Assembly: GCF_001815905.1 (NCBI RefSeq)
Contig: NZ_KV823268.1
Location: 1-64,000 of the forward strand
DNA length: 64,000 nucleotides
Direction of reading: 5' to 3'
Source of the DNA: Brevibacterium sp. HMSC07C04
GTDB lineage: Bacteria; Actinomycetota; Actinomycetes; Actinomycetales; Brevibacteriaceae
Positions within the stretch are counted from its first letter, which is position 1. The number at the start of each line of letters is the position of its first letter. Made by a program: the position numbers and the translations under genes. Under the pieces are notes generated by a model. It was not told where the DNA came from. It saw only the letters and a list, made by a program, of their open reading frames with translations, and did no database searches. Positions 1 through 64,000 of the stretch are shown here, piece after piece.

Positions 1-109
1 GATTGTTGTTCGCGTCCACACCAACCACCCACACGCCACCCCAGAAGGGTGACAACACGTGAGACACACTGGTTGGCCACAAACCTTGAGTAATCAATAC
101 CCCCAAAGA
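1..109 (+). other. 23S-5S rRNA internal spacer (partial)
   Basis: No open reading frame or known motif. Its position directly before the 5S gene makes it the internal transcribed spacer of an rRNA operon whose 16S and 23S genes lie upstream of the window. The 3' end of 23S is not visible, so the spacer is at least 109 nt long. Confidence 0.6.
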
Positions 110-227
110 TTTTGCGGTGGTAAAAGCGTCAGGGAAACGCCCGGTCCCCATTCCGAACCCGGAAGCTAAGCCTGACAGCGCTGATGGTACTGCACACACG
201 TGTGGGAGAGTAAGACACCGCCGCAAC
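110..227 (+). rRNA. rrf: 5S ribosomal RNA
   Basis: Structural RNA of the large ribosomal subunit. The conserved core of actinobacterial 5S is plainly readable: the AAACGCCCGGTCCCATTCCGAACC-like block (here with one extra C) near 133-160, then GAAGCTAAGCC and GATGGTACTGC. The terminal helix forms between TTGCGG (112-117) and CCGCAA (221-226). The total of about 118 nt is normal. The ends are placed from the closing helix and may be off by one to three bases. Confidence 0.95.
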
Positions 228-239
228 CACACCACAAAT

Positions 240-299
240 GAAGGCCCTGACAGGACCTGGTCGAGCACCACTGCTCCCAGAACCCCTGCCAGGGCCTTC
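240..299 (+). terminator. rRNA operon terminator hairpin 1
   Basis: The left arm GAAGGCCCTG then CAGG (240-254) pairs with CCTG then CAGGGCCTTC (285-299). This gives a stem of about 14 pairs with one mismatch and a 30-nt loop, 13 nt after the 5S gene. No T-run follows, as is common for actinobacterial terminators. Confidence 0.7.
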
Positions 300-350
300 A
301 CCCATTCACAAAGACTTCTTCTTGAACGCTGTAGTTCGCTCTTCCTTTTG

Positions 351-385
351 CGCCCCGAGCACCACAGCGTGCCTGGGGCGTTTTT
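351..385 (+). terminator. rRNA operon terminator hairpin 2
   Basis: CGCCCC (351-356) pairs with GGGGCG (375-380), followed directly by TTTTT. This is a classical intrinsic terminator and probably the back-up stop of the rRNA operon. Confidence 0.75.
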
Positions 386-452
386 GTCTGCTCTCTCAGC
401 CGTGTTTTATTCGCCGCAGTAGGCTGGGAGCTGTGAAGCGAGGAGACAGGAA

Positions 453-1190
453 ATGCGCATAGCCTTTCTGACTGGAGCTGGTCTGAGCACCGCTGCCGGT
501 ATACCTGACTTTCGAGGCCCGCAGGGTGTGTGGACGCGCGATCCCCTCGCAGAGCGCATGTCCACCCTGTCGTGGTATCTGAAAAGCCCCGAAGTGCGTG
601 AACGCGCCTGGCAGATGCGCCTTGAATCCGGCATCTGGGCGGCATCGCCAACCGAAGCTCACTACCGCATCGCGAAAGCTGAAGAGCAGGCCGACGTCAA
701 AGCAGTCGTTACGCAGAACACCGACGGCCTGCACACGCTCGCTGGTTCCACTCCGGCCAAGGTACTCGAAGTTCACGGCAGTGCGCGCGCCTGGAAGTGC
801 GAAGAGTGTGAAGCTTCCGGGCCCATGGAAGACATGATTCGCCGGGTCAAAGACGGTGAGCCAGACCCTGCATGCCCGCAGTGCGGTGGCATCACTCGTG
901 CAACCACCATCCTGTTTGAGGAAGTGCTGCAGACTGACGTCATTGAAGCGGCCTTCGATGCTGCAGAGAACTGCGACTGGATCATCGCGATTGGGACCTC
1001 GCTTTCTGTCACTCCTGTTGCACATATGTTCCCCATGGCGATCGAGGCCGGTGCTCACGGTCTGATCCTCAATGCTGAGCCGACGCCATTTGATCCCTAT
1101 GCCGACGAGGTGGTTCGCGGCGATCTGCAGGACACGGTCCCACGGGTGCTCGACGAGCTGCTTGAAACGCCTGGCACTATAGAGGGATGA
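453..1190 (+). CDS. cobB: Sirtuin-family NAD-dependent protein deacylase
   Basis: Removes acyl groups from protein lysines using NAD+, giving nicotinamide and O-acyl-ADP-ribose. In bacteria this family controls acyl-CoA synthetases among other targets. The 245-residue protein has the Rossmann motif GAGLSTAAGIPDFRG at 8-22, the TQNTDGLH motif near 87-94 and the catalytic His108 in EVHGS. Four zinc-binding cysteines sit at 116, 119, 141 and 144. GAGGAG precedes the ATG at a good distance. The next gene overlaps by 4 nt (ATGA), so the two are translationally coupled. A PrpE/Acs-type synthetase, a typical sirtuin target, lies 1.4 kb away; this link is inferred. Desuccinylase versus deacetylase specificity cannot be told with certainty. 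Confidence 0.93.
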   Translation: MRIAFLTGAGLSTAAGIPDFRGPQGVWTRDPLAERMSTLSWYLKSPEVRERAWQMRLESGIWAASPTEAHYRIAKAEEQADVKAVVTQNTDGLHTLAGSTPAKVLEVHGSARAWKCEECEASGPMEDMIRRVKDGEPDPACPQCGGITRATTILFEEVLQTDVIEAAFDAAENCDWIIAIGTSLSVTPVAHMFPMAIEAGAHGLILNAEPTPFDPYADEVVRGDLQDTVPRVLDELLETPGTIEG

Positions 1191-2464
1191 AGCCGATGAA
1201 GTCATCAAAATCTGCCCTGTCACATATGGCGATCGCCGCTGACCCGCTGGGGGAGGACGCCCCAACTGCTGAAGCTTACGAAGCTGTTTCAGCTCGTGTA
1301 TCGAAAGTTCAGCGGTTCAGGGTTCTCGACATTCTCGGCCGCGTTGCCCAGCTGCGTGCCGAAGGCCGTGATGTCATCTCGCTGTGCGTGGGCGAGCCCG
1401 GCCAGGGCGCGCCGACTGCTGTGCGCCAGCGCGCTGCCGAAGCTGTTCTTGATGGCACTGACTTGGGGTACTCTCCGGTGGAGGGCATCGCGCCTCTGCG
1501 CGAAGCGCTGGCAGGTCATTACAAACGCTGGTATGACGTTGACATCGATCCGAGCCGATTCATTGTCACAGCGGGCTCTTCCGGCGCGTTCCAACTGTCG
1601 TTCCTCACCTGCTTCGACGTGGGCGATAGGGTCGCACTCGCCCGCCCCGGCTACGCCGCCTACAAGAACATCCTCAAAGCGCTCGGCATCGACGTGGTTG
1701 AGCTCGACTGCGGCGAGGAAGTCCGCTTCCAACCGACCGTTGAGATGCTGGAAGAGGAACACGAAAAGGCTCCCCTGTCGGGTGTCATGGTTGCCTCACC
1801 AGCCAACCCGACCGGCACCATGATCGACGCCGAACACATGGCTGAGCTTGCTGACTGGTGCGATCGCGAAGGCGTGCGGCTGATCTCTGATGAGATTTAC
1901 CACGGCATCACGTTCGGCGATTCCGTCGGCACAACCGCGGTCGAATGCTCTGATGAAGCCATTGTCATCAGCTCGTTCTCCAAGTACTGGGGCATGACCG
2001 GCTGGCGACTGGGCTGGATGATCGTCCCGGAAGAACTCGTCGAGCCCATCAAGGCACTCGCCGGCAACCTCACGCTGTGCGCCCCCGTGCCGTCCCAGTT
2101 TGCGGCAATCGAGGCATTCTCAGAAAGCGCCTATGAAGAGGGTGCAAAAGCCGTTGAGGGCTTTGCCGCCGCCCGTCAGGCCGTTCTCGATGCCGTCGAC
2201 GATCTTGGCTGGACCGGCCTTGCCCCTGCTGACGGGGCGTTTTACATGTACGCAACGATCACCCCGGCCCTCGGCGAATTCGCTGACGCTGTTGACTGGT
2301 GTGCCGCGCTGCTGGAAGAAGAGGGCGTGGCCGTCTCGCCGGGCAGCGACTTCGACAGCGTCCACGGCGACTACGCCGTGCGCATCTCACTTGCGGCAGG
2401 CCATGAGGCCGTCGTTGAAGCCCTCGAGCGCATCAAACGGTTCCAGGCCCGCCACAAGGCCTGA
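1187..2464 (+). CDS. PLP-dependent class I/II aminotransferase
   Basis: Transfers an amino group between an amino acid and a 2-oxo acid using pyridoxal phosphate, in the cytosol. The 425-residue protein is normal length for fold type I. It shows the substrate region CVGEPGQGAP near 68, SPANPTG at 204-210, the SDEIY motif at 234-238, and the PLP lysine Lys266 in SSFSKYWGMTGWRLGW. The start overlaps the sirtuin stop in ATGA. Downstream in-frame ATGs exist and the fold begins only near residue 35, so the exact start is uncertain. The SFSKxWGMTGWRLGW signature fits aspartate/alanine-type aminotransferases, but the substrate cannot be read from sequence alone. Confidence 0.9.
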   Translation: MKPMKSSKSALSHMAIAADPLGEDAPTAEAYEAVSARVSKVQRFRVLDILGRVAQLRAEGRDVISLCVGEPGQGAPTAVRQRAAEAVLDGTDLGYSPVEGIAPLREALAGHYKRWYDVDIDPSRFIVTAGSSGAFQLSFLTCFDVGDRVALARPGYAAYKNILKALGIDVVELDCGEEVRFQPTVEMLEEEHEKAPLSGVMVASPANPTGTMIDAEHMAELADWCDREGVRLISDEIYHGITFGDSVGTTAVECSDEAIVISSFSKYWGMTGWRLGWMIVPEELVEPIKALAGNLTLCAPVPSQFAAIEAFSESAYEEGAKAVEGFAAARQAVLDAVDDLGWTGLAPADGAFYMYATITPALGEFADAVDWCAALLEEEGVAVSPGSDFDSVHGDYAVRISLAAGHEAVVEALERIKRFQARHKA

Positions 2465-2481
2465 TACACGACCAGGTGAGA

Positions 2482-2515
2482 AAAGGGACGAGGTGGAGCT
2501 CCACCTCGTCCCTTT
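2482..2515. terminator. Bidirectional terminator, perfect 34-bp palindrome
   Basis: AAAGGGACGAGGTGGAG is followed immediately by its exact reverse complement, giving 17 pairs on paper with no spacer. It lies between convergent genes (aminotransferase + and acyl-CoA synthetase -), where a two-way terminator is expected. The arm shares ACGAGGTG with terminators at 53193 and 58382. Confidence 0.8.
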
Positions 2516-2553
2516 CCGTGCCGATTCTGGGGTCACCAGAACCGGCTCAACGC

Positions 2554-4509
2554 TCACTCCTGGCGCAGTGAGGGGCGGATGGCATCGAGGACGGCCACGT
2601 CTTCAATTGTCGACGGAACAGCTGCGTCTGCTTTGCCTTCGGCGATTTCGCGCATTGTTTTGCGCAGGATCTTGCCGGAGCGGGTTTTGGGCAGAGCTTC
2701 GACAACGGTGGCCGATTTCAGTGCCGCCACCGGCCCGACCTCGACACGGACCTGAGCGACGAGTTCCTTTTCCAGCTGAGCGCGGTCAACGTCTTCGTGC
2801 CCTGCTTTGAGCACCACAAGGGCACGGGGTATCTGACCCTTGACCGGGTCGGAAAGGCCGATCACAGCACACTCGGCAACCGCCGGGTGGGACGCAACGG
2901 CAGCTTCGAGTGCACCGGCGGAAAGGCGGTGGCCGGCAACGTTGATGACATCGTCAGTGCGGCCCATCACGTAGACGTAGCCGTCTTCGTCAACACAGCC
3001 GCCGTCACCGGTGAGGTAGGCGCCCTCAATAGACGACAGGTAGGAGTCGACATAGCGTTCGTCGTCACCCCACACGGTTGCGAGCGTTCCGGGCGGAAGC
3101 GGCAGGCTGACGATGATAAGGCCCTCTTCGCCCGGCTCCATCTGGTTGCCTGCGGCATCGACCACCCGCACGTCATAGCCGGGCACCGGCATAGCTGGCG
3201 AACCGGGTTTGATGGGGTATTCGTGCAGGCCGATGGGATTTGCCGCGATCGGCCACCCGGTTTCCGTCTGCCACCAGTTGTCGAACACCGGAATGTCCCG
3301 GCCCGTGGCCCGTGCAAGTTTTTCGGTTGTCCACTTGTAGGTTTCCGGGTCGAGGCGCTCCCCGGCCTGGATCCACGCCCGCAGGTGCTGCATGGGGTAC
3401 TTGGCCATGAGTTCACCTTCGGGGTCTTCCTTGCGGATGACCCGCATGGCTGTCGGCGCACCGTAGAACAGGCGGACGTCGTATTCGTCGACCACCCTGA
3501 AGAAGGTACCTGCATCGGGTACGCCGACGGGCTTTCCTTCGAACACGATGGTGGTCACACCCGCCAGCAGCGGCGCGTAGACGATGTAGGAGTGTCCCAC
3601 TACCCAGCCGACATCTGAGGCGCAGAAGATTGTATGACCGGGGTGCAGGTCGTAGAGGTTCTTCATCGACCACGTGAGTGCCACCGCGTAGCCGCCGGCA
3701 TCGCGGACAATGCCCTTCGGTTTGCCCGTGGTTCCAGATGTGTACAGCACGTACAGTTCATCCGTCGCCCTGGTGCTCACCGGCGCCGCACCGCTTGGGG
3801 TCTGCTCCATCAGCTCATCGAAGGAGTACTCACTGTACTGAGCTCCCGAGGCGGTGGTAGCGTTCTCGCCCTTGATGTCGGCTGGGATCAGGTCGCGTTC
3901 ATAGACGATGCTCAGAGCAGGAACGTGCTCGACTTCGTCAAGAGCCGCATCGACCATGGGCTTGTATTCGACCTTCCGCGACGGTTCGATGCCGCCGGAG
4001 GCCGACACAATAGCCTTGGGCTTGAGGTCGTTGATGCGGACTGCGAGTTCGCGGGCGGAAAAACCGCCGAACACAACCGAGTGAACCGCGCCGATGCGGG
4101 CGCAGGCGAGCATTGCCACGACCGCCTGCGGGATCATCGGCATGTAGATGATGACGCGGTCGCCCTTTTCCACACCCTTGTCCTGCAGCACCTTGGCGAA
4201 GCGGGCAGTTGTGTCCGTCAGTTCCCTGTAGCTGATCTTCTGTTTGGTGTCCGTGACGGGGGAGTCGTAGATGAGCGCGGTGTCCTCACCGCGGCCGGCT
4301 TCGACGTGACGGTCAAGCGCGTTGTAGCAGACGTTGAGTTCGCCGTCGGGAAACCAGCGGTACAGGGGAGCGCGCGAATCGTCGAGAGCGCGCGAGGGCT
4401 TGGAGTCCCAGTCGATCCCCTCAGCGGCTTCGAGCCAAAAGGCTTCGCGGTCCTCTGCGGCGCGCCGCGCTGCTGTTTCATAGGCGTTTTCTGTGTTTTC
4501 GGCGGTCAT
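2554..4509 (-). CDS. prpE: Propionyl-CoA/acetyl-CoA synthetase (PrpE-type)
   Basis: Activates a short-chain fatty acid with ATP and CoA through an acyl-adenylate. From the chosen ATG the protein has 651 residues, normal for the Acs/PrpE family. Visible motifs are the P-loop YTSGTTGKPKG at 256-266, DNWWQTETGWP, the hinge region TGDGGCVDEDGY followed by MGRTDDVINVAGHRLS, and the catalytic Lys613 in PKTRSGK, the lysine that protein acylation silences. The frame stays open to 4641, but the ATG at 4509 has a strong AGGGGGG ribosome site and starts the conserved region. An ArsR regulator lies 149 nt upstream on the same strand with an inverted repeat between them. PrpE is favoured over Acs by overall resemblance; the substrate is not proven. 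Confidence 0.88.
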   Translation of the reverse strand: MTAENTENAYETAARRAAEDREAFWLEAAEGIDWDSKPSRALDDSRAPLYRWFPDGELNVCYNALDRHVEAGRGEDTALIYDSPVTDTKQKISYRELTDTTARFAKVLQDKGVEKGDRVIIYMPMIPQAVVAMLACARIGAVHSVVFGGFSARELAVRINDLKPKAIVSASGGIEPSRKVEYKPMVDAALDEVEHVPALSIVYERDLIPADIKGENATTASGAQYSEYSFDELMEQTPSGAAPVSTRATDELYVLYTSGTTGKPKGIVRDAGGYAVALTWSMKNLYDLHPGHTIFCASDVGWVVGHSYIVYAPLLAGVTTIVFEGKPVGVPDAGTFFRVVDEYDVRLFYGAPTAMRVIRKEDPEGELMAKYPMQHLRAWIQAGERLDPETYKWTTEKLARATGRDIPVFDNWWQTETGWPIAANPIGLHEYPIKPGSPAMPVPGYDVRVVDAAGNQMEPGEEGLIIVSLPLPPGTLATVWGDDERYVDSYLSSIEGAYLTGDGGCVDEDGYVYVMGRTDDVINVAGHRLSAGALEAAVASHPAVAECAVIGLSDPVKGQIPRALVVLKAGHEDVDRAQLEKELVAQVRVEVGPVAALKSATVVEALPKTRSGKILRKTMREIAEGKADAAVPSTIEDVAVLDAIRPSLRQE

Positions 4510-4529
4510 GATGCCCCCCCTGTCTGTTG

Positions 4530-4564
4530 TGTGCCCCACATTGTCTGTGGTGATGTGGGCCACA
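4530..4564. promoter_or_regulatory. Inverted repeat upstream of the acyl-CoA synthetase
   Basis: TGTGCCCCACA (4530-4540) and TGTGGGCCACA (4554-4564) form 11-bp arms with one mismatch around a 13-nt spacer. The element ends 20 nt before the synthetase start codon. It may be the operator of the adjacent ArsR protein or a hairpin in the leader; the sequence does not decide between these. Confidence 0.45.
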
Positions 4565-4658
4565 ATACCGTTCGGCTTCGAGTGGCGTGCGGCAGGGGGC
4601 ATTGGCCAGGAGGGGCGGCCAGGGGAACCAGCCGATGACATCGGCCAGGGGCGTTCGT

Positions 4659-5018
4659 TCAGTCGCAGAGTTCGGCCGAGTGGGCCAGCGCGTCCTGAAT
4701 GATGTGTGCTACGTGGTGGTCGGTCACTTCGTAGTGGGCTTCGCGGCCGGAGCGCTGAACGCTGACCAGCCGCTGATTGCGCAGCGTGCGCAGGTGCTGG
4801 GACACCAAAGGCTGAGACAGGTTCGTCAGCAGCACGAGCTCGGACACCGTCAGCGGCGAGTGCGACAGTGCAAGCAGAATCCGCAGGCGCGACGGGGTGG
4901 CGAGAACCTTGAAGATGTCGGCCGTGAGTTCGATGGCCTGAGCGTCTGTCAGGTCTTCGGGAATGCGAAGTTCGCCGTCGTCATCGAATTTCAGGTGCGG
5001 GTATGCATCACGTGCCAT
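4659..5018 (-). CDS. ArsR-family transcriptional regulator
   Basis: Small winged-helix DNA-binding repressor of 119 residues. The recognition region reads LATPSRLRILLAL then VSELVLLTNLSQPLVSQHLRTLRNQRLV, followed by the wing RSGREAHYEV and a C-terminal helix with HHVAH. No CxC metal site is present, so classical arsenic or cadmium sensing is unlikely; the C-terminal histidines could bind zinc or be incidental. A GTG two codons upstream is possible. I prefer the ATG at 5018 because TACACT lies 7 nt before it, which suggests a leaderless mRNA. It is probably co-directional with, and a regulator of, the downstream acyl-CoA synthetase gene. Confidence 0.85.
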   Translation of the reverse strand: MARDAYPHLKFDDDGELRIPEDLTDAQAIELTADIFKVLATPSRLRILLALSHSPLTVSELVLLTNLSQPLVSQHLRTLRNQRLVSVQRSGREAHYEVTDHHVAHIIQDALAHSAELCD

Positions 5019-5052
5019 GCCCACCAGTGTATTCCAGGCCGGCCGAACCCTC

Positions 5053-5691
5053 TCAGCGGCTGTTCGGCGCTGTGGCGAGGATGTCGGCGGCCAGCGGCTC
5101 CCACTTGCCGTACGCGTCCGGGTGGGCCGAGCGCTGCACAGCCTGTGCGGCGTCGTTCTTGCTCATCTTCTGCCAGCCGGATATCTGTTTGAGCCCGGCG
5201 TTCTTGACCTTCGGGTTGACTCCGTAGAACGCGGTTGTGGCGTAGTGGACATTGAGCACCTGACCGTCGGTTCCCCACCCCTGTGAGGGGCGCTGTTGGA
5301 ACACTCCGAGCGAGTCTCGGTCCCCGTAGGGCAGATTGCGCAGGGAGGATTCCTGCATAGCGGTCATGAGCGCGATTTCGATCCCAGCATCTGACACGGA
5401 GTGTTCGCGTCCGATGTCGATGATTTCGCGCGCAATCTCCATCTGTCCCGAATCCAGGGCCGCTGCCGAGGTGGGGGCCAGCTTCTCTGACACCTTCTCT
5501 TTGGCTGCCTGCCGCTGATCGGGGTCAGAGAGCACCCCTGTTACTGCGGTTCCCGCTGTGAACAGGCCCAGGGCCAAAAGTGCGGCGGTCACGCCCATGA
5601 CAGTGCTGCGGAAGTTTCGGCGCCCTTCCCCTTTGCGGCGCCGAACTCTGCGACTCGATGGTCGCCTGCGTACTGTCTTTCTGCGTGCCAC
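5053..5691 (-). CDS. Membrane-anchored lysozyme-like domain protein (paralogue 1)
   Basis: 212 residues. The N-terminus is very basic (residues 1-26, many Arg/Lys) and is followed by one hydrophobic helix (about 30-52), so it should be a type II membrane protein with an outside C-terminal domain. That domain carries ALMTAMQESSLRNL, GDRDSLGVFQQRPSQGWG and FYGVNPKVKN. Such Glu-containing blocks recall transglycosylase/lysozyme folds (the Glu of MQES could be catalytic), but this is inference. Similar actinobacterial proteins are usually annotated only as hypothetical. A GTG start is used with TAAAGT 6 nt upstream. The next gene encodes a secreted paralogue. A cell-wall role is likely but unproven. 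Confidence 0.75.
   Translation of the reverse strand: MARRKTVRRRPSSRRVRRRKGEGRRNFRSTVMGVTAALLALGLFTAGTAVTGVLSDPDQRQAAKEKVSEKLAPTSAAALDSGQMEIAREIIDIGREHSVSDAGIEIALMTAMQESSLRNLPYGDRDSLGVFQQRPSQGWGTDGQVLNVHYATTAFYGVNPKVKNAGLKQISGWQKMSKNDAAQAVQRSAHPDAYGKWEPLAADILATAPNSR
5127..5232. repeat. 106-bp near-identical segment, copy A
   Basis: Matches 5853-5958 at 98 of 106 positions by my hand alignment, without gaps. It encodes the C-terminal FYGVNPKVKNAGLKQISGWQ to AVQRS part of paralogue 1. The N-terminal parts of the two genes are unrelated. Confidence 0.85.
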
Positions 5692-5769
5692 GCCCTTACT
5701 TTAGGCGCTTGGACTCCACTTGCCGAACTGCTTCCCCAAGAGTCGGGTGGAGCCCAGTGTGCAGGCGCG

Positions 5770-6492
5770 TCAGCGGATGGCCGGTGCGTCCCGATTGGCA
5801 TTGAGCAGAGCGGTGGCCAGACCCTCCCACTGGGCGTAGCGATGCGGGTGCCCCGAGCGCTGCACTGCCTGTGCGGCATTGTTTTTGCTCATCTTCTGCC
5901 AGCCGGGAATCTGTTTGAGCCCGGCGTTCTTCACCTTCGGGTTGACCCCGTAGAACGCTTTGGCGGAGTAGGTTCGGTCCATGATCTGGGACTTCGAACC
6001 CCAGTTGTATTTGGGCCGCTGCTGAAACAGGCCGACGGAGTCCTTGTCGCCGTATCGGATGTTGTACAGGTCCGATTCCTGCTTGGCGGTCATGAGCGCA
6101 ATGATGATCGCGTCGTCGCTCATGCCCGCACCCTTGCCGACACCGATGATGATGCGGGCGTTGGCCGTCTGGTCGCGGTCGATTCCCCTGGGCTGCGGGC
6201 CGGGCTTCACCGTTTTCTTGGCCTGGGCCTTCGGTGCGGATTGTGCGCTGCGCGGCTGCTGGGCCTTGCGCGCTCTGTCGGCCTCTTCGGGAGTCACCCG
6301 CTGGGTGGCTGGGCCGCCGACCGAGGTGTAGTCGCCGCCGTCCTGTGCGCTGCTGGTCTGTGAGCCGCTGCCGGCGTGCGGGGTGTTGTGGTCAACGACG
6401 TTGCCGCTGAGAGCGCTGGCCGGCCCTGCGAGCAGGAGGGAGCTTGCCGCCGCGCAGCCCAGTGCGGTCGCGGCAGTGTAGATGATTCGCAT
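5770..6492 (-). CDS. Secreted lysozyme-like domain protein (paralogue 2)
   Basis: 240 residues. It starts with a typical signal peptide (MRIIYTAATALGCAAASS, cleavage likely after ASA near residue 27). A low-complexity Ser/Gln/Lys linker (about 30-105) follows, then the same C-terminal domain as its neighbour: ALMTAKQESDLYNI, GDKDSVGLFQQRP, FYGVNPKVKN, QKMSKNNAAQAVQRS. Paralogue 1 is anchored and this copy is released, so the pair may cover the membrane side and the outer wall. The upstream region (6493-6758) holds a palindrome at 6581. A lysozyme or transglycosylase activity is inferred from motif spacing only. Confidence 0.77.
   Translation of the reverse strand: MRIIYTAATALGCAAASSLLLAGPASALSGNVVDHNTPHAGSGSQTSSAQDGGDYTSVGGPATQRVTPEEADRARKAQQPRSAQSAPKAQAKKTVKPGPQPRGIDRDQTANARIIIGVGKGAGMSDDAIIIALMTAKQESDLYNIRYGDKDSVGLFQQRPKYNWGSKSQIMDRTYSAKAFYGVNPKVKNAGLKQIPGWQKMSKNNAAQAVQRSGHPHRYAQWEGLATALLNANRDAPAIR
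5853..5958. repeat. 106-bp near-identical segment, copy B
   Basis: Second copy of the segment at 5127-5232, in the same orientation, with 8 mismatches by hand alignment. High identity at synonymous positions suggests recent duplication or gene conversion limited to the domain end. Confidence 0.85.
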
Positions 6493-6580
6493 GATCCTCG
6501 TTTCGGGAAGTGGAAGATTCGAGCTCCCAAAACTGTAGCGAATAATCTGTCAAGTTTCACACGCCGGGAAATCCGAAGTG

Positions 6581-6594
6581 TTACATCTATGTAA
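6581..6594. promoter_or_regulatory. TTACAT-CT-ATGTAA palindrome upstream of the secreted lysozyme-like gene
   Basis: Perfect 6-bp arms about 90 bp before the start at 6492. Read on the minus strand, the same stretch contains GTCACA and GTAACA about 23 bp apart. This resembles the tandem GTMACA half-sites described for the response regulator MtrA, which controls wall hydrolases in actinobacteria. This is a motif resemblance only. Confidence 0.35.
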
Positions 6595-6717
6595 GTAGCG
6601 TTGTGACCTGCAAAAAGACACGAATGTAGTTAAAAGTCCAAAATCGTTCGCAGAAATCGTCCGAAATGCCGGATGGTTGAAGGGTTGCGGGCTCTGCACA
6701 GCTATTGGGCAGGCAAA

Positions 6718-6744
6718 AGGGGCCCGGCACAGTGCCGAGCCCCT
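6718..6744 (-). terminator. Terminator of the ole operon
   Basis: AGGGGCCCGGCAC (6718-6730) pairs with GTGCCGAGCCCCT (6732-6744) with one mismatch. On the minus strand the hairpin runs into CCTTTTGCC, so it should end transcription leaving oleD. Confidence 0.75.
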
Positions 6745-6758
6745 CGCAGCAGAGTTCT

Positions 6759-7733
6759 CTACGCGGTTCCCCCGTAGTGGGCGGCAATCCTACGCAGGCC
6801 CTCTTCAATTGAGACCGCGGGCGTCCAGTTCAAAACGCTGTGCGTGGTCCGCTGATCAAACCAGTGCGCCGTGGAAAGCTGCTCAGCGAGGAACTCCGTG
6901 AGCGGCGGCTCGTCTTCGAAATCACCGGCCGTCCAGACTTTCTCAATGACCTTTCCGGCGATCTTCGCAGCACCCACGGGCACACGCAGGGTCGGTTCGG
7001 CAGAACCGCCGGCAACCGCAATCCTGCGCATGAGCTCGCCAATGGGGCGCGGCTGCCCGTTCGTCACCACGAGAGCCAGCCCGTGCGTGTGCTGGACCGC
7101 TGACAGCGCAGCGACAATCGCGTCCACCGCGTTGTCGATGTAGAGGGTGTCGACCATCGCCAGACCCGAACCCAGCAGAGGCAGCCTTCCCTGTGCAGCC
7201 CGGTCGATGATCCTTTCGGTCAGCTGCGGTTCGCCCGGGCCCCACATGAGGTGAGGGCGAAGAGCGAGCACTCGAAAATCATCGTGCGATGCCGCCAGCG
7301 CCAAGCGCTCGCCGGCGGCTTTTGTGCGCGCGTAGTCTCCGCGGGCGGCAACGGGGTCCGCCGGTCCAGCGCCGTCGCCGACAAGAGAATCGCCAGCGTG
7401 GGCAACCGACGGCGACGAAATGTGCACCATGCGGCCGATTCCAGCCTGCTGGGCCCTTGCAACAATGTTCGCGGTGCCGTCAATATTGACTTTTTCGAAG
7501 TCTTCGGGAGCACCGACCATGGACACCTTCGCCGCCATGTGGATGAGCGCATCCTGCCCGGAAACCGCCCGGTCAACAGCTTCCAAGTCCGTGACCGAGC
7601 CCTGAACGTCACGCGCGCCTGCAACCCCGGAGGGGCGGCGCTGCAGCGTGGTCACCTCGTGGCCCTGCGCAAGGAGAGCCCGGGCGGTGGAACTTCCCAG
7701 AAGACCGGACGCACCGGTGATGAGAACCTTCAT
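6759..7733 (-). CDS. oleD: OleD, NADPH-dependent 2-alkyl-3-ketoacid reductase
   Basis: Third protein of long-chain olefin synthesis: reduces the 2-alkyl-3-keto acid made by OleA to a 2-alkyl-3-hydroxy acid. It is a 324-residue extended short-chain dehydrogenase with GASGLLGSS at 7-15 and the Tyr134-x3-Lys138 pair (YARTK), with a Ser near 107 completing the site. The frame is open to 7781, but the ATG at 7733 starts the Rossmann fold and overlaps the OleBC stop in ATGA, so it is translationally coupled. Gene order oleA-oleBC-oleD and a terminator right after it mark a complete operon. Without this context it would be only a generic epimerase. Confidence 0.9.
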   Translation of the reverse strand: MKVLITGASGLLGSSTARALLAQGHEVTTLQRRPSGVAGARDVQGSVTDLEAVDRAVSGQDALIHMAAKVSMVGAPEDFEKVNIDGTANIVARAQQAGIGRMVHISSPSVAHAGDSLVGDGAGPADPVAARGDYARTKAAGERLALAASHDDFRVLALRPHLMWGPGEPQLTERIIDRAAQGRLPLLGSGLAMVDTLYIDNAVDAIVAALSAVQHTHGLALVVTNGQPRPIGELMRRIAVAGGSAEPTLRVPVGAAKIAGKVIEKVWTAGDFEDEPPLTEFLAEQLSTAHWFDQRTTHSVLNWTPAVSIEEGLRRIAAHYGGTA

Positions 7734-10462
7734 CAGACGCTCCTTCCCACCGGCGCGCCGGAAAGCACGCGGGATGCCCACGCTCCCAGCTCCGTGCGGC
7801 CGACTTTGGAATTGTGGCGAATATCAGTGGGGAATTCGGGTGCGACGAGAACTGCCGCAACATCGAGGCCCATACGGTCGAGAACCGCCGCGCGGATGGC
7901 ATCGATCATCGGCTGCGGGGCCAGTCCCGGCCGCAGGTTCTGCGGACCGCCCGGCTCAAGCACCACGACGAGCGCCTGCCTGCCCACCGGGCCGACGCCC
8001 ACAGCCGCACAGCGGGTCACCCCGTCGGTGCGTTCTGCAATGGACTCAACGGCCCCGGGGCCAATGGGGCCCGTGGGCCCGGCGATGACGTGCTGCACGC
8101 GCCCTTCGAGCCACAGACGCCCCTTGGCGTCAAAACGGCCGATGTCGCCCGTGCGATGCCACGGTTTGGCGCCGCCGTGTTCGTCGCGGCGGGAATCGGC
8201 GTCAGTCTTCCACAGCCGGTCGTAGCCGTCCTTCAGATGGGCGGCGGAGACGACGAACTCGCTGAGCACGCCGATTCCGTCATCCAGGGGAATCTTGTGT
8301 TCGCTGGGCTTGCCCTCGGCATCGAGCGGGGCGAGCATGAAGTCGACCGCGCCGATCGGCTTGCCCACACAGACCCCGCCGACCACCGGCGAATCCGGGT
8401 CAGCCGCATCCGCCTCGGCTTCGACAGCACCCGGGAAGTCGATGTTGGTCAGCAGCAGACTCTCCGTCATGCCGTAGGGCGAATTGATCCGCGCGTTCGG
8501 GAAGACTTCCGCAATCTGCTCCATGAGCACCGTCGGCACGGGAGCACCGGCAGACAGCGCCAGTTCAATGCCGGCGCACGCCTCGCGCTGCTCAGCACTC
8601 AGGGCGTGCGCGGTCTTGACCACGTTCGTGTAGGCGGCAGGTGATGCGAACACCATGGTGCAGCCGGCCTCGACGATGGCGTCAGCAAGAGCAGAAGCGG
8701 TCAGGGTGGCGGGCTTCGTCACCGACATGTTCGGCGTGACGCTCACCGCGCCCAGTCCCGGTCCAAGCAGTGCAAAGGGCGCGAAACCGGCAACCAGTCC
8801 CGTACCTGGGCGCACATCGAACTCGGCGCTGAGGACGCGCATGAGCTCACCGAGGCCGCGGTGAGTGTACCGCACGCCCTTGGCCGGGCCGGTGGAACCG
8901 GAGGTGAAGAGAATCGCGGCATCGTCATCGAGTTCCGGTACGGCAATCGAATCGCGGTCGCGCACAGCCGTCCGCGACAGAGCCGTGATCGACGTTTCGA
9001 CCTTCAGCGCCCGCGCGCGCAGCCGCGGCAGCGGCAGGACGGAGATTCTGCGTCCCGGCCATCCGCCGGCTCGGGCCAATGTCAGCCCTGGGGTCTCGCC
9101 GATGATCCACTGCGGGTCGGCAGCTTTGACCGCCCGAGTCATACCGGCTGGCCCAAGCCCCGCGTCTGCCACAACGACAACACCGCCGACCTTGAGCACC
9201 GCGTAGGCGGCCGCCGTGAGATTGTTGCCCGGTTCGATCAGCAGGCTGACCCGATCGCCTTTGCGCAGGCCCATGGCCTTCAAACCTGCCGCAATGTTGT
9301 CGACGACTCCGGCCAGCTGGGCCCAGGAAACCGCCTGGGCGGGGTGTGCCGACATGTCGCCACTCGCGATCGAGCGCTCGCGGTGTTTGGCATCGAGCGC
9401 TGAGAACACGAAGTCCGGTTCAGGCCCGTCTGCTTGGGCCGGACTGCTTTCTTCTGCCGAGGTGGAAGCTGCCTGAGTCTGCTCAGTCACGTTGGCGTCA
9501 AGCCACTGGAAGATGGTCTCCCAGTACGGGACGTCTTCGACGAACAGGTGTGAGGTCTTCTCAAAGCGGTGGATGTCCGCGTGGGGCAGGCGCTCGCGCA
9601 GATCGCGCAGGTACCGCTCCAGGAAGACCGGGTCCTTCGGTCCCCACATGAGCAGCGCGGGATTGGGCATGCGGGCGATGTCGGCGGCAACCCGCTGCAG
9701 CTCAGCGTAGGAGGGGTGGTTTTCGTTCACCGGAATGTCGGCGACGAAGCCGCCCACTCCGCCGCGGCGCTGCGGGGATGCGTAGGGTCTGCGGTAGGCG
9801 CGGCGCAGCGGGTCCGAAATGTTCTTTGACAAGCGCAGCGTGGTGCGGATGAACGCATCGGTGTACACGGTCGAACCGGCCAGCAGCGGGCCTGCCAGCG
9901 CCGCTTGCAGAGGCGCTGGGATGGAAGCGTCCTCCGGCTGGTGCACTGCGGTGTTAAGGCTCATGGCGGCACTGATCCGCTCAGTGTTGCGGGCTGCCCA
10001 GCCAAGCGAAATGACACCGCCCCAGTCGTGTCCGAGTGTGACCAGCGGAAGACTGTCGTCGACGAGCTCTGAAATGAGCGCGTCAAGCTGGCCTATGCGA
10101 TCGGCAAGGCGGAAATAGCCGGTGCCGTGCGGTGTGGGCACTGGGTGCTCGATGCGCTCGGAATAGCCCATGTCCAGCTGGTCGGGGGCGATGACTCGCC
10201 ACGCGGTGCCGCCTGCCTCGGCAGCTTCGAGTGATGCCTGCGCGAGTCTGCGCCACATATACGACCACGTGGGATTGCCGTGCACGGCGACGATGGTGCC
10301 GGCCGGTTCCATTCCGATGTCATGCAAAGCCGAAGCGGTGTCGAGAACGTGGAAGGTGTGTTCGCCGACCGTGACCAGGCGGGACCATCGGGGATCCCAT
10401 TCGGGAAGATTCGGCGGCAGCTGCGCGGCAGCGGCTGGAAGAGGGCTGTTTTCAGACGACAA
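7733..10462 (-). CDS. oleBC: OleBC fusion: beta-lactone decarboxylase + beta-lactone synthetase
   Basis: 909 residues with two catalytic domains. Residues 1-325 are an alpha/beta hydrolase of the haloalkane-dehalogenase type (OleB): nucleophile Asp146 in GHDWGG, Asp277 in WGPKDP and His305 in EKTSHLF. OleB removes CO2 from the beta-lactone to give the cis-olefin. After a polar linker (about 325-350), residues 350-909 are an AMP-ligase-type OleC with the P-loop LFTSGSTGPAKG at 518-529 and Lys886 in RHNSKV; OleC closes the hydroxy acid to the beta-lactone. Fused OleBC is known from actinobacteria. The start is TTG with GAGGAGAG 7 nt upstream; no ATG fits. It lies 30 nt after oleA. Confidence 0.92.
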   Translation of the reverse strand: MSSENSPLPAAAAQLPPNLPEWDPRWSRLVTVGEHTFHVLDTASALHDIGMEPAGTIVAVHGNPTWSYMWRRLAQASLEAAEAGGTAWRVIAPDQLDMGYSERIEHPVPTPHGTGYFRLADRIGQLDALISELVDDSLPLVTLGHDWGGVISLGWAARNTERISAAMSLNTAVHQPEDASIPAPLQAALAGPLLAGSTVYTDAFIRTTLRLSKNISDPLRRAYRRPYASPQRRGGVGGFVADIPVNENHPSYAELQRVAADIARMPNPALLMWGPKDPVFLERYLRDLRERLPHADIHRFEKTSHLFVEDVPYWETIFQWLDANVTEQTQAASTSAEESSPAQADGPEPDFVFSALDAKHRERSIASGDMSAHPAQAVSWAQLAGVVDNIAAGLKAMGLRKGDRVSLLIEPGNNLTAAAYAVLKVGGVVVVADAGLGPAGMTRAVKAADPQWIIGETPGLTLARAGGWPGRRISVLPLPRLRARALKVETSITALSRTAVRDRDSIAVPELDDDAAILFTSGSTGPAKGVRYTHRGLGELMRVLSAEFDVRPGTGLVAGFAPFALLGPGLGAVSVTPNMSVTKPATLTASALADAIVEAGCTMVFASPAAYTNVVKTAHALSAEQREACAGIELALSAGAPVPTVLMEQIAEVFPNARINSPYGMTESLLLTNIDFPGAVEAEADAADPDSPVVGGVCVGKPIGAVDFMLAPLDAEGKPSEHKIPLDDGIGVLSEFVVSAAHLKDGYDRLWKTDADSRRDEHGGAKPWHRTGDIGRFDAKGRLWLEGRVQHVIAGPTGPIGPGAVESIAERTDGVTRCAAVGVGPVGRQALVVVLEPGGPQNLRPGLAPQPMIDAIRAAVLDRMGLDVAAVLVAPEFPTDIRHNSKVGRTELGAWASRVLSGAPVGRSV

Positions 10463-10492
10463 TGAGCTTCTCTCCTCGTAGTGTGCCGGTTT

Positions 10493-11521
10493 TTACCAGA
10501 CGATCTCCGTCATGGAGGTGTTGAGACCCGAGCCCACACCCATTGCCAGAACCCGGTCACCGGCTTTGAGCGAATCGACTTCGCGGGCGAGCGTGATCGG
10601 CAGCGAAGCGGGGCCCACATTGCCCAGCACCGGGTAGGTCTTCGGCACCCGATCCATGGGGATCTTCGCGGCCTTCGTGATGGCGTTGACGTGCACATCG
10701 GACACCTGGTGCATGATGTAGCGGTCCATGTCGGTCCAGTCCCACCCGTTTTCGTGGGCTTCTTCCCACGCCGAGGTGACCAGCTGCATGCCGTTGGACA
10801 GCAGGCCCGCGGTGTCGGTGAACATGCCGTCGTGATCGCCCACGCACAGCTCGTGGTTCCACGTGGCCGCACGCGTCACACTGCCGAGGATCCGATGGCC
10901 TTCCGGGTGCTTGTCCGCGCGTCCCAGAACGGCGGCCGAGGCACCGGAGCCCAGGGTCAGGGAGGCGAATTCGTTGAGGTATTCGGCGCGGGTGATGCCT
11001 TCGCGCTGCAAGCGCTTGAGGGTGGCCCGCTGGACTTTCGACGCGTCTTCGGAGGCCACGACGAGCGCGTACTCGATGGCGCCGGATTCGATCATGGTCG
11101 CAGCGACCGCCATCGCGTTGACAAAGCCCAAACAGGCATTGGCGATGTCGAAGTTCATGGCTGACGACGGCAGGCCGATGCCGTCGTGAATCGACACCGC
11201 CACCGATGGTTCGAGGTTGGCGCGGGTGACCGACGCGTTGATCATCAGCCCGATCTGCCCGGCTTCGATGCCGGCTGCGGCGAGTGCTTTCTTGCCGGCC
11301 GCAACGCCGCCTTCGACGAAGCCGCCGGAGTCTTCTGCCCAGTTGCGGCGCGAATTCACACCCGCGACCCGCTGCAGGAGACCTTCGGGCAGTCCCAGGC
11401 GGTCAAGTGTGGACTTCAGCTGTTCGTCGTAGAAGGCGGACGTCACTTCGATGGGTGCAGTCACTTCCGAGACACTCAGAAGGGATGTGTTCTCGTGCCG
11501 AAGTGTCGTGTTTCCGTTCAA
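10493..11521 (-). CDS. oleA: OleA, acyl-CoA head-to-head condensing thiolase
   Basis: Joins two fatty acyl-CoAs by non-decarboxylative Claisen condensation to a 2-alkyl-3-keto acid, the first step of olefin synthesis. The 342-residue thiolase-fold protein has the catalytic triad Cys130 (IANACLGF), His271 (IMHQVSD) and Asn301 (LGNVGP). It also has Glu104 in TRANLEPS, the extra acid that separates OleA from FabH. All four sit 13-14 residues before the numbers reported for Xanthomonas OleA (143, 285, 315, 117). The start appears to be TTG at 11521, with AGGA somewhat far upstream; no ATG precedes the conserved region. First gene of oleA-oleBC-oleD. Confidence 0.92.
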   Translation of the reverse strand: MNGNTTLRHENTSLLSVSEVTAPIEVTSAFYDEQLKSTLDRLGLPEGLLQRVAGVNSRRNWAEDSGGFVEGGVAAGKKALAAAGIEAGQIGLMINASVTRANLEPSVAVSIHDGIGLPSSAMNFDIANACLGFVNAMAVAATMIESGAIEYALVVASEDASKVQRATLKRLQREGITRAEYLNEFASLTLGSGASAAVLGRADKHPEGHRILGSVTRAATWNHELCVGDHDGMFTDTAGLLSNGMQLVTSAWEEAHENGWDWTDMDRYIMHQVSDVHVNAITKAAKIPMDRVPKTYPVLGNVGPASLPITLAREVDSLKAGDRVLAMGVGSGLNTSMTEIVW

Positions 11522-11655
11522 CAGCGTCCAGTTCCTGGTTCCCAGAGCCGGACGGTGAATACGCGCGGCCCCGTTGGATGAATGAATAATGCCCAGTCAA
11601 TCCTAATGGGTCGGCGCCGCTGTCTTGTCTGGGGTTGCTCCCGGCGGCTGGACTG

Positions 11656-12225
11656 TCAGCTGATGGCCGCCAGGATGGTGCCCCACATCTTCTGTGCCAG
11701 TTCCGGGCTGTACTCCGGTGCGGTGGGATCGCCGAAAAGGTGCGCGCTTCCGGGATAGACGTGCGCGGAAGCCTGCGCGCCTGCCGCCCGAGCCGAATCG
11801 ATGAGAATCTCAGCCTGTTGCGCATCGACCCATTCGTCGCCCTGCGTATAGTGCATTTGCAGCCAGCAGCCGCCATTCCACGAGGTGGGCTTCGGCACAC
11901 CGCCGGCGTGGCACAGAAAAGCACCCGCCGCCTGCCGGTGGCGTTTGCCGAAAGACTGCGCCATGGCGGCACCGAGGGAGAACCCGCCGAAATATACGGG
12001 TCCCTCAAGTCCCAGTTCTTCCACCGCAGCGGAGGCCCGCTGGGCAAGTGCGGGAAAGCCGACTTCGTCGCGATAGGCGATGCCGTCGGGAACATTGTCG
12101 AACACCCTGCCGTCGTAGAAGTCCAGCGTGTGCACCGTGTGGCCGGCTTCTGTGAAGACACCGGCCATACGGCGCATTCCGTCGTTCAGGCCAAGCGCTG
12201 AGTGAAAGAGAACGATCTGTGCCAT
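11656..12225 (-). CDS. Dienelactone hydrolase family protein
   Basis: 189-residue alpha/beta hydrolase. Nucleophile elbow GGFSLGAAM carries Ser where classical dienelactone hydrolases carry Cys. Acid in GDEWVD and His in YPGSAHLFGD complete a likely triad. The short HSALGLNDGMRRMAG start and the size fit the small DLH subfamily common in actinobacteria, whose substrate is unknown. The frame is open to 12261, but the ATG at 12225 begins the fold and has TAGAAT 7 nt before it, suggesting a leaderless mRNA. It is divergent from the transporter at 12318 and 134 nt upstream of oleA on the same strand; a part in the ole pathway is not indicated. Confidence 0.8.
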   Translation of the reverse strand: MAQIVLFHSALGLNDGMRRMAGVFTEAGHTVHTLDFYDGRVFDNVPDGIAYRDEVGFPALAQRASAAVEELGLEGPVYFGGFSLGAAMAQSFGKRHRQAAGAFLCHAGGVPKPTSWNGGCWLQMHYTQGDEWVDAQQAEILIDSARAAGAQASAHVYPGSAHLFGDPTAPEYSPELAQKMWGTILAAIS

Positions 12226-12317
12226 GGTGACGATTCTAAACGTGAGCTGTGACATAATCACGCCGGCAGGGCGCCGGTTTCCGGTGACCAGGCCAGCACA
12301 CAGCAGAACAGAGGATC
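12226..12317. promoter_or_regulatory. Divergent promoter region with GTGA-N5-TCAC palindrome
   Basis: The 92-bp gap between the divergent hydrolase and transporter genes. On the minus strand TAGAAT lies 7 nt before the hydrolase ATG. On the plus strand CATAAT at 12253-12258 could be the transporter -10 box. It lies inside the palindrome GTGACATAATCAC (12249-12261), a plausible operator. Confidence 0.4.
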
Positions 12318-13649
12318 ATGACCCAGACGATTTCCACCTCGGCCCCGGAGCAGATGACCCCCGGCGCCCGCAGGGCAGTGACAGCATCCGTACTCGGCAC
12401 CGTCATCGAGTGGTACGACTACGCGCTCTACGGCGCGGTCGCCGGAATGATCATCGGGCCTCTGTTCTTCCCGTCAGACGCCAGCAGCGCCGAAACCTTC
12501 GCAGCCCTCGCCACGTTCGGCGTGGGCTTCCTCGCCCGCCCGCTGGGCGGAATCGTGATCGGGCACCTGGGGGATACGCGCGGGCGCAAAGCCGCCATGA
12601 TCCTCACGATCGTGCTCATGGCCGGTGCGACAGTCGGCATGGGCCTTCTGCCCACCGCGGCACAGGTGGGGATGCTCGCCCCGATCCTGCTGATCCTCCT
12701 GCGCTTCGTGCAGGGCTTCGGCGCTGGTGCCGAACTGTCAGGTGCAGTGACCCTCGTGGCCGAATACGTGCCGCTGCGCAGGCGCGGACTCTTCACCGGA
12801 ATCGTGCTTGCCGCCCCGCCAGCCGGAATCTCCCTGGCCACGGCCGCGTTCTTCATCGTCAGCGGGCTGAGCGAAGAACAGCTGTTCGGCTGGGGATGGC
12901 GCGTGCCGTTCCTCGTTTCCGCCGTGCTGTTCCTCGTGGCGTTCTACATTCGCCGCCGCCTGGAGGAGACCCCGGAGTACGTTGCCGCACAAGAACTGGC
13001 AGAACAGAAGAAGCGCGACACCACCGCGCCGTTGAAGTACGTTCTGGCGAAGTTCCCCAAGCAGGTCGTTGTCGGCTTCCTGGCCCTCGTCGGCCACAAC
13101 GCGATGCAGTACACACTGGCCACCTTTTCGATCGGCTTCATGCTCAGCATCGACGGAGGTCTCGACCGTCCCCAGGCCCTGCTGGCAGTTGTCATCGGTT
13201 CAGCCGTTGCCGTTGTGACAACACCGTTCGGCGGCATGCTCGCCGACAGGATCGGCGCATCGAAGGTCATGGCGGCAGCCAGCCTCGTTATGGTGGTGCT
13301 CAGCGGACCCATCTTCCTTCTGCTGAAGACCGGTGAATTCGGGCCGTCCGCCCTGGCAATCGCTCTGGGCTACGCGCTCATCATCACAGGCACCTCCGGC
13401 GGTCAGGGAGCGCTTCTGTCCAACCTGTTCCCCGCGCACGTGCGCCTGTCCGGCATGTCCTTCGTCCGCGAACTCAACGGCGCGCTGGTTGCGGGCTTTT
13501 CGCCGATGATCGTGGCCATTCTCATCAGCGCAGCCGGAGGCAGCATTTGGCTGGCAGTCGGCTACCTCATGCTGTGCGGGCTGATCTCCGCGGTGGCAAT
13601 TCTGCTCTCCGGTCGGATGGGCGACAACGAAAACTCGACGCTGGTCTGA
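12318..13649 (+). CDS. MFS transporter, metabolite:H+ symporter (MHS) type
   Basis: 443-residue, 12-helix proton-coupled importer. The first helix reads GTVIEWYDYALYG, the hallmark of the MHS branch (ProP, KgtP, ShiA, citrate carriers). Loop 2-3 has GHLGDTRGRKAAM, the MFS signature. The ATG has AGAGGATC upstream. Substrates of this branch are small carboxylates or betaines; none can be fixed here. The following gene, 42 nt away on the same strand, is a lactate-dehydrogenase-like flavoenzyme but has its own -10 box. Import of a hydroxy acid is therefore only a context guess. Confidence 0.88.
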   Translation: MTQTISTSAPEQMTPGARRAVTASVLGTVIEWYDYALYGAVAGMIIGPLFFPSDASSAETFAALATFGVGFLARPLGGIVIGHLGDTRGRKAAMILTIVLMAGATVGMGLLPTAAQVGMLAPILLILLRFVQGFGAGAELSGAVTLVAEYVPLRRRGLFTGIVLAAPPAGISLATAAFFIVSGLSEEQLFGWGWRVPFLVSAVLFLVAFYIRRRLEETPEYVAAQELAEQKKRDTTAPLKYVLAKFPKQVVVGFLALVGHNAMQYTLATFSIGFMLSIDGGLDRPQALLAVVIGSAVAVVTTPFGGMLADRIGASKVMAAASLVMVVLSGPIFLLLKTGEFGPSALAIALGYALIITGTSGGQGALLSNLFPAHVRLSGMSFVRELNGALVAGFSPMIVAILISAAGGSIWLAVGYLMLCGLISAVAILLSGRMGDNENSTLV

Positions 13650-13691
13650 TCACACCCGAGGGCTGAGCCGGGCCGTGGGTACTATTCGACT

Positions 13692-14912
13692 ATGGCTGTT
13701 ATAAGACGCATTCCCCGGTGGTCCGACCTTGCTCCGCTCCTGCAGTTCGACGTTGAACTCAATCGACGCCGTGCCCGCCTGTCCCGTGTGGGCGACATCT
13801 ACGATCTGCGAAAGATCGCCAAGCGCCGCACGCCCACGGCAGCCTTCGACTACGTCGACGGAGCCGCGCAGGCCGAACTGACCTACGACGGCAACCGCCG
13901 GGCCTTCGACGACATCGAACTGACCCCCGCGATCCTCGCAGGCTCAGCCGATGTCGACCTCAGTGCGGACGTCGCCGGGCGCACCTTCGGCCTGCCCGTC
14001 GGAATTGCGCCTACGGGCTTTACCCGCATGATGCACACCGAGGGCGAAATCGCCGGTGTGCGCGCCGCGGAGCGCTTTGGCGTTCCCTTTTCGCTCTCCA
14101 CCATGGGCACGCGCTCAATCGAAGACGTCGCCGCGGCCTCACCGGCAGCAGCCAAGTGGTTCCAGCTGTACCTGTTCGCTGACCGTTCCGTGTCGCAGGA
14201 TCTGCTCAAGCGCGCTGCCGCCAATGGCTTCGACACGCTGCTCGTCACCGTCGACACAACCGTGGCCGGGCAGCGTCTGCGCGATGTGCGCAACGGCATG
14301 ACCGTCCCGCCGAAGCTCACTGCCGGAACCGTTCTCGATGCTTCCTACCGGCCGGAGTGGTGGTTCAACTTCCTCACGTCCGACCCGCTGTCCTTTGCCA
14401 CCCTTTCGGGCAAGACCAGCGACCTGCCCAGCCTCATCAACTCGATGTTCGACCCCACGCTGTCGATGGACGATCTGCGCTGGATCCGCGATCAGTGGCC
14501 GGGCAAGCTGTTCGTCAAAGGCGTCCTGACGCAAGACGACGCCCGCCGGTTACTCGATGCCGGAGCCGACGGGCTCGTCGTGTCCAATCACGGCGGCAGA
14601 CAGCTGGACAAGGCCCCCATCAGCCTGGACGCGCTGCCGCGGGTGCGCGAAGCCGCCGGCGACGACGTCGACATCATCCTCGATTCAGGAATTATGCGCG
14701 GTTCGGACATCGTGACCGCCCTAGCGCTCGGGGCAGACTTCACACTTATCGGCAGGGCCTACCTGTACGGCCTCATGGCCGCGGGCGAAGCCGGAGTCAA
14801 CAAGGTCCTCGACCTGCTGCGCCAGGAGATCATCGTGTCGATGCAGCTCATGGGCGCACAGTCGCTGCGCGACCTCAACCCGGACATGGTCGCCAGGATC
14901 TCGCGCAGCTGA
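13692..14912 (+). CDS. lldD: FMN-dependent alpha-hydroxy-acid dehydrogenase (L-lactate dehydrogenase-like)
   Basis: Oxidises an L-2-hydroxy acid, most likely L-lactate to pyruvate, passing electrons to quinone or oxygen. The 406-residue TIM-barrel protein shows FDYVDGAAQ near 55-63, PVGIAPTG, the LVTVDTTVAGQRLRD segment, and the catalytic SNHGGRQLD motif (His/Arg) near 298-306. The C-terminal DSGIMRGSD and IGRAYLYG complete the FMN phosphate site. TACTAT lies 6 nt before the ATG, suggesting a leaderless mRNA. Its stop overlaps the start of a TauE/SafE membrane protein. Lactate dehydrogenase, lactate oxidase and mandelate-type enzymes share these motifs; length and N-terminal extension favour the dehydrogenase. 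Confidence 0.87.
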   Translation: MAVIRRIPRWSDLAPLLQFDVELNRRRARLSRVGDIYDLRKIAKRRTPTAAFDYVDGAAQAELTYDGNRRAFDDIELTPAILAGSADVDLSADVAGRTFGLPVGIAPTGFTRMMHTEGEIAGVRAAERFGVPFSLSTMGTRSIEDVAAASPAAAKWFQLYLFADRSVSQDLLKRAAANGFDTLLVTVDTTVAGQRLRDVRNGMTVPPKLTAGTVLDASYRPEWWFNFLTSDPLSFATLSGKTSDLPSLINSMFDPTLSMDDLRWIRDQWPGKLFVKGVLTQDDARRLLDAGADGLVVSNHGGRQLDKAPISLDALPRVREAAGDDVDIILDSGIMRGSDIVTALALGADFTLIGRAYLYGLMAAGEAGVNKVLDLLRQEIIVSMQLMGAQSLRDLNPDMVARISRS

Positions 14913-15658
14913 TGACAGGGGCAGCGATCGTCATCGGCCTCATCGCCGTCTTCTGCGGAGCCGTTCTGCAGCGGATCTCCGGAATCGGCGTAGGCCTGGT
15001 CGCTGCCCCCGTCTTCACCCTGCTGGTAGGCCCGCAGCTGGGCGTGTTCGTCACCAACACCGCGACGATCATCTCCGGGCTGCTGATCGGACTGGCAGTT
15101 CTCAGCGAAGTCGACTGGAAGCGCTTCGGGTTCCTGGTGGGCTTCGCCGTGCTCGGATCGTGGCCTGCCGCGCTGCTGGTCCGCGACGCCGACCCGGCGA
15201 TCCTCACGATCTTCATCGGCAGCATTGTGCTCATTGCGCTCATGACCACTTTCAGCGCACCCCGCCTGCCGCAGGTGTCATCGAGCGCGCTGACCGCGGC
15301 AACCGGGATCACGGCCAGCTTCCTCAACACGGCAGCCGGGGTTTCTGCCCCCGCCATGGTCATCTACGCCCGCGTGTCCCGCTGGCCCCAGCGCAGCTTC
15401 GCCGCAACCATGCAGCCGACCTTCATGATGCTTGCCATCATGTCCGTGGTCACCAAGCTCATTGCCGGAGTCGGCGCTGTCGGGAACCTTCCCCCGTGGT
15501 GGTTCTTCGCCGTGCTCATCGCCGCCGTCATCGGGGGCGTTGCCGTCGGCAGCGCGGCAGCCCAGCGGGTTTCCGCAGCCGGGGCGCGGCGCATGGCCGT
15601 GGTGCTCGTAAGCCTCGGAGCGCTCGCCGCCGTGGTGCGCGGCATCATTCTGCTGTAG
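14912..15658 (+). CDS. TauE/SafE family membrane transporter
   Basis: 248 residues with about 7-8 hydrophobic helices, the size and pattern of TauE/SafE (sulfite exporter) proteins. The start RISGIGVGLVAAPVF and the repeat-like SAPAMVIYARVSRWPQRSFAATMQ mid-region are typical. Translation begins inside TGATG at the end of the hydroxy-acid dehydrogenase gene and no strong ribosome site precedes it, so it depends on coupling. Family members export organosulfur compounds or organic acids. Coupling to a lactate-type dehydrogenase suggests an organic acid, which is inference. Confidence 0.85.
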   Translation: MTGAAIVIGLIAVFCGAVLQRISGIGVGLVAAPVFTLLVGPQLGVFVTNTATIISGLLIGLAVLSEVDWKRFGFLVGFAVLGSWPAALLVRDADPAILTIFIGSIVLIALMTTFSAPRLPQVSSSALTAATGITASFLNTAAGVSAPAMVIYARVSRWPQRSFAATMQPTFMMLAIMSVVTKLIAGVGAVGNLPPWWFFAVLIAAVIGGVAVGSAAAQRVSAAGARRMAVVLVSLGALAAVVRGIILL

Positions 15659-15679
15659 ACGACAGCCCAGCGACACCCC

Positions 15680-16387
15680 TTAGAGCCCATACTTCCTATG
15701 GTGTGCGTCATCGGGTGCGCTGCTGTCCGGACGGTCCGGCACTATGCGCCGCCCAGCGCTGATCTCGGAAGGGTCACCGAGTTCGTGAACTGAGCGCAGC
15801 AGCGTATACGTGGGCCGCCACAGGCGAATGTCCCCGGCATAGAACTGCTCCAGCAGATTCCCGGTGGAAGACCACCGGCCGACAGAAGCCTCCGTCGTCG
15901 TGTTCTGCAGCTGAAGATCAGATGCGTCGAGTGCGTAGAAAAACGTGTCAAAACGGCGCGGATAGCCCGGGGGAGTGGTCCACACATCCCACGGCACACA
16001 GGCCTCCGGTGCGGCTGACGCACCCGTTTCCTCTTCCAGTTCCCGCAGTGCGGCGGCCAGCAGAACCGCCGCCGGAAGTGCTGCGTCCTGCCCGGGCTGA
16101 TGTCCTGCGGAGCCGGGCCCAAAACTCAAATCCACCGCCCTGCCCCACAGCCGAGCATGCTCCTGCGCAACCGGGCAGCGGGAGTCGGCGGCGCCTCGTG
16201 CGAAGTCGACCGGATCAACCCGGCCGCCCGGATAGGCGACGACCCCGGCAGCGAAGTCCATGCTCTTGCGGCGGTGCTGAACAAACACCTCAATTCCGCC
16301 GGCGCGACTGCCGCGCAGTGCGAGCACGCTGACGGCAGGCCGAATGGATGCCGGCGGCCCGGCGCTTGTCAGAGATGTGTTCGCCAT
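15680..16387 (-). CDS. Nudix hydrolase, NUDT19-like with split Nudix box
   Basis: 235-residue Mg-dependent pyrophosphohydrolase. The first part of the box, YPGGRVDP, is separated from the catalytic REL-EEETG helix (ALRELEEETGA) by an insert of about 50 residues. This arrangement is known from the NUDT19/RP2 group, which hydrolyses CoA or acyl-CoA. The frame is open to 16531, but the ATG at 16387 has a perfect AAGGAGG ribosome site. It is divergent from the MaoC-like gene at 16499, also an acyl-CoA enzyme type. CoA-directed activity is suggested by the insert but not shown. Confidence 0.83.
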   Translation of the reverse strand: MANTSLTSAGPPASIRPAVSVLALRGSRAGGIEVFVQHRRKSMDFAAGVVAYPGGRVDPVDFARGAADSRCPVAQEHARLWGRAVDLSFGPGSAGHQPGQDAALPAAVLLAAALRELEEETGASAAPEACVPWDVWTTPPGYPRRFDTFFYALDASDLQLQNTTTEASVGRWSSTGNLLEQFYAGDIRLWRPTYTLLRSVHELGDPSEISAGRRIVPDRPDSSAPDDAHHRKYGL

Positions 16388-16498
16388 GGTGACCTCCTTG
16401 TCGACGCCATCATAATTCGCCGGTGCGCCCGGCACGGTCGGTCCTAGTATGGAAACGTGCGGCACACAGGGGTGCCGCACAGAGACAAAGGAGGAGCG

Positions 16499-16957
16499 AT
16501 GCTCGAAATCCACGGCCTGAAAGGCCTTCAAGACAACGTCGGCAGAGTTCTCGGGTCAAGCGGCTGGATCACAGTCGATCAGCAGCGCATCAACGCCTTC
16601 GCCGATGCGACCGGCGACCACCAGTGGATCCACGTTGACGTTGACCGCGCAGAGGCGGGACCCTTCGGGGCCCCCATCGCCCACGGCTTCCTGACGCTGT
16701 CGCTCATTCCGCTGCTGTCCTCGGAAGCCGTCAGCGTCACCGGCATGAAGGCGAAGATCAACTACGGGTGCAACAAAGTGCGCTTTCCCAGTCCGGTCCG
16801 CGTGGGCTCGCGACTGCGCGACACTGTCGAACTGACCGAGGTGAACGTCAAGAGCTCCGGCATTCAGGTGGTCATGACCCACACAATCGAAATCGAAGGT
16901 GAGGAGCGTCCCGCCTGCATCGCAGAGGCCGTTACCATCATGATCCCGGAGGGCTGA
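16499..16957 (+). CDS. MaoC-like dehydratase (hot-dog fold)
   Basis: 152 residues, the usual length for a single hot-dog MaoC hydratase acting on enoyl-CoA or enoyl thioesters. Motif FADATGDHQWIHVD near 34-47 carries the hydratase-2 Asp/His pair, and APIAHGFLTLSL follows. It resembles the NodN/MaoC proteins of actinobacteria. The ATG at 16499 has AAAGGAGGAG; the upstream in-frame start at 16457 is less likely. TAGTAT at 16446-16451 is a possible -10 box. A small hairpin (GCGGCAC / GTGCCGC, about 16460-16480) lies in the leader. Confidence 0.85.
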   Translation: MLEIHGLKGLQDNVGRVLGSSGWITVDQQRINAFADATGDHQWIHVDVDRAEAGPFGAPIAHGFLTLSLIPLLSSEAVSVTGMKAKINYGCNKVRFPSPVRVGSRLRDTVELTEVNVKSSGIQVVMTHTIEIEGEERPACIAEAVTIMIPEG

Positions 16958-17134
16958 GACGCGGGCCGGACCCAGGCCTAAGGCTGACTGAGTCCGTGGG
17001 TGGAATGTCGGACTGGGCGGGCGCTTTGGCTGGTAGGGGCCCTGGTACTGAAATCGTAGGACCCTGGGTGCGAACTGCTTGAAAAGAGTGTTCTGGGTCT
17101 CTCCATTGCTCCTGGGCGAGGCTATCGTCCCAAT

Positions 17135-17671
17135 ATGAAACTTTTCATTGGCAGCGGCCCAATTCCCACCCGGTCCGGCAGCCACCCGCTCTTCTCTGAG
17201 GCAGCGCCCGACGACTTCTTCGACCCGTCGGTGCGCGGGGGCCCATTCGCAAACGGGCCCGGACTGGAAGCTCTGCAGAAACTTGAAGAGTGGTATGACG
17301 CCGGAGGGTCTGATGGGCAGATCTTCGATGTTCTCAGTGAACTCCCCACGGTCGGCGTAATCGACCCAGACGTATGGCAGCGCGATCCCACCCTGCTCAA
17401 AGAGCAGATCGAAGTGGGTCTGGTGGACCGCAATGCCTTCCAGGCCGAAGCGCAGGCACGCACCGCCGTGGGTGTTGGGCAGTTCAAGATCCGCGGTGGA
17501 ATGACCGCAGAAGCCCTCAGCCTGGCTAAGTCAGGAGTCGGAGGCCAGCTTGTGGTCGCCATGGTCGACGCAGCTGATCCCGGAACGGGACAGAGCCTCG
17601 ATCCGGCGATGATCGCCACCCTAGGAGCCGTCAACCGCGTCGTGCAGGCCGCTCGACGCATCGAGCTCTGA
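17135..17671 (+). CDS. Hypothetical protein, unrecognised
   Basis: 178 residues; I do not recognise a family. It is soluble, acidic and has no signal peptide. It opens with MKLFIGSGPIPTRSG and has Gly/Pro-rich patches (RGGPFANGPG; IDPDVWQRDP; MVDAADPGTG). Codon use is GC-rich at third positions like its neighbours, which supports a real gene. No ribosome site is visible, but TATCGT lies 6 nt before the ATG, consistent with a leaderless mRNA. It stands alone between a MaoC gene and a terminator at 17693. Confidence 0.65.
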   Translation: MKLFIGSGPIPTRSGSHPLFSEAAPDDFFDPSVRGGPFANGPGLEALQKLEEWYDAGGSDGQIFDVLSELPTVGVIDPDVWQRDPTLLKEQIEVGLVDRNAFQAEAQARTAVGVGQFKIRGGMTAEALSLAKSGVGGQLVVAMVDAADPGTGQSLDPAMIATLGAVNRVVQAARRIEL

Positions 17672-17692
17672 ACAACACCGTACGGGAGAAAA

Positions 17693-17730
17693 GCCGCACG
17701 GCAACGCCAGACGGCGTTCGGGAGTGCGGC
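17693..17730. terminator. Terminator hairpin after the orphan gene
   Basis: GCCGCAC (17693-17699) pairs with GTGCGGC (17724-17730), and a nested stem AACGCC / GGCGTT (17703-17718) lies inside. It sits between convergent genes. Confidence 0.55.
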
Positions 17731-17843
17731 CGTGCCCACTGATTCTTTTCAGCGGCACTGAGCCCTGCGGCTGTCCGTCCCAGCACAGAAAAGCGGGTGG
17801 GAGGCGGCCAGTGACCGCGCTCCACACCCGCTGAGAGAGAAGA

Positions 17844-18080
17844 TCAGCTCTTGCGGACCTTCTCAACGCCTTCGCGCACCGATTCCTGAATCTTCTCGGC
17901 TACTTCCGGGCCCTGTTCGCGGACCGTTTCAGTGACCTGCTGAACGCCGGCCTGGACATCGGGGCTGTTCCACACCTTTTCGGCTTCGGACTTCAGCTTG
18001 TCGTAGGTCTGGCGGCCGCTGCGGGAACCGAGAACGAATCCAACAGCCAGTCCGGCCAGAAGTACGTAGCGCTTCTTCAT
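17844..18080 (-). CDS. YtxH-like small membrane protein
   Basis: 78 residues: a basic start (MKKR), one short hydrophobic helix with glycines (VLLAGLAVGFVLGS), then an amphipathic helical tail rich in Glu/Lys/Val (KLKSEAEKVW to GVEKVRKS). This matches the YtxH/general-stress small-protein layout, where the anchor is followed by a long coiled helix. AGGAGTG precedes the ATG. Function is unknown; some relatives belong to stress regulons. Confidence 0.8.
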   Translation of the reverse strand: MKKRYVLLAGLAVGFVLGSRSGRQTYDKLKSEAEKVWNSPDVQAGVQQVTETVREQGPEVAEKIQESVREGVEKVRKS

Positions 18081-18146
18081 TTTTCACTCCTGTTGTAGTG
18101 GGCGACCACTTTCAGTCTAAAGCAGAAATCAGCCCTCGCCCGGACG

Positions 18147-19253
18147 CTAATCTCGACTTCGCCCAGAGCCGAATCGCAGGCGCAGCTTCTTGAGTCGACG
18201 CAGGGTTGGGTCAGTGAGGAATGACGCGTATTCGACTTTTCCGACAGTGTGGCCCTCCGAGCGGCGAAGCTGCGCTCCCAGGTACGACAGCATGAATTCA
18301 CGCCGCTCCACACCTATGATCCGGCCGGTGGCCTTCGGCGGCAGGAGGATGTCGGCTTCGGCCGGAATGCCAGACTGCAAACGCCGCGCCCGCAGCATTT
18401 CACAGTCGAACTGGATGCCGAAGACCAGCGCCAGGTTCGTCAGCCACAGCCAGGTGAGTAGCACAAAGGGAATCGACAAAGCGCCGTAGGCGGACGCCAA
18501 GCCGACCGTGATGACAAAGAAGTACACGGCGGCGGTCAGCAGCAGCCACGCGGCAAGAGCCACACCCGCGCCGACTGTGAGCGGATTGCGCTGTGGTCGT
18601 TTGACGTTAGACGTCCAAGCGCCCAGCACCGCAATCGTGAAGAACATGAACAGAACAATCAGCGGGAACCGTGCGACTTTCCAGGCGAAGAGACCCGAAT
18701 CGGGAACATTGAAGAACTCCAGCCAGTCCGTCCGGCCCGTCAGCAGACCGAAGATCGCAATGATCAGCGGAATCAGAAGCAGGGTCACGAGGAACGACTG
18801 AAACCGCAGCGCCCACCAGGCGCGTCCCTCGCTGACTTCGAAGACATCGTTGACCATCAGGCCGAAAGTGCGCACATAGCGGCCGGCAGACCACAAAGAC
18901 AGAACGATGCCGCCTATGAACACGGGAAGGTTCGCAGAAGACCGCGCCATGGACATGAGAGGTTCGTACAGGCTCTGCAGGCGCGACCAGCCCGTCGCCT
19001 GCTGAAACACCTGGAGGATCGCCTCGACCGTTGCCGGGCCCTGGCCAAACACCGTCAACATGGAAATCCCGGCACCGAGGGCCGGGATGACAGACAGAAG
19101 AAAGTAATAGCTGAGCGTGGCAGCCGAATCCATGCGCCGGTCGTCGCCGAAGCGCTGAATTGTCCGCGCCCAGGCATAGGCCCACGAGGTGCGGGTCAGC
19201 TTCGCCTTTGTGCGGCGGGGAAACAGATCAGTACGGTCAGGCACACGCCCCAC
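18147..19253 (-). CDS. YihY/UPF0761 family membrane protein
   Basis: 368 residues with about six transmembrane helices, matching the YihY/virulence-factor BrkB family. The family motif region SYYFLLSVIPALGAGISML is near 48-66, and TWLWLTNLALVFGIQ marks the last helices. The C-terminal 75 residues are basic and cytosolic. Start is GTG at 19253 or, more likely if leaderless, GTG at 19244, which has TAGAGT 7 nt upstream. Transport role and substrate are unknown. RNase BN, the old family name, is a misassignment and should not be carried over. Confidence 0.83.
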   Translation of the reverse strand: MGRVPDRTDLFPRRTKAKLTRTSWAYAWARTIQRFGDDRRMDSAATLSYYFLLSVIPALGAGISMLTVFGQGPATVEAILQVFQQATGWSRLQSLYEPLMSMARSSANLPVFIGGIVLSLWSAGRYVRTFGLMVNDVFEVSEGRAWWALRFQSFLVTLLLIPLIIAIFGLLTGRTDWLEFFNVPDSGLFAWKVARFPLIVLFMFFTIAVLGAWTSNVKRPQRNPLTVGAGVALAAWLLLTAAVYFFVITVGLASAYGALSIPFVLLTWLWLTNLALVFGIQFDCEMLRARRLQSGIPAEADILLPPKATGRIIGVERREFMLSYLGAQLRRSEGHTVGKVEYASFLTDPTLRRLKKLRLRFGSGRSRD

Positions 19254-19287
19254 TCTACCCGCGCGTCACACAAGCGGGCAGCAACGG

Positions 19288-19325
19288 CGACGGGCGCCTC
19301 GTCAGAGAAGACGAGGCGCCCGTCG
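19288..19325 (-). terminator. etf operon terminator, 16-bp perfect stem
   Basis: CGACGGGCGCCTCGTC (19288-19303) pairs perfectly with GACGAGGCGCCCGTCG (19310-19325) around AGAGAA. It lies 18 nt past the etfA stop and before yihY on the same strand. No T-run follows. Confidence 0.75.
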
Positions 19326-19342
19326 GCAGAGCGGCAGTCACA

Positions 19343-20293
19343 TCACTTGCGTGCGTTGACTGCTTCCGTGGCCTGCGGCAGAACGGTGAAGAGGTCACCG
19401 ACAACGCCGTAGTCAGACAGTTCGAAGATGGGAGCTTCGTCGTCCTTGTTGATCGCGACGATGTTCTTCGAGGTCTGCATGCCCGCACGGTGCTGAATAG
19501 CACCGGAGATGCCGGCTGCGACATACAGCTGCGGGGAGACGACCTTGCCGGTCTGACCGACCTGCGAGGAGTGCGGGTACCAGCCGGCGTCAACAGCAGC
19601 GCGCGAAGCACCCACGGCAGCGCCGATGGCGTCGGCGAACTGTTCAACCGGGCCGAAGTCGCCACCGGTGCCGCGACCACCCGAAACAACGGCAGCAGCT
19701 TCGGTCAGGCTGGGACGACCCGAGGAGGCCTTTTCTTCCACAGCGGTGATCTTGGCGGTCTTGGCTGCGTCTGATGCGGTGAAGTCAACAGCTTCCACAG
19801 CACCGGCGCCGGATGCTTCGGCAGCTTCGATCGAGTTGGGCTTGAGCAGGATGTGCGGAACACCCTTGATGACCTTCGACTTGACGGTGTAGGCACCTGC
19901 GAACACCGACTGGGTGCCCTGGCCTTCGCCGTCGAGGTCCGAAACGTTGGTCATGACACCCGAACCGGTCTTCGCGGCCGAGCGGGCCAGGGCTTCCGTG
20001 TTGTCGGCAGAAGCCGAAGCGAGAACGGCAGCCGGCTGACGCGATTCGACCAGCGAGGCGACGAGCTCGCCCTGCGGGGCAACGAGGAACTCGGTCAGCG
20101 AAGCGTCAGATGCGACGAGGACCTTGGCGGCGCCGTACTTGGCGAGGTCAGCGGCAGCGGTCTGGGCGTCAGCGTCCGAGCCGACGAAAACGGCGACGGG
20201 TTCGCCCAGCTGGGCGGCAGCCGTGAGGAGTTCGAACGTGGACTTCTGAACGGTTCCGCCCACGTGGTCAACGAGTACGAGTACTTCAGACAT
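19343..20293 (-). CDS. etfA: Electron transfer flavoprotein alpha subunit
   Basis: Binds FAD and carries electrons from acyl-CoA dehydrogenases to ETF-quinone oxidoreductase. 316 residues, normal for EtfA. The C-terminal FAD site shows SGGRGTGG near 206-213, GASRAAVDAGWYPHSSQVGQTGK near 233-255, LYVAAGISGAIQHRAGM and IVAINKD. It lies 33 nt after etfB on the same strand with AAGGAAG before the ATG. A 16-bp terminator follows. The two acyl-CoA dehydrogenases at 53274-55637 are natural partners. Confidence 0.96.
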   Translation of the reverse strand: MSEVLVLVDHVGGTVQKSTFELLTAAAQLGEPVAVFVGSDADAQTAAADLAKYGAAKVLVASDASLTEFLVAPQGELVASLVESRQPAAVLASASADNTEALARSAAKTGSGVMTNVSDLDGEGQGTQSVFAGAYTVKSKVIKGVPHILLKPNSIEAAEASGAGAVEAVDFTASDAAKTAKITAVEEKASSGRPSLTEAAAVVSGGRGTGGDFGPVEQFADAIGAAVGASRAAVDAGWYPHSSQVGQTGKVVSPQLYVAAGISGAIQHRAGMQTSKNIVAINKDDEAPIFELSDYGVVGDLFTVLPQATEAVNARK

Positions 20294-20326
20294 AAATCTT
20301 CCTTAGAGATTCGATATGGGCAGGGA

Positions 20327-21118
20327 TCAGACGAGTTTCTTCGAGGCGAGCCACTCGACGAGCTGGTTTCCGCCTTCGCCTTCGTCGGTGACGACTTCGC
20401 CGGCCTGGCGCGGCGGGGCGGCGGCGATTTCGACAACCTCGGTGTACGAACCGGCTGCGCCGACTTCGCCTTCGTCGAGGCCGAGTTCGGAGAGCTCGTA
20501 CTCTTCCAGGGGCTTCTTCTTAGCGGCCATGATGCCCTTGAAGGACGGGTAGCGCGGGTCGTTCGTCTGGTCGGTGACCGAAACGAGAGCCGGCAGCTGC
20601 ACTTCGACGGTGCGCGACGAGGTGTCGCCGTCACGGCGGGTCTTGAGCGTCTGGCCGTCGAGTTCAGCTGCCGAAACAACTGTTGCGGCGGGCAGGCCGA
20701 GCAGTTCGGCAACCTGGGTCGGGACAACCGAGGTGTTGCCGTCGGTCGATGCGAAGCCGGTGAGGATCAGGTCGACCGGGCCCTCTTCTTCTTCGACCTT
20801 CTTGACTGCGGCGGCGAGGACCTTCGCGGTGGCCAGTGCGTCCGAGCCCGCAATGGCGTCGTCGACAATGTGAACACCGGAGTCGGCGCCCATCTGCAGG
20901 GCCTTGCGGACGGCGTCGACGGCGTCGTCCGGGCCGACGGTCAGGGCGATGACTTCGGCGTCGTCTGCGTCTTCGGCAAGTGTCAGAGCGAGTTCGACGG
21001 GGTATTCGTCGATCTCCGACAGCAGGCCGTCGCTTTCGCGGTCGACGGTGTTGTCATCGAGGAATTCGGGATCGCCGGCGGCGTCCGGAACGTACTTCAC
21101 AAAAGTAACAATCCGCAT
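20327..21118 (-). CDS. etfB: Electron transfer flavoprotein beta subunit
   Basis: AMP-binding partner of EtfA, 263 residues from the ATG at 21118. It begins MRIVTFVKYVPD, typical of EtfB. It contains DAVDAVRKALQMGAD, GFASTDGNTSVVP near 150 and the recognition-loop region LPALVSVTDQTNDPRYPSFKGIMAAKKK that docks on dehydrogenases. The frame is open to 21202, but the ATG at 21118 has GGAAGGATG upstream. A TTGAT-CGT-ATCAA palindrome sits at 21186 in the promoter region. Confidence 0.95.
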   Translation of the reverse strand: MRIVTFVKYVPDAAGDPEFLDDNTVDRESDGLLSEIDEYPVELALTLAEDADDAEVIALTVGPDDAVDAVRKALQMGADSGVHIVDDAIAGSDALATAKVLAAAVKKVEEEEGPVDLILTGFASTDGNTSVVPTQVAELLGLPAATVVSAAELDGQTLKTRRDGDTSSRTVEVQLPALVSVTDQTNDPRYPSFKGIMAAKKKPLEEYELSELGLDEGEVGAAGSYTEVVEIAAAPPRQAGEVVTDEGEGGNQLVEWLASKKLV

Positions 21119-21185
21119 GGGGTTGTCATCCTTCCTGAGGATTCGCGGTTTCCCGCGATCTTCGGTTGTTCGAAGGTGCTGTTTC

Positions 21186-21198
21186 TTGATCGTATCAA
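21186..21198. promoter_or_regulatory. TTGAT-CGT-ATCAA palindrome before etfB
   Basis: 5-bp perfect arms with a 3-nt centre, 68 bp upstream of the etfB ATG in an AT-rich stretch likely to hold the promoter. GATC-centred palindromes also precede the thiolase (22606) and the acyl-CoA dehydrogenase pair (55651). Confidence 0.35.
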
Positions 21199-21286
21199 CC
21201 AAAAAACAAGGTTTTTCTTACCGTTTTGTCTAAATGAGCTGTGACGGGATCCTGTGGTGTGTTCCACATGCTTCCCGGGTGCTCCC

Positions 21287-22531
21287 TCAGATCCGCTCAA
21301 ACACAGCGGCCAAGCCCTGCCCGCCGCCGATGCACATGGTTTCGAGCCCGTATCGAGCGTCGCGACGGTGCATTTCGTGCGCCAGGGTTGCTAGAATGCG
21401 CGCTCCTGTCGCACCGACCGGGTGGCCGAGCGAAATTCCGGAACCGTTGACGTTCATGCGTGCGAAGTCGCTGGATTCGGGTGTTTCGCCTTCTGCGGGG
21501 AACTCCCCGAAGCCCCATTCGCGGGTGACCGCGAGCGCCTGGGCGGCGAAGGCCTCGTTGAGCTCTATGAGGTCCATATCGGCAAGTCTGAGGTCGGCCC
21601 GGCGCAGCGCCGCTGCTGTTGCTGGGACGGGGCCGATTCCCATCCGGGTGGGGTCAACACCGGCCTGTGCCCACGACACCAGGCGCAGCATCGGCGTCAG
21701 GCCAAGCTCGTCTGCCTTTTCCCGGGTTGTCACGATGCAGGCGGCGGCGCCGTCGTTCTGGCCGGAGGCGTTGCCGGCTGTCACGGTCGCGCCGGTGTCC
21801 TGCCCGGCCATGATGGGCCGGAGCTTCGCGAGCTTTTCTTCCGAGGTGCCGGGCCGGATGTGTTCGTCTTGTGTCACCTGGTGTTCTGGGCTCTTGCGGC
21901 CTGCGGGGATGGTGATCGGCACAGTCTCGTCGGCAAAGCGCCCGCCTTCGACGGCGGCTGCTGCCCGGCGGTGGGATTCGACGGCCAGGGCGTCTTGTTC
22001 TGCTCGGCTGACGCCGTAGTCGGCGCGGAGGTTTTCGGCGGTTTCGATCATGCCGCCGGGGACGGGATGGTTTTTGCCGCCTGCCGTGGTGCGACCGCGT
22101 GAGAGCCCGTCTTTGAAGCTGATGCCGGGTGTCTTCACGCCGAAGCGGATGTCTTCGGCGTAGAAGGGTGCGCGGCTCATGGATTCGGCGCCGCCTGCGA
22201 TGACCACCGCGGATGCGCCGGTGGCGATTTCGCCTGCGGCCAGGAGCACTGAGTACAGGCCGGACCCGCAGCGACGGTCAACCTGCGAGCCCCCGGCGGT
22301 CAGGGGCAGCCCCGCGTTGAGGGCTGCCACGCGGCCCAGTGCAGGGGCTTCCATTGTGGGGTAGCAGTGGCCGAGGATGACACTGTCAACGGCTTCGCCG
22401 GGCAGCCCGGAAGCGCTCATCAGTCCGGTGATGACCTCGGATGCGAGGTCTTCGACGGGGATGTCCTTGAACTGTCCGCCGAAGGCCCCGACCGCAGAGC
22501 GGACGGGTGAGCAGATCACGATGTCGGTCAA
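21287..22531 (-). CDS. Acetyl-CoA acetyltransferase (thiolase)
   Basis: Cleaves 3-ketoacyl-CoA to acetyl-CoA and a shortened acyl-CoA, or condenses two acetyl-CoA. 414 residues with the three thiolase signatures: active Cys in VDRRCGSGL near 89, NVNGSGISLGHPVGATGAR near 365-384 with the catalytic His, and CIGGGQGLA with the C-terminal Cys. Start is taken as TTG at 22531 because AAGGGG lies 6 nt upstream and LTDIVICSPVRSAVG is the normal N-terminus; an open frame to 22630 has no better start. It follows a possible operator (22606). Acetoacetyl-CoA or long-chain preference is not decidable. Confidence 0.9.
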   Translation of the reverse strand: MTDIVICSPVRSAVGAFGGQFKDIPVEDLASEVITGLMSASGLPGEAVDSVILGHCYPTMEAPALGRVAALNAGLPLTAGGSQVDRRCGSGLYSVLLAAGEIATGASAVVIAGGAESMSRAPFYAEDIRFGVKTPGISFKDGLSRGRTTAGGKNHPVPGGMIETAENLRADYGVSRAEQDALAVESHRRAAAAVEGGRFADETVPITIPAGRKSPEHQVTQDEHIRPGTSEEKLAKLRPIMAGQDTGATVTAGNASGQNDGAAACIVTTREKADELGLTPMLRLVSWAQAGVDPTRMGIGPVPATAAALRRADLRLADMDLIELNEAFAAQALAVTREWGFGEFPAEGETPESSDFARMNVNGSGISLGHPVGATGARILATLAHEMHRRDARYGLETMCIGGGQGLAAVFERI

Positions 22532-22605
22532 TGAATCCCCTTGGAAGGTGTGCTGTGCTGCTCCCCACAATAGAGGGCCGGGAAACGCTGCGCGACACCG
22601 GGTTG

Positions 22606-22615
22606 AACGATCGTT
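22606..22615. promoter_or_regulatory. AACGATCGTT palindrome upstream of the thiolase
   Basis: Perfect 10-bp palindrome 75 bp before the thiolase start, in the 249-bp gap between the divergent thiolase and TRAP genes. It is similar in core to the palindrome before the acyl-CoA dehydrogenase pair, so a shared TetR-type regulator is possible but unproven. Confidence 0.35.
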
Positions 22616-22780
22616 TGAAACTGCGTGCAACTGTCAGCTGCGCACCCGGTCTGATCTGCAGACTCTGAGTTCATGTGACTTTTCGTCGCAGATAAAAACC
22701 TCGTCGAAGATGTTCCGCCCGGCCTGTTTGTCTGAAAGGATGTTCCCAGTTTCCGTCGGCCGCAATGAAGGGGTCTGCGC

Positions 22781-23374
22781 ATGGAACAGCTGTCGAAGCT
22801 GCTGAGCAGAGTGCTGAGCGTCATCACGGCACTCGTCATCATCACCATGATGCTGCACGTGGTCATCAACGCACTCCTGCGTTTCTTCTTCTCCACTCCC
22901 ATCTACGGCACAAATGAGATAGCGGGTTTCTGGTATCTGCCGGCTATCGCGCTTCTGGGCATACCCGTAGCCCAGCTGCAGCGCGAACACATTGTGGTGG
23001 CGCTCCTGCTGGACCGTATGAGTCCGCGCGCCGCAGGCTGGTGCATGCTGCTTGCGAACTCGGCCACCGCGGCGGTGTGCGCCGGATTTGCGTGGTTTGG
23101 CCTGCAGCGCGCGCTTGAGCAGATGGAGCTCGGCGCGACCGCCGGGGTGACGACGATCATCACGTGGCCGGTGTTCTTCCTCCTGCCTGCCGTATTCGGG
23201 CTGATGACGCTCATCTGTGTTCTCGAAGCGCTCAGCTGCTTCCGCACAGTCCTGTCGGACGATCCCGAGCAGATCTACGTGTCGGAAGCCGACAGGGAAA
23301 TCGCAGAGGCTGAGCACACCGAAGCCGCCGAGCAGATTGAAGACGGCGCGAGCAGCACGGAGGTCCGGCCATGA
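22781..23374 (+). CDS. dctQ: TRAP transporter small membrane subunit (DctQ)
   Basis: Small integral subunit of a tripartite ATP-independent periplasmic (TRAP) importer driven by a cation gradient. 197 residues with four hydrophobic helices (about 13-35, 48-65, 85-107, 128-150). NEIAGFWYLPAIALLGIPVA is typical of DctQ. The C-terminal 40 residues are acidic and cytosolic. AAGGGG precedes the ATG. It overlaps dctM by ATGA. Substrate unknown. Confidence 0.9.
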   Translation: MEQLSKLLSRVLSVITALVIITMMLHVVINALLRFFFSTPIYGTNEIAGFWYLPAIALLGIPVAQLQREHIVVALLLDRMSPRAAGWCMLLANSATAAVCAGFAWFGLQRALEQMELGATAGVTTIITWPVFFLLPAVFGLMTLICVLEALSCFRTVLSDDPEQIYVSEADREIAEAEHTEAAEQIEDGASSTEVRP

Positions 23375-24897
23375 CAATGACAACACCCCTGCCGGAAAAG
23401 GCCGGCCGTCCGCGGATCAGCGCGGGGCCCGGCACCTCGTTCCTTCCGCGCAACACGCGCTTCCAGCCGCGCAGCATGGGTGTCATGCTCGTCGGCACAG
23501 CGCTGCTGGCTGGGACAGTTGCTGCCTTCTTCCTGTCGCCGACCGCGCCGATTGCCGGCGCGTGGTGCATCGCGATGATGCTCGTGCTCATGTTCCTGGG
23601 TGTCCCCGTGGCAGCAGCGCTGGCCATCCCGTCGATCATCGGCGTCTACGGTCTTTCCGGGATCCCCGCAACCGTCAACATCCTCGCCACGACCCCCTAC
23701 ACGGCCACCGCAAAATGGACCTATTCGGTGCTGCCGCTGTTCATCTTCATGGGCATGCTCCTATCCCAGTCGGGGCTGACACAGAAGATCTACCGGGCCA
23801 CCGACCGGTGGTTCTCGTGGCTGCCCGGCGGCCTTGCAATCGGCACAACGGCAGCCGGTGCCGGTCTGTCGTCAGTGTCAGGTTCGACAATCGGCATGAC
23901 CTACGCCCTGGGCCGGGCTGCGATTCCGGAAATGCTGCGCGCAGGCTACGACAAGCGGGTGGCACTCGGCTCGGTCATTGTCGCCGGTCTTCCCGGCAAC
24001 CTCATTCCGCCGTCCATCCTCCTGGTGGTCTACGCCGGAATCGCCTCGGTGCCGGTCGGCCCGCAGCTGGTGGCAGGTGCTGTGCCGGGCCTGCTGGTCG
24101 CAGTGTTCGTCGCAACGTTCATCCTGGTGCTCGGCATTGTGTCGCCGAAGCTCGTCGGTCGGGGCAGCGGCCCGGCTCCTTCTGCCACGTGGGCGCAGCG
24201 GCTGAGCTCACTGGGGGAGGTGTGGGGTTTCCCCGTCATCCTCGTAGTGCTGTTCGGCGGGATGTTCTCCGGGGCCTTCACCCCGACGGAAGCCGGTGCC
24301 GCAGCGGCTCTGACCGCACTCATCCTGACCCTTATCGAGCAGCGCGGGAACAGGCCCTTTGCCTGTGTTGCCCGGGCCGCGCTTGCCACGGTGAGCGCTT
24401 CTGCCGCGATCTTCTTCATCATGATCGGGGCCGAAATGCTCACCCGCCTGCTGGCCATCACCGGCCTGGCTGAGATTCTCACCGGTTTCGTCACCGGCCT
24501 GGGGCTCTCACGCGTGGGCTTCCTCGTGCTGCTCATCGCGGTCTACCTGGTGATGGGCATGTTCTTCGACACCTTGGCGATGATGCTGCTGACAGTGCCG
24601 ATCCTGCTACCGGCGGTCGAAGCGATGGGCGTGAGCGCGCTGTGGTTCGGGGTTTTCGTGGTGCTGCTCGGTGAGATCGGCATGATCACACCGCCGGTGG
24701 GAATCCTCTCCTACATCGTCCACACGATCGCCAAGAAGCCGGATGTCAACCTGGGCACCGACATAACCCTGGGCGATGTTTTCCGCTCGCTCGTGTGGTT
24801 CCTGCCGATCCCGCTGCTCTTTTTGATCTTTATGATCGCGTTTCCGCAGGTCGCCGAATGGTTGCCCGCTCTGCTCGAAACCGCAGGAGGACGATGA
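23371..24897 (+). CDS. dctM: TRAP transporter large permease (DctM)
   Basis: 508-residue translocation subunit, slightly longer than the usual 430 because of an N-terminal cytosolic extension (about 40 residues) and an extra helix pair. Family signatures are LPLFIFMGMLLSQSGL near 126, the re-entrant regions AGAGLSSVSGSTIGMTYALG near 163-182 and GLPGNLIPPSILLVVYAGI near 203. ATGA overlaps link it to dctQ before and the lipoprotein gene after, so all three form one translationally coupled operon. Confidence 0.92.
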   Translation: MTMTTPLPEKAGRPRISAGPGTSFLPRNTRFQPRSMGVMLVGTALLAGTVAAFFLSPTAPIAGAWCIAMMLVLMFLGVPVAAALAIPSIIGVYGLSGIPATVNILATTPYTATAKWTYSVLPLFIFMGMLLSQSGLTQKIYRATDRWFSWLPGGLAIGTTAAGAGLSSVSGSTIGMTYALGRAAIPEMLRAGYDKRVALGSVIVAGLPGNLIPPSILLVVYAGIASVPVGPQLVAGAVPGLLVAVFVATFILVLGIVSPKLVGRGSGPAPSATWAQRLSSLGEVWGFPVILVVLFGGMFSGAFTPTEAGAAAALTALILTLIEQRGNRPFACVARAALATVSASAAIFFIMIGAEMLTRLLAITGLAEILTGFVTGLGLSRVGFLVLLIAVYLVMGMFFDTLAMMLLTVPILLPAVEAMGVSALWFGVFVVLLGEIGMITPPVGILSYIVHTIAKKPDVNLGTDITLGDVFRSLVWFLPIPLLFLIFMIAFPQVAEWLPALLETAGGR

Positions 24898-26198
24898 TGA
24901 CACGCTCCCGCACGATGAGGACGCTCGCCGCGGTCTGCACCGCTGGAGCGGTGGTCCTGACCGGGTGCGCCGGTTCGGTTGCCGGCGGCGCACTGTCGGG
25001 GCAGGGTTCGGGCACAGGCTACGCCTACGGGGCCTCCAGGGACGAGGTGCTCGAAACCATTGCAGACCTCCCGCCGGTCACGCTGACCTACCAGCCATCG
25101 GAAGCTTCGCCGAAGAACAAAGAGATCGCCTCGGCCCCGCGGTGGGTAAAAGAGGTAAGCGATCGCTCCGGCGGCAAGATCACCATCAAGATCATCTACG
25201 GACAGGCGATCGCAGGCTACGGCGAAGTGTTCGATGCCCTCTCCGACGGTCGCCTGGACCTGGCCTACACGCTGCCGGCCTATCTGCCGCAGGAATTCCC
25301 AGCAGCCAGCGCGGTTGGAGACCTGCTGTCCGAAGCCGACCCGTCGCCGTTTGTCGGCGAGATGGTCGCCAACGCAGCCTCAACCGAGATCGGCTGGGCT
25401 TCGGGCAAGGTTCTGGAACAGTACGAAAAGAAAGGCGTGTACCCGCTAAACCCGGTTTCTGCCTCGGGAAGCTATTCAAGCCAGTGCAATACGGACGGCT
25501 TCGGAATCGACGACTACGGCGGCCGGCAGATCCGCGTGGGTGCGCGCTCGCAGGTCGGCTACGTCCAAGCGCTCGGCGGCACCCCGGTGTCCCTTGACTA
25601 CACGGAAACCTACGAAGCCCTGCAGCGCAAGACAATCGACTGCACGCTGGGACAGATGGTGCCGTCTGTGGAAGCCGGACTGTTCGATGTGGCGCGCTAC
25701 ACCGGATACCTGACCGACACCTCGGCTCCCCGGGCGGTGGGCGCTGTCATTGCCGGGCAGCGGTTCGCCACCTTGCCGCTGGCGTATAAGCAGATCATCT
25801 TCGACAGCTACGGCGGATCGTTCCAAGGCCAGATGGGCCGCTCCATCGGCGGCAATCACGAAGCCGTCAAGAAGATCCGCGCCCTGGGCGGAACAATCGA
25901 ACCGCTGGAAAAGCCCCTGCAGGACAAGCTCAGAGGATTCAACCGGGAGCTTGCCGGCAGCGTGGAAGAACAGGGTCTGCTTGAAGAGGGAACCGAGAAG
26001 CGCTTTGCCGAAGTGCTCGAAAAGTGGCAGAAAAAAGCGGAGGAGCTCGGCTACGCCGACGGCGGAGACTTCGGCACTATGGACCAGTGGTACGACCCTG
26101 ACACGGACTATGTGCCCTTCGGCGAAGCCGTGTACGAAGAGGTCATCCTGCCGCACCGGCCCGGCGGCACCAGCGGAAAAGAAGACGCGAAGTCCTGA
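24894..26198 (+). CDS. dctP: TRAP transporter substrate-binding lipoprotein (DctP)
   Basis: Extracytoplasmic receptor, 434 residues. Signal peptide ends in the lipobox LTGCAG (Cys near 22), so in this Gram-positive cell it is anchored as a lipoprotein. The DctP fold is seen in KITIKIIYGQAIAGYGEVFDAL, the binding-site region IRVGARSQVGYVQALGGTPVSL, and VPSVEAGLFD. It is about 100 residues longer than most DctP proteins, and receptor-last gene order is less usual than P-Q-M. Two starts, 24894 and 24897, are possible; GCAGGAGG suits 24894. Ligand unknown; a carboxylate is typical. Confidence 0.88.
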   Translation: MMTRSRTMRTLAAVCTAGAVVLTGCAGSVAGGALSGQGSGTGYAYGASRDEVLETIADLPPVTLTYQPSEASPKNKEIASAPRWVKEVSDRSGGKITIKIIYGQAIAGYGEVFDALSDGRLDLAYTLPAYLPQEFPAASAVGDLLSEADPSPFVGEMVANAASTEIGWASGKVLEQYEKKGVYPLNPVSASGSYSSQCNTDGFGIDDYGGRQIRVGARSQVGYVQALGGTPVSLDYTETYEALQRKTIDCTLGQMVPSVEAGLFDVARYTGYLTDTSAPRAVGAVIAGQRFATLPLAYKQIIFDSYGGSFQGQMGRSIGGNHEAVKKIRALGGTIEPLEKPLQDKLRGFNRELAGSVEEQGLLEEGTEKRFAEVLEKWQKKAEELGYADGGDFGTMDQWYDPDTDYVPFGEAVYEEVILPHRPGGTSGKEDAKS

Positions 26199-26201
26199 CT
26201 G

Positions 26202-26246
26202 AACGGCGAGGGGCGGTGTGCCAAGTGCACGCCGCCCCCTGCCGTT
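26202..26246. terminator. Bidirectional terminator between dctP and the ABC ATPase
   Basis: AACGGCGAGGGGCGGTG pairs imperfectly with CACGCCGCCCCCTGCCGTT around TGCCAAGTG. It lies between convergent operons. Confidence 0.7.
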
Positions 26247-26262
26247 GCTTCGGTCGCTGCCC

Positions 26263-27909
26263 TCAGAGAGTGGGGACATCCTCCAGGAGGGCTTTTGTGT
26301 AGGCGTGCGAAGGTGAGCGGAACACCTCGTCGACAGGACCGAAGTCGACGATCTCACCCTTGTTGAGCACAGCAATGTCATCGGCGATGTGACGGGCGAG
26401 CGTGATGTTGTGGGTCACGAACAGCATCGCCAGGCCCCGTTCGACCTTCAGTCTGCGCAGCAGGCCGATGATCGAAGCCTGCACCGACACATCGAGGGCG
26501 CTTGTCACTTCGTCGCACACCAGCACGTTCGGCGCGTTGACGAGGGCGCGGGCAATTGCCGCGCGCTGGCGCTCGCCGCCGGAGAGGTCGCCGGGACGGC
26601 GATCGTAGAACGACCGGCCTAAACGCACTGCATCAAGGGCTTCTTCCACGTAGCCGCGGCGCTGCGCCGGTGAGAGGTCGCGGTTCATCTCCAGCGGAAC
26701 CGTCAGAGACTCGCCGATTGTGCGCCGCGGATTGAGAGACGAGTACGGGGACTGGAACACGTACTGCAGACCCTGGAGCTGTTTGACCGATCGTTTGCGC
26801 GTGCTGTTCGGCAGGACCTCACCGTCCAGGCTCACCGAGCCCGTGTAGTGGTCGATAAGACCCGCAATTGAACGCGACAGCGTGGTTTTGCCGGAGCCCG
26901 ATTCGCCCAGGAGCATGGTGCAGCGGCCCGGTTCGAGTCGCATGTCGATGCCGCGCAGCACGGTGTTCGAACCGTATGCGAGCTTCAGATCCCGGACTTC
27001 GAGCACCGGGGCGGGCGTGGACGGGGTCTCCGCGGTGGTGGGGATGCCGCCGCTGGCGGTGCTCGCCTCGGTTCCGCCGATGGTCTTTCGGCCCGCCAGG
27101 TCCGGCACCGAAGCCAGCAGCCGCTGAGTGTACGGATGCTGGGGGTCGCGCAGCACCTGTGAGACGGGTCCCTCTTCGACGATGTCGCCGCGCAGCATGA
27201 CGGCCACGCGGTCTGTCACGTCGGCGACCACGGCGAGGTCGTGGGTGATGTAGATTCCGGCAACCCCGTGCCGCTTGGTCATCTGCTGGATGGTGTCGAG
27301 CACGTGCGCCTGTGTGGACACATCCAGCCCGGTGGTCGGTTCGTCGAGGATGAGGACATCGGGGAACATGGCGAACGCCATTGCAATGCCGATGCGCTGC
27401 TGCTGACCGCCGGACAGCTGGTGCGGCCAGCGCTTCTGGTAATCCCTGTCCGATGGCAGCCCAACGTCTTCGAGGACTTCGGCAACACGGTCGGCCCGAT
27501 CTTTCTCAGAATCGCCGTAGCCGTGGATGTCGAGGACTTCCCGGATCTGTTCGCCCACGCGGATGGCGGGATTGAGTGAGAGCGCGGGGTCCTGCGGAAT
27601 GTAGGCGATCCGCTCGCCGCGCAGAAACCGGGTTTCGTCATCGGTGAGCTCTTCCACGACGATCTTCTCCCGGCCCTCGCGCGGTGGGTTGGGGTAGATC
27701 GTCGAAGTTCCGCCGGTCTGCACGAGCCCGGCGCGGAAGTGGCCCATGGCGGCAAGGCCTGCTGTGGTCTTGCCCGAGCCGGACTCTCCCACGAGCCCGA
27801 GCATTTCACCTCGGCGGACCGTCAGGTCGATGCCGTGGAGGATTTCGCTGCCGCCGACGGCTTCGACGCGCAGTCCGCGCATTTCGAGGACATTGGGGTG
27901 TGTCGTCAT
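26263..27909 (-). CDS. Opp/Dpp-type ABC transporter, fused double ATPase
   Basis: 548 residues holding two complete ABC ATPase domains, equivalent to OppD and OppF joined. Domain 1 (about 1-265) has Walker A GESGSGKTTAG, signature LSGGQQQRIG and LILDEPTTGLD. Domain 2 (about 295-548) has GESGSGKTTLS, LSGGERQRAA and LVCDEVTSALD (Val where Pro is usual). The C-terminal part of domain 1 has the HPYTQRLLASVP segment typical of oligopeptide-transporter ATPases. The start at 27909 overlaps the permease stop in ATGA. Last gene of the four-gene transporter set; powers import of the ligand bound by the receptor at 29801. Confidence 0.92.
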   Translation of the reverse strand: MTTHPNVLEMRGLRVEAVGGSEILHGIDLTVRRGEMLGLVGESGSGKTTAGLAAMGHFRAGLVQTGGTSTIYPNPPREGREKIVVEELTDDETRFLRGERIAYIPQDPALSLNPAIRVGEQIREVLDIHGYGDSEKDRADRVAEVLEDVGLPSDRDYQKRWPHQLSGGQQQRIGIAMAFAMFPDVLILDEPTTGLDVSTQAHVLDTIQQMTKRHGVAGIYITHDLAVVADVTDRVAVMLRGDIVEEGPVSQVLRDPQHPYTQRLLASVPDLAGRKTIGGTEASTASGGIPTTAETPSTPAPVLEVRDLKLAYGSNTVLRGIDMRLEPGRCTMLLGESGSGKTTLSRSIAGLIDHYTGSVSLDGEVLPNSTRKRSVKQLQGLQYVFQSPYSSLNPRRTIGESLTVPLEMNRDLSPAQRRGYVEEALDAVRLGRSFYDRRPGDLSGGERQRAAIARALVNAPNVLVCDEVTSALDVSVQASIIGLLRRLKVERGLAMLFVTHNITLARHIADDIAVLNKGEIVDFGPVDEVFRSPSHAYTKALLEDVPTL

Positions 27910-28844
27910 CACTGCTCCACATTCGTCGAGGCGGTGGCACGCGCAATTGCGTCCGCCAGCAGGTTGGTGCCGATCGTCAGAACCGCAATGGCGATCACCG
28001 ACAGCAGAACGCCCCACGGCTGGACTGTCAGGGCGATTCGGTTTTCGTTGATCATCAGGCCCCAGTCGGCCTGCGGGGGCTGCATGCCCAGCCCCAGGAA
28101 GGACAGCGAGGCGATCGCGCCGATCGAATACGTCAGACGCAGGCCAGCTTCGACAGCCATGGGGCCGGTGATGTTCGGCAGGATTTCGCGGGCGATGATC
28201 TTCCAGCGCGGAACCGCGTACATTTCGGCCGCCCGGATGTAGTCCTCGCTGATGACGCTCAGGGTCGCCGAGCGGGCAACGCGGGCAATGCGGGGAGCGT
28301 GGGTCAAACCGATGATGAGCACGAGCACCCATCCGCGCGGTCCGGCAATTGTGATGGCAAACAGCGCGAACACCAGCTGCGGAACGGCGAGGAACACATC
28401 GTTGATGCGCATGATGAGCGAATCCACAGTGCCGCCGGTGTAGGCGGCGAGCATCCCGAAGACAGCGCCGACGGCCAGGCCGAGTGCGGTGGCCAGCACC
28501 GAATAGATGAGCAGCAGCAGACCGCCGGCCAGGAAGCGCGAGCCCACGGAGCGTCCGAGATTGTCGGTGCCGAACAGGCCGTGGTCAGAGAAGGGCTGGC
28601 CGATGAACTCATAGGGTGTGACACCCGTGATGGGCGCTGCCAACAGGGGGCCCAAGAGTGCCAGGGCGATGACGGCGGCGCTGATGATCACGCCGATCTT
28701 GCCCTCTCGCTGGGCCCAGATGCGCTTGAGGACGTGCGGGGGACGGCTGTGGGACTCTTTGATGTCGCCGTCGGCGTTCGATTCGCCCAGCGCCGCGTGT
28801 TCGAGCGCGCCGTCGGTCGGTGTGAGGTTCTGCGGAGCTGACAT
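27909..28844 (-). CDS. Opp/Dpp-type ABC permease, DppC-like
   Basis: 311 residues. Cytosolic N-tail of about 50 residues, then six helices with the EAA loop near EDYIRAAEMYAVPRWKIIAREILPN. The ATG at 28844 is preferred over an upstream GTG (28850) because GAGGA lies at the right distance for it. It follows the partner permease with a few bases or less between. It pairs with DppB-like 28847-29791 to form the channel. Confidence 0.9.
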   Translation of the reverse strand: MSAPQNLTPTDGALEHAALGESNADGDIKESHSRPPHVLKRIWAQREGKIGVIISAAVIALALLGPLLAAPITGVTPYEFIGQPFSDHGLFGTDNLGRSVGSRFLAGGLLLLIYSVLATALGLAVGAVFGMLAAYTGGTVDSLIMRINDVFLAVPQLVFALFAITIAGPRGWVLVLIIGLTHAPRIARVARSATLSVISEDYIRAAEMYAVPRWKIIAREILPNITGPMAVEAGLRLTYSIGAIASLSFLGLGMQPPQADWGLMINENRIALTVQPWGVLLSVIAIAVLTIGTNLLADAIARATASTNVEQ

Positions 28845-28846
28845 GT

Positions 28847-29791
28847 TCACTTCCTCAGCTTCGGGTTGGTGACGATGCCGACGATGTCAGCCAACAGGTT
28901 GACCACGATGTACACAATTGCCACCAGCAGCGTGATTGCCTGGACCACTTGGACGTCGCGGTAGGTGACCGCATCGATGAGAGCCTGTCCGATGCCCGGG
29001 TAGCGGAAGAGGAACTCCACGACTACGACACCGCCGGCCAGCCAGGCCAGCTGGATGGCGATGACCTGGGCAACCGGCCCAATGGCGTGTGGAACGGCGT
29101 GGCGCAGGATGACAGTGCGTTCGGGCACACCTTTGAGCCTTGCCATTTCGACGTAGCCGGAGTCGAGAACTTCCGCCATTGTCGCCCGCATCATGCGCGC
29201 AATATAGGGCGCGACGACGAGCGCCAGGGTCAGTGTGGGCAGGATGAGCTGCAGCGGCAGGTGCCACACCGGGGGGCCGGGCGGGGACATTGTGACTGCG
29301 GGCAGGATCGGGAAGACAGTTGTTGCGAAGATCGTGATGAGGCCGACGCCGACGACGAACTCCGGCATGGCCGCAAGTACAAGTGTGACCCACGTGATGG
29401 CCGAATCGCGGCGCTGGCCACGGTGGATGGCCGACACAATGCCGAGGAACAGGCCGACCGGCACGGAGACGACGGCGGCGAGCACCATGAGGATGATCGA
29501 ATTGCCAATCCGCGGGGCCAGCAGCTGTGAGACTGGTCCTCCCGTGGCGGCCGAGGTTCCGAAGTCGCCGGTGAACAGGCCGCCCAGCCACAGGAAGTAC
29601 CGGACGATGGCCGGTTTGTCGAGGTCCATCTGCTCGCGCAGCGCTGCAAGCCTTTCCGGTGTCGCCTGCTGGCCGAGGATGGCCCGCGCGGGGTCGCCGG
29701 GCAGCAGGAGGGTGGCTGCGAAGATGATGATGGAAATGGCCAACAGTACGAAAACGCTGATGAGCAGTCGTTTGAAAATGAGCTTTGCCAT
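28847..29791 (-). CDS. Opp/Dpp-type ABC permease, DppB-like
   Basis: 314 residues with six predicted helices. N-terminal IFKRLLISVFVLLAISIIIF and the LLPGDPARAILGQQATPERL loop are hallmarks of DppB/OppB. The EAA-type loop is GYVEMARLKGVPERTVILRHAVPHA. It starts 9 nt after the receptor gene, so it is cotranscribed with it. Confidence 0.92.
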   Translation of the reverse strand: MAKLIFKRLLISVFVLLAISIIIFAATLLLPGDPARAILGQQATPERLAALREQMDLDKPAIVRYFLWLGGLFTGDFGTSAATGGPVSQLLAPRIGNSIILMVLAAVVSVPVGLFLGIVSAIHRGQRRDSAITWVTLVLAAMPEFVVGVGLITIFATTVFPILPAVTMSPPGPPVWHLPLQLILPTLTLALVVAPYIARMMRATMAEVLDSGYVEMARLKGVPERTVILRHAVPHAIGPVAQVIAIQLAWLAGGVVVVEFLFRYPGIGQALIDAVTYRDVQVVQAITLLVAIVYIVVNLLADIVGIVTNPKLRK

Positions 29792-29800
29792 GGTTTCCGC

Positions 29801-31414
29801 CTACGCTTTCGCAATCCAGACATCGCGGAACCGGAAGCTCGACAGGGGGATGCCGGTTGCGCTTTCGGTGAGTCCGCCGACGTACTTCTGGTAGGCGTCG
29901 ACCTGATTGGCGAAGCCCCAGATGATGTATCCGCCTTCTTCGTACTGCTGCTTCTGACCTTCCTGCACGATCTTCCTGCGCTTCTCCGGGTCGGTTTCAG
30001 CCTGGATTCTCTTGATGATGTCGTCTGTCTTATCGCTGGCCCAGTTCGTTTCGTTGAACGGGGAATTGTCCATGAGGCACTGGTCGGCCTGCGGGGCGAA
30101 GTTGCGGGTGTACCAGAATGACTGAGCGAAATCCCATTTGAGGTAGTTGTCGCCGAAGAACGTGGTGGTGTCTACGCGGCGAATCTTGACGGTGATGCCG
30201 GCGTCGCGGGCCTGCTGAGCGAAGACCTGAGCGGCTTCGACGGTCCCGGACTGGATGGGGGCGGTGACGAGCTCAACCGTGAGCCCGTCGGGATAGCCGG
30301 CCTCAGCCAACAGCTGCTTGGCCTTTTCGACATCGCGGCGGCGCTGCGGAAATTGTTTGGGATAGTCGGGGTCGTAGACGCCGAACATGTCGTTGCCCAC
30401 CTGGCCGAAGCCGGAGAGCACCTGGTTGATCATCTGCTCGCGGTCAACTACCAGGCGGAAAGCCTGGCGGACGCGCTCATCGTCAAAGGGCTTCTTGTCC
30501 ACGCGCATGGTGAAAGGCAGCCACATGCCCGTTTTGGAATTGAGGAGCCTCATCCGCTCATCGGCTTCGATCACCTTGGCCAGTGACACGGGGATCTGCG
30601 CGACGCAGTCAACCTGATTCGACAGCAGCGCGTTGATGACGGCATCGGTGTCGTTGAAGTTCAGCAGCTCGATCTCATCCAGGTGCGGTGTGCCGTCCCA
30701 GTAGTGCGGATTTCGCTCCAGCACGGTTGAAAGCGCCGGTTCAAAGGACTTGAGCATGAACGGGCCGGTCCCCACGGGGTTCTCCGGGTCGTAGTCCTTC
30801 GGCACGATTGTGGTGGTGTAGCCCGACATGGGGTCGTCGAAGATGCTGTTGGGCTCTTTGAAGTGGAACTCGACCTCGTAGGGACCCTTGGCCTTCATGA
30901 AGTCCAGGGTTGCCAACACAGCGGCGCTCGTCTTGGGGTCGTCGGGGTTGCGAATGCGCTCGTAGGAGGCGATGACGTCTTCAGATGTCATTTCCCGCCC
31001 GTCGGAGAACTTCACGCCTTCGCGCAGCTTTGCGGTCCACACCGTGGCGTCGTCATTCGGTTCGACCGAGGTTGCCAGCCGGTACTCGACTTCGTAGTCA
31101 GGCCCGCGCGAGAGCAGGCCCTCATACATGTTGTGCATGCGGCAGATGTCGGTGGTGTTGACGGCGACGTGCGCATCCACGGTGTCGGCTGATGTCCCGC
31201 CGGTCAGTCCCACCCGCAGTCTGCCGCCCTTGACGGGCTTCGACAGGTCGAATTCCGGTGTAGCGCTCACTCCGCAGGCGCTCAGCAGGCCAGCTGAGCT
31301 CAGGGCGGCGCCGGTGCCCAAGAGCTGCCGGCGGCTGAACGTGCGGTCGGCGTACGACCGCGAAGCAGCGTCCCGCGAGCGAGCAGCCGGAGATGTGCCG
31401 TTGTCGTGCGCCAT
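29801..31414 (-). CDS. ABC substrate-binding lipoprotein, family 5 (Opp/Dpp-like), Tat-type signal
   Basis: 537-residue receptor of the SBP_bac_5 family that also binds peptides, nickel, and other small solutes. The signal region has twin arginines (TFSRRQLLG) and a lipobox (LLSACG), so it is probably a Tat-exported lipoprotein. Family features are LREGVKFSDGREMTSEDVIASYER near 131-154 and NPVGTGPFML. AGGCGG precedes the ATG. The gene is 205 nt downstream of the carnitine catabolic genes on the same strand, but a strong terminator lies in between, so it has its own promoter. Uptake of carnitine, an acylcarnitine, or a peptide is possible; only proximity hints at carnitine. Confidence 0.9.
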   Translation of the reverse strand: MAHDNGTSPAARSRDAASRSYADRTFSRRQLLGTGAALSSAGLLSACGVSATPEFDLSKPVKGGRLRVGLTGGTSADTVDAHVAVNTTDICRMHNMYEGLLSRGPDYEVEYRLATSVEPNDDATVWTAKLREGVKFSDGREMTSEDVIASYERIRNPDDPKTSAAVLATLDFMKAKGPYEVEFHFKEPNSIFDDPMSGYTTTIVPKDYDPENPVGTGPFMLKSFEPALSTVLERNPHYWDGTPHLDEIELLNFNDTDAVINALLSNQVDCVAQIPVSLAKVIEADERMRLLNSKTGMWLPFTMRVDKKPFDDERVRQAFRLVVDREQMINQVLSGFGQVGNDMFGVYDPDYPKQFPQRRRDVEKAKQLLAEAGYPDGLTVELVTAPIQSGTVEAAQVFAQQARDAGITVKIRRVDTTTFFGDNYLKWDFAQSFWYTRNFAPQADQCLMDNSPFNETNWASDKTDDIIKRIQAETDPEKRRKIVQEGQKQQYEEGGYIIWGFANQVDAYQKYVGGLTESATGIPLSSFRFRDVWIAKA

Positions 31415-31440
31415 TATCCGCCTGCTTTCGAAAAGTTTGG

Positions 31441-31475
31441 GTTACCTTGGTGCGAATCACGGTAACACGATCGTG
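31441..31475. promoter_or_regulatory. Operator-like palindromes before the ABC receptor gene
   Basis: GTTACC (31441-31446) and GGTAAC (31461-31466) form an inverted repeat, and CACGATCGTG (31466-31475) is a perfect 10-bp palindrome abutting it. Both lie 27-61 bp upstream of the receptor start, where a regulator controlling the transporter could bind. Confidence 0.4.
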
Positions 31476-31518
31476 GTGCAACGGCGACGCGAATGTTGAA
31501 AAGCATGCGCGAGAAAAA

Positions 31519-31551
31519 CGCCCCCATCAGCTGTTTGAGCTGATGGGGGCG
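31519..31551 (-). terminator. Intrinsic terminator after the carnitine genes
   Basis: CGCCCCCATCAGCT (31519-31532) pairs perfectly with AGCTGATGGGGGCG (31538-31551) around GTTTG. On the minus strand the hairpin is followed by TTTTTCTC. This separates the catabolic genes from the transporter genes. Confidence 0.88.
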
Positions 31552-31619
31552 CTGCTGGCGGCAACTGTCGGCCAAAGGCCGAATCTGAAGATCAGGCCAA
31601 ACTTAGGCCCGTGGGTTCA

Positions 31620-32063
31620 TCACATGGAGATCGAACGTCCCGACCATGCGGGTGCTTCTTCGATCAGCGGCTGCAGGCGCTCAAGCACTTCGGCGGGGAA
31701 GTCGACGGCACGGCCGGCCTTCTGATCCACGTGCAGGCACATGACCTCTTCCGTGAATAGAAGGTCCTCGCCGTCGAGCATTTCATAGGCGATGTGCAGC
31801 TTCTTGCCGGCGGCGCCGATGATGCGCGGGCGGACCTCGACCTGCGCTCCCAGGCCGATCTCCTGCAGATATCGCAGGTGGGTCTCAACCGTGTAGAGCG
31901 AACATCCCGTGTTCTTCCGGTAGTCCTCGTTAAGACCGATGTCGATCATGAGCTGATCCGTGGCGAAACCGCAGATGAGCACGTAGTAGGCCTCGGACAG
32001 GTGCCCGTTGTAGTCGATCCACTCCTGCTTGATCTCCGTGCGGTACGGGGCGATCGCCGTCAT
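31620..32063 (-). CDS. cdhB: Hot-dog thioesterase, probable betainyl-CoA thioesterase
   Basis: 147-residue single hot-dog domain of the 4HBT/YbgC type, with the active-site Asp in WIDYNGHLSEAYY near 15-27. In the known L-carnitine route a thioesterase of this kind splits betainyl-CoA into glycine betaine and CoA. The assignment rests on its place: its start overlaps the stop of carnitine dehydrogenase by 4 nt, with BKACE just before. As an isolated gene it would be called only an acyl-CoA thioesterase. The symbol follows the cdh naming used for carnitine gene clusters and is tentative. Confidence 0.82.
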   Translation of the reverse strand: MTAIAPYRTEIKQEWIDYNGHLSEAYYVLICGFATDQLMIDIGLNEDYRKNTGCSLYTVETHLRYLQEIGLGAQVEVRPRIIGAAGKKLHIAYEMLDGEDLLFTEEVMCLHVDQKAGRAVDFPAEVLERLQPLIEEAPAWSGRSISM

Positions 32064-33109
32064 TCGTCCTCCTGGCTGTCGTTGGGTGAGCCCAGCAGGG
32101 CCTGTGCGGCACCCGCGGCAGCCGCGGCGGCGCCTCGTTCGCGCCCTCCCGGATAGGTGTCGCGGATGTCCTGAATTGCCTGGCGCACGGCGATGATCGA
32201 GGCGTCGCGAGCCTGCACGAGTTCATTGAACGTGCGGGCGTCGATTTCCTCGTTCGAACCTTCGACCACCAAGTCTCGCAGACGGTCTGTAAGCTCCGGT
32301 GCTGTCAATCGGGTCCACGGGCTCAGCAGCGACGGGCCGAAGTGGTCGAGCATGTGGGCCATGCCGCCCTCACCGCCTGCCAGGTGGAAGGTAAGCATCG
32401 GCCCCTGCAGCGGCCAGCGCAGACCCGGTCCGTCGGTGATCGACAGATCGATCTGCTCGACGGTGGCTTCGCCTTCGTTGACCATGTGCAGAGCTTCGCG
32501 CCACAGGGCCTCCTGCAGGCGGTTGGCAATGAAGCCGGGAACCTCGCGGTCCATTTTGATGACGGACTTGCCGATCGCGTCGAACCACTCGGCAGCCCAG
32601 TCGACAGCTTCCGGTGCGGTTTCCTCGCCGCCGACCACCTCGACCAGCGGAATGAGATACGGCGGGTTGAAGGGGTGGCCCACAACCAGACGGGATTTGT
32701 CCTGTGCCTTCTGTGCCATGTCCGTCATCGAATAGCCCGATGTGGACGAGCTGATCACGGCATCTGCATCCGCCAGGCGGGCAATATCGGCCAGCAGGTC
32801 CTGCTTCATGTCGAGGACTTCCGGTGCGGACTCCTGGACGAAGCCGGAACCGGCAAGCGCTTCGGCCAGGTCCGTGTGGACAGACCAGTTGGCCTTGTTC
32901 GCACCCGGCTGCAGGCCGAGGGCTTCAAGGGCAGGCCAGGCGTTGTCGATCAGCCGCTCAAGCTTTTCCGGGGCGTCCGGGGAAGGGTCCCACACTTTGA
33001 CGCTCAGTCCGCGGGACAGGAAGTACGCGGCCCAGCCGCCGCCGATCGTTCCGGCGCCGACGCACGTTACCTGGGTGATGTCGTCAATTCGGCGCAGTGC
33101 GATTGTCAT
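32060..33109 (-). CDS. cdhA: L-carnitine 3-dehydrogenase
   Basis: Oxidises L-carnitine to 3-dehydrocarnitine with NAD+. 349 residues: N-terminal Rossmann fold with CVGAGTIGGGWAAYF near 16-30, then SSSTSGYS, then the 3-hydroxyacyl-CoA dehydrogenase catalytic region GHPFNPPYLIPLVEVVGG with the active His. The helical C-domain has PGFIANRLQEALWREALHMV. The long stretch from QESAPEVLD to LRWPLQGP resembles characterised carnitine dehydrogenases rather than 3-hydroxybutyryl-CoA dehydrogenase. It sits between the BKACE gene (16 nt upstream) and the thioesterase gene (4-nt overlap), the expected partners. Confidence 0.9.
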   Translation of the reverse strand: MTIALRRIDDITQVTCVGAGTIGGGWAAYFLSRGLSVKVWDPSPDAPEKLERLIDNAWPALEALGLQPGANKANWSVHTDLAEALAGSGFVQESAPEVLDMKQDLLADIARLADADAVISSSTSGYSMTDMAQKAQDKSRLVVGHPFNPPYLIPLVEVVGGEETAPEAVDWAAEWFDAIGKSVIKMDREVPGFIANRLQEALWREALHMVNEGEATVEQIDLSITDGPGLRWPLQGPMLTFHLAGGEGGMAHMLDHFGPSLLSPWTRLTAPELTDRLRDLVVEGSNEEIDARTFNELVQARDASIIAVRQAIQDIRDTYPGGRERGAAAAAAGAAQALLGSPNDSQEDE

Positions 33110-33125
33110 CTGAGAATCAGCCCCC

Positions 33126-34013
33126 TCAGTGCTTTTTGAGGCCGAGGATTTCGCGGGCCTCGTTCGGGCTTGCCACGGAAGCCCCGAGCGATTCGATGAT
33201 CGTCACAGCCCGGTCGGTGAGCTGGGCATTGGTGGCCTTGACTCCGCGGGACAGGTAGAGGTTGTCTTCGAGTCCCACGCGGACGTGGCCGCCGGCCAGA
33301 ACCGACTGGGCCACCCACGGCAGCTGATTGCGGCCGATGGCAAAGCTGGTGAACACCGAGTTCTTCGGCAGCAGATCCACCTGCGCGTCAAGCAGCTTGC
33401 GCGACACCGGCGCCCCGTAGGGAATGCCCATGCACAGCTGATACATGGCGGGGTCATCCAGCAGGCCCTCTTCGTACATGACATTGGCAAACCACAGGTT
33501 GCCGGTGTCGAAGATCTCCAGTTCCGGTTTCACCCCGAGTTCGCGGATGCGGGCAGCGCCTTCGCGCATCATGTCCGGGGTGGAGATGTAGATCTGGCTG
33601 CCCTCGCCGAAGTTCAGGGTGCCGCAATCGAGCGTTGCGATCTCCGGACGGAGCTCTTCGACGTGTGTGAGCCGGGTGGCCTGGTTGACCAGGTCGGTGC
33701 CGTCAACGAACCGGGTGGGGTTCTGCGGGTCGAGGACCACGTCCCCGCCCATTCCGGCGGTCATGTTGATGACGGGGTCGACATCGTCGGCTTGGCGCAC
33801 CAGGCGCAGAACTTCGCGGTAGAACTCGGTTTCGCGCGAACCCTGCTTGGTCTGCGGGTCGCGTACGTGAATGTGGATGACAGATGCGCCGGCCCTGGCG
33901 GCTTCGATGCCGGACTGGGCGATTTCTTCGGGGGTGACCGGAACGTGTTCGGATTTGCCGGCGGTGTCGCCGGCTCCGGTCAGGGCGCAGGTGAGGATGA
34001 CATTGTGATTCAT
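33126..34013 (-). CDS. cdhC: BKACE family enzyme, probable 3-dehydrocarnitine cleavage enzyme
   Basis: Zn-dependent beta-keto acid cleavage enzyme (BKACE, former DUF849), 295 residues. It combines a beta-keto acid with acetyl-CoA, giving acetoacetate and a new CoA ester. Here that would be 3-dehydrocarnitine to betainyl-CoA. Zinc ligands His47 and His49 are in VIHIHVRDP; GLEDNLYLSRG near the C-terminus carries another conserved block. First gene of the carnitine trio. BKACE enzymes vary in substrate, so the neighbour genes decide the call. Confidence 0.88.
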   Translation of the reverse strand: MNHNVILTCALTGAGDTAGKSEHVPVTPEEIAQSGIEAARAGASVIHIHVRDPQTKQGSRETEFYREVLRLVRQADDVDPVINMTAGMGGDVVLDPQNPTRFVDGTDLVNQATRLTHVEELRPEIATLDCGTLNFGEGSQIYISTPDMMREGAARIRELGVKPELEIFDTGNLWFANVMYEEGLLDDPAMYQLCMGIPYGAPVSRKLLDAQVDLLPKNSVFTSFAIGRNQLPWVAQSVLAGGHVRVGLEDNLYLSRGVKATNAQLTDRAVTIIESLGASVASPNEAREILGLKKH

Positions 34014-34262
34014 GGGAACTCCCTTGTCTGATCTGGTGATGGTGGTCGGCTGATCAGGCGGAGTGCTGCTGTGCCCGCCTGCTCAGTGAAAGCGCGGCGG
34101 GGATCCGTACGGAAAGCCCTTGACGATATCCATGACTTCACCCTCCCAAGCCTGGGGGAGGGTTGCAACCTGTTTCTGAACGTGTGGGCGGCCCAACGCG
34201 CCTGCCGCTGTGCGGGTGGGGCGTCTGCTGAAAATCACGAGGCGCCGGTTGGGCGGCTCTGC
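34014..34262. other. Intergenic region between BKACE and GNAT genes
   Basis: 249 bp. Contains a hairpin ACCCTCCC / GGGAGGGT (34140-34163) next to the palindrome GGTTGCAACC (34161-34170), and a longer imperfect stem around 34188-34255 that may end GNAT transcription. The promoter of the carnitine genes should lie at 34014-34130, but I see no clear boxes. Confidence 0.4.
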
Positions 34263-34850
34263 TCAGGCGACTTCGCGGAAGGTCAGGCAGGGTTCGTGGG
34301 CGGTCTTCGGCAGGAGGCTGCCCATCATTTCGTCCACTGCCTGCGGGGTTTCGGTTCCCGGCTCCCACACCTGGAAGCCCGCGCGGTGGAAGAACGTGGC
34401 GCGCTCCTGGGGAATCTGCGCAATGAGCCGGCACCGGGTCGGAAGTCCGGCCTGTTTGAGAATCTGCGGGGCCATGCCCAGCAGGACGGTGCCCAGGCCT
34501 TTGCCGCGGAAGTCCGGGTCGGTTGCCAGGCCGCGGATGAAAAGCGCCGTGGGGGTCTGGTCCTGTTGTCCGTCGGAGCTGAAGTCAACCGCTGTGACAA
34601 CGAGTGCTGCGACGATCTCGCCGTCTTCGTTGAGCGCTACGAGGCCGGCGTCCTGGTCGCCCACATGGAACGGCACGAGCGTCTTCGAATCGGGCTTTGG
34701 TGTTGGCGCAAGACCCGTGATGAGCGCTTCGACGTCGTCGCTGAGTTCGGGTGTGAGCAGCTCGAAGGTGAAGCTGGCCGCCATGAGCGCTTCCGCGTAG
34801 CGGCGGTGTCGCGCGGCGACCTTATCTGCCTGCAGTCCGGGGTACAGCAT
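34263..34850 (-). CDS. GNAT-family N-acetyltransferase
   Basis: 195 residues. The acetyl-CoA binding motif A is RGLATDPDFRGKGLGTVLLGMAP near 110-132, with the R/Q-x-x-G-x-G/A pattern (RGKGLG), and FFHRAGFQVWEPG near the end is the usual motif B. The frame is open to 35000, but that would run into the divergent DUF5926 gene. The ATG at 34850 with TACGCT 6 nt upstream is the likely, perhaps leaderless, start. Substrate unknown. Confidence 0.78.
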   Translation of the reverse strand: MLYPGLQADKVAARHRRYAEALMAASFTFELLTPELSDDVEALITGLAPTPKPDSKTLVPFHVGDQDAGLVALNEDGEIVAALVVTAVDFSSDGQQDQTPTALFIRGLATDPDFRGKGLGTVLLGMAPQILKQAGLPTRCRLIAQIPQERATFFHRAGFQVWEPGTETPQAVDEMMGSLLPKTAHEPCLTFREVA

Positions 34851-34956
34851 GCCTAGAGCGTACGGTGCGGTCCGTGTCCGATAAGGCAGGGCCTGCCCTT
34901 GGGCTCTGAGCGCCCAGTGGTATAAGCGGGGCCTGCGCACACGTAGACTGTGCGGC

Positions 34957-35841
34957 ATGGGAAAGAAGTCCAGGAAGTCATCAAAAGACGTCATCGCCAA
35001 GCGCCTTGCGAAAGCTCAGGCCGCAGCTTTTGTGCCCCGCCCCTACGAGGGCCTGCCGTTCGAAGTCGACATCGTCAGCCTCAAAGAGCTCGTCCCGGCG
35101 GCAACCGCTGCCGCGAAGCTCAAAGAGGAATTCGGAGGGGACGAAATCCTCATCGCCTCGCTGCTGCCGTCCGCCTGGCAGGCACACAAGCGCCACGACG
35201 GCGTGATCCTCGGCGGACTCCAGGTTCCAGTGTCCAGCCCCGACCCATCGCGCGACCTCGCCGCAGCCCTGCTTGAAGTCAAGGACATGGAGCCCGGCGG
35301 TTTTGTCGGAGCCACCAGCAGCCCCGGATCGGGGCCGCGCCTGCAGGACATCCTCGACCTTGACGCTCCGTTCAAGGTGCGCGTGCACGAAACCTTCGAC
35401 TACTGGATTCCGCAAGACGGTTCGCTTGATGACGACGAAGACACCCAAGCGGCAATCGAACAGGCCAACAACCTCATCAGCCCCACCGACAAACTCGTCG
35501 AAGCCGAAGGCGCCTACTGGACCGAAATGGGCGACGGCCGCTATGTGCGCTGGGCGATCGGCGAGGACGAAGACACCGTCATGGACGCCCTGGCTCGCCT
35601 GCACGCAGACGGCAAGAACACCCTCGGCGGCATCGGCCGCTACCTGGGCACCTTCCGCACGCAGGGCATTGTCATCCCCGTGTGGGAAGTCGGCGCCGAT
35701 GTCACAGCCGATGACGTCGACGCCGTCCTGGGCGACTTCGCCGAACTGCTCGCCCAGGCGCTGAAGAACACCGAGCCGCTCAGCGCAGACGAACGCCGTG
35801 CGCGCGCCGGAGTTGTGTCGCGTCAGCTGACCATCCGATGA
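34957..35841 (+). CDS. DUF5926 family protein
   Basis: 294 residues, of the actinobacterial DUF5926 family. The basic start MGKKSRKSSKDVIAKR is followed by FVPRPYEGLPFEVDIVSLKELVPA, typical for the family. An acidic stretch (DGSLDDDEDTQ) is near 151-161, and the conserved end has GIGRYLGTFRTQGIVIPVW near 227-245. Function unknown; some databases call relatives SecA-like, which the sequence does not support. TAGACT lies 7 nt before the ATG, so the mRNA is probably leaderless. Its stop overlaps the pheA start (ATGA), a conserved coupling that hints at a link with aromatic amino-acid supply. Confidence 0.85.
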   Translation: MGKKSRKSSKDVIAKRLAKAQAAAFVPRPYEGLPFEVDIVSLKELVPAATAAAKLKEEFGGDEILIASLLPSAWQAHKRHDGVILGGLQVPVSSPDPSRDLAAALLEVKDMEPGGFVGATSSPGSGPRLQDILDLDAPFKVRVHETFDYWIPQDGSLDDDEDTQAAIEQANNLISPTDKLVEAEGAYWTEMGDGRYVRWAIGEDEDTVMDALARLHADGKNTLGGIGRYLGTFRTQGIVIPVWEVGADVTADDVDAVLGDFAELLAQALKNTEPLSADERRARAGVVSRQLTIR

Positions 35842-36782
35842 CAGACACCCTGCGCTTCGGCTTCCTGGGCCCGGCCGCAACCTTCACGGAGGCTGCGCTG
35901 TTGCGCCTGATCGCCCAACGCGGTTTTGCGAACGCGCAGCGCATTCCCGCAAACAGCGTGGACGAAGTGCTTGCGGCGGTGGCCGCCGGTGAGCTCTCCG
36001 GGGCCGTTGTGCCCATGGAGAACTCGGTTGAGGGCGGCGTGCCCGCCACACTCGACGCCCTCACCCGACACGGGGAGCTGCAGATTGTGGCGGAAACCCT
36101 CATGGATGTCCGCTTTGTGCTCGCAGCCCGGCCCGGAACGCAGCTGAACGACATCACGGCATTCGGCACCCACCCCCACGCGGAAGCGCAGACTCGCGGA
36201 TGGACGGCCAAGCACCTGCCCGGCGCCGCATACGTGCCGGCTTCAAGCACCGCTGCGGCTGCCCGGGCGACAGCAGACGGTGATGCCGACTACCAGGCCG
36301 CCGTGTGTCCGGCGCTGGCCGCCCAAAGGTACGGGCTGAATGTGCTCGCTGAGAACATCGGCGACCGCCACGACACAGTCACCCGCTTTGTGCTGGTGCG
36401 CAAGCCCGCCGCGATGCCGCCGGCAACAGGGGCGGACAAGACGACGATCGTCGCCGCACTGGCATCCGACCGGGCGGGATCGCTGCTCGAACTGCTCGAA
36501 CAGTTCTCCACTCGCGGAGTCAACCTCGCCCGCATTGAATCGCGGCCGACCGGTGACGGGCTGGGCCTCTACCAGTTCAGCCTCGACCTTGTCGGCCACG
36601 TGGCCGAACCGCGGATCGCCCAGGCGCTCGCCGGTGTGCACCGGCTGGCCCGGCGCGTTCAGTTCCTCGGCTCCTATCCGGCGGCGGAGACATCGGTCGA
36701 ACCGGTAGACCCGCGGATGACGGCTGAGCGCTTCGAAGCGGCCGAAGCGTGGGTCGAGGAAATCCGCGCATACCTTAGCTGA
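35838..36782 (+). CDS. pheA: Prephenate dehydratase
   Basis: Converts prephenate to phenylpyruvate, the phenylalanine branch step. 314 residues: catalytic domain (about 1-185) with FLGPAATFTEAAL at 8-20, VPMENSVEGGVPATLDAL near 56-73 and the catalytic TRF in DTVTRFVLV near 177-185. A C-terminal ACT regulatory domain (about 205-280) has GSLLELLEQFSTRGVNLARIESRP, the ESRP loop that binds phenylalanine for feedback inhibition. No chorismate mutase domain is present, as is normal in actinobacteria. Coupled by ATGA to the DUF5926 gene. Confidence 0.95.
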   Translation: MTDTLRFGFLGPAATFTEAALLRLIAQRGFANAQRIPANSVDEVLAAVAAGELSGAVVPMENSVEGGVPATLDALTRHGELQIVAETLMDVRFVLAARPGTQLNDITAFGTHPHAEAQTRGWTAKHLPGAAYVPASSTAAAARATADGDADYQAAVCPALAAQRYGLNVLAENIGDRHDTVTRFVLVRKPAAMPPATGADKTTIVAALASDRAGSLLELLEQFSTRGVNLARIESRPTGDGLGLYQFSLDLVGHVAEPRIAQALAGVHRLARRVQFLGSYPAAETSVEPVDPRMTAERFEAAEAWVEEIRAYLS

Positions 36783-36832
36783 TCAGCGGAAACGAAAATG
36801 TAACCCACGCCACAGCGCTGTCTCAAACCGTC

Positions 36833-36846
36833 ACATGATTTCATGT
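36833..36846. promoter_or_regulatory. ACATGA-TT-TCATGT palindrome before metN
   Basis: Perfect 6-bp arms with a 2-nt centre, 39 bp before the metN ATG. The position fits an operator for the methionine uptake genes. No S-box or other riboswitch fold is visible in the 103-bp gap. Confidence 0.5.
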
Positions 36847-36885
36847 CGCGGAATCCGGTAGTCCACAATCGTCGCCGGAGGTTTC

Positions 36886-37887
36886 ATGATCACAATTGAC
36901 GGCGTCAGCCGCACCTACGGCAGCGGAGAATCCGCAGTCCACGCGCTGCGCGATGTTTCGCTTCATGTTGAGCAGGGCAGCATTTTCGGTGTTGTCGGCC
37001 AGTCCGGTGCCGGAAAGTCCACGCTTCTGCGCTGCGTCAACGCGCTCGAACGCCCAGACACGGGGACCGTGACAGTCGGCGAGCACCCCATCAGCTCCCT
37101 GCGCGGCCGTCGCCTGTCAGAGGCACGCCACGACATCGGGATGGTGTTCCAGCACTTCAACCTCGTGGGCAACCGCACCGTGGCAGACAACGTCGACTTC
37201 GCCCTCGAAGCGGTCGGCCAACCGCGAGCCAAGCGCCGTCAGCGCGTCGGCGAGGTCCTCGAACTCGTCGGCCTGTCACACAGGGCCGACCACCACCCGC
37301 GCCAGCTTTCAGGCGGACAGCGGCAGCGCGTCGGCATCGCCCGCGCACTGGCGGCAGAGCCCAAAGTGCTGCTCAGCGACGAAGCCACAAGCGCACTGGA
37401 CCCCGAAACCACCCGATCGATTCTCGATCTGATCAAAAAGCTCAGCGTCGAACTCGACCTGACCGTCCTGCTCATCACCCACCAGATGGACGTCGTCAAG
37501 CGCATCTGCGATTCCGCGGCTCTTATGGAAGACGGTGCGGTGCAGGAAACGGGAACCTTACCGGAGCTCATCACCTCTCCCGGCAGCCGGATTGCCGACG
37601 AACTGTTCCCCGTCGGAACCTATGCGCCGATCGACGGACACGAAATCGTCGACGTCACCTATTTCGGCAGCGAAGCCACCGACGGTGCGGTCGTCAAACT
37701 CGCCCGCGAACTCGACATCGACGTCTCAATTCTCGGCGCCGCGCTGGAAACCGTTGACGGCAAGCAGGTCGGCCGCACCCGCCTGGCTGTGCCCGGCGAC
37801 GCCCGGCAGGCCCAGGCGGTCGTCGACAGTTTCCACGCGCGCGGACTCACAGCTTGGCGTGCAGGCCAGCAGGGAGGTACCGCATGA
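36886..37887 (+). CDS. metN: Methionine ABC transporter ATPase
   Basis: Energises methionine import. 333 residues: ATPase domain with Walker A GQSGAGKSTL near 39-48, signature LSGGQRQRVG and LLSDEATSALDPETT. The C-terminal NIL domain (about 250-330, VDVTYFGSEATDGAVVKLAREL) binds methionine and inhibits transport when the cell is replete. CGGAGG precedes the ATG. metI overlaps by ATGA. The complete metNIQ order makes the substrate assignment firm at family level. Confidence 0.95.
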   Translation: MITIDGVSRTYGSGESAVHALRDVSLHVEQGSIFGVVGQSGAGKSTLLRCVNALERPDTGTVTVGEHPISSLRGRRLSEARHDIGMVFQHFNLVGNRTVADNVDFALEAVGQPRAKRRQRVGEVLELVGLSHRADHHPRQLSGGQRQRVGIARALAAEPKVLLSDEATSALDPETTRSILDLIKKLSVELDLTVLLITHQMDVVKRICDSAALMEDGAVQETGTLPELITSPGSRIADELFPVGTYAPIDGHEIVDVTYFGSEATDGAVVKLARELDIDVSILGAALETVDGKQVGRTRLAVPGDARQAQAVVDSFHARGLTAWRAGQQGGTA

Positions 37888-38639
37888 CCGACATCAACAA
37901 CCCCGCCTTCTGGCCGGAGCTTTTCCGCGTTCTGTGGAAAGGCACCCAGGAAACCCTGTTCATGGGTTCGGTGGCAATGCTCTTCACCCTCCTGGTGGGT
38001 CTGCCGTTGGGCATTGTGCTCGTCGCAACGGAAAAGGACGGCTTCCTCGCCGCGCCATTCGGCCAGCGCTGGCTCGGCGCGATCATCAACTGGGTGCTAG
38101 GCTTCGTTGTGAACGTCGGCCGCTCGGTGCCGTTCATCGTGCTCATGATTGCGCTCATCCCCACAACGCGCTTCGTCATGCAGGTGCTCACCGGCCGGCC
38201 CACGTTCATCGGCACAGAAGCTGCGACAGTCCCGCTGACGCTGGTTGCCATTCCGTTCTTCGCCCGCATGGTTGAAATTGCAGTGCGCGAAGTCGACCCC
38301 GGCCTGCTGGAGGCCGCCGAATCCCTCGGCGCGTCCAGGTGGCTGACCATCCGCCGCGTCATCATGCCCGAAGCAACCCCGTCAATCATCTTGGGCACGG
38401 CAACAACACTGACCTCGATCATCAACTTCTCGGCGATGGTCGGCACCGTCGGAGGCGGCGGTCTGGGACAGGTTGCGATTTCCTACGGCCACCAGATGTA
38501 CTCGCCGATCCACATGATCGCCGTGATCATCATCCTGTTTGTGCTGGTGCAGATCATCCAGACGGCCCTGAGCTTCGTCGCCAAGCGCTACGGGCGCGCC
38601 AAACCCCGCCACCGCGGCTTTTTCAGCCGGCAGATCTGA
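37884..38639 (+). CDS. metI: Methionine ABC transporter permease
   Basis: 251 residues, five or six helices. EAA loop at EVDPGLLEAAESLGASRWLTIRRVIMPEA near 145-173, then the MetI-typical FSAMVGTVGGGGLGQVAISYGHQMY. AGGGAGG lies before the ATG inside the metN end. The frame is open further upstream, but 37884 has the ribosome site and the ATGA coupling. Works as a dimer with MetN and MetQ. Confidence 0.94.
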   Translation: MTDINNPAFWPELFRVLWKGTQETLFMGSVAMLFTLLVGLPLGIVLVATEKDGFLAAPFGQRWLGAIINWVLGFVVNVGRSVPFIVLMIALIPTTRFVMQVLTGRPTFIGTEAATVPLTLVAIPFFARMVEIAVREVDPGLLEAAESLGASRWLTIRRVIMPEATPSIILGTATTLTSIINFSAMVGTVGGGGLGQVAISYGHQMYSPIHMIAVIIILFVLVQIIQTALSFVAKRYGRAKPRHRGFFSRQI

Positions 38640-38683
38640 CAGCCTGCAGACAAACACACAGAAAAACCCACCTAAGGAGAATC

Positions 38684-39502
38684 ATGAAGGTATCGGCTCG
38701 TCGCGGCATCATCGCCGCAGTCGCTGCTCTCAGCCTCACCCTGTCGGCCTGCGGCGGCGGTGCACAGAATGCGGAAGACGCATCGCTTGACACCCCGCTG
38801 AAGGTCGGAGCGCTTGCCGTCCCGGCCGGTAAAATGCTGACCTACGTGGCGGAGAACCTCGCCGAAAAGGAAGGCATTAAGGTCGAGTTCGTCGAGTTCA
38901 ATGACTACAACACTCCCAACCCGGCGCTGGCCGACGGTTCGATCGACGCGAACCTGTTCCAGCACCAGGACTTCCTTGACACCTACAACAAGGAAGCCGG
39001 CGGCAATCTCGAATCGGTCGGCGAAATCTACCTGCCGGCTGCGGCTTTCCACTCGAAGAAGCACAAGTCGCTTGACGAACTTCCCGACGGCGCAGTCGTG
39101 TCGATCCCGAATGACCCGACGAACGAAGGCCGTGCTCTCGAACTGCTGCAGGACGCCGGCGTCATCAAGATTGAGGACGGCGCGACCAAGCCCGACGGCG
39201 TCACTGAGAACAAGAAGAACTTCAAGTTCCAGGAAGTCGACAACGCGAGCCTTCCCCGCACCCTTGAAGACGACGATGCCGCATTCGTCACCTCGTCCTA
39301 TGCCATCCCGGCAAAGCTGACGAAGGACACCATCATCGCGTCTGAAGAAGAGGGCTCGAAGTACTACAACGTGCTGGCCACCCGCCCTGAGCTCAAGGAC
39401 GACGAGCGCATCGAGAAGCTGCACAAGATCCTGACCTCACAGGACATGGCGGACTTCATCAACGAAAAGTGGGACGGCCTCATTCTGCCGAACACCAAAT
39501 AA
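38684..39502 (+). CDS. metQ: Methionine-binding lipoprotein
   Basis: 272-residue NlpA-family receptor. Lipobox LTLSACGGG with Cys near 24. The family blocks are KVGALAVPAGKMLTYV, the ligand segment GSIDANLFQHQDFLDTY near 82-98, VSIPNDPTNEGRALELL and FVTSSYAIPAKL. AAGGAG lies before the ATG. Third gene of metNIQ; a terminator follows at 39528. Confidence 0.94.
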   Translation: MKVSARRGIIAAVAALSLTLSACGGGAQNAEDASLDTPLKVGALAVPAGKMLTYVAENLAEKEGIKVEFVEFNDYNTPNPALADGSIDANLFQHQDFLDTYNKEAGGNLESVGEIYLPAAAFHSKKHKSLDELPDGAVVSIPNDPTNEGRALELLQDAGVIKIEDGATKPDGVTENKKNFKFQEVDNASLPRTLEDDDAAFVTSSYAIPAKLTKDTIIASEEEGSKYYNVLATRPELKDDERIEKLHKILTSQDMADFINEKWDGLILPNTK

Positions 39503-39527
39503 GACTCACGCTGCACACAGCGGCACA

Positions 39528-39567
39528 AGGGGCCGCGGGAGGATCACAGGATCTTCTCGCGGCCCCT
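39528..39567. terminator. Terminator after metQ
   Basis: AGGGGCCGCG (39528-39537) pairs with CGCGGCCCCT (39558-39567), with further pairing GATC/GATC inside. It lies between convergent metQ and serine hydrolase genes. Confidence 0.7.
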
Positions 39568-39631
39568 GTTCTGTGAGCACGGACCGGGGCGGGCCGTGCC
39601 CGGACCGGGTTTGGGCCGATTGTCAGTGCGG

Positions 39632-41161
39632 TCAGTGCAGGCGGATGCTGAGCCCCTGGATCTGCTGGTAGGGGTTGAGCGTCATGGTCACGGTGCGGCT
39701 TCCGGCTGCTCCGGTGACGGTCCACTGAGCTGACGAGGCGCCGGTGAACCGGGGCTCGATGCTCGCCTGTTCGATGTCTCCCGTGTGTTCGCAGGCTGCG
39801 GCCCATGCTGCAAGGCGCTCTCGGCGCGGCTGGTCGAGGTCGACGTTCATGGAGAAGACGCTCTCAGCCGCACTGTCGTCACCCGTGCGGATCATGTTTT
39901 CGGCAATGCGGGCCAGTTCCAGAGCACGTTCGTCGGGCAGGAACTCAGCGACGGACCGAACGGGGACAACTCGTCCGGCAGCAGGCCCGGTGGGGGTCGC
40001 AGTCGGCGCTTCTGAGCGCGGCCATGCGCGGTTGTCGGGATCTTCGCCGCGCTGGACTTCAAGCCCGGCTTCGAGTGCTTTGGCGGTGACGGCTTCCGTG
40101 GGGTAGCCGGTCAGCGCGGTGAAGAGAATGACCCCTGTGCGGCTGGCCGCGTGCCACCGCATGTGCAGTCCGAAGCCGGGATAGCCCCCGGAGTGTCCGG
40201 CGAAGCTGCCGTAGCGGGTGTCGAAATAGCACCGCAGGCCCAGACCGTAGCCGCCGCTGACCGCGAACTGCTCGCTTCCCTCCGGCCCGGTTGCAGATGT
40301 TCCGTGCGTGATCTCCATGGTTCGCACCGGCTGCTGCTGGTCAGCCAGCACTCGCCGCCACAGCCGTGCCCGCTGTGGCGTGCCGTCGCCCGTGGCGGCG
40401 GCAAGAGCCCGGAACGCCGCATCATCGCCTTCGGGGCTGACGGCGTCGATGTGGGCGCGCACCCACACCGAAAGATCATCCACGGTCGAAGCCAGCCCGC
40501 CGATGGCAGAGAACGCTCCGGGCAGCGAAACGGCCTGCGGTTCGAGTTCACCGTCCCGGTTGCGCCGGTATCCCGTGACCAGGCGGTCGGCATCGAGCCT
40601 TCGGACATCAAAACCAGATGACGTCATGCCCAGGGGTGTGAGGAAAACATCGTCGATCAGCTGTGCGAACGGCTTCTGCGCGGCACGTTCGATCACGAGG
40701 CCCGCAACCGCGTAGCCCAGATTCGAGTAGCGGTATGCCGTGCCGGCCGGGAAGTCGCGAATTGCAGGTTTGCCCAGAAGGTCAGAGAAGTCCTCGGCAG
40801 ACATCGACTCCTGGCGGTCTGCCCACGGGTCATCCGTGGGCAGACCCGAAGACATCCGCAGCAGATCGTCGATGACAACGCCCTCAGCCCACCCGGCATC
40901 GGCCAGTTCGGGCACCCAGTCGAGGACAGCATCGTCCATTCTCACCGGCTTGCCCGGAATGAGCCCCCGGACCAGACCGGTCAGGGCCGCTGCCGTGAAC
41001 GACTTCGTGATCGAGGCGACCCGGAAGATGCGGTCCCGGCCGTCGACCTCGTGCAGCTGGCCTTCCGAGATGATTCCGAACGCCGTTTCCGGCACGCGGA
41101 CGGTTTCACGGCGAATGGTGTCGACAATGGCTTCGCGTGCAGTGGGCGAAAGCACTCTCAC
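39632..41161 (-). CDS. Serine hydrolase, class C beta-lactamase fold
   Basis: 509 residues. The beta-lactamase/penicillin-binding fold occupies about 1-350: active Ser50 and Lys53 in VASITKSF, Tyr145 in YRYSNLGY and the third motif GHSGGYPG. There is no signal peptide, so it acts in the cytosol, unlike a resistance enzyme. A C-terminal accessory domain of about 120 residues follows a Pro/Ala/Thr linker (about 375-390). Such proteins are esterases or peptidases of unknown substrate. GTG start with AAAGGA; the first bases overlap the permease stop (GTGA), so the two are coupled. Confidence 0.87.
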   Translation of the reverse strand: MRVLSPTAREAIVDTIRRETVRVPETAFGIISEGQLHEVDGRDRIFRVASITKSFTAAALTGLVRGLIPGKPVRMDDAVLDWVPELADAGWAEGVVIDDLLRMSSGLPTDDPWADRQESMSAEDFSDLLGKPAIRDFPAGTAYRYSNLGYAVAGLVIERAAQKPFAQLIDDVFLTPLGMTSSGFDVRRLDADRLVTGYRRNRDGELEPQAVSLPGAFSAIGGLASTVDDLSVWVRAHIDAVSPEGDDAAFRALAAATGDGTPQRARLWRRVLADQQQPVRTMEITHGTSATGPEGSEQFAVSGGYGLGLRCYFDTRYGSFAGHSGGYPGFGLHMRWHAASRTGVILFTALTGYPTEAVTAKALEAGLEVQRGEDPDNRAWPRSEAPTATPTGPAAGRVVPVRSVAEFLPDERALELARIAENMIRTGDDSAAESVFSMNVDLDQPRRERLAAWAAACEHTGDIEQASIEPRFTGASSAQWTVTGAAGSRTVTMTLNPYQQIQGLSIRLH

Positions 41162-42603
41162 TGTTCCTTTTCTGCTGTTTGAGCTTTGGCTTCGTCAACG
41201 TGGAGATTGGCGTAGGAATCGCCGAGGATTTCGTGCAGACCCTCGTCGTAGCCGATCGTGCGGCGGCTGGCCGCAAATGCGTACATGACGGCGCCCAGCA
41301 GCATCCAAGCGCCCAGAATGATGTACTCCGCCGGCCACACCAGCGATGACGAGGTTCCGGGAGCCAGCGCCCACACGATGACGCCGATGGCGCCCAGTCC
41401 GCCGATTGCGGGCAGGAACGACAGTTTGGAACGGCGAACCGCCTGCGGGTAGCGCCGCGGCAGCAGGTACTTGGCGAGCACCACCATGAACCACACAACG
41501 CCCAGGTACACGCCGCCGGTGTCGAGAAACCACACAACGGCACCCGGACCGAGCCAGCCCAGGGCAAGGGTGACGGCAGTCGTGACGATGAGAGCGCGGC
41601 CGGGAGTCTGCCTCTTGGGGTTGATGGCGGCCAGGCTCGGCGGGAGCAGCTGACCGCGGGCCATGGCGACGATGATGCGCGAACTTGCCACGAACAGGCC
41701 GAGGAAGCTGGTGAGCAGGCCGAGGAACGCAATCGCGTAGGCGCCCGAGCCCAGAACGGGGAAGCCCGCCTCGGTGAACGCCGACACGGTGCCCAGGTCC
41801 ATCTTCGCGACGTCCTGCCACGGCATGACCCACGCGGTTGCGGCGAGCACCGCGGTGTAGAACAGACCGGCGGTGATGACGGTGAGGACCACGGCGCGGC
41901 CTACGCGCTTCGGCGAGATCTTCGCGTCTTCGGCAAGGACTGCGACAAGGCCGAAACCGGCCAGGAAGGTCATACCGGGGATGATGAAGCGCAGGGTGTC
42001 AGACACCGGAGCCGCACCCTCGGCATAGGCCGGGAAGAAGTTCGACGGTGAGCCGCTTGCGAAGCCCACGACGATGAGGGCCGCGCCGATCAGCACAATT
42101 GCTGCGAACATGAACATCTGCACGCGCCCGCCGATCTCAATGCCGAACCAGTTGAGCGCAAACATCAGCAGAGTGAGGATGACGCCGACGGCCAGCACCG
42201 GCAGGTACACGGTTTCACCGTTGATGGTGTACAGCGGCATCGTCTTCATGGCGGGCACGAAATTGCTCAGCAGGAAGCCGAAGGCCGTGACATAGAACGC
42301 CAGGGACGACACATAGGCGCCCAGCAGCATCCAGCCGGTGAAGAACGCCGGACCGCGGCCCATCGTGGTGTAGGAGAAGACCACTTCACCGCCGGCGCGG
42401 GGAAAAGCTGCCGTCAGCTCTGAGTAGGCCAGGGCGACAAAGGAAGCCAGGAGAACACCGAGCAGCAGGCCGAAGACCATGCCGCCGGAGCCGTAGGAGT
42501 CCATGAGCTTGGAGTTGGTGTAGATCCAGCTGGTTCCGATGACGCCGGCCACGCCGAATGCCAAAAGCTGGAAAAGGCCGAGCGACTTTTTGAGTTCAGC
42601 CAC
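41158..42603 (-). CDS. APC-family amino-acid permease
   Basis: 481 residues with about 12 transmembrane helices. It begins VAELKKSLGLFQLLAFGVAGVIG, where the conserved first-helix GVAGVIGTSW binds the substrate amino group. Start is GTG at 42603 with GGAAGG well placed; the longer frame to 42672 has no such signal. The C-terminus is hydrophilic with Glu/Lys. It is translationally coupled to the following serine hydrolase; together they may take up and cleave an amino-acid derivative, which is inference. Confidence 0.87.
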   Translation of the reverse strand: MAELKKSLGLFQLLAFGVAGVIGTSWIYTNSKLMDSYGSGGMVFGLLLGVLLASFVALAYSELTAAFPRAGGEVVFSYTTMGRGPAFFTGWMLLGAYVSSLAFYVTAFGFLLSNFVPAMKTMPLYTINGETVYLPVLAVGVILTLLMFALNWFGIEIGGRVQMFMFAAIVLIGAALIVVGFASGSPSNFFPAYAEGAAPVSDTLRFIIPGMTFLAGFGLVAVLAEDAKISPKRVGRAVVLTVITAGLFYTAVLAATAWVMPWQDVAKMDLGTVSAFTEAGFPVLGSGAYAIAFLGLLTSFLGLFVASSRIIVAMARGQLLPPSLAAINPKRQTPGRALIVTTAVTLALGWLGPGAVVWFLDTGGVYLGVVWFMVVLAKYLLPRRYPQAVRRSKLSFLPAIGGLGAIGVIVWALAPGTSSSLVWPAEYIILGAWMLLGAVMYAFAASRRTIGYDEGLHEILGDSYANLHVDEAKAQTAEKEQ

Positions 42604-42788
42604 GATGTCCTTCCGGAAAAAGAGCGCCCGACCTTCCCTGGCCGCAGCGCCCGATGAGCATTTGCGCTTCATGATACGACGTGCGGTGTGACCTGCGTCA
42701 ATGCCGCCTGTGACGGTCGGAGGCGGTGCCGAGAAACGGTGCGAAGAAACGGCGGCCGCGGATGGGGAGGGGCAGGTGCCGGGCAGTC

Positions 42789-43709
42789 TCAGCTGTCCCT
42801 GCGGGCGAGCCCCTGAACGGGTTCGACGTGCAGAAGTCTGCGCAGGCGGCCCAGATTGAGAGTGCGGGACTGGGCAATCCGGCGCACCGCAAAGCGGTCG
42901 AGCCCGTCCTTTGGCCTGCGGCCGGTCTTCTCGCGCAGCCAGGCCGTTGTCAGCGCGAGGTCGGCGGCCCGGTCGTCAAAGTTGTAGGGCCCAAGGCCGG
43001 TGCGGGCCATGAACGTGTTGATCGCATCGCGCAGAACATAGGGTTCGGGGTCTGACACGTTGATCGGCCCGTAGGCTTCCGGGTGCCGCAGACCGGCGAT
43101 AACCGCTGCGGCGACATTCTCAGCACTGGCCAATGCTGTTTTCTGGCGGCCTCCGCCGGGCAGTTCGATAACGCCCTTCTTAGTGGCAAGTGACTGAAGA
43201 AAAGGGAAATTGCGTCGGTCGCCCGGACCGTAGACGGGTGCCGGGCGCAGGATGAGCGCGTCCGGGCGCAGGCGGGTGACAACCTTTTCGGCTTCGACCT
43301 TCGAGCGTTCGTACTCGGTGGTAAAGCACGCAAGGTCCGCAGGTCCGTGCTCTTCGTAGATGTCCCGGAGCCCGCGGCGGGGATCATAGACATCGGCACA
43401 GGACAGGAAGATGAAGCGGGCTTTGGGGAACGCGTCGAGCACATTGCGGGTTCCCGTGACGTTGACGCCGTGGGCGTCCTGCTGCGAAAGGCCTCCGCCG
43501 CTGACACCGGCGGCGTGGACGACGGCGCTGATGTCACGGCCGGTCACACGGCTGTCCGCGGGTGTGCGGATGTCCCATTCGATGTGTTCGACCGAATCGT
43601 CATGAGGGGCAGACGTCCCTGCGCTCACCGGGGTGTGGCCGGCTGCCCGCAGTGCGGAGATGACGGCGCGCCCAATGCATCCGGAAGCGCCGGTGACAAG
43701 AACAGTCAT
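42789..43709 (-). CDS. NAD-dependent epimerase/dehydratase (extended SDR)
   Basis: 306 residues. Rossmann motif VLVTGASGCIGRAV at 3-16, HAAGVSGGG near 65, and the Tyr-x3-Lys pair in TEYERSKVEAEK near 132-143. It resembles nucleotide-sugar epimerases and 3-beta-hydroxysteroid-type reductases; no substrate can be assigned. TAATCT lies 6 nt before the ATG, suggesting a leaderless mRNA. It stands 185 nt upstream of the permease gene on the same strand; the gap holds nothing I can name. Confidence 0.82.
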   Translation of the reverse strand: MTVLVTGASGCIGRAVISALRAAGHTPVSAGTSAPHDDSVEHIEWDIRTPADSRVTGRDISAVVHAAGVSGGGLSQQDAHGVNVTGTRNVLDAFPKARFIFLSCADVYDPRRGLRDIYEEHGPADLACFTTEYERSKVEAEKVVTRLRPDALILRPAPVYGPGDRRNFPFLQSLATKKGVIELPGGGRQKTALASAENVAAAVIAGLRHPEAYGPINVSDPEPYVLRDAINTFMARTGLGPYNFDDRAADLALTTAWLREKTGRRPKDGLDRFAVRRIAQSRTLNLGRLRRLLHVEPVQGLARRDS

Positions 43710-43790
43710 AGGCTCAGATTAGCGCGCTCGCACCGCTTTGGCCGGTATGCGGCCGGTGTTGCCCGAGCAGTGTCGTGTGGACGGTGTCGG

Positions 43791-44612
43791 CTAGGCGCGG
43801 TCAATGTCCTTGCTGACGAGGCCCTCGGCTTCGGAATGACCGTGGGTCCACTCGGGGGAGCGCTTTTGAAGAAAAGCCGTAATGCCCTCCTGTGCGTCGG
43901 TGAGCACGGCGTTGTCGGCCATGACCCGGCCCATGCGGGAGTAGGCCTCGGTTGTGCTCAGGGAAATCTGCTCGTAGAAGGCGCGCTTGCCGATCGACAC
44001 CGTGGTCGACGAGGACTGGGCGACGGTGCGGGCCACTTCGAGTGTGCGCTCGCGCAGGGCGTAGGCGGGTGCGGTGTGTGAAACAAGGCCGCGCTGGAAG
44101 GCCTCTTCTGCCTTCATCGGCTCTCCGGTCAGGAGCATCCGCATGGCCGTTTTGCGTTTGACCGCGCGCGACAGCGCGACCATCGGAGTTGAACAGAACA
44201 GGCCGATGGTCACACCGGGGGTGGCAAAGGATGCGCTTTCAGAAGCCACAGCGAGGTCGCAGGTGGCCACCAGCTGACAGCCCGCCGCGGTTGCCAGGCC
44301 CTGCACTTCTGCAATGACCGGCTGCGGAATGGACTGGATGATCCGCATGAGCAGGGTGCAGGTGTCGAAGATGTTCTGCTGGGTTGCGTGATCGCTTCCC
44401 TGGACTTCGCGCAGGTCATGGCCTGCGGAGAAAACCTTGCCGGTCGACGCGAGGACGATGGCCCGAACTTCCGTGTTCTTGCCGACTGTGCGGAAGGAGT
44501 CGATGAGTTCGTTCATCATCTTCCGGGACATGGCGTTGCGGTTTCCGGGACTGTTGAGGGTAATGAGCGCAATCGGGCCGTCGTATTCGAGCGTCACCAG
44601 TTCTTCAGACAT
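43791..44612 (-). CDS. Enoyl-CoA hydratase/isomerase family protein (crotonase)
   Basis: 273 residues. Crotonase fold with NSPGNRNAMS near 19-28, AGHDLREVQG near 68 (oxyanion hole) and VQGLATAAGCQLVATCDLAVAS near 108-129. The usual first catalytic Glu of hydratases in the helix after AAGC is not obvious (CDLAVAS), as in ECHDC3-like members, so hydration may not be its reaction. The frame is open upstream to 44891, but the ATG at 44612 begins the conserved part. It is divergent from clpB. Confidence 0.83.
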   Translation of the reverse strand: MSEELVTLEYDGPIALITLNSPGNRNAMSRKMMNELIDSFRTVGKNTEVRAIVLASTGKVFSAGHDLREVQGSDHATQQNIFDTCTLLMRIIQSIPQPVIAEVQGLATAAGCQLVATCDLAVASESASFATPGVTIGLFCSTPMVALSRAVKRKTAMRMLLTGEPMKAEEAFQRGLVSHTAPAYALRERTLEVARTVAQSSSTTVSIGKRAFYEQISLSTTEAYSRMGRVMADNAVLTDAQEGITAFLQKRSPEWTHGHSEAEGLVSKDIDRA

Positions 44613-44669
44613 GTGTTCAGTCTGCCAAAGACCGTGCGGCGCGAAAAGAATCAAGGACAGAAATCTTAG

Positions 44670-44690
44670 GTTGAGCGGAATAGACTCAAC
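44670..44690. promoter_or_regulatory. HAIR element (HspR operator) before clpB
   Basis: GTTGAGC-N7-ACTCAAC matches the HspR consensus CTTGAGT-N7-ACTCAAG in spacing and in the TTGAG/CTCAA cores. It lies immediately upstream of the presumed -35 box of clpB, where HspR would repress the gene until heat shock. Confidence 0.8.
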
Positions 44691-44691
44691 C

Positions 44692-44720
44692 TTGTTGAAG
44701 TTACCTGTATGAACATAGTT
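44692..44720 (+). promoter_or_regulatory. Probable clpB promoter
   Basis: TTGTTG (44692-44697), a 17-nt spacer, and ATAGTT (44715-44720). Start of transcription would be near 44727, leaving a short leader with GGAAGGGAGG before the ATG at 44743. Confidence 0.55.
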
Positions 44721-44742
44721 TTGCAGGAAGGGAGGTGTCCCC

Positions 44743-47343
44743 ATGGACACCAAATTCACCTCACGATCGCAGGAGGCTCTGTCCACCGCGATCAAGGACG
44801 CAGCGCAGCGTGGAAACTCGCAGGTTGAGCCTGCGCACCTTCTCGCCGCTCTGCTTGAGGGCGAAGACAGCATTGCCGGAGCCCTCATCACTCACCTGGG
44901 CGGACGTCCCCAGGATATTCGCAGCCGTGCTCAGGCTGTCGTTGCCGGACTGCCGTCTGCCAGCGGATCGTCCGTCAGCCAACCGCAGCTCTCAAGGGCC
45001 GGGCTGTCGGTCATCAGCAGCGCCGAAAAGGAAATGCAGGCACTCGGTGACCAGTACGTCTCAACCGAACACCTCCTTTTGGGTGTCGCGGCCGATTCCG
45101 GTGAAGCCGGCAAGCTGCTCAGTGCCGAAGGCATTACCCGCGACGCGCTGCTTGCCGCCCTGCCGGAAGTCCGCGGCGGTCGCAAGGTCACCAGTGAAAA
45201 CCCGGAAGACACCTTCCAAGCGCTGGAGAAGTACGGCATCGACTTGACCCAGCAGGCCCGCGACGGAAAACTCGACCCCGTCATCGGCCGCGACTCCGAA
45301 ATCCGCAGGGTCGTTCAGGTGCTGTCGCGTCGCACAAAGAACAACCCGGTGCTCATCGGCGAAGCCGGTGTGGGCAAAACCGCCGTTGTCGAAGGTCTCG
45401 CGCAGCGCATGGTCGCAGGCGATGTTCCCGAAAGCCTGCGCGGCAAGCAGCTGGTCAGCCTCGACCTGTCGGCCATGGTGGCAGGCGCAAAGTACCGCGG
45501 TGAGTTCGAAGAGCGCATGAAGGCCGTTCTTGAGGAGATCAAGAACTCCGAAGGTCAGATCGTCACCTTCATCGACGAAATCCACACGCTCGTCGGTGCG
45601 GGTGCCACGGGCGATTCCGCAATGGATGCGGGCAATATGCTCAAGCCCATGCTGGCCCGCGGCGAACTGCGGCTGGTGGGTGCGACAACGCTTGACGAGT
45701 ACCGCGAGAACATCGAAAAGGACCCCGCCTTGGAGCGCAGGTTCCAGCAGGTGTTCGTGGGAGAGCCGAGCGTGGAGGACTCGATTGCCATTCTGCGCGG
45801 GCTGAAGGAGCGCTACGAAGCTCACCACAAGGTGACGATCGCAGACTCCGCCCTGGTTGCCGCCGCGTCGCTGTCGAACCGCTACATCACCGACAGGCAG
45901 CTGCCGGACAAGGCCATCGACCTCGTAGATGAGGCCGCCAGCCGTCTGCGCATGGAAATCGATTCGGCACCTGTCGAAATCGACCAGCTGCAGCGCGATG
46001 TCGATCGCCTCAAAATGGAGGAGATGGCGCTGTCAGCTGAAACCGACGAGGCTTCGAAGGAGCGGCTGGCGGCTTTGCGCGAAGACCTTGCAGACAAGCA
46101 GGAAAACCTGTCCGGTCTGACCGCGGCCTGGGAATCACAGCGTGCAGGTCTGAACCGCCTGGGCGAACTGCGGCAGAAGCTGGATGATCTGCGCAGCCAG
46201 GCGGAGATTGCGCGGCGCGACACGGACCTCGAAACGGCATCGCGCCTGCTGTACGGCGAAATCCCGCAGGTCGAAAAGGAGATCGCCGCGGCAGAAGAAG
46301 CCGAATCGGCTGCCGGATCCCAGGCCAAGCAGATGGTGGGCGAACAGGTCACGGCCGACGACATCGCCGAAGTCGTATCGTCGTGGACGGGCATTCCCGC
46401 CGGTCGTCTGCTGGAAGGCGAACGGGAGAAGCTGCTGCACGCGGAAGAGCACATCGGCAAGCGGCTCATCGGCCAGAAGAAGGCCGTTGAAACCGTGTCG
46501 GATGCTATCCGCCGTGCGCGCGCCGGGGTTTCTGATCCCAACCGTCCCACGGGTTCGTTCCTGTTCCTGGGGCCGACCGGTGTGGGCAAAACGGAACTGG
46601 CCAAGTCCCTAGCCGACTTCCTGTTTGACGACGAGCGCGCCATGATCCGCATTGACATGTCCGAATACGGCGAAAAGCACTCGGTGGCCCGGCTTGTCGG
46701 CGCCCCTCCGGGCTACGTCGGATACGAAACGGGCGGTCAGCTGACCGAGGCTGTTCGCCGCAGGCCGTACTCCGTGGTCCTGTTGGACGAGGTGGAGAAG
46801 GCACACCCGGATGTCTTCGACATTCTGCTGCAGGTGCTTGATGACGGTCGGCTGACCGACGGTCAGGGTCGAACCGTTGACTTCCGCAACACGGTGCTCA
46901 TTTTGACGTCGAACCTGGGAAGCCAGTTCATGGTCGACCAGACGCTCGATGCCAAGACAAAAGAGGATTCGGTCATGGACGTGGTGCGCACCGCGTTCAA
47001 GCCGGAATTCCTCAACCGTTTGGATGACGTTGTCATGTTCGATGCCCTCAGCAGGGAAGACCTGGCGCGGATCGTCGATCTGCAGATCAACGCAATGCAG
47101 CAGCGTCTGAGTGAACGCCGCATTGCCCTGGAGATCACGCCCGAAGCTGCTGACTACCTGGCGCAGGAAGGCTACGATCCGGCATTCGGCGCTCGCCCGC
47201 TGCGCCGTCTGGTGCAGCGCACGATCGGCGATGGCCTGGCCAAGGAGATTCTGGCAGGCGAAGTGCGCGATGGCGACACCGTGCGCGTCGACGCTGCCGA
47301 ATCCGGCGGGCTGTCGATTGTTCCGGTCGAGCACGCCGACTGA
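44743..47343 (+). CDS. clpB: ATP-dependent disaggregase ClpB
   Basis: Hexameric heat-shock chaperone that pulls proteins out of aggregates with DnaK. 866 residues, full length. Order: Clp N-domain (about 1-145), first AAA+ domain with Walker A GEAGVGKT at 206-213 and [12 protein letters not shown], coiled M-domain (about 400-530) that distinguishes ClpB from ClpC/ClpA, second AAA+ domain with [10 protein letters not shown] near 610, and a C-terminal sensor region [27 protein letters not shown] precedes the ATG. A HAIR element indicates HspR control. Confidence 0.97.
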
Positions 47344-47356
47344 CAGTCACCGCTTA

Positions 47357-47398
47357 AGCACTCAGGGGCGCGGAGAATACTCCGCGCCCCTGAGTGCT
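47357..47398. terminator. clpB terminator, 19-bp perfect stem
   Basis: AGCACTCAGGGGCGCGGAG (47357-47375) pairs perfectly with 47380-47398 around AATA. It lies between convergent genes and probably works in both directions. Confidence 0.85.
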
Positions 47399-47416
47399 GT
47401 GTGGTTCACCAGCCGA

Positions 47417-48133
47417 TTATGCGGTCTGGCTGTAGTCCTCGGTCATATCTGAGCCGTCCGGGCGCTGGACCGCGCAGATGATGCGCCGGTTTTCGGGGTC
47501 TTGCCAGGCGGTGGCATTGGGGGTGAAGTAGACCACTTTGAGGCCGTCCGCGTTGGCGCGGTCGGAGTCGAGTTCAAAGCGCGCGGTTTTGCAGTAGGTG
47601 CTCCCGTCGCGCTTGAGGGTTTCAAGGCCGGGGTAGGTGCCCGACTGGCTGGGCGTGCGGCCCACCGAGTAGATCTGGTGGACGTGCGGATCACTGCAGG
47701 GGACGGTGGTCGGGGCCGTCCCGTTGGAAAGGTCGACAATGCAGTCGCCTGCTCTGAGCTGCCCCAGGTTGCTCTTCACATCGGCGTTTGGGGGAGGCGG
47801 GCTGTTGGGCTTGTCGGAGCTGTACGGCAACGGCGCGGGCCGGCTGGTGGGGGATGAGTCACCCGGGGACGGTTCGGCGGTGGGCTCTGATTTCAGGGCG
47901 ACGAAGCCGAAGATGCCAAGGCCCACCATGCCGAGGAAAGCAAACACCAGGACCAGTCCGCCGCCGACGAGCCCGATGATCAGCCCCGTGTTGCTCTTCT
48001 TGGGCGGTGGCAGCGGCGGTGGTGGGGGTGCGGGAAAGGAGGCGGGCTGTTGGGGGATGTTGCCGTAGTGCGGCGGCTGCGGCCTGGGCCCGTAGGGGCC
48101 CGGCGGCGGGTTCGTCGGCGGCTGAGCTGGCAT
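47417..48133 (-). CDS. Septum-formation family membrane protein
   Basis: 238 residues. Proline-rich cytosolic N-terminus (about 1-46, many PPP and PQP), one transmembrane helix (about 48-77, NTGLIIGLVGGGLVLVFAFL), a Ser/Pro linker, then an outside domain with LRAGDCIVDLSNG and VPCSDPHVHQIYSVG. That GDC and CSDPH pattern marks the septum-formation domain seen in actinobacterial envelope proteins; paired cysteines (also YCKTA and IICAVQ) may form disulfides. AGGGAG precedes the ATG at 48133. It follows xthA by 13 nt on the same strand. Exact role unknown. Confidence 0.8.
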   Translation of the reverse strand: MPAQPPTNPPPGPYGPRPQPPHYGNIPQQPASFPAPPPPPLPPPKKSNTGLIIGLVGGGLVLVFAFLGMVGLGIFGFVALKSEPTAEPSPGDSSPTSRPAPLPYSSDKPNSPPPPNADVKSNLGQLRAGDCIVDLSNGTAPTTVPCSDPHVHQIYSVGRTPSQSGTYPGLETLKRDGSTYCKTARFELDSDRANADGLKVVYFTPNATAWQDPENRRIICAVQRPDGSDMTEDYSQTA

Positions 48134-48146
48134 TGAGAACTCCCTG

Positions 48147-48932
48147 TCAGATGCGGTAGTCGACCCAAACGGGCGCGTGGTCAGATGCTCCTTTGCCCTT
48201 GCGCTCTTCACGGTCGATGTGGGCGTCGACAGCGGTTGCGGCCAGAGCGGGTGAGGCCAGTTGGAAGTCAATGCGCATGCCCTCCCGTTTGGGGAAGCGC
48301 AGACGCTGGTAGTCCCAGTAGGTGTAGACGCCGGGGCCAGGAGTGAACTGGCGCGTGGTTTCCTTCAGGCCCGCGTCGGCGAGATTGCGGAATGCTTCGC
48401 GTTCGGGTTCGGACACGTGCGTCAGGCCGGCAAAGGCCTCCATGTCCCAGACGTCTTCGTCCAGTGGTGCGACATTGAAGTCTCCGACCATGACAAAGCG
48501 GTCGTCGGGGTCTGCGGCGAGCCGCTGTGCTGCGACATCGCGCAGGCGGTTCAGCCATTCGAGTTTGTAGTGGTAGTGAGGGTGATCGAGTTCTCGGCCG
48601 TTGGGCACGTAGAGCGAATAGACGCGCACCCCGCCGGTGTCGGCTGACAGTGCGCGCGCTTCGAGTGCATCGTTGAATTCGGGCATTCCCCGAAACCCGC
48701 TTTCGACATTGTCCAAGCCGACGCGGCTGGCGATTGCAACGCCGTTCCACTGATTGAGCCCGTGGTAGGTGACGTCATAGCCGCGGGAGGAGAAGATGTC
48801 TTCGGGAAACTGGCTGTCGCGGCACTTGAGTTCTTGAATGGCCAGGACGTCGACGTCTGAGCGGTCAAGAAAAGCCCCGATGCGCTCGGCGCGGGCTCGG
48901 ATCGAGTTGACATTCCAATTCACAATTCGCAC
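48147..48932 (-). CDS. xthA: Exodeoxyribonuclease III / AP endonuclease
   Basis: Mg-dependent nuclease that cuts at abasic sites and degrades 3' ends in base-excision repair. 261 residues, normal for ExoIII. Active-site residues are visible as WNVNSIRAR (Asn7), IQELKC (Glu34), GDFNVAP (Asp/Asn) and the terminal SDHAPVWVDY (Asp-His). First gene of a two-gene unit with the septum-formation-like gene. The upstream 637 bp are non-coding. Confidence 0.94.
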   Translation of the reverse strand: MRIVNWNVNSIRARAERIGAFLDRSDVDVLAIQELKCRDSQFPEDIFSSRGYDVTYHGLNQWNGVAIASRVGLDNVESGFRGMPEFNDALEARALSADTGGVRVYSLYVPNGRELDHPHYHYKLEWLNRLRDVAAQRLAADPDDRFVMVGDFNVAPLDEDVWDMEAFAGLTHVSEPEREAFRNLADAGLKETTRQFTPGPGVYTYWDYQRLRFPKREGMRIDFQLASPALAATAVDAHIDREERKGKGASDHAPVWVDYRI

Positions 48933-49098
48933 GAGGCCAGCCTAACGGCTGCCGCTGACACGGTCACGGGTGCTGTGCTCTGAAGGCGCATGTTCGCTCG
49001 TGCAGAAGCAGTGCGGACTGACAATAGGCGATATTTCGCGAAAATGCTGTCCGCATAGTGAAAATATGCAGACAAAAGAATTTTTATCTATGTAAGCT

Positions 49099-49215
49099 GA
49101 ATCACGTCTACTCGGTGGGGATCGAGTAGATCTCACGGACGTATGGGGATGCGTCCAGGTACTCGAGGGGAGTGCTCCGAAGGCCCGGCAGCTGACAGCC
49201 GGGCCTTCGATCGTT
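49099..49215 (+). ncRNA. Candidate small structured RNA with three G-rich loops
   Basis: Four hairpins in a row: TCTACTCG/CGAGTAGA (49107-49130, loop GTGGGGAT), GGACGTA/TGCGTCC with a wobble (49137-49156, loop TGGGGA), an ACTC/GAGT stem extended by weaker pairs (49158-49176, loop GAGGG), and a 12-bp terminator-like stem CGAAGGCCCGGC/GCCGGGCCTTCG (49178-49209). An AT-rich stretch with TATCTATGTAAG precedes it and could hold a promoter. The 5' end is a guess. I do not recognise a known RNA family; it resembles neither tmRNA, SRP RNA nor RNase P. Confidence 0.5.
49178..49209 (+). terminator. 12-bp GC-rich terminator-like stem
   Basis: Perfect 12-bp stem with loop AGCTGACA, followed by ATCGTTTGG. 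It probably ends the candidate RNA. Confidence 0.6.
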
Positions 49216-49248
49216 TGGTGGGTGAGCCGATTGCCCAAAAAACCCCGG

Positions 49249-49332
49249 TAGCAACAGATTCACGCGTTAGCCGAGATCCACCCGTTAGCCGCAAGAAAAC
49301 TCCCGATAGCCACAGATCCACGCCTTAGCAAC
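49249..49332. repeat. Three imperfect direct repeats (GATYCACSCSTTAGC)
   Basis: Units at 49249-49272, 49273-49290 (shorter) and 49307-49332 share GAT(T/C)CAC(G/C)C(G/C)TTAGC; the first and third also share TAGCNACA before it. The units are unevenly spaced, so this is not a CRISPR. Function unknown. Confidence 0.6.
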
Positions 49333-49360
49333 CACTGCTGGCGGGAGTTTTTGTTGCTAA
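49296..49360 (+). other. Crossing stems forming a potential pseudoknot
   Basis: AAAACTCCCG (49296-49305) pairs with CGGGAGTTTT (49342-49351), while TTAGCAAC (49325-49332), inside that loop, pairs with GTTGCTAA (49353-49360) outside it. Both stems are perfect (10 and 8 bp). They form either an H-type pseudoknot or two alternative hairpins; the second uses the last repeat unit. Confidence 0.5.
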
Positions 49361-49565
49361 AGCGCGGGCGGAGGCTCGTCAGGTGGAGACCCGGTGCCAA
49401 GGTGTCCGGGTGAAGCGGGGATAAAGCTCGCGATGTTGTTGTTGACTACCAGGTCCATTTCAGACGGGCAAACGGCGCACCTGCGGAGATGATCCCGTTC
49501 GTTCTTCATGCCGATGAAGCTGCCGGTGACCAGTAGCGGCGTTCTGCGTTCAGCCGGCTCGCGAA

Positions 49566-49571
49566 TACAAT
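49566..49571 (+). promoter_or_regulatory. pyrE -10 box, leaderless start
   Basis: TACAAT 7 nt before the ATG at 49579 implies transcription starting at the A of that ATG. This decides the start codon against the in-frame ATG at 49570, which would lie inside the promoter. Confidence 0.55.
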
Positions 49572-49578
49572 GGCGGCC

Positions 49579-50160
49579 ATGACCGACACACGTTCGCACG
49601 ATCCCGCGCAGACGCGCGAGGAGCTGCTGAGGCTCATCGACTCACTTGCAGTCAAACGCGGCAGCTTCACCCTGTCTTCGGGAAAGCAGGCCGACTACTA
49701 TCTGGACCTGCGGTTGGTGACTCTCGATCACCGGTCCGCACCACTCGTGGGCGACATCGTCCTTGACGTCCTCGAAGCCGAAGGCCTGCTGAGCGAGGTC
49801 GACGCCGTCGGCGGGCTGACAATGGGCGCCGACCCGGTGGGAACCGCCACCATGCACGCCTCGGTTCGCCGCGGCACCCCGCTGGATACTTTCGTGGTGC
49901 GCAAGCAGGCAAAAGAACACGGAATGGGCAAGCGTGTCGAGGGCCCGGACGTGCGCGGCCGTCGCGTCGTTGCCGTTGAAGACACCTCGACAACCGGCGG
50001 ATCGGTCCTCACCGCTGTGGAAGCCCTGCGCGAAGCCGGTGCGGAGGTCGTCGCCGTCGTCGTGGTCATGGACCGCAACACCGGGGCGCGCGAACGCGTC
50101 GAAGCAGAAGGCCTGCGCTATCTGACAGCATTGACCACCGCGGACCTCGGTCTGGACTGA
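49579..50160 (+). CDS. pyrE: Orotate phosphoribosyltransferase
   Basis: Joins orotate and PRPP to OMP in pyrimidine synthesis. 193 residues. Shows GSFTLSSGKQADYYLDLR near 28-45 and the PRPP loop VVAVEDTSTTGGSVL near 134-148 (acidic pair followed by small residues). MGADPVG near 83 is the other phosphate-site block. An ATG 9 nt upstream is in frame, but the -10 box position favours 49579. The ABC exporter genes follow 38 nt later on the same strand. Confidence 0.94.
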   Translation: MTDTRSHDPAQTREELLRLIDSLAVKRGSFTLSSGKQADYYLDLRLVTLDHRSAPLVGDIVLDVLEAEGLLSEVDAVGGLTMGADPVGTATMHASVRRGTPLDTFVVRKQAKEHGMGKRVEGPDVRGRRVVAVEDTSTTGGSVLTAVEALREAGAEVVAVVVVMDRNTGARERVEAEGLRYLTALTTADLGLD

Positions 50161-50198
50161 AGTCACGCGGCGAAAGTCCGCAAAGGAAAGGACACCCT

Positions 50199-50918
50199 GT
50201 GCTCGAACTGTCGTCCATCACTGTGAAGTCGCAGCGCAGACTGTGGCTCGACGACGTATCCGTCAAAGCCGTTCCGGGTCGAATCCTCGGTGTTGTGGGC
50301 CCCAAGGGCGCTGGCAAGACCGAGTTCGCTCGCGCCATCATGGGCGTTATCGAACCCGAAAGCGGCACCGTGAAGCTCGAAGACAACGAGCTCGTCGGCG
50401 GCGACCGCCAGAACTTCGGCTACCTGCCTGCCGAACGCGGCGGCTTCCCCTCTATGAAAGTCATGGAGCAGATCGTCTACATGGCCCGCCTGCACGGTAT
50501 GACGCTCGGCGCGGCTGAGCGCAACGCCGTCACCCTGCTGGCGCGGCTCGAACTGTCCGACCGCGCCTATGTTCCACTGTCCCAGCTGTCGGGCACAGAG
50601 CAGGCTCGCGTGCACATCGCCGCGATGCTTGCCGCTGACCCCGATGTCGTCGTCATCGACGAAATCGGTGAGGGCCTCGACATGGCATCTGCCAAGCTCG
50701 TCTTCGGTCTGCTGTCCGACCACGCGGATGCCGGTGTGCCCATCATCGTCACGTCTGAGGACTGGGATCTCATCGAGCAGTACGCCGACGACATCCTGGT
50801 GCTCGGCCATGGCAGTGTCATCGCCCACGGAACAGCCGAACAGCTGCGAAAGGGCCGCGCAGCCACAACCGCCGCTCAGCCCGCCAGCCTGCGGGAGATC
50901 TTCAAGGAGGACGTCTGA
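50199..50918 (+). CDS. ABC exporter ATPase (NatA-like)
   Basis: 239 residues, one ABC domain. Walker A is GPKGAGKTEF near 31-40. The Q-loop region FGYLPAERGGFPSMKVMEQI is like NatA-type drug/Na+ exporter ATPases. The signature is LSGTEQAR and the Walker B end reads VVIDEIGEGLD, where most members have DEPxxGLD. The switch His is also not obvious (ITSEDWDLIEQY, where others have THxxxE). These changes suggest altered or weak ATP hydrolysis. GTG start with AAGGA; its stop overlaps the permease start in TGATG. Confidence 0.85.
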   Translation: MLELSSITVKSQRRLWLDDVSVKAVPGRILGVVGPKGAGKTEFARAIMGVIEPESGTVKLEDNELVGGDRQNFGYLPAERGGFPSMKVMEQIVYMARLHGMTLGAAERNAVTLLARLELSDRAYVPLSQLSGTEQARVHIAAMLAADPDVVVIDEIGEGLDMASAKLVFGLLSDHADAGVPIIVTSEDWDLIEQYADDILVLGHGSVIAHGTAEQLRKGRAATTAAQPASLREIFKEDV

Positions 50919-52450
50919 TGGCAAACAAGGATCGCAGTGAGGATCACGACAACATCAGCACCACCTCGTACACGGACCTAAGCGGGGGAGGGCAGGCCCT
51001 CGACCCGCACAGCCTCGGTGACGAGCCCATGGGGAAGCTCGCCGAGGTGCCCGATGAGCTGCGCGAGGACACGGGTGACGAAACCAAGACGGGGCTCGTG
51101 TCAGAGTTCCGCGACCTCACCGGCGGGCAGGCCACTTACCTTGTGGCCAACCGCGAAACCTCTCAGGCGCTGCGCAGCCCGCTGTTCGCTGCGACTGCGC
51201 TCGTGCTTGTGATCGGTGTGCTGGCAGCGCTCATCATCGGCTTTTCGCGGACTGGCGTATCAGCCGGCAGCGGCGAAACCGTCGCCATGATGGTGCCTGA
51301 AGAGCAGAAGGCCCAGGTCGAACAGCAGCTTCCGCAGGTCGAACAGCAGCTGGGCATGACCGTCACGATCGTCACGAGCATTGAAGAGGGCCAGGATGCC
51401 GTCAAGAGCGGCAAGGTCGACGCCTTCCTCCTGCAGGACCCCACGGGTCAGGGCAACGACCAGCTGATCGCCAAGAACCGCATTCCGAAGGCGGTTCTCG
51501 ACAAACTCGTCAACACGCCTGAAATCACCTACGTCGACGGCGGGCCCATTGACCCCGCGACCGGTGAAGTCGTGGCCTGGACCATGGCTGCACTGACTCT
51601 CCTGGCCGGGCTGAGCTTGGGCTCGCTGGTCTACCGGGGAGTGCGCGAAGAGCGCCGCACCCGCACCAGCGAAATCATCGTCTCCGCAATTCCGCCGCGT
51701 GCAGCACTGTGGGGCCGCATTTGGGGTCTGACGCAGTTGGCTCTGCTTCTGCTGGCCATCACGGCAGTCGTCGGCCTGCTGGGCATGTCCATCATCGGCC
51801 TGGCTGGTGAGGTCTACGCGGCGCTGCCTGCGCTCGGCTGGTTTGTGCTCAGCTACGCGTTCTACTCGATTGCGGTGATCGCGCTCTTCGCCATCATCGC
51901 AATGGGTGCCACACAGCGCGGCCGCCGGATCGCAGCGGGCGCCGCAGGTGTTGTCATTGTCGTCATGGCGTTTCTGCCGATGCTGCCGTTCATGGCCGAC
52001 GCTGCGCCCCAGGTGGCCGCGTGGCTGCCGTTTGCCGAACCGACCGGCGTGGGTGCGCTGTACCTGCTCACAGCCGCCCCGTGGTGGTATGGCCTCGTGT
52101 CTGCCGCTTCGGCAGCTGTGCTCGCGCTTGTCCTCGTCATGCTTGCAGTGTCGCGCTACACCTCGACGGTGCTTTCGGGCGCGGGCATCGCCGGTCGTCC
52201 CGCAGTCGCAAAGGCAAAGCTCAAGCGCCAGCCGAAGGGCAAGGCCGCCAAGGCTGAGGAAGCTGCGAAGCCTGCAGACACAGACGAGGCCGAGGAAGCT
52301 GACGAAGCTGAGGGCGCAGAAAAGCCTGCCAAGGTCGCCAAGAGCAATGCGGCAAAGGCTGGCGGTAAGGCATCCACGGGCGAGAGTGACAAGACCGACT
52401 CCAAGAAGCCCAAGAAGAAGGCCGGCGAGCCCGTGAACGAGGATGACTGA
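50918..52450 (+). CDS. ABC exporter permease (NatB-like)
   Basis: 510 residues: a hydrophilic N-terminus of about 85 residues, one helix (about 91-110), a large outside domain with a Gln-rich segment (VEQQLPQVEQQLG, about 127-139), then five or six helices (about 220-430) as in NatB/ABC-2 permeases. The last 80 residues are a Lys/Ala/Glu low-complexity cytosolic tail, which is unusual. AAGGAGG precedes the start, coupled to the ATPase gene. The exported substrate is unknown; Na+ or a drug-like molecule is typical of the family. Confidence 0.82.
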   Translation: MANKDRSEDHDNISTTSYTDLSGGGQALDPHSLGDEPMGKLAEVPDELREDTGDETKTGLVSEFRDLTGGQATYLVANRETSQALRSPLFAATALVLVIGVLAALIIGFSRTGVSAGSGETVAMMVPEEQKAQVEQQLPQVEQQLGMTVTIVTSIEEGQDAVKSGKVDAFLLQDPTGQGNDQLIAKNRIPKAVLDKLVNTPEITYVDGGPIDPATGEVVAWTMAALTLLAGLSLGSLVYRGVREERRTRTSEIIVSAIPPRAALWGRIWGLTQLALLLLAITAVVGLLGMSIIGLAGEVYAALPALGWFVLSYAFYSIAVIALFAIIAMGATQRGRRIAAGAAGVVIVVMAFLPMLPFMADAAPQVAAWLPFAEPTGVGALYLLTAAPWWYGLVSAASAAVLALVLVMLAVSRYTSTVLSGAGIAGRPAVAKAKLKRQPKGKAAKAEEAAKPADTDEAEEADEAEGAEKPAKVAKSNAAKAGGKASTGESDKTDSKKPKKKAGEPVNEDD

Positions 52451-53129
52451 GCCGACCCCGCCCGCTGCAGACTCTGCAATGCCAGCAGAGTCTGCAGAAC
52501 CGGCGGGGGCTGCCGCGCCCTCCCACGGGGTTGGCCCGTGGGAGGGCGAGTGGCCCCGGGATGAGCGCTACGATCCCGAACTGCTGCGCGATGGTGACCG
52601 CCGCAATGTGGTCGACGGCTACCGGTACTGGACGATGGAGGCGATCATCGCCGACCTCGACCAGCGCCGCCACGGCTTCCACGTGGCCATTGAGAACTGG
52701 CAGCACGACCTCAACATCGGCTCGGTTGTGCGCACCGCAAATGCCTTCAATGCCGCTGCTGTGCACATTGTCGGCAAAAAGCGCTGGAACCGCCGAGGCG
52801 CCATGGTCACCGACCGCTACCAGCACGTTCTGCACCACCCCAGTGCAGATGATCTGGCCGCGTGGTGTGCTGAGCGAAACCTGCCGCTGATCGGCATTGA
52901 CAACTTCCCGGATTCCACGCCGCTGGAAAGCTGCGATCTTCCGCGCGACTGCGTTTTCCTGTTCGGCCAGGAGTCAATCGGGCTGACGGACAGCGCTCAC
53001 AAAGCGTGCGAAGCCGTACTGTCGATTCAGCAGTACGGCTCAACTCGCTCCATGAACGCGGCAGCCGCGGCGGCAATCGCCATGCACGCCTGGATCCGCA
53101 GGTGGGAATTCGGCCAGACCGTCAGCTGA
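52443..53129 (+). CDS. SpoU/TrmH family RNA 2'-O-methyltransferase
   Basis: Methylates a ribose 2'-OH of tRNA or rRNA using SAM, through a trefoil knot fold. 228 residues. The three SpoU motifs are visible: NIGSVVRTANAFNA near 91-104, CVFLFGQESIGLT near 176-188 and IQQYGSTRSMNAAAAAAI near 199-216. The first 45 residues are Pro/Ala-rich and variable. It overlaps the end of the exporter permease by 8 nt. Target nucleotide unknown. Confidence 0.9.
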   Translation: MTEPTPPAADSAMPAESAEPAGAAAPSHGVGPWEGEWPRDERYDPELLRDGDRRNVVDGYRYWTMEAIIADLDQRRHGFHVAIENWQHDLNIGSVVRTANAFNAAAVHIVGKKRWNRRGAMVTDRYQHVLHHPSADDLAAWCAERNLPLIGIDNFPDSTPLESCDLPRDCVFLFGQESIGLTDSAHKACEAVLSIQQYGSTRSMNAAAAAAIAMHAWIRRWEFGQTVS

Positions 53130-53192
53130 GAGCCACACGCCCAGCTGGTTTCAGACGCCCCCCGCCCGCGGATGACAGAAGACGACAAAAGC

Positions 53193-53231
53193 ACGAGGTG
53201 CCGCTCACCAATTTCGTGAGCGGCACCTCGT
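53193..53231. terminator. Terminator, 16-bp perfect stem (shared family)
   Basis: ACGAGGTGCCGCTCAC (53193-53208) pairs with GTGAGCGGCACCTCGT (53216-53231) and is followed by TCTTT. Nearly the same stem occurs at 58382-58426. It lies between convergent genes. Confidence 0.88.
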
Positions 53232-53273
53232 TCTTTGTGTTGCGTGAGCCGGTGCTCGGCTCAGCCGTACGTA

Positions 53274-54416
53274 TCAGAGATCAGCTGCGTAGGGTTCGAG
53301 CAGACCGCCGGCTTCGCCGAGTTCGACCAGGGCCTGGTCGGGAGCTGCGAAGGTGCGGGGGATGACGGTCAGGCGCTTGGCGTAGTGGCCGATGGGGTAT
53401 TCCATCGTCATGCCGATGCCGCCGTGCATCTGAATGGACTCTTCGAAGATGTGCTTTGCCGACTGGTCGATGATGACTTTGGCGGCCAGCACGTCCGCGT
53501 GGCGGGTCTTCGAGTCTCCTTCGGTGTCAGCCTCAATTGCGAGCTTGGAGTACAGCGCCATCGACTTGGCTTCTTCGAGCTTTGCGTAGGCGTCTGCTGC
53601 GCGGTGCTGCAGAGCCTGGAAGACGCCGATCGGCACGCCGAACTGTTCGCGGGTTTTGAGGTATTCGGCCGTCATGAACAGGGCGGCTTCCATTGCGCCG
53701 ACGGCTTCAGCGGCCAGGGCCGCCTGAGCGGTGTCGAGGACGCGTTCGACGGCCGCCGTCGCGTCGCCGGCCTCCAGGCGCTGGGCTGGTGCGTCGTCGA
53801 ACAGGACGGATGCGCTGCGCAGACCGTCGGCTTGGGTACGCGGGTCGACGGTCACACCGTCGGCGTCGGCCTTGACGAGGAACAGGCCGAGCTCACCGTC
53901 GACCTTTGCTGTGACGACGAAGGTGTCGGCTGCATCGCCGCCGATGACCTGTGCCTTTTCACCCGAAACGGTGTAGCCGTCACCGGAGGCCTGCGCCGTG
54001 GTGGTCGGGTTGAGGAAGTCATAGCGGCCAGCCGGTTCCTGAGCGGCAAAGGCCAGTTTGAGTTCGCCTGCGGCAACCGCGGGCAGCAGTTCAGACTTCT
54101 GCTCTTCGCTGCCGGCAGCCTGGATGAGGCCCGTGCCCAGGATGACTGTAGGCAGGTACGGTTCGAGCACGAGTGCGCGGCCGAATGCCTCCATGACGAC
54201 GGCGACTTCGGCAAATCCCATGCCAGCGCCACCGTATTCTTCTTCAATCGGCAGGGACATGAGCCCCAGCTGTGCGAACTGGTCCCACATCTGCTGGCTC
54301 CAGCCGGCCTCCGAGCGCAGAATCTCTTCGCGCGCTTCGGCGCTGTACTTGTCTTTCAGCAGGCGCCCGACGGTCGATTTGAGTTCCTGCTGGATGTCAT
54401 TGAGTTCAAGATCCAT
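53274..54416 (-). CDS. Acyl-CoA dehydrogenase, FadE28-like partner subunit
   Basis: 380 residues. Acyl-CoA dehydrogenase fold with N-terminal helices, the beta domain (AAQEPAGRYDFL) and C-terminal KTREQFGVPIGVFQALQHRAADAYA and ESIQMHGGIGMTMEYPIGHYAKR. No catalytic Glu stands at a usual position, and the middle domain lacks the usual FAD loop. It resembles the helper subunits of heterotetrameric dehydrogenases such as FadE28 of Mycobacterium. Lies 27 nt after the partner dehydrogenase on the same strand, as those pairs do. Confidence 0.87.
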   Translation of the reverse strand: MDLELNDIQQELKSTVGRLLKDKYSAEAREEILRSEAGWSQQMWDQFAQLGLMSLPIEEEYGGAGMGFAEVAVVMEAFGRALVLEPYLPTVILGTGLIQAAGSEEQKSELLPAVAAGELKLAFAAQEPAGRYDFLNPTTTAQASGDGYTVSGEKAQVIGGDAADTFVVTAKVDGELGLFLVKADADGVTVDPRTQADGLRSASVLFDDAPAQRLEAGDATAAVERVLDTAQAALAAEAVGAMEAALFMTAEYLKTREQFGVPIGVFQALQHRAADAYAKLEEAKSMALYSKLAIEADTEGDSKTRHADVLAAKVIIDQSAKHIFEESIQMHGGIGMTMEYPIGHYAKRLTVIPRTFAAPDQALVELGEAGGLLEPYAADL

Positions 54417-54443
54417 TTTCTATACCTCTCGTTCTTCAGCAGG

Positions 54444-55637
54444 TCACAGACCCAGGATGGCCTTGGAGATGATGGAGCGCTGGACTTCGGAGGAGCCTCC
54501 GTAGATCGTCACCTTGCGCGTGTTGAAGTAGCGCGGCGTGGCTGAGACCGCTGCCTGGGACAGGTTGGTGAAGCCATCGCTGACCTGTGCCGAGTCGACG
54601 AAGTCCATGCCCTGGGGGCCGACGACGTCCATGAGCAGTTCGGTGATGTCCTGCTGGAGTTCCGAACCGCGCAGTTTGAGGATCGACGACCGCGGGTCGG
54701 GCGCGTCGGAGCCTGCCACCTGGGTGGACAGAACGCGCAGCTGCATCATTTCGAGTGCCTTGAGTTCGGCTTCGATTTTGGCGATCCGGGTGGAGTACTG
54801 CGGGTCGTCCAGCAGGGAGCCGCGCTGTGTCTTGGTCGCTGCCGCGTAGGCCTTGGCGCGAGCCAGGTTGACCTTGGATTCGCCGACGCGGGCGATTCCG
54901 GTGCGCTCGTTGCCCAGGAGGAACTTGGCGTAGGTCCAGCCCTTGTTCTCTTCGCCGACGAGGTTCTCAGCGGGGACTTCGACGTTTTCGAAGAACACTT
55001 CGTTGACTTCCACGCCGCCGTCGATCGTCTGAATGGGGCGGACGGTCAGACCCGGCGAGGTCATGTCGATCAGCAGGAACGAAATGCCCGCCTGCTTCTT
55101 GACGTTGGGGTCGGTGCGCACCAGGCAGAAGATCCAGTCGCCGTACTGGCCGAGCGTGGTCCAGGTCTTCTGTCCGTTGACGATGTACTTGTCGCCGTCG
55201 CGCACAGCTGAGGTCTTCAGCGATGCGAGGTCAGATCCGGCGTTGGGCTCGGAGAAGCCCTGCGACCACCAGATGTCGAGGTTGGCGGTCGCCGGAAGGA
55301 AGCGGTCCTTGATTTCCTTCGAGCCGAAGGTGTCGATCACGGGGCCGACCATGGATGCGTTGAACGGCAGCGGGTGCGGAACGCAGGCCGTCTGCATTTC
55401 GTCCAGGTAGATGTGGCGCTGGACGGGCGTCCAGTCGCGGCCGCCGTACTCAAGCGACCAGTTGGGCACGGCCAGGCCGTGTTTGTTGAGGATGCGCTGG
55501 GTGGTGACCATGTCGTCTTTGGAGACTTCCTGGCCGATTGCCACGCGGTAGCGAATTTCTTCGGGAATTTCAGTGCGGTAGAAGTTCCGCATCTCTTCTG
55601 CGAATTCCAACTCTTCTTTGCTGAAAAGGCTGTCCAT
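54444..55637 (-). CDS. Acyl-CoA dehydrogenase, FadE29-like catalytic subunit
   Basis: 397 residues. FAD-dependent oxidation of acyl-CoA to enoyl-CoA with electrons passed to ETF. FAD/substrate blocks are WWSQGFSEPNAGSDLASL near 116-133, NGQKTWTT near 148-155, and the C-terminal TIYGGSSEVQRSIISK, where Tyr replaces the medium-chain-type Glu, so the base must lie elsewhere (helix G region, NERTG near 233), as in FadE29-like enzymes. Upstream gene of a pair with the 380-residue partner. Such alpha2beta2 enzymes act on short branched or steroid side-chain CoA esters in relatives; this substrate is not shown here. Confidence 0.9.
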   Translation of the reverse strand: MDSLFSKEELEFAEEMRNFYRTEIPEEIRYRVAIGQEVSKDDMVTTQRILNKHGLAVPNWSLEYGGRDWTPVQRHIYLDEMQTACVPHPLPFNASMVGPVIDTFGSKEIKDRFLPATANLDIWWSQGFSEPNAGSDLASLKTSAVRDGDKYIVNGQKTWTTLGQYGDWIFCLVRTDPNVKKQAGISFLLIDMTSPGLTVRPIQTIDGGVEVNEVFFENVEVPAENLVGEENKGWTYAKFLLGNERTGIARVGESKVNLARAKAYAAATKTQRGSLLDDPQYSTRIAKIEAELKALEMMQLRVLSTQVAGSDAPDPRSSILKLRGSELQQDITELLMDVVGPQGMDFVDSAQVSDGFTNLSQAAVSATPRYFNTRKVTIYGGSSEVQRSIISKAILGL

Positions 55638-55650
55638 CGGTCCTCTTCCC

Positions 55651-55666
55651 CGATCAGATTTGATCG
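55651..55666. promoter_or_regulatory. CGATCA-GATT-TGATCG palindrome before the dehydrogenase pair
   Basis: Perfect 6-bp arms around 4 nt, 13 bp before the dehydrogenase start codon. A GTTCGTTTGGTTGG tract adjoins it. The position fits a repressor site. Confidence 0.5.
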
Positions 55667-55823
55667 TTCGTTTGGTTGGTTTGAGCCCATACTATGGCCC
55701 GCCCCGCACTTTAGAAAAATCTGTGTCTGTCAGTACCGGGTAAAAGGTGCAGTTGGGTCGGCAAAACGTCCGGTACGAGGTGCCGGGCTGGCTGGTGTGC
55801 GGGCTGCCGAGGTGCCGAGCTGG

Positions 55824-57263
55824 TCAGGACTGGGCGGCCTGTTCGGCTCGCCTGTGGCCGGGGCCGGTGCGCGGTACTGCGAGCATGAGCGTGAGTCCCA
55901 GAAGCAGAACGACGATGATGCCGGCGGCACCGGCGCGCTCGAAGCCGAAGATGGTGATTGACAGGCTGAACAGCCACGGTCCCAGAAAGCTGATGGCTCG
56001 GCCCGTGGTTGCGTACAGGCCGAAGTTCTCGCCTGCCCGCTCCGGGGGAGTGATGCGGGTGAGGAACGAACGACTCGACGCATTGACCGGTCCGACGAAC
56101 AGACACAGGAAAAGGGCGCACGCCCAGAACACGGTCGCGTTGTCAGACAGCAGGATGGGCACTGCACCAATGCACAGGCAGGAAAGCCCGGTGATGATGA
56201 CGGCTCTGGGCCCGACCGCATCGTCGAGCGGGCCCGACACCAGGCATCCGATGGCGGCCACGACATTCGCGGCGATTCCCAGGTAGATCACATCGGTTTC
56301 CGTGAAGCCGTAGGCGGATGCGGCGAGCACCCCGGCCACCGCGAAGATCGTGGTGAGCCCGTCGCGGAAAACAGCTGAGGCGATGAAGAAGACAAAGGTC
56401 TGGCGGTCGTTCTGGAAGAGGTCTTTCAGCCTGCGGAACAGGTCCGCGTAGTCCTGCTTCCAGCTGGTGAACCAGTGTGCGACCCGATTGCCCGACCGGG
56501 CGCGGGCAATCGGGGCCTCGGCGCGCGATGCATCGTGCGGGGCCAGGAAGATCAGCGGAACAGCCCACACCGCAAACCACACGGCGGTAGCACCTGCCAC
56601 CAGTCGGAACCGCCAACCGTCTTCGCTGACGGCGCCGAAGAGCCCCACTTCGGGAAGGATGAAGGCGAACAGCGCAATGAGCAGCATGACCAGACCGCCC
56701 AGGTAGCCGAAGCCCCAGCCGATGTTCGACACTTTCCCCACGCTGCCCGGTGCGGCAATCCGTCCCAGCATTGCGTTGTAGCTGACCTGGGCGAGTTCGA
56801 AGAAAACGGACGCCGCGGCCAAGAAGACCAGTCCGGGCAAGAAGAACACCGGTTCGCTCTTGATGAACGCCAGCGCAAAAATACAGGCGACGACAATGCC
56901 GGTGTAGGTGGTCAGCAGGAGCCTGTGGCGTGATTTCGCATCGGCACGCGCACCGGCGGCGGGTGCGACGACCGCAACAACCAGGCCCGCCAGACCGGAG
57001 GCCCAACCGAGGGCGGCGGCGCCCGAAACCGGGTCGTCGGCAACCGCCTTTACGAGGTACGGGGCAAACACAAAGGTCACGATCACGGCCGAATACGCCG
57101 AACTGCCCCAGTCCCACAGCGCCCAGGCCGCCGCCTGCAGGAGATTGGTGCGCGCGGGTGCGGCGGGGTCTGCGGGTTCGGGCGAAGGGCCTGCAGGTAA
57201 CGCGGGCGAGGCGCCGGTGGGCTGGCCGTCGACCGGGCCAGCAGAGTCTGTGCTTGGGCTCAT
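55824..57263 (-). CDS. UMF1-type MFS transporter (Atg22-like)
   Basis: 479 residues with about 12 helices. A variable Pro/Ala-rich tail of about 40 residues comes first, then LWDWGSSAYSAVIVTFVFAPYL near 49-70, the signature first helix of the UMF1/vacuole-effluxer branch. FFELAQVSYNAMLG and GFGYLGGLVML follow. Relatives export amino acids or nucleobases; the ligand is unknown. The frame is open to 57341, but the ATG at 57263 has TAGTCT 7 nt before it. Divergent from fba. Confidence 0.83.
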   Translation of the reverse strand: MSPSTDSAGPVDGQPTGASPALPAGPSPEPADPAAPARTNLLQAAAWALWDWGSSAYSAVIVTFVFAPYLVKAVADDPVSGAAALGWASGLAGLVVAVVAPAAGARADAKSRHRLLLTTYTGIVVACIFALAFIKSEPVFFLPGLVFLAAASVFFELAQVSYNAMLGRIAAPGSVGKVSNIGWGFGYLGGLVMLLIALFAFILPEVGLFGAVSEDGWRFRLVAGATAVWFAVWAVPLIFLAPHDASRAEAPIARARSGNRVAHWFTSWKQDYADLFRRLKDLFQNDRQTFVFFIASAVFRDGLTTIFAVAGVLAASAYGFTETDVIYLGIAANVVAAIGCLVSGPLDDAVGPRAVIITGLSCLCIGAVPILLSDNATVFWACALFLCLFVGPVNASSRSFLTRITPPERAGENFGLYATTGRAISFLGPWLFSLSITIFGFERAGAAGIIVVLLLGLTLMLAVPRTGPGHRRAEQAAQS

Positions 57264-57294
57264 GCTGTTAAGACTACGGTCAAAATCGGGTGCG

Positions 57295-57300
57295 TAGAAT
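57295..57300 (+). promoter_or_regulatory. Possible fba -10 box
   Basis: TAGAAT upstream of fba, giving a leader of about 33 nt that holds the GCAGGAG ribosome site. No clear -35 box is visible. Confidence 0.4.
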
Positions 57301-57339
57301 GATTGCGACTGAAGCAATCCCCTAAGCGCAGGAGTGTTC

Positions 57340-58362
<1,023 letters not shown>

Positions 58363-58381
58363 AGGGCTCCCGCCTGAACAC

Positions 58382-58426
58382 AGAACGAGGTGCCGCTTAC
58401 CGAAAAGGTGAGCGGCACCTCGTTCT
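58382..58426 (+). terminator. fba terminator, 20-bp stem (shared family)
   Basis: AGAACGAGGTGCCGCTTACC pairs with GGTGAGCGGCACCTCGTTCT with one T-G wobble around GAAAA, followed by TTGG. It shares its core with the terminator at 53193. Confidence 0.88.
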
Positions 58427-58566
58427 TTGGGTTACCTGAGACACACTCAAGGCTCAGACCTTGGTATCCTTAACGCACCCTGAGCGACCTGTGAATATTC
58501 AATGAATGCGGTCGCGGCAATGGTCTGGGCCGCCGGTCTGGCGGTTCGCAACGAAAGGATGGCTTC

Positions 58567-60201
58567 ATGGCCGTAAAGAAGCGTGCGGCGGGACTGGCTG
58601 CTGCAGCTGCCGCCCTGGCACTGGGACTGAGTGCATGCTCGTCCTCGACCACCGGAGGTTCCGACTCCGGTGAAGGCGGCGCCCTGAGCGTCGGCACGAC
58701 CGACAAGATCACTGTGCTCGACCCTGCGGGCTCCTATGACAACGGTTCGTTCTTCGTCATGCAGCAGGTGTTCCCGTTCCTCATGGAGTACAAGCCCGGG
58801 ACCTCGGAAATCCGCGAGGGCATCGCGGAATCTGCTGACTTCGTCAAGCCGGGCGAATACGAAGTCAAGCTCAAGAAGGACCTCAAGTTCGCCAACGGCA
58901 ATGAACTGACCTCTTCGGACGTCAAGTTCAGCTTTGAGCGCCAGACCAAGATCCAGGACCCCAACGGACCGGCTTCGCTGCTGACCGCAATCGACTCGAT
59001 TGACACCCCCGACGATCAGACGGTCGTCTTCAAGCTCAACCGCGAAAACGACCAGACCTTCCCGCTGGTGCTTGCAGGCCCGGCCGGACCGGTTGTCGAC
59101 GAAGACGTCTTCGCCGCCGACGCCATCACGAAGGACGACGAGATCGTCAAGGGCAAGGCCTTTGCCGGCCCGTACGAAATCGACACCTACAAGTTCAACG
59201 AACTGGTCACCTACAAGAAGTACGACGGCTACTCCGGCGGCGGCGAGGCCGCCAAGAGCGCCGAAGTGCAGATGAAGTACTACTCCGACGCGAACAACAT
59301 GAAGCTCGATGTCGAGAAGGGCAGCATCGACGTCGCCTACCGTTCGCTGTCGCCGACCGACATTGAAGACCTCGAAGGCAAGGACAACCTCACCGTCCAC
59401 AAGGGTCCCGGCGGCGAAATCCGCTACATCGTGTACAACCTCGACACGATGCCCCACGGTGCGAAGTCCGACAACCCGGACGAAAAGAAGGCTCTGGCCG
59501 TCCGCCAGGCCATGGCATCGGCCGTTGACCGCGCGGCAATCGCCAAGGACGTCTACAAGGACACCTACCAGCCGCTGTACTCCTACGTGCCCGAAGGCAT
59601 GAAGGGTGCAAACGAATCACTCAAGGGCCTCTACGGCGACAAGCAGGGCGGCGCGGACACAGACGCCGCCAAGAAGTTCCTCGAAGACGCCGGTGTGGAA
59701 ACCCCGGTCAACATCAAGCTGCAGTACAACCCGGACCACTACGGGCCGTCTTCCGGTGACGAATACGCCGCTGTGAAGAAGCAGCTGGAAGACACCCAGC
59801 TGTTCAAGGTGGACCTCCAGTCGACCGAGTGGGTGCAGTACGCCAAGGACCGCACCAACGACGTCTACCCGATGTACCAGCTGGGCTGGTTCCCGGACTA
59901 CTCCGACGCTGACAACTACCTGGTTCCGTTCTTCTACAACACCAAGGAAGAACCGGCGTTCCTCGCCAACCACTTCCAGGACGACAGCATCAACAAGAAG
60001 CTGCTCGAACAGGTTTCGCAGCCGGACGAAGGCAAGCGCGAAAAGCTCATCGGCGACATCCAGGACGACCTGGCCAAGCAGCTGCCCACGCTGCCGCTGC
60101 TGCAGGGCAACCAGATCGCCGTTGCGGACAAGAACGTCAAGGGCATTGACGAAACGCTCGACCCGTCGTTCCAGTTCCGCCTGTCGATGCTGAGCAAGTA
60201 A
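58567..60201 (+). CDS. Opp/Dpp-type ABC substrate-binding lipoprotein
   Basis: 544-residue SBP_bac_5 receptor. Signal peptide with lipobox GLSACSSS (Cys near 19), unlike the Tat-type receptor at 29801. Family features are VKLKKDLKFANGNELTSSDVKFSFER near 99-124 and AVRQAMASAVDRAAIAKDVY near 311-330. AAAGGATG precedes the ATG. It heads a four-gene operon with two permeases and a fused ATPase. Two tandem hairpins separate it from the first permease, probably giving more receptor than channel. Probable ligand is a peptide. Confidence 0.92.
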   Translation: MAVKKRAAGLAAAAAALALGLSACSSSTTGGSDSGEGGALSVGTTDKITVLDPAGSYDNGSFFVMQQVFPFLMEYKPGTSEIREGIAESADFVKPGEYEVKLKKDLKFANGNELTSSDVKFSFERQTKIQDPNGPASLLTAIDSIDTPDDQTVVFKLNRENDQTFPLVLAGPAGPVVDEDVFAADAITKDDEIVKGKAFAGPYEIDTYKFNELVTYKKYDGYSGGGEAAKSAEVQMKYYSDANNMKLDVEKGSIDVAYRSLSPTDIEDLEGKDNLTVHKGPGGEIRYIVYNLDTMPHGAKSDNPDEKKALAVRQAMASAVDRAAIAKDVYKDTYQPLYSYVPEGMKGANESLKGLYGDKQGGADTDAAKKFLEDAGVETPVNIKLQYNPDHYGPSSGDEYAAVKKQLEDTQLFKVDLQSTEWVQYAKDRTNDVYPMYQLGWFPDYSDADNYLVPFFYNTKEEPAFLANHFQDDSINKKLLEQVSQPDEGKREKLIGDIQDDLAKQLPTLPLLQGNQIAVADKNVKGIDETLDPSFQFRLSMLSK

Positions 60202-60212
60202 TCACTCCCTGT

Positions 60213-60249
60213 GAGGCCGCCGCTGACACCTGATGGACGCGGCGGCCTC
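60213..60249 (+). terminator. Attenuator hairpin 1 between receptor and permease
   Basis: GAGGCCGCCGC (60213-60223) pairs with GCGGCGGCCTC (60239-60249). Confidence 0.6.
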
Positions 60250-60269
60250 GCCTGATTCTCAGACCTGGG

Positions 60270-60308
60270 TTCGTCGGCCGCCCGCGTGTGCAAGCGGCGG
60301 CCGACGAA
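60270..60308 (+). terminator. Attenuator hairpin 2 between receptor and permease
   Basis: TTCGTCGGCCGCC (60270-60282) pairs with GGCGGCCGACGAA (60296-60308), followed by TTTCGG. Together with hairpin 1 it could lower read-through or protect the receptor mRNA 3' end. Confidence 0.6.
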
Positions 60309-60346
60309 TTTCGGTCGGCACATCCCCTCTACGTACGGAAGCTCTT

Positions 60347-61447
60347 ATGACAGCCAGTGTCGAAATTCCGGATCTCGCATCCGGTCCGGCCGGACCGGAG
60401 AAGAAGAAAACGGCGAAGAGTCGCGGCTCCGGTTTGGGCCGCTATCTGCTGATCCGGTTCCTCCTCATCATTCCGACGGTGTGGATTCTCACCACGCTCG
60501 TCTTCTTCCTCATGCGGATCACCGGTGACCCCATCACCGCCAGCCTCGGCGGTCGGCTGACAAAAGAGCAGCTGGCCCAGCGCGTTTCCGAAGCCGGCTA
60601 CGACCGCCCGCTGCTCATCCAGTACTTCGAGTACATGGGCAATCTGCTGCGCGGTGACTTCGGCACCACGGTGTCGGACAACCGCCCCGTCACGCAGGTT
60701 CTCGCGCAGTACGGCACCGCCACCCTGGAGCTTGTGCTGTTTTCGCTGGTTGTCGCATTTCTCGTGGGCATTCCGCTGGGCATGATCGCCGCGAAATACC
60801 GTGACCGCACGCCCGACGCGGTGCTTCGGATCTTCGGCATCCTGGCCTACGCCACCCCGGTGTTCTTCATCGGTCTGCTGCTGAAGCTGGTCTTCGGTGT
60901 CCTGTGGCCGGTGCTGCCAGTGTCCGGTCGCGCATCCGGCAGCACGGAGGTGCTGCTGGACGGGGTTGTCGCCCCCACCCGCCTGTACCTGATCGACGCG
61001 CTGCGGATCGGCGACTTCGCTGCTGTCAGCGATGTTCTGTCCCACGCCGTTCTTCCGGCGATCGCGCTGGGCCTGATCACCGGCGGCACATTCCTGCGCC
61101 TGGTGCGCACCAACCTGATCGGCACTCTGGGTGCGCAGTACATTGAGTCGGGCCGCTCCCGAGGTGTCAGCGAGTTCCGCCTGACCACTCGCCACGCTTT
61201 CCGCCCGGCTCTCATTCCGATCATCACCGTCATGGGCATGCAGATCGCCCTCATGCTGGCCGGCGCTGTGCTGACCGAAACGACCTTCGAATGGAAGGGC
61301 CTGGGCTTCCAGCTGTTCCAGTACCTGCAGGCGCGTGACTTCGTTGCCGTGCAGGGCATCGTGGTCATGCTGGCGGTCATCGTCGCGGTCACCAACTTCA
61401 TTGTCGACATCATCGTCGCCTTCATCGACCCCCGAGTGAGGTACTGA
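60347..61447 (+). CDS. Opp/Dpp-type ABC permease, DppB-like
   Basis: 366 residues: a cytosolic tail of about 32 residues and six helices. The family start RYLLIRFLLIIPTVWILTTLVFFLM is followed by GDPITASLGGRLTKEQL. The EAA loop is YIESGRSRGVSEFRLTTRHAFRPA. The frame opens further upstream, but the ATG at 60347 has GGAAG and a normal N-terminus. Stop overlaps the next permease in TGATG. Confidence 0.92.
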   Translation: MTASVEIPDLASGPAGPEKKKTAKSRGSGLGRYLLIRFLLIIPTVWILTTLVFFLMRITGDPITASLGGRLTKEQLAQRVSEAGYDRPLLIQYFEYMGNLLRGDFGTTVSDNRPVTQVLAQYGTATLELVLFSLVVAFLVGIPLGMIAAKYRDRTPDAVLRIFGILAYATPVFFIGLLLKLVFGVLWPVLPVSGRASGSTEVLLDGVVAPTRLYLIDALRIGDFAAVSDVLSHAVLPAIALGLITGGTFLRLVRTNLIGTLGAQYIESGRSRGVSEFRLTTRHAFRPALIPIITVMGMQIALMLAGAVLTETTFEWKGLGFQLFQYLQARDFVAVQGIVVMLAVIVAVTNFIVDIIVAFIDPRVRY

Positions 61448-62475
61448 TGAGCACCCTCAACACTCCCGAAACCCCACCGGCAGCATCCACGGCCGCTGAT
61501 AAGGACTCCTCCGGCAGCTACGCGCAGAAGCCCTGGTGGAAGAAGCTGCCCGTCATCAGCCACGTCCTCCAGTCCTCTGGACTGCAGAGGGGAATGCTGG
61601 TGACAGGTCTCATCATCTGCGGCGTCGTGCTCATCTGCGCTGTTTTCGCTCCGCTCATCGCCCCGTACGGCTATGCCGACCTCGGTGATGAAAACGGGCG
61701 CTTCGTCCCGCAGCAGGCACCTTCGGCGGAGCACATCTGGGGAACGACCGTCACCGGCTTCGATGTCTTCTCACGTGTCATCTGGGGTGCTCGCACGGCG
61801 GTGTTCGTCATCGTCGTAGCAGTTCTCGCCTCCGTGTTCCTCGGCGTGATCCTCGGTCTGCTGTCCGGCTACATCGGCGGATGGCTCGACCGTGTGCTCG
61901 TGGTCGTGGCCGATGCGATCTACGCGTTCCCGTCGCTGCTGCTGGCAATCGTCATGACAATCGTCATCTCCGGCGGACAGTCGACCGTCATCGGCGGTGT
62001 TCTCGCGGCCGGAATTTCGATCACGGTTGTGTTCGTCCCGCAGTACTTCCGCGTGGTCCGCTCTGAAACAGTGCGGCTGAAGGCCGAACCCTTCGTCGAG
62101 TCAGCGCAGGTTCTGGGTGATTCCAACCTGCGGATCATCGCCCGCCACATCTACTCGAATGCCACCCGCAATATTCCGCTGATCTTCACCCTCAACAGCT
62201 CCGAGGCGATCCTCACACTCGCCGCGCTGGGCTTCCTGGGCTTCGGCATCGAGCCGACCTCTGCCGCCGAATGGGGCTACGACCTCAACAAGTCGCTCTC
62301 AGATGTCACATCGGGCATCTGGTGGACTGCCCTGTTCCCCGGCCTTGCGATCGTGTTCACGGTCATCGGCATCACGCTGGTCGGCGAATCCATGAACGAC
62401 CTCAACGACCCGCGCCTGCGTCTGCGCAAGAAATCCCGCCGCGGCCGGAAATCAAAGGAGAGCAAGAATGTCTGA
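61447..62475 (+). CDS. Opp/Dpp-type ABC permease, DppC-like
   Basis: 342 residues with a hydrophilic N-tail (about 1-50), six helices and the EAA loop ESAQVLGDSNLRIIARHIYSNA near 218-239. HIWGTTVTGFDVFSRVIWGARTAV is typical of the DppC branch (relatives: LGTDxxGRDVxSR). Basic C-tail. The ATPase gene starts 8 nt before its stop. Confidence 0.92.
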   Translation: MSTLNTPETPPAASTAADKDSSGSYAQKPWWKKLPVISHVLQSSGLQRGMLVTGLIICGVVLICAVFAPLIAPYGYADLGDENGRFVPQQAPSAEHIWGTTVTGFDVFSRVIWGARTAVFVIVVAVLASVFLGVILGLLSGYIGGWLDRVLVVVADAIYAFPSLLLAIVMTIVISGGQSTVIGGVLAAGISITVVFVPQYFRVVRSETVRLKAEPFVESAQVLGDSNLRIIARHIYSNATRNIPLIFTLNSSEAILTLAALGFLGFGIEPTSAAEWGYDLNKSLSDVTSGIWWTALFPGLAIVFTVIGITLVGESMNDLNDPRLRLRKKSRRGRKSKESKNV

Positions 62476-64000
62476 ACATCTGCTGTCGATTGAGGACCTC
62501 AGCGTCACCTTCACCACCGACGCCGGTGATGTCAACGCCGTCAAGGGTGTGAGCCTCACCGTCGACCCCGGCGAAGTGCTTGCCGTCGTCGGCGAATCCG
62601 GCTCCGGCAAAACCGTCACCGCCAAGACCATCCTGCGGCTGCTTCCGGAAACTGCCGTGGCAGAAGGCGCGGTTGTCGTCTCCGGTGAAAACGTCCTGAC
62701 AATGGCTCCCTCCCAGCTGACCGGCATGCGGGGCCGCAAAGCAGCGATGGTGTTCCAGGAACCGTCCACCGCGCTCAACCCCGTTTTCCCCGTCGGCTGG
62801 CAGATCACGGAAGGCCTGCGCGCGCACGACCCCAAGGCGAACAGAAAAGACCTTCGGGCGCGCGCCGTCGAAGCCATGGAGAAGGTCGGCATCCCGCAGG
62901 CTGAGGAGCGCTTCGACTACTACCCACACCAGTTCTCGGGCGGACAGAAGCAGCGCATAGTCATCGCCATGGCCCTGGCCCTCGGCGCGGACTTGGTCAT
63001 TGCCGACGAACCGACAACCGCACTGGATGTCACAGTCCAGTCGGAAATCCTCGACCTCATGCGGTCGCTGAAAGACGAATTCTCCACCGGGATCGTGCTC
63101 ATCACCCACAACATGGGAGTCGTCGCCGACCTCGCAGACCGGGTTGCCGTCATGTACCGCGGTGAGCTCGTCGAAGTTGCCGAGGTCCGCTCACTGTTCG
63201 CAGACCCTCAGCACCCGTACACCAAGTCCCTGCTGGCTGCGGTGCCCAAAATCCGCACGCTTAGGGGTGGCCCGGCCTCCGGGAACGCTCAGGTGCAGAA
63301 AACCCAGGTGGGACAGGCTCAGGCGCAGGAAGATTCCGAGCCTGCAGGCGCCTCGGCAGGGGAGAATACCGCTGATCCCTTTGCCGACGCTGAGACCATC
63401 GTCAAGGCTCGCGGTCTGGAGATCACCTACCGCGGCGGCTTCGGCAAACCGGACTTCAAGGCCATCACGGGCGTGGACTTCGACATCCGCGAAGGCGAGG
63501 TCTACGGCCTGGTGGGCGAATCCGGTTCCGGCAAAACCACCATCGGCCGTGCCATCGCCGGTCTGACCCGTGCCAGCGGAGGTTCCCTGCGGGTTTTCGA
63601 TCAGGAAATGGTCGGCTTCAAGGAAAAGGAATTCAAGCCGCTGAGGCAGAAGATCGGCTTCGTGTTCCAGGACCCCGCCGCATCCTTCAATCCGCACCTG
63701 TCAATCGGGGACTGCATTGCCGAACCCTTCCGGGTACACCGGCAGGGCATGAGCGAACGCGACCGTCGCAGCGAAGTCATCCGCCTGCTCGACGCCGTCC
63801 AGCTTCCGGCCCACTACGCCGACCGCTATCCGCACGAACTGTCCGGCGGACAGCGTCAGCGCTGCTCGCTGGCCCGCGGCTTGGCCCTGCAGCCCGAACT
63901 GGTGGTAGCCGACGAACCCACGTCTGCCCTCGACGTATCAGTCCAGGCCCGTGTGCTTGAGCTGTTCACCCAGCTGCAGGATGAATTCGGCTTCGCCGCA
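62468..64000 (+). CDS. Opp/Dpp-type ABC transporter, fused double ATPase (cut by window end)
   Basis: Open from the ATG at 62468 to the last base, at least 511 codons, with no stop; the C-terminus lies beyond the window. Two ABC domains in one chain: domain 1 has GESGSGKTVTAK near 42-53, FSGGQKQRIV and IADEPTTALDVTVQ; after a Gln/Ala-rich linker domain 2 has GESGSGKTTIGR, LSGGQRQRCS and VADEPTSALDVSVQ. HPYTKSLLAAVP closes domain 1. AAAGGAG precedes the start. Same architecture as 26263-27909, so fused DppD-DppF is the rule in this genome. Energises import by the receptor at 58567. Confidence 0.93.
   Translation, partial: MSEHLLSIEDLSVTFTTDAGDVNAVKGVSLTVDPGEVLAVVGESGSGKTVTAKTILRLLPETAVAEGAVVVSGENVLTMAPSQLTGMRGRKAAMVFQEPSTALNPVFPVGWQITEGLRAHDPKANRKDLRARAVEAMEKVGIPQAEERFDYYPHQFSGGQKQRIVIAMALALGADLVIADEPTTALDVTVQSEILDLMRSLKDEFSTGIVLITHNMGVVADLADRVAVMYRGELVEVAEVRSLFADPQHPYTKSLLAAVPKIRTLRGGPASGNAQVQKTQVGQAQAQEDSEPAGASAGENTADPFADAETIVKARGLEITYRGGFGKPDFKAITGVDFDIREGEVYGLVGESGSGKTTIGRAIAGLTRASGGSLRVFDQEMVGFKEKEFKPLRQKIGFVFQDPAASFNPHLSIGDCIAEPFRVHRQGMSERDRRSEVIRLLDAVQLPAHYADRYPHELSGGQRQRCSLARGLALQPELVVADEPTSALDVSVQARVLELFTQLQDEFGFAA

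Follow-up and report, generated by a model that had tools for sequence, protein, structure and literature searches.

Two neighbouring genes of Brevibacterium sp. HMSC07C04, here called A and B, raise the question of how paralogues that differ strongly over most of their length have come to share about one hundred bases of almost identical DNA. They lie in a stretch of 64,000 nucleotides (contig NZ_KV823268.1, positions 1 to 64,000; the window), and an earlier note, made from the letters alone, had described them as lysozyme-like tandem paralogues and had suggested either gene conversion or a recent domain duplication that preserved a functional module. We find that the homogenised tract is sharply bounded, that it is absent from the other copies compared and that its flanks diverged earlier. 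It is very probable, in our view, that A and B are old tandem paralogues of GH184 type carrying a gene-conversion tract of about 106 bases, which arose near the species split from Brevibacterium ravenspurgense.

The features of the locus are collected in Table 1. Kyte-Doolittle hydropathy, the only method used for the anchor and signal-peptide calls, agrees with the earlier reading of one copy as membrane-anchored and the other as secreted: A has a basic N-terminus and a single hydrophobic segment (peak 1.89 at residues 36-54, and 2.01 at residues 32-50 in its B. ravenspurgense orthologue), and the N-terminus of B is signal-peptide-like (peak 1.73 at residues 3-21), with cleavage predicted after the ASA that follows. 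The leaders (about residues 1-78 of A and 1-103 of B) are indeed unrelated, but this does not hold for the whole of the N-terminal halves, as had been claimed, since homology already begins at about residue 79 of A and 104 of B, well 5' of the tract. An ArsR-family gene lies near the pair in 30 of the 59 loci examined (one locus being a duplicate). On the other side, the minus-strand genes at 6759-11521 of the window look like an olefin-biosynthesis (ole) cluster; by Pfam they encode a KAS III-like protein, a fusion of an alpha/beta-hydrolase with an AMP-binding enzyme and a member of the NAD-dependent epimerase/dehydratase family.

Table 1. Features of the A/B locus, with positions in the window
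Feature	Position	Strand	Description	Basis or remark
Gene A	5053..5691	-	ORF; predicted membrane-anchored GH184-type muramidase, 212 aa, GTG start	B. ravenspurgense orthologue, 87% aa over 199 residues; PDB 8b2e/8b2h matches
Gene B	5770..6492	-	ORF; predicted secreted GH184-type muramidase, 240 aa	B. ravenspurgense orthologue, 80% aa over 246 columns; same-place relatives in G004, G025
Converted tract in gene A (putative)	5127..5232	-	A residues 154-188; 98/106 identical to B	A/B-type sites at the edges, 5233 and 5126, none inside
Matching tract in gene B	5853..5958	-	B residues 179-213	726 bases from A tract
Predicted membrane anchor of A	5530..5598	-	About residues 32-54	Kyte-Doolittle
Signal-peptide-like N-terminus of B	6412..6492	-	About residues 1-27	Kyte-Doolittle
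Predicted catalytic Glu114 of A	5350..5352	-	Outside tract	Aligns with KsGH184 Glu41
Predicted catalytic Glu139 of B	6076..6078	-	Outside tract	Position equivalent to A Glu114
ArsR-family regulator gene	4659..5024	-	Conserved neighbour	Pfam HTH_5, E 1.1e-15

Neither A nor B has a match over the curated cut-off in Pfam or NCBIfam. A search of solved structures with A alone returned 8b2h (2.7e-05) and 8b2e (2.8e-07), both GH184 muramidases, and a profile built from 17 relatives found the same two entries with E values of 9.7e-18 and 6e-16. The AlphaFold2 model, made for the A domain only (pLDDT 94.1), superimposes on 8b2e with a Z score of 20.3 and an rmsd of 1.5 over 126 residues, the next row outside GH184 having a Z score of 10.5 and lytic transglycosylases scores of about 10; a Foldseek search with this model agrees (E 5.1e-06). 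Glu41 of KsGH184, reported as essential by mutation (PMC10394673), aligns with Glu114 of A and Glu139 of B and is invariant in the 17 aligned relatives, and the nearby Asp66 has its equivalents in Asp124 and Asp149 (residue numbers counted by eye along the alignment). Homology to GH184, the predicted fold of A and the conserved glutamate agree with the description of the pair as lysozyme-like. The likeness to the muramidases described in PMC10394673 lies in sequence, predicted fold, catalytic Glu and nearby Asp; the characterised enzymes of that account are fungal and mostly have an SH3-like wall-binding domain, whereas A and B are bacterial and have a membrane anchor or a signal peptide instead. 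Bacterial members without a wall-binding domain are mentioned in the same source, and A and B gave no SH3-type Pfam match at E up to 1. Both proteins would be expected to cut the glycan strands of peptidoglycan, the membrane-tethered A near the membrane and the exported B in or beyond the wall.

Relatives of the domain occur in other settings. In viral contigs, 195 stretches encode one (the best 80 of the 195 being L146-L225), so the domain is common in phage or prophage sequence. In Cutibacterium modestum (L065:4728-5792) a relative precedes an NlpC/P60 domain in one protein, which may be a transfer element's cell-wall enzyme; its gene lies downstream of a large ORF without a Pfam match that by eye resembles a membrane protein. 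Yet another copy, encoded in the source genome (L075:4616-6274), shares a single protein with a peptidase M23 domain.

Aligned without gaps at an offset of 726 bases, the two genes match at 98 of 106 positions (5127-5232 against 5853-5958), exactly as the earlier note had counted. Nucleotide identity is 97/105 over the 35 full codons of the tract, 128/225 upstream of it (75 shared codons) and 40/72 downstream; the shared domain outside the tract is about 57% identical. The observation that the match extends to synonymous sites was also borne out: among codons for the same residue, synonymous differences between A and B number 5/33 in the tract as against 16/36 upstream (0/8 downstream). No other window of 105 bases exceeds the 97 matches of the tract, a value that 20,000 codon shuffles never reached (maximum 95). 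When viral contigs were searched with a DNA pattern, there was no match. In the model of the A domain the tract covers the last part of one helix, a long loop containing short turns, and a further helix, and it leaves out the predicted catalytic Glu. It is therefore a piece of one GH184-type domain and not a transferable module, contrary to the proposal that the segment from FYGVNPKVKN to AVQRS had been preserved as a functional unit.

The only close named locus found, that of B. ravenspurgense CCUG56047, is 86.4% identical to the window over 10,778 aligned columns, by which measure the source genome is close to B. ravenspurgense but distinct from it. Both orthologues are present there in the same order and place, beside the same ArsR, acetyl-CoA-synthetase-like and aminotransferase-like genes (the latter two labelled by eye). 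Where A and B can be aligned, A-type and B-type are told apart in both species by 75 sites, two of which belong to the stop codon of A. None lies in the tract, where the orthologues resemble their own counterparts no more than the neighbouring gene; the result that the earlier note had named as refuting its reading thus did not appear. Such sites end at 5233 and resume at 5126; the next largest gap between them is 21, a gap of 107 was reached in none of 200,000 random placements, and a run of 35 codons free of such sites in none of 20,000 codon permutations. The pattern is found in two separate assemblies, with identical boundaries in the two species. Synonymous differences between orthologues are ordinary within the tract (9/33 and 8/32, with 24/68 and 15/68 upstream), which supports gene conversion.

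Two explanations without any such copying have to be weighed. The tract could be kept alike by purifying selection on the protein or the DNA, and it does end in a family motif (AAQAVQRS) within a stretch of about 65 bases, running from the last 28 bases of the tract onward past it, for which a DNA search of the genus gave seven rows with 82-88% identity. In 2,386 further homologue pairs that have diverged to a domain identity of at most 0.66, however, mean identity in the tract columns equals that upstream (0.64 each), and among 6,216 pairs of 112 distinct Brevibacterium copies the four comparisons of A with B, within and between the two species, rank first to fourth by the residual of tract identity on flank identity (z 5.6-6.3, then 3.1), with none of the 77 other within-genome pairs above z 1.3. 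These copies are a subset (113 rows, 112 distinct) to which the genus searches add further close and distant ones, and the set leaves aside the duplicate locus of G020, a long copy from the source genome (C59) and the order-level outgroups G056 and G043. Since the control pairs show no excess, the orthologues diverge normally at synonymous sites of the tract and no site inside it separates A from B, conservation of protein or DNA fails to explain the patch and we regard it as a very improbable cause. The sharp bounds, the absence of all 75 split sites and the top four of 6,216 residuals instead support the gene conversion that had been proposed. The other explanation, a recent duplication of the whole gene or the domain followed by fast divergence everywhere but in the tract, would suit the adjacency of A and B and the single copy that genomes G004 and G025 have at this place. 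In quartets of the flanking protein sequence, however, B paired with its relative in G004 or G025 in 10 of 10 cases, the A+B grouping was rejected (AU p 0.001-0.023) and the third topology had p values of 0.011-0.070. The flank quartet of the two species spoke against both non-orthologue trees (AU p 5e-46 and 2e-05), a history with which the tract, lacking all 75 split sites, is discordant. In a flank tree of 44 hand-chosen rows, B, its orthologue and B of G004 and G025 form a supported clade (99/97) with A outside. If the A and B rows of the two species are constrained to one group in this tree, the cost is 22 log units, which at p 0.077 is not rejected at the 0.05 level, and a tree in which A is held with B and the G004/G025 genes is not rejected either (p 0.337). 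The split between A and B is thus probably older than the divergence of G004 and G025 and, judged from these comparisons, the tract is younger than its flanks. With the abrupt boundaries at both ends also against it, recent duplication, the other origin suggested in the earlier note, is disfavoured and has in our estimate only a very slight chance of being correct, even allowing for the borderline clade test.

Adjacency by itself is not sufficient for homogenisation, because other tandem pairs of the family show none. We had considered genus-wide concerted evolution of tandem pairs, and in a first scan the mean local excess was 0.169 for 28 tandem pairs (those of the source genome and B. ravenspurgense included), compared with 0.100 for 51 distant within-genome pairs and 0.109 for 5,447 pairs whose members come from different genomes. 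When identity was compared in 20 of the 23 two-copy loci, those of G017, G035 and G002 being set apart as another cluster, it was 0.734 within and 0.736 across genomes (p 0.78) and the idea was dropped; we read the excess of the first scan as a reflection of an unevenly conserved domain in that cluster. In G070 (L130:3563-6449) three homologous genes stand in a row, the stop-to-stop frames of two of them overlapping, and these copies are locally somewhat more alike in the half with the active site.

How often the tract was exchanged, and when, bears on the form of gene conversion to be preferred. Repeated two-way conversion in both species after their split, that is ongoing concerted evolution of the tract, is a stronger form of the same explanation, so that the probabilities of the two overlap; we consider it unlikely, if worth keeping in mind. 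Within-species identity between A and B in the tract (97/105 in the source genome, 95/105 in B. ravenspurgense) is slightly above that between orthologues (93/105 for both A and B), but the cross-species A-B values are nearly as high (96/105 and 94/105) and the differences are small and not significant. The tract contains three species-split sites, all synonymous, and two cross sites, which are too few to fix the timing, and no orthologue-split site. The species grouping is also the best quartet of the tract, the orthologue topology being the least likely (AU p 0.086, not rejected). Together with the site pattern this places the event close to or after the species split. The identical boundaries in both species agree with one event that immediately preceded the split, and none of the 20 other tandem pairs shows repeated conversion. 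Still more doubtful is the idea that this same 106-base window has been exchanged repeatedly and in both directions since speciation, about a quarter of the catalytic domain evolving in concert as the leaders and the half with the active site grow apart.

For the direction of copying, the nearest relatives of A are informative. Its flank is nearest to G017, G035, G003 and G063 (59/95 each), its tract to B of G004 and G025 (29/35 and 28/35; next 24/35), and the tract tree, like the flank tree built from hand-chosen rows (44), places the A and B rows of both species with B of G004 and G025 (97/77). This favours copying from B to A, which is the likelier direction. The tract is too short for proof and its trees are weak: neither grouping the A orthologues alone (AU p 0.417) nor placing B with G004 and G025 without A (p 0.435) was rejected, and in tract quartets A+B was best in 4/10 and A+outgroup in 6/10, all within 2.5 log units. 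Moreover, the source-genome B alone shares a Pro in the tract with G004 and G025 where the other three sequences have Ser, and the exchange may therefore not have been one-way. Our preferred account is that A and B are old tandem paralogues, each with a GH184-type muramidase domain behind a different leader (A membrane-tethered, B secreted), and that about 106 bases of that domain were copied between them through homologous recombination in the lineage of the source species and B. ravenspurgense, shortly before or after these separated. B would be the donor and A the recipient. Most simply, a RecA-type exchange would have been seeded where the two domains match well; it may have been tolerated because this portion of the fold has a common task in A and B.

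The source genome gave no MutS1 match (0/1, as against 11/14 control genomes with one) and one NucS match. NucS is described as restraining recombination between non-identical sequences in M. smegmatis (PMC8228993), so the genome may not be unusually permissive for exchanges of this kind. The process itself is known in bacteria. As in RF1/RF2 (PMC4530459), anciently diverged paralogues have exchanged a segment where the task of the protein is common to both; unlike that case, in which the account given concerns nearly a whole domain, A and B are adjacent, are likely cell-wall enzymes and share a tract of about 106 bp. The tuf genes of Salmonella (PMC5485169) offer a parallel, since one chromosomal copy passes continuous tracts to the other without reciprocity, as may also have happened between A and B; the tuf copies are described as nearly identical, whereas A and B are neighbours with flanks of about 57% identity. 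Among the titles and abstracts listed in literature searches on gene conversion in peptidoglycan hydrolase paralogues or in Brevibacterium, and on Brevibacterium lysozyme-like enzymes and peptidoglycan hydrolases, none reports this pair. With RF1/RF2 as precedent, A and B are a clean and otherwise ordinary example. They provide a clear case of bacterial paralogues that have diverged strongly and yet carry a very short gene-conversion tract, in a genome with a NucS match and no MutS1 match, and they warn that full-length trees of such families can mix two histories. They also point to a large group of actinobacterial GH184-type enzymes that has no usable Pfam match.

What the first reader, a model, noticed from the sequence alone, without database searches (positions are those of the whole stretch)
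49099..49215. Candidate new small RNA with three consecutive G-rich hairpin loops
In a 646-bp gap without genes, an AT-rich tract leads into three stems whose loops are GTGGGGAT, TGGGGA and GAGGG, then a 12-bp terminator-like stem. Repeated GGGG/GGGA loops recall decoy RNAs that titrate a protein, or RNAs that pair with C-rich targets. The complementary strand would show CCCC loops, distantly like the actinobacterial 6C RNA, but with fewer Cs. I do not recognise a family.
Basis: partly seen in the sequence, partly recalled or inferred. Interest (0 to 1): 0.7.

Follow-up and report, generated by a model that had tools for sequence, protein, structure and literature searches.

The report
Brevibacterium small RNA with G-rich loops
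An apparently undescribed small RNA, with its own promoter, three hairpins showing GGGG-type tips and a terminator, is kept almost letter for letter across nearly all species of the cheese and skin bacterium Brevibacterium and its sister genera; its targets are not known.

Summary
Window 49099-49215 (Brevibacterium, close to B. ravenspurgense) encodes three hairpins and a 12-bp terminator stem on the + strand (folding z = -5.9). A homologue lies in 49 of 57 genomes of the genus and in all three other genera of the family tested, and in no other genus I searched. Hairpin 1 and the terminator stem change by compensatory substitutions, while the GGGG tips and a 38-nt block covering hairpins 2 and 3 are nearly invariant (43 of 49 identical). 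A sigma-70-type promoter sits at a fixed distance upstream in most species, and the xthA-RNA-pyrE gene order is kept. Rfam has no match, and I found no paper describing it. It is therefore very likely a real, independently transcribed, family-restricted sRNA. 6C and CsrA were sought in the window genome and not found. My best mechanism is a trans-acting RNA whose G-rich hairpins 2-3 pair with C-rich stretches of mRNAs. Support is indirect: the invariant stems, plus lineage-specific complementary sites. No target conserved across the genus was found, and C-rich double sites are no commoner in RNA-bearing than RNA-less genomes, so protein titration stays open.

The parts
49060..49098 (+). AT-rich promoter region; in most relatives TTTACA-18-TCAAAT or similar, 5-6 nt before hairpin 1. 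In this window the match is weak (CAGACA, 16 nt, TGTAAG; 8 of 12)
   Evidence: 83% of 52 homologues have at least 9 of 12 consensus matches at this place, against 1.6% of shuffled upstream sequences
49099..49215 (+). small RNA gene, about 115-120 nt; exact 5' and 3' ends inferred, not measured
   Evidence: folding z -5.9; homologues in 49 of 57 genus genomes and 3 sister genera
49106..49131 (+). hairpin 1, 11 bp, tetraloop GGGG (49117-49120); stem varies with compensation, tip invariant
   Evidence: 6 of 11 pairs have changes on both sides
49137..49156 (+). hairpin 2, 8 bp, tetraloop GGGG (49145-49148); stem and loop nearly invariant
49158..49176 (+). hairpin 3, 7 bp, loop GAGGG (49165-49169); stem and loop nearly invariant
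49137..49174 (+). 38-nt block identical in 43 of 49 genus members apart from single changes; proposed pairing or binding region
49178..49218 (+). terminator-like 12-bp stem 49178-49209 with a weak U tract (ATCGTTT); stem covaries across species
   Evidence: 6 of 10 pairs with changes on both sides

Best explanation
This is a free-standing small RNA gene of the family Brevibacteriaceae (shown by comparison, not by RNA data). It is transcribed from its own sigma-70-type promoter and ended by an intrinsic-terminator-like hairpin (inferred from conserved sequence). The mature RNA shows three hairpins with G-rich tips. Most likely it acts in trans: the GGGG/GAGGG tips of hairpins 2 and 3 make first contact with C-rich stretches of mRNAs (UCCCCUC / AUCCCCA type), after which the stems open and pair further, so that stem and loop sequence of hairpins 2-3 cannot change (inferred). 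Hairpin 1 presents the same tip on a stem free to drift. Binding would block or expose ribosome binding sites or alter mRNA stability (inference, not tested).
For: Real RNA: homologue in 49 of 57 genus genomes and 3 of 3 other family genera, gene order xthA-RNA-pyrE kept; compensatory changes exceed all 500 shuffles and all slid controls; promoter at fixed distance; no Rfam match. Pairing mechanism: GGGG tips and the 38-nt hairpin 2-3 block are invariant while the hairpin 1 stem turns over, which structure alone does not require. Complementary sites: the NlpC/P60 5'UTR in G010 has UCCCCUC + CCCGGACGCAUCCC, complementary to hairpins 3 and 2 in antiparallel order (7 + 14 nt); its sister species G020 has 8 + 11 nt. 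A 3'UTR of a tusA-like gene in G046 has UCCCCUCGAG + CAUCCCCA. The translation start of a membrane-protein gene next to a histidine-kinase-like gene carries both C-rich boxes in six species.
Against: No target is conserved across the genus: NlpC/P60 orthologues of other species lack the C-rich sites, and no orthologous set emerged from ATCCCCA-near-RBS hits in 12 genomes. Double C-box sites outside the RNA locus are not commoner in RNA-bearing genomes (about 55 in 52 genomes) than in RNA-less ones (10 in 8). The best complementarity was found after the fact; a rough estimate of mine gives a few percent chance of one such match among the hits.
Confidence: 0.5

Rival explanations
1. Protein-binding decoy: the repeated U-GGGG-A tips are binding sites of an RNA-binding protein that the RNA titrates, as CsrB/RsmY RNAs do with CsrA.
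For: The same UGGGGA apex occurs on hairpins 1 and 2, with a similar GAGGGGA on hairpin 3, all invariant. Repeated identical tips on separate hairpins are typical of titrating RNAs (general knowledge). No conserved mRNA target found.
Against: CsrA is absent from the window genome and no other candidate protein was identified. Stems 2 and 3 are invariant in sequence although a CsrA-like protein would mainly need the loop; there are only three sites.
Confidence: 0.25
2. Sponge of another small RNA with C-rich loops (a 6C-like RNA).
For: The G-rich tips are complementary to C-rich loops in principle.
Against: No 6C RNA at E <= 0.001 in the window genome, none above Rfam cut-off in eight Brevibacterium genomes tested.
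Confidence: 0.08
3. Cis-acting leader (attenuator) of pyrE.
For: pyrE lies downstream in the same direction; in some species and one sister genus it follows within about 60-150 nt (L231, L117, L114, L098).
Against: In many species pyrE is 1.3-4.7 kb away, with other genes between, some on the opposite strand (L086, L105, L107, L108), while the RNA keeps its own terminator and near-identical core.
Confidence: 0.05
4. Short coding sequence or DNA-level palindromic site instead of an RNA.
For: A mechanical ORF starts at 49143, and the hairpin arms are inverted repeats.
Against: Spacers and terminator differ by 1-2 nt indels that break any frame, including one base between hairpins 2 and 3 in L049. 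Third positions do not vary in the core. Invariant U-G pairs and compensatory changes indicate RNA pairing.
Confidence: 0.03

Closest known systems
6C RNA (RF01066; B11 / MTS2823 in mycobacteria)
   Same: Actinobacterial sRNA with homopolymer-tipped hairpins. 6C/B11 uses C-rich loops to bind G-rich tracts in mRNA leaders (PMC10470900, which also cites Mai et al. 2019 on M. tuberculosis 6C)
   Different: Here the tips are G-rich on the structured strand, there are three hairpins plus a terminator, and the Rfam 6C model does not match. It works like a mirror image at most, and is not a member
CsrB/CsrC/RsmY-type CsrA-titrating RNAs
   Same: Repeated GGA-containing hairpin loops
   Different: Only three loops, GGGG tetraloops, no CsrA in the genome, no Rfam match
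Ms1 RNA of actinobacteria
   Same: Conserved actinobacterial sRNA
   Different: From general knowledge Ms1 is much longer and 6S-like. The Ms1 survey names Brevibacterium only in a list of genera that it singles out (PMC9130861, text cut off). Its described neighbours are HAD hydrolase and oxidoreductase genes, not xthA/pyrE

Membership tests
6C RNA (RF01066) | match to the Rfam covariance model above its gathering score | tested here: not met
6C RNA (RF01066) | two hairpins with runs of C in the loops | tested here: not met
   three hairpins with G-rich loops on the structured strand
CsrA-titrating RNA (CsrB/RsmY class) | cognate CsrA/RsmA protein encoded in the genome | tested here: not met
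   no PF02599 match in the window genome, controls positive
CsrA-titrating RNA (CsrB/RsmY class) | many GGA-bearing hairpin loops | tested here: inconclusive
   three loops, all containing GGGG or GGG followed by G/A
trans-acting bacterial sRNA (general kind) | free-standing gene with own promoter and terminator in an intergenic region | tested here: met
trans-acting bacterial sRNA (general kind) | conserved RNA secondary structure with compensatory changes | tested here: met
trans-acting bacterial sRNA (general kind) | a transcript of the predicted size | not testable with these tools
   no RNA-seq data at hand
trans-acting bacterial sRNA (general kind) | conserved complementary mRNA targets | tested here: inconclusive
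   lineage-specific sites only; no genus-wide target

The most novel reading that the evidence does not exclude
The RNA founds a class that uses repeated, invariant U-GGGG-A tetraloop hairpins either to capture C-rich mRNAs (a mirror image of 6C) or to titrate an unknown RNA-binding protein, in a genome where CsrA was not found.
Probability: 0.3. Interest if true: 0.7.

Novelty: new member of a known kind. Interest (0 to 1): 0.47.

Why it matters
I found no paper describing any small RNA of Brevibacterium in the library searched, and the family is absent from Rfam 15. A single-copy RNA whose 38-nt core barely changes across a whole family, while its neighbours and the hairpin 1 stem do, suggests a central regulatory role. 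Natural absence in one part of the genus offers a built-in comparison, and the G-rich tips make a simple loop-mutant experiment possible.

Tried and rejected
Rfam at gathering and at E up to 10: nothing meaningful. Weak model hits outside the family: the best one is inside a coding sequence (L216), another is a leader plus SD (L218), another a terminator (L222); a stray Acidobacteria pattern hit (L087) lacks the structure: all chance. Second weak hits in G021 and G046 are not paralogues; the G046 one read on the other strand is the tusA-like 3'UTR site. Search for ATCCCCA close to RBS and start in 12 genomes: no recurring orthologue. NlpC/P60 target followed to 19 other orthologues: C-rich sites not conserved, apart from one ATCCCCAC at about -30 in L281. 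Literature searches for Brevibacterium sRNAs: none found. Class- and phylum-wide model searches were not run; the exact-loop pattern over 85,000 genomes served instead, and it would miss relatives with changed loops.

Full report
Where it is. The window lies in contig C40 of a 2.47-Mb genome. Pattern matches with named records show that the relatives are Brevibacterium, the nearest being B. ravenspurgense. The feature sits between xthA (48147-48932, -) and pyrE (49570-50160, +).

Is it real? The + strand of 49099-49215 folds into three hairpins and a 12-bp terminator-like stem at -64.4 kcal/mol, z -5.9. The minus strand is weaker. A DNA search finds a homologue in 49 of 57 genomes of the genus, one per genome. 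A covariance model built from 15 of them (R1) finds it in all three other genera of the family that are held and, among 396 genomes of the order, nowhere outside the genus except weak hits that I inspected and judged chance. An exact-loop pattern over about 85,000 named genomes hits 36 Brevibacterium records and one unrelated Acidobacteria stretch, and no viral contig.

Structure. On 15 distinct sequences, 96% of cells form standard pairs, 13 pairs change on both sides, and the covariation score beats all 500 shuffles and all slid versions. Nearly all the covariation is in hairpin 1 (6 pairs) and the terminator (6 pairs). Hairpins 2 and 3 hardly vary: the 38-nt block GGACGTATGGGGATGCGTCCGGGTACTCGAGGGGAGTG is identical in 43 of 49 genus members, so for these two stems there is conservation but little covariation evidence. 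The apical element U-GGGG-A is shared by hairpins 1 and 2. In the sister genera the pairs beneath it in hairpin 1 change together, supporting a GGGG tetraloop. Invariant U-G pairs would be A-C mismatches on the other strand, so the + strand is the RNA.

Transcription unit. In 83% of 52 homologues a sigma-70-like promoter (typically TTTACA-18-TCAAAT) ends 4-8 nt before hairpin 1, against 1.6% of shuffled upstream sequences with equal score (simple base shuffles, and related sequences are not independent). In the window itself the match is weaker (8 of 12). The terminator has a weak U tract here and a better one in many relatives.

Context and history. xthA (-), RNA (+), pyrE (+) are kept, but genes have been inserted between the RNA and pyrE in many species, some on the opposite strand, so it is not a pyrE leader there. 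Eight genus genomes lack it. In those whose pyrE locus could be read there is nothing convincing in the region. In an xthA tree the four RNA-less species tested lie inside the genus, with sister genera that have the RNA outside (part of that region of the tree is unresolved). With the presence in sister genera this means loss rather than late gain.

Not known. Rfam 15 gives no match. 6C is not found in the window genome nor above cut-off in eight Brevibacterium genomes. CsrA is absent from the window genome. No paper on it was found. The library holds open-licence papers only, so absence from it is weak evidence.

How it may work. The accessible conserved parts are G-rich tips, which cannot pair with Shine-Dalgarno sequences but can pair with C-rich mRNA. 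Because stems 2 and 3 are as invariant as the loops, their sequence, not only their pairing, seems to be used, as expected if they open to pair with targets, or if a protein reads them. I looked for double C-rich sites in target order (TCCCCTC...ATCCCCA) across 60 genomes. Apart from the RNA's own antisense there were about 55 in 52 RNA-bearing and 10 in 8 RNA-less genomes: no enrichment. Some single cases are striking. The 5'UTR of a secreted NlpC/P60 peptidase in G010 and its sister species G020 has 7+14 and 8+11 nt of complementarity in the right order. A tusA-like 3'UTR in G046 has 10+8 nt. In six species the start region of a membrane-protein gene next to a histidine-kinase-like gene carries both boxes. 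But NlpC/P60 orthologues elsewhere lack the sites, and no orthologue set emerged from an RBS-focused pattern. Target pairing therefore remains an inference (about 0.5), with protein titration the main rival (about 0.25).

Verdict. The finding is a genuine, new sRNA family at the level of comparative evidence. Its kind (bacterial small regulatory RNA) is known, and its mechanism is open.

Noticed in passing
window 49245-49365: Downstream of the RNA in the same gap lies a stretch of repeated TTAGC/GCTAA units (e.g. GATAGCCACAGATCCACG); a related copy is at L002:1430-1535 elsewhere in the genome. Looks like a dispersed intergenic repeat.
   Followed up: partly
window 113-226: 5S rRNA gene; no tRNA or tmRNA gene found in the window.
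   Followed up: no
L245 and L137 (G010, G020): NlpC/P60-type secreted peptidase gene downstream of a gene whose product end looks like a resuscitation-factor-type protein; its 5'UTR is rich in CCCC motifs complementary to the sRNA.
   Followed up: partly
L238 and L261 (also G018, G036, G039, G041): Membrane-protein gene next to a histidine-kinase-like gene whose ribosome binding site is flanked by TCCCCTC and ATCCCCA boxes, the latter at different positions in the two species groups.
   Followed up: partly
genomes G001, G013, G015, G034, G037, G038, G054, G055: Brevibacterium genomes in which neither the DNA search nor the model found the RNA; G013 and G054 also gave only very weak PyrE matches, so these may be incomplete or oddly placed.
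   Followed up: partly
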